A stretch of 10,197 bases of DNA, from assembly GCA_016209865.1 (NCBI GenBank), contig JACQVL010000125.1, positions 1 through 10,197 of the forward strand, in the 5' to 3' direction. A model generated the notes under the pieces. That model was not told where the DNA came from. It worked only from the letters and a program-made list of their open reading frames with translations, and did no database searches. Below, in pieces: positions 1 through 10,197 of this stretch. The position numbers and the translations under genes were made by a program. Source of the DNA: Candidatus Latescibacterota bacterium (GTDB taxonomy: Bacteria; JAAXHH01; JACQVL01). Every line of letters starts with the position of its first letter. Within the stretch, counting starts at the first letter, position 1.

Positions 1-362
1 ACGGACGCGCAGAACCAGGCTAACCGCGCCAGGCTGATGCCCGCCCCCGCCTGCACGTGGAGGCCTTCCTGCCGGATGGACCAGAGGGTGCCCGGCACCA
101 CCCCGTGTCCCTGAATCTTGATCACCACCCCGCGGAACCCCGCATCGCTGAACAACACGTTGCTCCCGTTCCCCAGAACGATCCACGGGATCGAACGCGC
201 GGTCACCCATTCGACCAATCCTCGCAGCTCGTCCACGGTCTCCGGAAGGCACAACAGATCAGCCGGCCCCCCGATCCGGAAGGTGGTATGGTCGGCGAGA
301 GGTTCCGACCGGCGGACTTTGTGGCCTCCGAGTTGTCGCTCAAGTTCTGCGCAAGCATCCAT
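1..362 (-). CDS. murB: UDP-N-acetylenolpyruvoylglucosamine reductase MurB (N-terminal part, runs off the window)
   Basis: MurB is the cytoplasmic FAD enzyme that uses NADPH to reduce UDP-GlcNAc-enolpyruvate to UDP-MurNAc, the second committed step of peptidoglycan precursor synthesis. Reading the minus strand from 362 gives an open frame of 120 codons to the window edge. It shows the family signatures TTFRIGGPAD at residues 26-35, LGNGSNVLFSD at about 63-73, and AGAGISLARLAW at about 105-116, all from the N-terminal FAD-binding (PCMH-type) fold. The substrate-binding domain and catalytic C-terminus lie outside the window. The start ATG (362-360) shares one base with the murC stop, giving TGATG. 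No Shine-Dalgarno-like purine run is visible just upstream, so translation probably depends on termination-reinitiation from murC. MurB following MurC is a common dcw order. Identity is firm; the 3' end is unseen. Confidence 0.95.
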   Translation of the reverse strand, partial: MDACAELERQLGGHKVRRSEPLADHTTFRIGGPADLLCLPETVDELRGLVEWVTARSIPWIVLGNGSNVLFSDAGFRGVVIKIQGHGVVPGTLWSIRQEGLHVQAGAGISLARLAWFCAS

Positions 363-1738
363 CAGCGTGTGCTGTCCAGCAGGCGAAGCAGTGCGTCCCC
401 CACCTCGGCGATATCACCCGCGCCGAGCGTCATCACGATATCCCCTGGCTGAAGCCGGTCGGCCAGCCTGCCGGCGACCGCGTCCTTCTCAGGGATGTAC
501 AGGACATCCTGCCCGCCATGCCGGCGCGCCGCCTGGGCGACCAGGTCGCCGGTCACGCCAGGGATCGGCGCTTCGCGGGCGGGGTAGATGTCAGTCACCA
601 CCGTCGTGTGCGCCTGCGCTAAGGCCCGGCCGAACGCGTCCGCAAAATCACGCGTGCGGGTGTACAGGTGCGGCTGGAAGATGGCGATGATCCGCCGTCC
701 CGTCCCGTCCGCGATCCCCCGGAGCGTCGCCTCGATCTCGGTCGGGTGATGGGCGTAGTCATCGACCACGGTGATCCCGCCACGCTCTCCCTTGATCTCG
801 AACCGGCGCTCCACGCCGGTGAACCGTTCTAACGCCGCTCTCGTCCGCTCGAACGGGATGGCCAGGTACTGCCCGACGGCGACCGCGGCGAGCGCGTTCG
901 TGATGTTGTGCCGGCCGGGAATCCGCAGCCGGATGCGGCCGAGCGCCGCCCCATGTGCCTGAACGGTGAACTCGGCGCGCAGGCCGTCAAGCCGGATGTC
1001 GTCCGCGTGCACATCCACCCCTGCGGACAGGCCGTACGTGACCCGCCGGCGCCGGATCTGCGGGACGATCCGCCGGACGCCGTCATCATCCCCGCAGACG
1101 ACGACGGGACGGGTCATCGGGACGGTGTTCGCGAATGCGGTAAACGCGCGTTCGATCGCGTCCAACGTGCCGTAACAGTCCAGGTGGTCGGCCTCGACGT
1201 TCGTGATGACCGCGACCGTCGGGGACAGGTGGAGGAACGACTGGTCGAACTCGTCCGCTTCAGCCACGACGTACGGCCCATGCCCGAGTCGCGCGTTCGA
1301 CTCGATCTCACGGACGATCCCGCCGACGATGAGCGTCGGGTCGAGTCCGGCCTCCAGGAACGTCAGGCCGATCATGGCGGTCGTGGTCGTCTTCCCGTGC
1401 GTCCCGGCGACCGCGATCCCGTACCGTCCCCGGAGGAATTCCGCCAGCAGGTCCGCCCGGGTGACGGTGAAGACTCCCCGTTCACGGGCCGCCGACAGCT
1501 CCGGATTCTCCGGACGAATGGCCGCCGAATAGACGACCACATCGGCCGGTCCGAGATGCGCCGCGTCATGGCCTTCATAGATGGTGGCTCCCAGTCGCCC
1601 CAGCCGATCCGTCACCGGAGAACGCTTGAGGTCCGACCCGGACACCTCGTACTGGAGCCGCAGGAGGAGCTCGGCCAGCCCGCTCATCCCGATGCCCCCG
1701 ATGCCGATCAGATGGAATCGCCGGATACCGTTAAACAT
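362..1738 (-). CDS. murC: UDP-N-acetylmuramate--L-alanine ligase MurC
   Basis: MurC is the ATP-dependent cytoplasmic ligase that adds L-alanine to UDP-MurNAc, the first amino acid of the stem peptide. The 458-residue product matches the usual MurC length. Visible motifs are the N-terminal UDP-binding loop GIGGIGMSG (12-20), the ATP P-loop GTHGKTTTT (112-120; the His before GKT is typical of MurC), AEADEFDQSF (159-168), the DDYAHHPTE signature (326-334) and LGAGDI (438-443). The start chosen is the ATG at 1738, ahead of FNGIRRFHLIG. It is preceded by GGAGG with a 7-nt spacer, and that Shine-Dalgarno sequence lies inside the last codons of ftsW. A longer open frame reaching 1903 exists, but its extra N-terminus is a shadow of ftsW. 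The start overlaps the ftsW stop by 8 bp, so the two genes are tightly coupled. murG, which usually sits between ftsW and murC, is absent. Confidence 0.97.
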   Translation of the reverse strand: MFNGIRRFHLIGIGGIGMSGLAELLLRLQYEVSGSDLKRSPVTDRLGRLGATIYEGHDAAHLGPADVVVYSAAIRPENPELSAARERGVFTVTRADLLAEFLRGRYGIAVAGTHGKTTTTAMIGLTFLEAGLDPTLIVGGIVREIESNARLGHGPYVVAEADEFDQSFLHLSPTVAVITNVEADHLDCYGTLDAIERAFTAFANTVPMTRPVVVCGDDDGVRRIVPQIRRRRVTYGLSAGVDVHADDIRLDGLRAEFTVQAHGAALGRIRLRIPGRHNITNALAAVAVGQYLAIPFERTRAALERFTGVERRFEIKGERGGITVVDDYAHHPTEIEATLRGIADGTGRRIIAIFQPHLYTRTRDFADAFGRALAQAHTTVVTDIYPAREAPIPGVTGDLVAQAARRHGGQDVLYIPEKDAVAGRLADRLQPGDIVMTLGAGDIAEVGDALLRLLDSTR

Positions 1739-2873
1739 ACTGCAGCCTCCGACGCCGGCCGTGGCTCCGTGCAGAGATGTTGAGCAACATCCCGATCCCG
1801 GCCAGACTGAACAACAACCATGACCCTCCGTAACTGATGAACGGGAGGGGAAGGCCGGTCGTCGGGATGAGACCGGTGACGACCGCGATGTTGAGGACGA
1901 CATGGGTTGAAATCAGCACCGTGATCCCGGTCGCTAAGAGAAACCCGTACAGGTCGGGGGCGCGCCGCGCGATCCGAATCCCGCGCCAGGCCAGGATGAG
2001 GAAGAGCAGCAGCACCGCGATCGCCCCGATGAAGCCCAGTTCTTCCCCGACGATGGCGAAGATGAAATCGGTGTGGGGATCGGGCAGGAACAGGAACTTC
2101 TGCCGGCTCTGACCGAGGCCAACCCCCGACCAGCCGCCCGACCCTAACGCCACCAGCCCCTGCTTGAGCTGGTAGTCCGCGCCAGGTAAGAGGGCCCCCT
2201 GATCGACATTCCCGGTAAGGTTCTGAAGATACGACAGGATGCGCTGCCGGCTGTGAGGGGTGGTGTGGAGCTTGATGCACACCAGGGGCAGGGCCACGAG
2301 GCCTGCGGCGATCAGGTGCGGGAGCCTGACCCGGCCGACGAACAGCACGGCGACCGTCGTCAGGACGAGCACCATCGCCGTGCCAAAGTCCGGCTGCTTG
2401 CCGATGAGGCCGAAGCTGAGTCCGAGCAAGACCAGGTAGGGCAGGAGTCCCGGCACGAATTTCTGGATCAAGTCCTGCCGCCGGTCGAGCGAATCGGCCA
2501 GGTACAGCACCATCGCCAGTTTCATCAGCTCGGCGGGCTGAAAGTTGAACGCGAAGAGCTTCAGGGTGCGGTTCGCCCCGCGGATTTCCAGGCCCAGGCC
2601 GGGGACGAACACCAGGACGAGGCAGACGAAGGACACGCAGAGCAGGGGGAACGACCACCGGCGGAGCTTATGGTAATCGAATTGCGCGAAGAAGAGCATC
2701 AGACCGATGCCCAGGACGACGCGGATCAGGTGGCGCTTCAGGAAGAAGCTGCTCTCCCCATGGAACATCTCTTCCGCCATCGCAAAGCTGGCGCTGTACA
2801 CCATCACCGACCCGAAGCCGACCAGCATCAGGGTCGTGATGAGCAGGGGCAGATCGATCCGGTATCGCTCCAT
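1731..2873 (-). CDS. ftsW: Peptidoglycan polymerase FtsW (SEDS family)
   Basis: FtsW is the divisome SEDS glycosyltransferase that polymerises lipid II into septal glycan with its partner FtsI. The 380-residue protein is strongly hydrophobic, with about ten membrane segments beginning near residue 9. Family motifs are VYSAS (25-29), FNFQPAELMKLA (109-120), KQPDFGTAMVL (159-169), YQLKQGLVALGSGGWSGVGLGQS (234-256 region), PHTDFIFAIVGEELG with the conserved Asp at 269, and GLPLPFISYGGS (340-351). FtsW is favoured over RodA by its place among ftsI, murE, murF and murC. The ATG at 2873 (MERYRID) is chosen because AAGGGAG lies just upstream; the open frame extends to 2981, but that extra stretch is murF in another frame. 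The loop at 216-233 (LQNLTGNVDQGALLPGAD) lacks the usual N/DPW-x-D-P element, and GGSS is GGSW here. It starts 11 bp after murF, with no mraY or murD between. Confidence 0.95.
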   Translation of the reverse strand: MERYRIDLPLLITTLMLVGFGSVMVYSASFAMAEEMFHGESSFFLKRHLIRVVLGIGLMLFFAQFDYHKLRRWSFPLLCVSFVCLVLVFVPGLGLEIRGANRTLKLFAFNFQPAELMKLAMVLYLADSLDRRQDLIQKFVPGLLPYLVLLGLSFGLIGKQPDFGTAMVLVLTTVAVLFVGRVRLPHLIAAGLVALPLVCIKLHTTPHSRQRILSYLQNLTGNVDQGALLPGADYQLKQGLVALGSGGWSGVGLGQSRQKFLFLPDPHTDFIFAIVGEELGFIGAIAVLLLFLILAWRGIRIARRAPDLYGFLLATGITVLISTHVVLNIAVVTGLIPTTGLPLPFISYGGSWLLFSLAGIGMLLNISARSHGRRRRLQYV

Positions 2874-2884
2874 TTCACGCTCCC

Positions 2885-4282
2885 TTACCCTGTGCCGGCC
2901 GCGGTGAGGGCGGCGACGATGTCTTCCATCTTCATCCCGCGCGATCCTTTGATTAAGATGATGTCGCCGGGTTTCGCACACGCCCGGATGCGGACGCTCG
3001 CGTCGTCGTTCTTCTGGCAGACCAGGATGGCACGCTCGTCCATGCCCGCCTCTCGCGCGCCGTCTGCGATCTGGCGCGCCCGTTCTCCGACGGTGATCAA
3101 CACATCCGCCGCCCCGGCGACCGCCCGGCCGACCTCACGGTGGGCCTGCTCGCTCTCCGCGCCGAGTTCGAGCATGTCGCCCATCACCGCGATCCGGCGT
3201 CCGGTTCTGGCGTTCGCTAAGGTGCGAAGCGCGGCGCGGGCGGAGACCGGGTTGGCGTTGTACGCGTCGTTGATCAGATGGAGGCCGTCCACGACACGAT
3301 ATTCCATCCGCATGGCAAACGGCTGCACCCCCGCCAGGGCCTCCTGCATCGCTCCGACGTCTACGCCGAACACGCGACCGACGGCGATCGCGGCCAGGGC
3401 GTTGGCGACGTGATGGCAGCCCGGGATGTTCAGGCGGAACGCCGGGCCATCAGTCAGCCGGAACGTCGTCCCGGCCAACTCCATCTCGATGTCCACCGCC
3501 CGGACGGCGGCGGCGGGCGTCAGGCCGAACGTGAGCAGCCGGGCGGTCGTGCGGTGCCGCTGTGCCATCACCAGGGGATCATCCGCGTTCAGGATGGCGG
3601 TGCCGTCATCGGGAAGACTGTCGAGGAGTTCCCCCTTGGCGCGGGCGACCGCCTCGACCGAGCCGAGGAACTCGAGATGGGCCGGACCGACGTTGGTGAT
3701 GACTCCAACGGTCGGTCTGGCCATCCGGGCCAGGCGGGTCAGCTCGTCCGGCTGGCTCATCGACAACTCCAGGACGGCCACCTCGTATGCCGGGCCGAGC
3801 TGAAACAGGACGAGCGGGACGCCGACCTGGCTGTTCAAGTTCCCCGGAGTTTTCAGCGTCCGGAACCGCTTCGACAGGATGGCGGCGGTCATCTCCTTCG
3901 TCGTCGTCTTCCCGTTCGTCCCGGTGATGCCGACGACGGGGAGTGCAAACCGCGAGCGGTACGCAGCCGCCAGCGTCTGGAGCGCCATGAGCGGGTCGGG
4001 GACGACGATCACGGGAGCCTGCTGTGAGATCTCCCTCGCGTGTTCCCGGTACCACGTCTCGGCCACGATCGCCCCGGCCGCCCCGGCGGCTAACGCGGCG
4101 GGGACAAAGTCGTGACCGTCGAACCGGTCCCCGGCCAGGGCGACGAAGAGTTCATCCTGTTTGACCGTCCGGGAATCAGTCGAGACGCCGACCACCGGAC
4201 GCACCCGGCGATCAGCCGTCTCGTCTGAGAGGGTCCCGGCCACGGTCTCCACGACCTGGCCGATGGTGAAGAGAGAGTTCAT
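2885..4282 (-). CDS. murF: UDP-MurNAc-tripeptide--D-Ala-D-Ala ligase MurF
   Basis: MurF uses ATP to join D-Ala-D-Ala to UDP-MurNAc-tripeptide, completing the cytoplasmic pentapeptide precursor. The 465-residue length is normal. The N-terminal substrate domain is seen in VGVSTDSRTVKQDELFVAL (31-49). The central ATPase domain has GTNGKTTTKE (121-130), PGNLNSQVGVPL (146-157) and VITNVGPAHLEFLGS (194-208). The C-terminal domain has LINDAYNANP (336-345), the MurF-specific signature, followed by IAVMGDMLELG (364-374) and IKGSRGMKMED (444-454). The ATG at 4282 overlaps the murE stop as ATGA. The bases before it read CCTCCTCTC, which is like the anti-Shine-Dalgarno and not a ribosome site, so the gene probably relies on ribosomes arriving from murE. 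The next gene is ftsW; the usual following pair, mraY and murD, is missing. Confidence 0.97.
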   Translation of the reverse strand: MNSLFTIGQVVETVAGTLSDETADRRVRPVVGVSTDSRTVKQDELFVALAGDRFDGHDFVPAALAAGAAGAIVAETWYREHAREISQQAPVIVVPDPLMALQTLAAAYRSRFALPVVGITGTNGKTTTKEMTAAILSKRFRTLKTPGNLNSQVGVPLVLFQLGPAYEVAVLELSMSQPDELTRLARMARPTVGVITNVGPAHLEFLGSVEAVARAKGELLDSLPDDGTAILNADDPLVMAQRHRTTARLLTFGLTPAAAVRAVDIEMELAGTTFRLTDGPAFRLNIPGCHHVANALAAIAVGRVFGVDVGAMQEALAGVQPFAMRMEYRVVDGLHLINDAYNANPVSARAALRTLANARTGRRIAVMGDMLELGAESEQAHREVGRAVAGAADVLITVGERARQIADGAREAGMDERAILVCQKNDDASVRIRACAKPGDIILIKGSRGMKMEDIVAALTAAGTG

Positions 4283-5736
4283 GAGAGGAGGTCTCGCACG
4301 ACGTCCCGGTCATCAAAATGGATGCGTTCCGACCCGATGTCCTGGTACGGTTCGTGTCCCTTCCCCGCGATCACCACCGTATCCCCGTCCCGAGCCAGGC
4401 TGAGCGCTTCCGCGATGGCTTCCCGCCGGTCGACGATCGACCGGCATCGGGCGGAGGGTTCTACGCCTCTTTCGATCTCCCGGATGATCACGCCCGGGTC
4501 TTCCGAGCGTGGGTTGTCGGAGGTGATGATGACGAGGTCCGCCGTCCGGGAGGCGATCGCCCCCATCTCCGGCCGTTTGCCCCGGTCGCGATCCCCGCCG
4601 CAGCCGAAGACGGCGATCAGCCGGCCAGCCGTCCACTCCCGCACCACGGCGAGGAGCGCGCGCAGGGCATCCGGGGTATGGGCATAATCGACGACCACGG
4701 TGAAGGGCTGGCCGCAATCGACCCGTTCCAACCGGCCCGGGATCGTTTCGACCGCCTCAAGCCCGGCCACGATCGCAGCGTGGGGGAGGCGCAGCGTCAG
4801 GCCAACCCCGAGGGCGGCCAAGGCATTCAACACATTGAACCGGCCGAGCAGCCGCAGGTGGACACGCCAGGTCCCGTCCGGGGTCCGGACGGGCAGGACG
4901 GTGCCGCGCGGGGTGACCTCCACAGTTCCGTCGACGGACACTTCGGCCGTCCGGTCGAAGCCGTAAGTCAGCGCCGTGCCAGCCGCTTCGGCGATGAACG
5001 ACGCGCTCGACGGATCATCCCGGTTGATGACCGCCGTCCCGTCCGGACTCAGAAACTCATGGAACAGCCGGAGTTTAGCCATACGGTACGCCTCGAACGT
5101 GCGATGGAAGTCGAGATGGTCTCGCGTGAGGTTCGTCAGTGCGGCCACCTGAAACTGCAAACCGTACACCCGGTTGAGGGCGAGGGCGTGGGAGGAAACC
5201 TCCATCACCGCGTAGCGCCCGCCCCGGTCGGCGATCATGCGCAGAAGGGCCTGGAGTTGAGTCGGGTACGGCGTCGTATGGGTGTAGTCCATGGGCAACG
5301 CAGACCCGTTCAGACGGTAGCCGAGCGTCCCGATCAGGCCGGTGCTCTGACCGTGTGCGCGCAGGATCGACTCCACCAGATGGGTGACGGTTGTCTTCCC
5401 GTTCGTCCCGGTGATCCCGACCAGGGTCAGGGCACGGGCCGGATGGCCGTAGACCCGGTCGGCCAACAGGGCCAGAGCGCGGTTTGAGTCGGGGACGACC
5501 ACGGTCGTCACAGCGGGAACACACGTCGGGCGTTCCTGCACGACCGCCACGGCACCGCGTTCGACGGCGGCTGGGATGTAGACGTGCCCGTCATGGCCGG
5601 ACGGCTCCCGGATGGCCACGAAGACATCTCCCGGTTCGATGAGCCGGGAGTCATGGGTGACCCGTCGGACCCTGACGTCCTGGCGTCCGGTGATGGTTTT
5701 CTCGTCAAGCGCGTCGAGCAAGTCGTTCAGCATCAT
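4279..5736 (-). CDS. murE: UDP-MurNAc-L-Ala-D-Glu--meso-diaminopimelate ligase MurE
   Basis: MurE is the ATP-dependent ligase that adds the third residue of the stem peptide to UDP-MurNAc-L-Ala-D-Glu. The 485-residue product has the three Mur-ligase domains. The N-terminal UDP-binding part contains THDSRLIEPGDVFVAI (27-42). The central ATPase has GITGTNGKTTVTH (107-119), MEVSSHALALNRV (178-190), LTRDHLDFH (203-211) and a candidate carbamylated lysine, Lys221, in MAKLRLF. The C-terminal domain has VVVDYAHTPDAL (347-358), FGCGGDRDRGKRPEM (377-391) and SDNPRSEDP (406-414). The DNPR form is the one associated with meso-diaminopimelate rather than L-lysine, so a DAP-type wall is inferred. Two ATGs are adjacent (5736 and 5733) and either could be used; no clear Shine-Dalgarno sequence is visible. 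It follows ftsI after a 41-bp gap that holds a hairpin, and overlaps murF by 4 bp. Confidence 0.97.
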   Translation of the reverse strand: MMLNDLLDALDEKTITGRQDVRVRRVTHDSRLIEPGDVFVAIREPSGHDGHVYIPAAVERGAVAVVQERPTCVPAVTTVVVPDSNRALALLADRVYGHPARALTLVGITGTNGKTTVTHLVESILRAHGQSTGLIGTLGYRLNGSALPMDYTHTTPYPTQLQALLRMIADRGGRYAVMEVSSHALALNRVYGLQFQVAALTNLTRDHLDFHRTFEAYRMAKLRLFHEFLSPDGTAVINRDDPSSASFIAEAAGTALTYGFDRTAEVSVDGTVEVTPRGTVLPVRTPDGTWRVHLRLLGRFNVLNALAALGVGLTLRLPHAAIVAGLEAVETIPGRLERVDCGQPFTVVVDYAHTPDALRALLAVVREWTAGRLIAVFGCGGDRDRGKRPEMGAIASRTADLVIITSDNPRSEDPGVIIREIERGVEPSARCRSIVDRREAIAEALSLARDGDTVVIAGKGHEPYQDIGSERIHFDDRDVVRDLLS

Positions 5737-5765
5737 GGTGGAGTAGGGACAACCCGGTGTGGTCG

Positions 5766-5785
5766 CCCCTTACTGGATCAAGGGG
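5766..5785 (-). other. Hairpin across the ftsI stop, in the ftsI-murE gap
   Basis: CCCCTT (5766-5771) and AAGGGG (5780-5785) form a perfect 6-bp inverted repeat around an 8-base loop. It spans the ftsI stop codon (5780-5778). A second pairing, CTGGA (5773-5777) with TCCAG (5786-5790), overlaps it and would exclude it. There is no T-tract on the downstream (minus-strand) side, so this is not an intrinsic terminator. This is the largest gap inside the operon. A role in mRNA processing or in setting murE translation is only inference; chance occurrence is possible. Confidence 0.4.
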
Positions 5786-7904
5786 TCCAGGACGATTCGC
5801 GCGGCGATGAAGAGATGAGCGCGATCGTGTCGATCGGACGGCACTCCAGCAGGCACCAATCACCGGGCACGATCAGCGTCCCTGGGGCCGGGATTTGACG
5901 AACGACCAGTCCTTTCCCTTTGACTTTGGCTTCGATGCCTTCCTGGGCCAGCCGGCTGACAGCTTGCCGGAGGCTGAATCCGATCACAGACGGGATGCGG
6001 ACGGTATTGCCCGGGAGTCCGTCGGTCTTGCTCTGAGTCCACAGCGGCCGGATTTCGGGGTCGATCGCGCTCATCAGCCCGTGACGGAGGGATGCGCTGA
6101 GGTCGAACGCCTGGGCGGTGGTGACCGTCTCCCGTGGGGCGGGGCGGAGCACCGCCTGGTAGAGCGGGCGGTCGCCCGTCTGCTTCGGGGGCGTCGTGAC
6201 CGGACTCTTCGGGAGGTTGACGATCCGCTCCATCATCTTGCGGAAGGCCGGAGCCGACACCTGGGCCCCGTAGTAGCCGATCGTGGGTTCATCGACGACG
6301 ATCAGCGCCGCGATCTGGGGGGTCTCAGCCGGGAAGAAGCCGATGAAGGACGACATATAGTTCTTGGTGTAGCCCCGGCCGTTCGTTTTCGCTTTCCAGG
6401 CGGTCCCCGTCTTCCCGGCGACGTCGTAGCCGAGGACAGCGGCATTCTTGCCCGTCCCGTTCACCACGACGCCTCGAAAGATGCCGGTCAGCGTCCGGGC
6501 GGTTTTCGGGGACATCGCCCGCCGGATGACGCGGGGTTGGACGACGCGGAATGACCCGGTGCTGTCGATAATGGCTTTGACTACATGGGGTTCCATCAGG
6601 AGACCGTCATTCGCCACGGTGGTGTACGCCATGAGCAGTTGGAGGGCGGTGACCGAAACCCCGTAGCCGATCGCCATGGTGGGGAGGGAGGTCGCAGACC
6701 AGGCAGTCGGGTTGAGGAGGACGCCTCGCGCCTCGCCGGGCAGGTCGATCCCGGTCGTGGAGCCGACCCCGAGCGCCCGGGCGGATTCGTAAAACCGCCG
6801 ATTGCCGAGTTGCTGGGCGATCTTGATCGTCCCCACGTTGCTCGAGTGTTCGATCACCCCCTGAAAGGTCAGCGTCCCGAACCTCTCATGGTCGTGGATC
6901 GTCCGGCCGGCCACGGTGATGGCACCGTTGTTGCAGAAGATTTCATCCTCCGGTTTAAACCGGCCCGATTCCAGGGCCGCCGTGGCGGTGACGAGTTTGA
7001 ACGTCGACCCCGGTTCGTAGGTGTCGGTGATCGGGCGGAGTTTCTGGCCGGCGGTCGGGAACGCATCGTGATGGTTGGGGTCGTACGACGGCTCGCTCGC
7101 CATGGCGAGCACATCCCCCGTCGACGGCTGGACGAGGATGATCATCCCGCCTTTGGCTTGATGCTGCTCGACGGCTTCGCGCAGGGCCTCTTCAGCGATC
7201 GCCTGACAGGCGGCATCGATCGTCAACACCAGGTCCGCCCCGTGCGTCGGGGGGTGATAGTCTTCGTCTATCCGGGAATACTGCCGGCCGGCCGCATCGA
7301 CCTGCACGATCGAGAACCCCGGACTGCCGGTCAGCATGCGGTCGTAGGCGAGCTCGAGGCCGACCAACCCCTTGCCGTCGATGTTGGTGAACCCTAAGAC
7401 CTGTCCAGCGACCGGGCCAAAGGGGTATGAGCGAAGGACTTCCCGAAGGACCTGCATCCTTTTCTTCAAGGGCAGCGTCGCGTAAAGGTCGCGGATTCGG
7501 GCGCCCGTGTCGGGATCGACCCGGCGGGCCAGCCAGGAGAACGTCGAGGGGTTGGTCAGCTTGACGAGCAGCCGGTCTGCGGACTGGCCCGTCATGATGG
7601 CTATGTGTTGAGCAAGCTGGCGGAGCTGATCGACATGCAGGACATCGCTTTTCGACGGATGGATGCCGAAGGAATCCACCCCTAAGTTGGCGGCGAGCAC
7701 CCGCAGGTTCCGGTCGAGGATCATCCCCCGCTTCGGGCGGAGGACGATTTCCCGTTGTTGTTGATCCTGGGCGCGTTGCACGTACCGTTCTCGGTGGCTA
7801 AGCTGGATGATGCCGAGTCTGACTCCCAGGCCCCCCCAGAAGAGGATCCCGATCCCGGCCATCAAGTACAGACGGCGTAGTGATAGTTTAGTGACCATCT
7901 CCAT
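5778..7904 (-). CDS. ftsI: Division-specific class B penicillin-binding protein FtsI/PBP3 with C-terminal PASTA domain
   Basis: FtsI is the septal transpeptidase that cross-links glycan made by FtsW. The protein has 708 residues, longer than a plain FtsI because of a C-terminal extension. It has one N-terminal membrane anchor (about 12-32) and a PBP dimerisation/pedestal region starting with RGMILDRNLRVLAAN (59-73). The transpeptidase domain carries all three active-site motifs: STFK with nucleophile Ser300 and Lys303, SSN (354-356), and KTGT (498-501). A linker of about 70 residues leads to a single PASTA-like repeat (about 636-688, IPSVIGFSLRQAVSRL onward). The first ATG (7904) lies 8 bp after the ftsL stop, and GGAAGG lies in that gap. 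The in-frame ATG at 7898 has better spacing to it and may be the true start. PASTA-bearing class B PBPs include SpoVD and PBP2x; the neighbours ftsL and murE point to the division enzyme. Confidence 0.95.
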   Translation of the reverse strand: MEMVTKLSLRRLYLMAGIGILFWGGLGVRLGIIQLSHRERYVQRAQDQQQREIVLRPKRGMILDRNLRVLAANLGVDSFGIHPSKSDVLHVDQLRQLAQHIAIMTGQSADRLLVKLTNPSTFSWLARRVDPDTGARIRDLYATLPLKKRMQVLREVLRSYPFGPVAGQVLGFTNIDGKGLVGLELAYDRMLTGSPGFSIVQVDAAGRQYSRIDEDYHPPTHGADLVLTIDAACQAIAEEALREAVEQHQAKGGMIILVQPSTGDVLAMASEPSYDPNHHDAFPTAGQKLRPITDTYEPGSTFKLVTATAALESGRFKPEDEIFCNNGAITVAGRTIHDHERFGTLTFQGVIEHSSNVGTIKIAQQLGNRRFYESARALGVGSTTGIDLPGEARGVLLNPTAWSATSLPTMAIGYGVSVTALQLLMAYTTVANDGLLMEPHVVKAIIDSTGSFRVVQPRVIRRAMSPKTARTLTGIFRGVVVNGTGKNAAVLGYDVAGKTGTAWKAKTNGRGYTKNYMSSFIGFFPAETPQIAALIVVDEPTIGYYGAQVSAPAFRKMMERIVNLPKSPVTTPPKQTGDRPLYQAVLRPAPRETVTTAQAFDLSASLRHGLMSAIDPEIRPLWTQSKTDGLPGNTVRIPSVIGFSLRQAVSRLAQEGIEAKVKGKGLVVRQIPAPGTLIVPGDWCLLECRPIDTIALISSSPRESSWTP

Positions 7905-7912
7905 GTCCTTCC

Positions 7913-8296
7913 TTACCAGGGCACCAGACGAGCGGATGACGGCAGTGCCGCTTTCGCGGGGACGACGGGCGACGGTCGCTCCGCCACGACCTCACGGTCG
8001 GGAACGACCACGATCTGCCCGATCGCCGGATAGTCAAGTTGCAGCAGGTCATACGCGAGTGGCTGAATCACGTCGCTTTTCGACAGCCGGGCGACCTGGA
8101 GGCTCAGTCGCGTATTGTCTTCGGTCAATTTTCCCTTCCTGGCTTCAAGCCAGAGGATGTCTCGCTTTAAGTCCCGGGTCTGGACTTGCTGCCAGACGTA
8201 GATGATCCCGAACAGAGCGATCAGTCCGATGAGGCCCATCCATTGCACGAGTTTCAGGCCGCCGGGGTCTTCGCCGGGGAGGGTGACTGGTTTCAT
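7913..8296 (-). CDS. ftsL: Cell division protein FtsL (small bitopic divisome protein)
   Basis: FtsL is a small single-pass membrane protein that forms the FtsQLB complex and helps activate FtsW-FtsI. The 127-residue product has a short cytoplasmic N-terminus, one hydrophobic segment (about 17-36, beginning VQWMGLIGLIALFG), then a charged heptad-like coiled-coil stretch (about 38-75). A short conserved-looking segment DVIQPLAYDLLQLDYP (75-90) and a Pro/Ala-rich tail follow. Sequence conservation of FtsL is low, so the call rests mainly on topology, size and its place between rsmH and ftsI, which is the standard dcw position. The ATG at 8296 has GAGGA upstream with a short spacer. It starts 32 bp after rsmH, with a hairpin in the gap, and ends 8 bp before ftsI. 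Confidence 0.88.
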   Translation of the reverse strand: MKPVTLPGEDPGGLKLVQWMGLIGLIALFGIIYVWQQVQTRDLKRDILWLEARKGKLTEDNTRLSLQVARLSKSDVIQPLAYDLLQLDYPAIGQIVVVPDREVVAERPSPVVPAKAALPSSARLVPW

Positions 8297-8304
8297 CTGT
8301 TCCT

Positions 8305-8324
8305 CACACGGTCGGGGACGTGTG
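8305..8324 (-). other. Hairpin just upstream of the ftsL ribosome-binding site
   Basis: CACACG (8305-8310) and CGTGTG (8319-8324) are a perfect 6-bp inverted repeat with an 8-base loop. It fills most of the rsmH-ftsL gap. On the minus strand the stem ends immediately before the AGGA that serves as the ftsL ribosome site. It could modulate ribosome access or protect an mRNA end; that is inference. There is no T-tract, so it is not a terminator. Confidence 0.4.
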
Positions 8325-8328
8325 GGCC

Positions 8329-9276
8329 TCAGCCGGTGCTCGTCGGGAGCCGCTCGACCATCCGGAGCTTGGCGCTCCGGGCACGAGGGTTCTGCCGGGT
8401 TTCATCCGCCGTCGGGCGGATCGGATGCTTCGTCAAGACAATGACGACCGGCCGTTGGTTGCACACGCACAGAGGGAAGTCGGGGGGGCAGGTACACCCT
8501 CGGCTGAGCTGTGCGAACCAGTGTTTCACGAGCCGGTCTTCTAAGGAGTGGTAACTGATCACCCCAAACCGTCCGCCGGGACGGAGGACAGGGAGAACGG
8601 CGGCGAGGCCGAGACGGAGGCCGTCGAGTTCATCGTTGACCGCAATCCGAAGGGCCTGAAACACCCGGGCACACGTCTTGTACAGTGGGCGATGCCCCAC
8701 GACCGCCCGGATGAGTCTGACGAGCTGGCCGGTGGTGGTAAGGGCTTCGCGCTGCCGCTCCCGGACGATCGCCCGGACGAGCGGTCGTGCCAGCCGTTCT
8801 TCTCCATAGTCGATGAGGATGCGTTCCAGGACCGCCGGAGTGGATTGATTGACGACCTCACGCGCGGTGACCGGGAAAGAGCGGTCCATGCGCATGTCTA
8901 ACGGGCCGTCTGCCAGATAACTGAACCCCCGCTCAGGGGTGTCGATCTGGTACGACGACACGCCCAGGTCGAAGAGCACCCCATCGACCGCCTCAACCCC
9001 GATCCCGTTCAACAGCGATTGAATATCGCGAAAATCACCCTGCAACAGAGTCACCTGCGTGCCCTCGCGGCTGAAGCGTTGCTGAGCCGCGCCGACCGCC
9101 TCAGTATCTTTGTCGATCCCGATCAGGCGTCCGACCGGATCGAGCCGCTCCAGGATGGCCGCCGCATGTCCACCCCCGCCGACGGTGCCATCGACATAAA
9201 TGCCAGACGGGTTGTGGACGAGTAACGCGGCGACCGTCTGGCAGAGGACGGGTTGATGCGTGTAGGGGCGAACCAC
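8329..9276 (-). CDS. rsmH: 16S rRNA (cytosine(1402)-N(4))-methyltransferase RsmH (MraW)
   Basis: RsmH uses S-adenosylmethionine to methylate N4 of C1402 of 16S rRNA in the ribosomal P site, tuning start-codon selection. The 315-residue product is normal in length. Motifs are YTHQPVL (5-11), the SAM-binding loop YVDGTVGGGGHA (27-38), IGIDKD (52-57), GVLFDLGVSSYQID with RGFSY (99-120), PLDMRMD (125-131), DYGEE (156-160), RVFQALRIAVNDEL (204-217), VISYHSLEDRLVKHWF (239-254), a cysteine cluster CTCPPDFPLCVC (261-272), and the terminal NPRARSAKLR (296-305). The start is a GTG (9276) with AGGA 6 nt upstream. It is supported because the conserved YxHxPVL motif begins only four residues in and no in-frame ATG precedes it. 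It lies 29 bp after mraZ, the near-universal order. Confidence 0.97.
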   Translation of the reverse strand: MVRPYTHQPVLCQTVAALLVHNPSGIYVDGTVGGGGHAAAILERLDPVGRLIGIDKDTEAVGAAQQRFSREGTQVTLLQGDFRDIQSLLNGIGVEAVDGVLFDLGVSSYQIDTPERGFSYLADGPLDMRMDRSFPVTAREVVNQSTPAVLERILIDYGEERLARPLVRAIVRERQREALTTTGQLVRLIRAVVGHRPLYKTCARVFQALRIAVNDELDGLRLGLAAVLPVLRPGGRFGVISYHSLEDRLVKHWFAQLSRGCTCPPDFPLCVCNQRPVVIVLTKHPIRPTADETRQNPRARSAKLRMVERLPTSTG

Positions 9277-9305
9277 CTGGCATCCTGTTCACCGACACGG
9301 CCTTG

Positions 9306-9746
9306 CTACAAGAGGATCGACTCTGCGACCTCTTCATACGTCTTGCCGAACCCGGTGAGGTACTGTTCGTACACGGTCGGGTTCCAGAATTCGAAGCGAT
9401 CAAGCGTCCCGACGATCAACACCTCGTTCTCGATCTTGGCGAGGTCGAGCAACGATTTCGGGAGCGCAACCCGGCCTTGTTTGTCGATCGACACCATCGT
9501 AGCCTGGGAGGTCAGCATCCGGACAAAGTACCGTGTATTCTGTAGGGTCATCGGGAGGGCCCGGAGTTTTTCTTCAACCCGTTGCCATTCGTCTAAGGGA
9601 TAGACGAACAGACAGCCCTCTAAGCCACGCGTGACGACGAGAATCTCTTCGGTCTCGGACGGGAGGGATTTCCGGAACTTGGTCGGGATATTCACACGAC
9701 CCTTGTGATCGACCGCGTAGGTGTACGAACCCATGAAGTTCGACAC
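9306..9746 (-). CDS. mraZ: Transcriptional regulator MraZ
   Basis: MraZ is a DNA-binding protein with two SpoVT-AbrB-like domains. It forms ring oligomers and, in E. coli, represses its own dcw operon. The 146-residue product shows both repeats: YAVDHKGRVNIPTKFR (10-25) and VSIDKQGRVALPKSLL (85-100), each with the DxxGR core of the family. The start is taken as the GTG at 9746 (MSNFMGSY) because AAAGGGA lies 7 nt upstream. The in-frame ATG at 9734 would give a more typical MraZ N-terminus but leaves that ribosome site 19 nt away. It is the first gene of the operon, 29 bp before rsmH. Three GTGG-type boxes lie 86-110 bp upstream of its start and are the likely target of the protein. Confidence 0.96.
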   Translation of the reverse strand: MSNFMGSYTYAVDHKGRVNIPTKFRKSLPSETEEILVVTRGLEGCLFVYPLDEWQRVEEKLRALPMTLQNTRYFVRMLTSQATMVSIDKQGRVALPKSLLDLAKIENEVLIVGTLDRFEFWNPTVYEQYLTGFGKTYEEVAESILL

Positions 9747-9753
9747 TGTGAAA

Positions 9754-9760
9754 TCCCTTT
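9754..9760 (-). promoter_or_regulatory. Ribosome-binding site of mraZ
   Basis: AAAGGGA on the minus strand, 7 nt before the GTG at 9746. This spacing is what favours the GTG start over the ATG four codons later. Confidence 0.65.
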
Positions 9761-9780
9761 ATCAACAAGACGGTTGGATG

Positions 9781-9803
9781 AAAAACTGGAAGTGAATATC
9801 CAG
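9781..9803 (-). terminator. Weak terminator-like hairpin in the mraZ leader (candidate attenuator)
   Basis: On the minus strand CTGGA (9803-9799), an 8-base loop and TCCAG (9790-9786) are followed directly by five T's (9785-9781). This is the order of an intrinsic terminator, inside the leader about 35 bp before mraZ. The stem is only 5 bp, so termination would be weak at best. No alternative antiterminator pairing was found by eye. It may be chance. Confidence 0.3.
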
Positions 9804-9831
9804 ATGAGGAGGGACAACAGTTTGATATTTT

Positions 9832-9856
9832 ACCACATTGCCCCACTTTCTCCCAC
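9832..9856 (-). promoter_or_regulatory. MraZ operator: three direct GTGG(G/T) boxes at 10-bp spacing
   Basis: Read on the minus strand, GTGGG begins at 9856, GTGGG at 9846 and GTGGT at 9836, each separated by exactly 5 bases. Direct TGGG repeats at this 10-bp period are the known binding sites of E. coli MraZ upstream of its own gene. The middle box, in the context AAAGTGGGG, also resembles the AAAGTG-type boxes reported for Mycoplasma MraZ. They lie just downstream of the predicted -10 box, overlapping the expected transcription start, so bound MraZ would be expected to block initiation. The sequence pattern is direct; binding is inferred. Confidence 0.8.
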
Positions 9857-9857
9857 C

Positions 9858-9886
9858 AAATTAGTATCTAAGTCCTAATTTGTCAA
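9858..9886 (-). promoter_or_regulatory. Predicted sigma-70-type promoter of the mraZ (dcw) operon
   Basis: TTGACA, identical to the -35 consensus, lies at 9886-9881 on the minus strand. Seventeen bases later is TAATTT (9863-9858) as a poor -10 box; ACTAAT at 15-bp spacing is an alternative. The start of transcription would fall near 9850, giving a leader of about 105 nt. The position directly upstream of the MraZ boxes and the AT-rich surroundings support it. The -10 element is uncertain. Confidence 0.6.
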
Positions 9887-9913
9887 TAGAAAAATGCGAG
9901 AAAAACGAATTTT

Positions 9914-9923
9914 CTTGATCAAG
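9914..9923. repeat. Perfect 10-bp palindrome CTTGATCAAG
   Basis: A perfect palindrome 28 bp upstream of the mraZ -35 box. Its half-site CTTGAT/ATCAAG is shared with the larger dyad at 9946-9962, which suggests two sites for one regulator. The regulator is unknown. Confidence 0.5.
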
Positions 9924-9945
9924 TGCATCAACAAAAAATTGTAAT

Positions 9946-9962
9946 ATCAAGATCATCTTGAT
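9946..9962. repeat. 17-bp inverted repeat, ATCAAGAT-C-ATCTTGAT
   Basis: Two perfect 8-bp arms (9946-9953 and 9955-9962) flank a single central base, a typical operator shape for a dimeric regulator. Promoter-like boxes flank it on both strands: TTGTAA (9939-9944) and TATATA (9965-9970) on the plus strand with a 20-bp spacer, and ATAACA (9967-9962) and TACAAT (9943-9938) on the minus strand with an 18-bp spacer. Which strand, if either, is transcribed cannot be told from sequence. Confidence 0.5.
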
Positions 9963-10056
9963 GTTATATAGAATGAAGAGGGGGAGGAAAAGAGAAGTGA
10001 AGGGGGAGAAACGCTTGAGGGGAGTGGGAGAACAGAGGGTCGCGAGGAGAAATAGT

Positions 10057-10075
10057 CCCTCGTCAGGGGGTTTTT
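10057..10075 (+). terminator. Short hairpin with T-tract on the plus strand (possible terminator)
   Basis: CCCT (10057-10060), loop CGTC and AGGG (10065-10068) are followed by GG and five T's (10071-10075). The stem is very short. Upstream GAGGG (10035-10039) and CGAGG (10043-10047) can each pair with the same CCCTCG, giving competing folds. It would end a plus-strand transcript of the purine-rich tract, if one exists. Confidence 0.25.
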
Positions 10076-10197
10076 CTTCATCTATTAGTTTATAATTTGA
10101 GCCTAAGAGATTGATCTCCAATTAATATTAAATCTGTTGCGTGATAAGGTGTCTTTTCTGTGAGACGTGTTTTCCCGGGCCGTGTTCGGATTAGATC

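Follow-up and report, generated by a model that had tools for sequence, protein, structure and literature searches.

Gene content of the dcw cluster

The analysed window of 10,197 nt constitutes the entire contig C69 of a 3.75-Mb Candidatus Latescibacterota genome (G000) that is distributed over 356 contigs. Gene calls and curated models yielded, on the minus strand, the order mraZ-rsmH-ftsL-ftsI-murE-murF-ftsW-murC-murB, with murB incomplete (Table 1). The genes follow the conserved dcw order mraZ-rsmH-ftsL-ftsI-murE-murF...ftsW...murC-murB, and the three further members, mraY, murD and murG, are missing from the cluster, as an earlier reading of the sequence alone had claimed; the curated models detected no frame for any of them within the 10,197-nt window. 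The window contig stops within murB, and the usual continuation into ftsQ-ftsA-ftsZ is present in the order-mates G002 and G013. In these two genomes the cluster extends past ftsQ-ftsA-ftsZ to valS, mreB-mreC and then mrdA-rodA (the mre cluster).

Table 1. Genes and other features located in the window, with the evidence for each assignment.
Feature	Position	Strand	Evidence
mraZ	9306..9746	-	TIGR00242, 140.2 bits, over cut-off
rsmH (mraW)	8329..9276	-	TIGR00006, 329.5 bits, over cut-off
ftsL	7913..8296	-	TIGR02209, 34.9 bits, below cut-off; position between rsmH and ftsI
ftsI-type transpeptidase	5778..7904	-	PBP2/FtsI/SpoVD family matches below equivalog cut-offs; position
murE	4279..5736	-	NF001126, 549.3 bits; TIGR01085 over cut-off
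murF	2885..4282	-	TIGR01143, 416.6 bits, over cut-off
ftsW	1731..2873	-	TIGR02614, 377.6 bits (cut-off 337.5)
murC	362..1738	-	TIGR01082, 509.8 bits, over cut-off; start ATG 1738, GGAGG upstream
murB, N-terminal part, truncated by contig end	3..362	-	model match
murF/ftsW junction, 11 bp	2874..2884	-	usual place of mraY-murD; GGGAG upstream of ftsW
ftsW/murC junction, 8-bp overlap	1731..1738	-	usual place of murG; GGAGG within ftsW
MraZ-box-like site	9832..9856	-	consensus match; three GTGGG repeats, 10-bp period, one mismatch

Junctions around ftsW

The missing genes would normally lie on either side of ftsW. The murF stop codon ends at 2885 and the ftsW ATG lies at 2873, leaving 11 bp between them, while the ftsW stop codon (1731-1733) lies just beyond the murC ATG (1736-1738), and a purine-rich ribosome site precedes both ftsW and murC. 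These coordinates bear out the sequence-only reading, which had placed ftsW 11 bp after murF with a ribosome site of its own and had described an 8-bp overlap of murC with ftsW, the GGAGG of murC lying inside ftsW. It had also argued that such tight junctions spoke against an assembly join, and had proposed comparing the dcw order of close relatives. Our collection contains 16 genomes of this phylum, all within a single order, and 14 order-mates, assembled separately, share murF-ftsW-murC, with a gap of 3-12 bp between murF and ftsW wherever the start could be listed and an identical 8-bp ftsW/murC overlap in 13 of the 14. Since the same junctions recur in separately assembled genomes, an assembly join is ruled out. 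Among loci with named hosts, the relative L013 shows the same gene order, and most of the others show the common order, at least in part.

Locations of mraY, murG and murD

All three genes were found elsewhere in the same genome by profile search, as had been predicted. The gene mraY lies on contig C214 (TIGR00445, 295.8 bits against a cut-off of 192.05) and encodes the catalytic motifs DD and NxxNxxDGLDG. Immediately upstream on C214, MurG is encoded within a single 759-aa frame that also carries a HEAT_2 match (E 4.5e-15). The gene murD is located at the end of contig C317 (TIGR01087, 397.8 bits against a cut-off of 211.95). A further C-terminal piece of murD (C4:1-402) shares a stretch of about 108 aa, 86% identical, with the end of C317, and may represent either a strain variant or a second copy.

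These addresses are conserved across the order's three families, which comprise everything that the collection holds of its phylum: murG-HEAT, mraY and a gene for a VWA-domain protein adjoin rpsD-rpoA-rplQ, and murD adjoins a TIGR04282 (cofC-like) gene and a UPF0182-type gene. With both junctions and addresses recurring throughout the order, the earlier suggestion of an ancestral arrangement of the lineage holds. The VWA-domain gene directly follows mraY (L130:10485-11579 and order-mates) and is kept through the order. Two other observations were made in this genome: a WecA-like protein is encoded in a 700-aa frame with a C-terminal part resembling exopolysaccharide sugar transferases (L001:102-2201; G000:C296), and a second FtsW/RodA-type match in G000 (C241:4303-5514) is split, with an internal TAA.

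The mraZ gene of the window is preceded by MraZ-box-like repeats, as is that of each of the ten order-mates whose locus reaches that far. A consensus scan found no such repeats at the murG-mraY or murD genes, and promoter scans gave nothing above chance. In Escherichia coli, repression by MraZ extends over the stretch from mraZ to murC (PMC7761207). By analogy, mraY, murG and murD would lie outside MraZ control in this order.

The MurG-HEAT protein

The encoded protein consists of a MurG domain followed by a linker and a tail of about 250 aa that Pfam assigns to HEAT repeats (PF13646, 56.2 bits against a gathering cut-off of 27.7), and it occurs as one open frame in every member of the order with a contig covering the region. 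For the MurG part, both GT28 Pfam domains score over their cut-offs, and TIGR01133 yields 242-244 bits against a cut-off of 250.25, which is missed by all members of the order. The motif GGGTGGH is invariant in nine MurG sequences except for one G-to-A change. Foldseek searches gave MurG structures as best matches; the MurG domain matches the canonical enzymes of Pseudomonas aeruginosa (3s2u) and E. coli (1f0k), from which the protein differs by its tail of about 250 aa. An AlphaFold model, modest overall (mean pLDDT 66.8, from 9 sequences), shows the tail as an all-helical solenoid, with pLDDT values mostly of 75-92 over approximately residues 520-680, and a poorly modelled linker; Foldseek matched the tail to HEAT and alphaRep structures. 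The MraY of the order aligns over nearly its full length with E. coli MraY (8g01; E 7.5e-80), yet belongs to a separate clade (see below).

Distribution of the HEAT tail in other families

An early view that the MurG-HEAT protein was private to the phylum, based on some 28 full-length MurG frames (351-387 aa) in other lineages, was overturned by a wider search and a tail profile. This profile, run over 384 genomes, detected the HEAT tail at no less than 57 bits in 24 further genomes from 15 other families, and all other matches, unrelated HEAT proteins among them, reached at most 46 bits once fragments of these same genes are set aside. The families are denoted by kinship codes (f45, f96 and so on), and the statement that they represent several phyla rests on these codes together with distance. 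In nine of the 15 families the tail is fused to MurG, in the remaining six it forms a free-standing frame, and in 22 of the 24 genomes it lies directly upstream of mraY, both exceptions belonging to family f84. A long MurG frame in genome G107 was rejected as a further fusion; its cluster is canonical and it gave no HEAT match. In G329 (L288) the MurG and HEAT matches are separated by about 2 kb, perhaps within one 1325-aa frame, which may carry a large extra segment between the two domains.

Graded loss of genes from the dcw cluster

The dcw clusters of the HEAT-bearing genomes can be arranged according to the genes they lack. In families f45 and f171 a free HEAT frame is paired with mraY, which is the only gene missing from the dcw cluster. 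In f10 and f234, where MurG with HEAT lies together with mraY, the cluster reads murF-murD-ftsW-murC, lacking mraY and murG. In f221, f84 and this order it is reduced to murF-ftsW-murC, with murD also gone, and f54 and f151 show still further losses. Such intermediates, lacking mraY only or mraY and murG, accord with the separate losses around ftsW that the sequence-only reading had envisaged. The graded series ranks arrangements found in present-day genomes and is not a demonstrated time course.

In every HEAT-bearing genome whose dcw cluster was readable at that place, mraY is absent from it. For comparison, 20 genomes lacking the module were picked from among strong MurG matches, and mraY lies in the dcw cluster in 17 of them, the other three showing no mraY in the fetched stretch. 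Family f96 retains a MurG-like frame between ftsW and murC that scores 115 bits with TIGR01133 (cut-off 250) and has lost GGGTGGH, and f96 genomes also carry a HEAT-MurG elsewhere. These MurG-like frames, devoid of the glycine motifs for nucleotide binding, are located at L308:10250-11420, at L309:11060-12220 and in L223.

Phylogenetic trees

In the MraY tree, a single branch (100/100) separates 22 HEAT-linked sequences from 32 others. The MurG tree likewise divides 20 HEAT-linked sequences from 36 others (100/100), and the dcw MurGs of f45 and f171 fall on the dcw side. Compared with canonical MraY, the HHH motif in the HEAT-linked clade usually appears as HHT, HHA or HHS (HQT in this order), and R takes the place of N at position 20.

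The genes resident in the cluster give a different picture. Trees based on rsmH, ftsI, ftsW, murE, murF, ftsZ and ftsA scatter the HEAT-bearing genomes, and forcing these into a single clade lowers the log-likelihood by 327 units (p-AU 2.7e-6), values obtained from dcw genes alone by quick searches and with several long branches. A mixture-model run with 27 rows also scattered them, forcing at least three changes. As an internal control, the dcw MurDs of HEAT-bearing genomes do not group. All trees are unrooted and treat gain and loss alike.

The relative L013 (VGJU01000039.1), which carries the dcw arrangement of this order, is labelled Zixiibacteriota. In the dcw tree the order was not clearly joined to two other Zixibacteria loci, and the label is doubtful.

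Origin of the arrangement

The HEAT-linked MraY and MurG proteins form fully supported clades while neither the resident genes nor the MurDs of the same genomes group, which indicates that the module has a separate history and hence points to replacement. Our favoured reading, to which we assign a probability of about 0.6, is that the dcw cluster lost mraY, murG and murD before the order diversified, that mraY and murG were replaced by a murG-HEAT-mraY module, and that murD moved. Replacement, whether through transfer or ancient paralogy, is the likeliest fate of the native mraY and murG, and ordinary relocation the probable one of murD. As the route we favour transfer of the module and subsequent deletion of the native copies, with ancient paralogy as the main rival, both direction and route being our interpretation of the observed gene content, fusion, synteny and tree conflict. 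The module would have arrived by horizontal transfer, or survived as an ancient paralogue, and taken over the MraY and MurG steps, after which the dcw copies would have been deleted; across the module-bearing families the loss is graded, from mraY alone through mraY plus murG to all three genes. Lipid I and lipid II would now be produced from a second locus encoding MurG-HEAT, MraY and the VWA-domain protein, and both enzymes would have escaped the MraZ-controlled dcw promoter. Replacement should pass through a state with both complete MraY types, and no genome among those sampled carries both.

That same absence counts against ancient paralogy, according to which bacteria already had two types each of MraY and MurG at an early stage and every lineage kept one or the other. 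The deep split between HEAT-linked and dcw MraY clades and the diversity of the HEAT-bearing families would suit such a history, which unrooted trees cannot tell from transfer, but the graded dcw loss and the decaying MurG-like frame of f96 suggest a later take-over, and we regard paralogy as unlikely.

Plain relocation would mean that the native mraY and murG left the cluster in an ancestor and that MurG later gained its HEAT tail, the clades then reflecting shared descent and rapid evolution after the move. The sequence-only reading had offered stepwise relocation as one of two explanations. For murD a plain move fits, but mraY and murG fall into separate clades shared with the other module-bearing families while the resident dcw genes scatter. 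This order, f221, f54 and f151 do lie near each other in a first dcw tree, in which mraY was included, and one gain followed by vertical inheritance would explain most of these families. Families f45, f171, f234 and f80, on the other hand, are placed by their resident genes among genomes lacking HEAT, with starred support and with a single clade rejected, although their MraYs lie inside the HEAT clade at 100/100 and their MurDs do not group, all of which renders relocation of mraY and murG rather improbable. An artefact of binning or misjoined contigs, or genes absent through incompleteness of the genome (83%), might be suspected in an assembly of 356 contigs where the window is a whole contig, but is scarcely credible when the same junctions recur in 14 separate assemblies, some of 7-9 contigs, and all three genes are found at conserved addresses.

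Possible role of the HEAT domain and significance

A tether between the enzymes producing lipid I and lipid II would fit a HEAT domain that is joined to MurG and in almost all cases encoded beside mraY, and from this position and fusion we infer that the tail may act as a MurG-MraY scaffold. The solenoid would tether MurG to MraY at the membrane, and lipid I would pass directly to MurG. Where MurG is still encoded in the dcw cluster (f45 and f171) the free HEAT frame pairs with mraY, which suggests, from gene arrangement, that MraY was the first partner of the domain. More tentatively, murG-HEAT-mraY could be a mobile module acting as lipid I/II synthase, its HEAT solenoid physically coupling MraY to MurG, that has repeatedly displaced the dcw mraY and murG across phyla, a proposal that we hold to be possible rather than probable.

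Some parallels exist among known systems. MurG has been proposed as a scaffold of Mur complexes (PMC6420597), and in Bordetella pertussis a MurE-MurF fusion and MurG-centred complexes are likewise believed to bring precursors to the membrane; there, however, two enzymes are fused, whereas here MurG is joined to a non-enzymatic HEAT solenoid beside MraY. An alternative enzyme that substitutes for MurG (PMC8092295) similarly represents a second MurG-type enzyme taking over lipid II synthesis, but the available portion of that paper describes no HEAT fusion beside mraY. The history of the dcw cluster, as outlined by Léonard et al. 2022 (PMC8871954), has mainly been one of gene loss or delocalisation, and in certain phyla, as here, genes depart from a cluster that is conserved otherwise. 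Unlike the cases outlined there, our order seems to have exchanged two of the missing genes for a module with its own ancestry, and graded intermediates exist. In the open-licence literature we found no paper combining MurG or MraY with "HEAT repeat" and peptidoglycan, and none on a separately inherited murG-HEAT-mraY module. Lineage-wise loss of dcw genes was already known (PMC8871954).

Both mraY and murG are near-universal and essential and their products are antibiotic targets, and the dcw cluster has served to trace vertical descent. If the replacement is true, core wall synthesis would be swappable between lineages, trees based on mraY would mix two histories, and the MurG-HEAT protein would provide a natural candidate MurG-MraY scaffold for testing precursor channelling.
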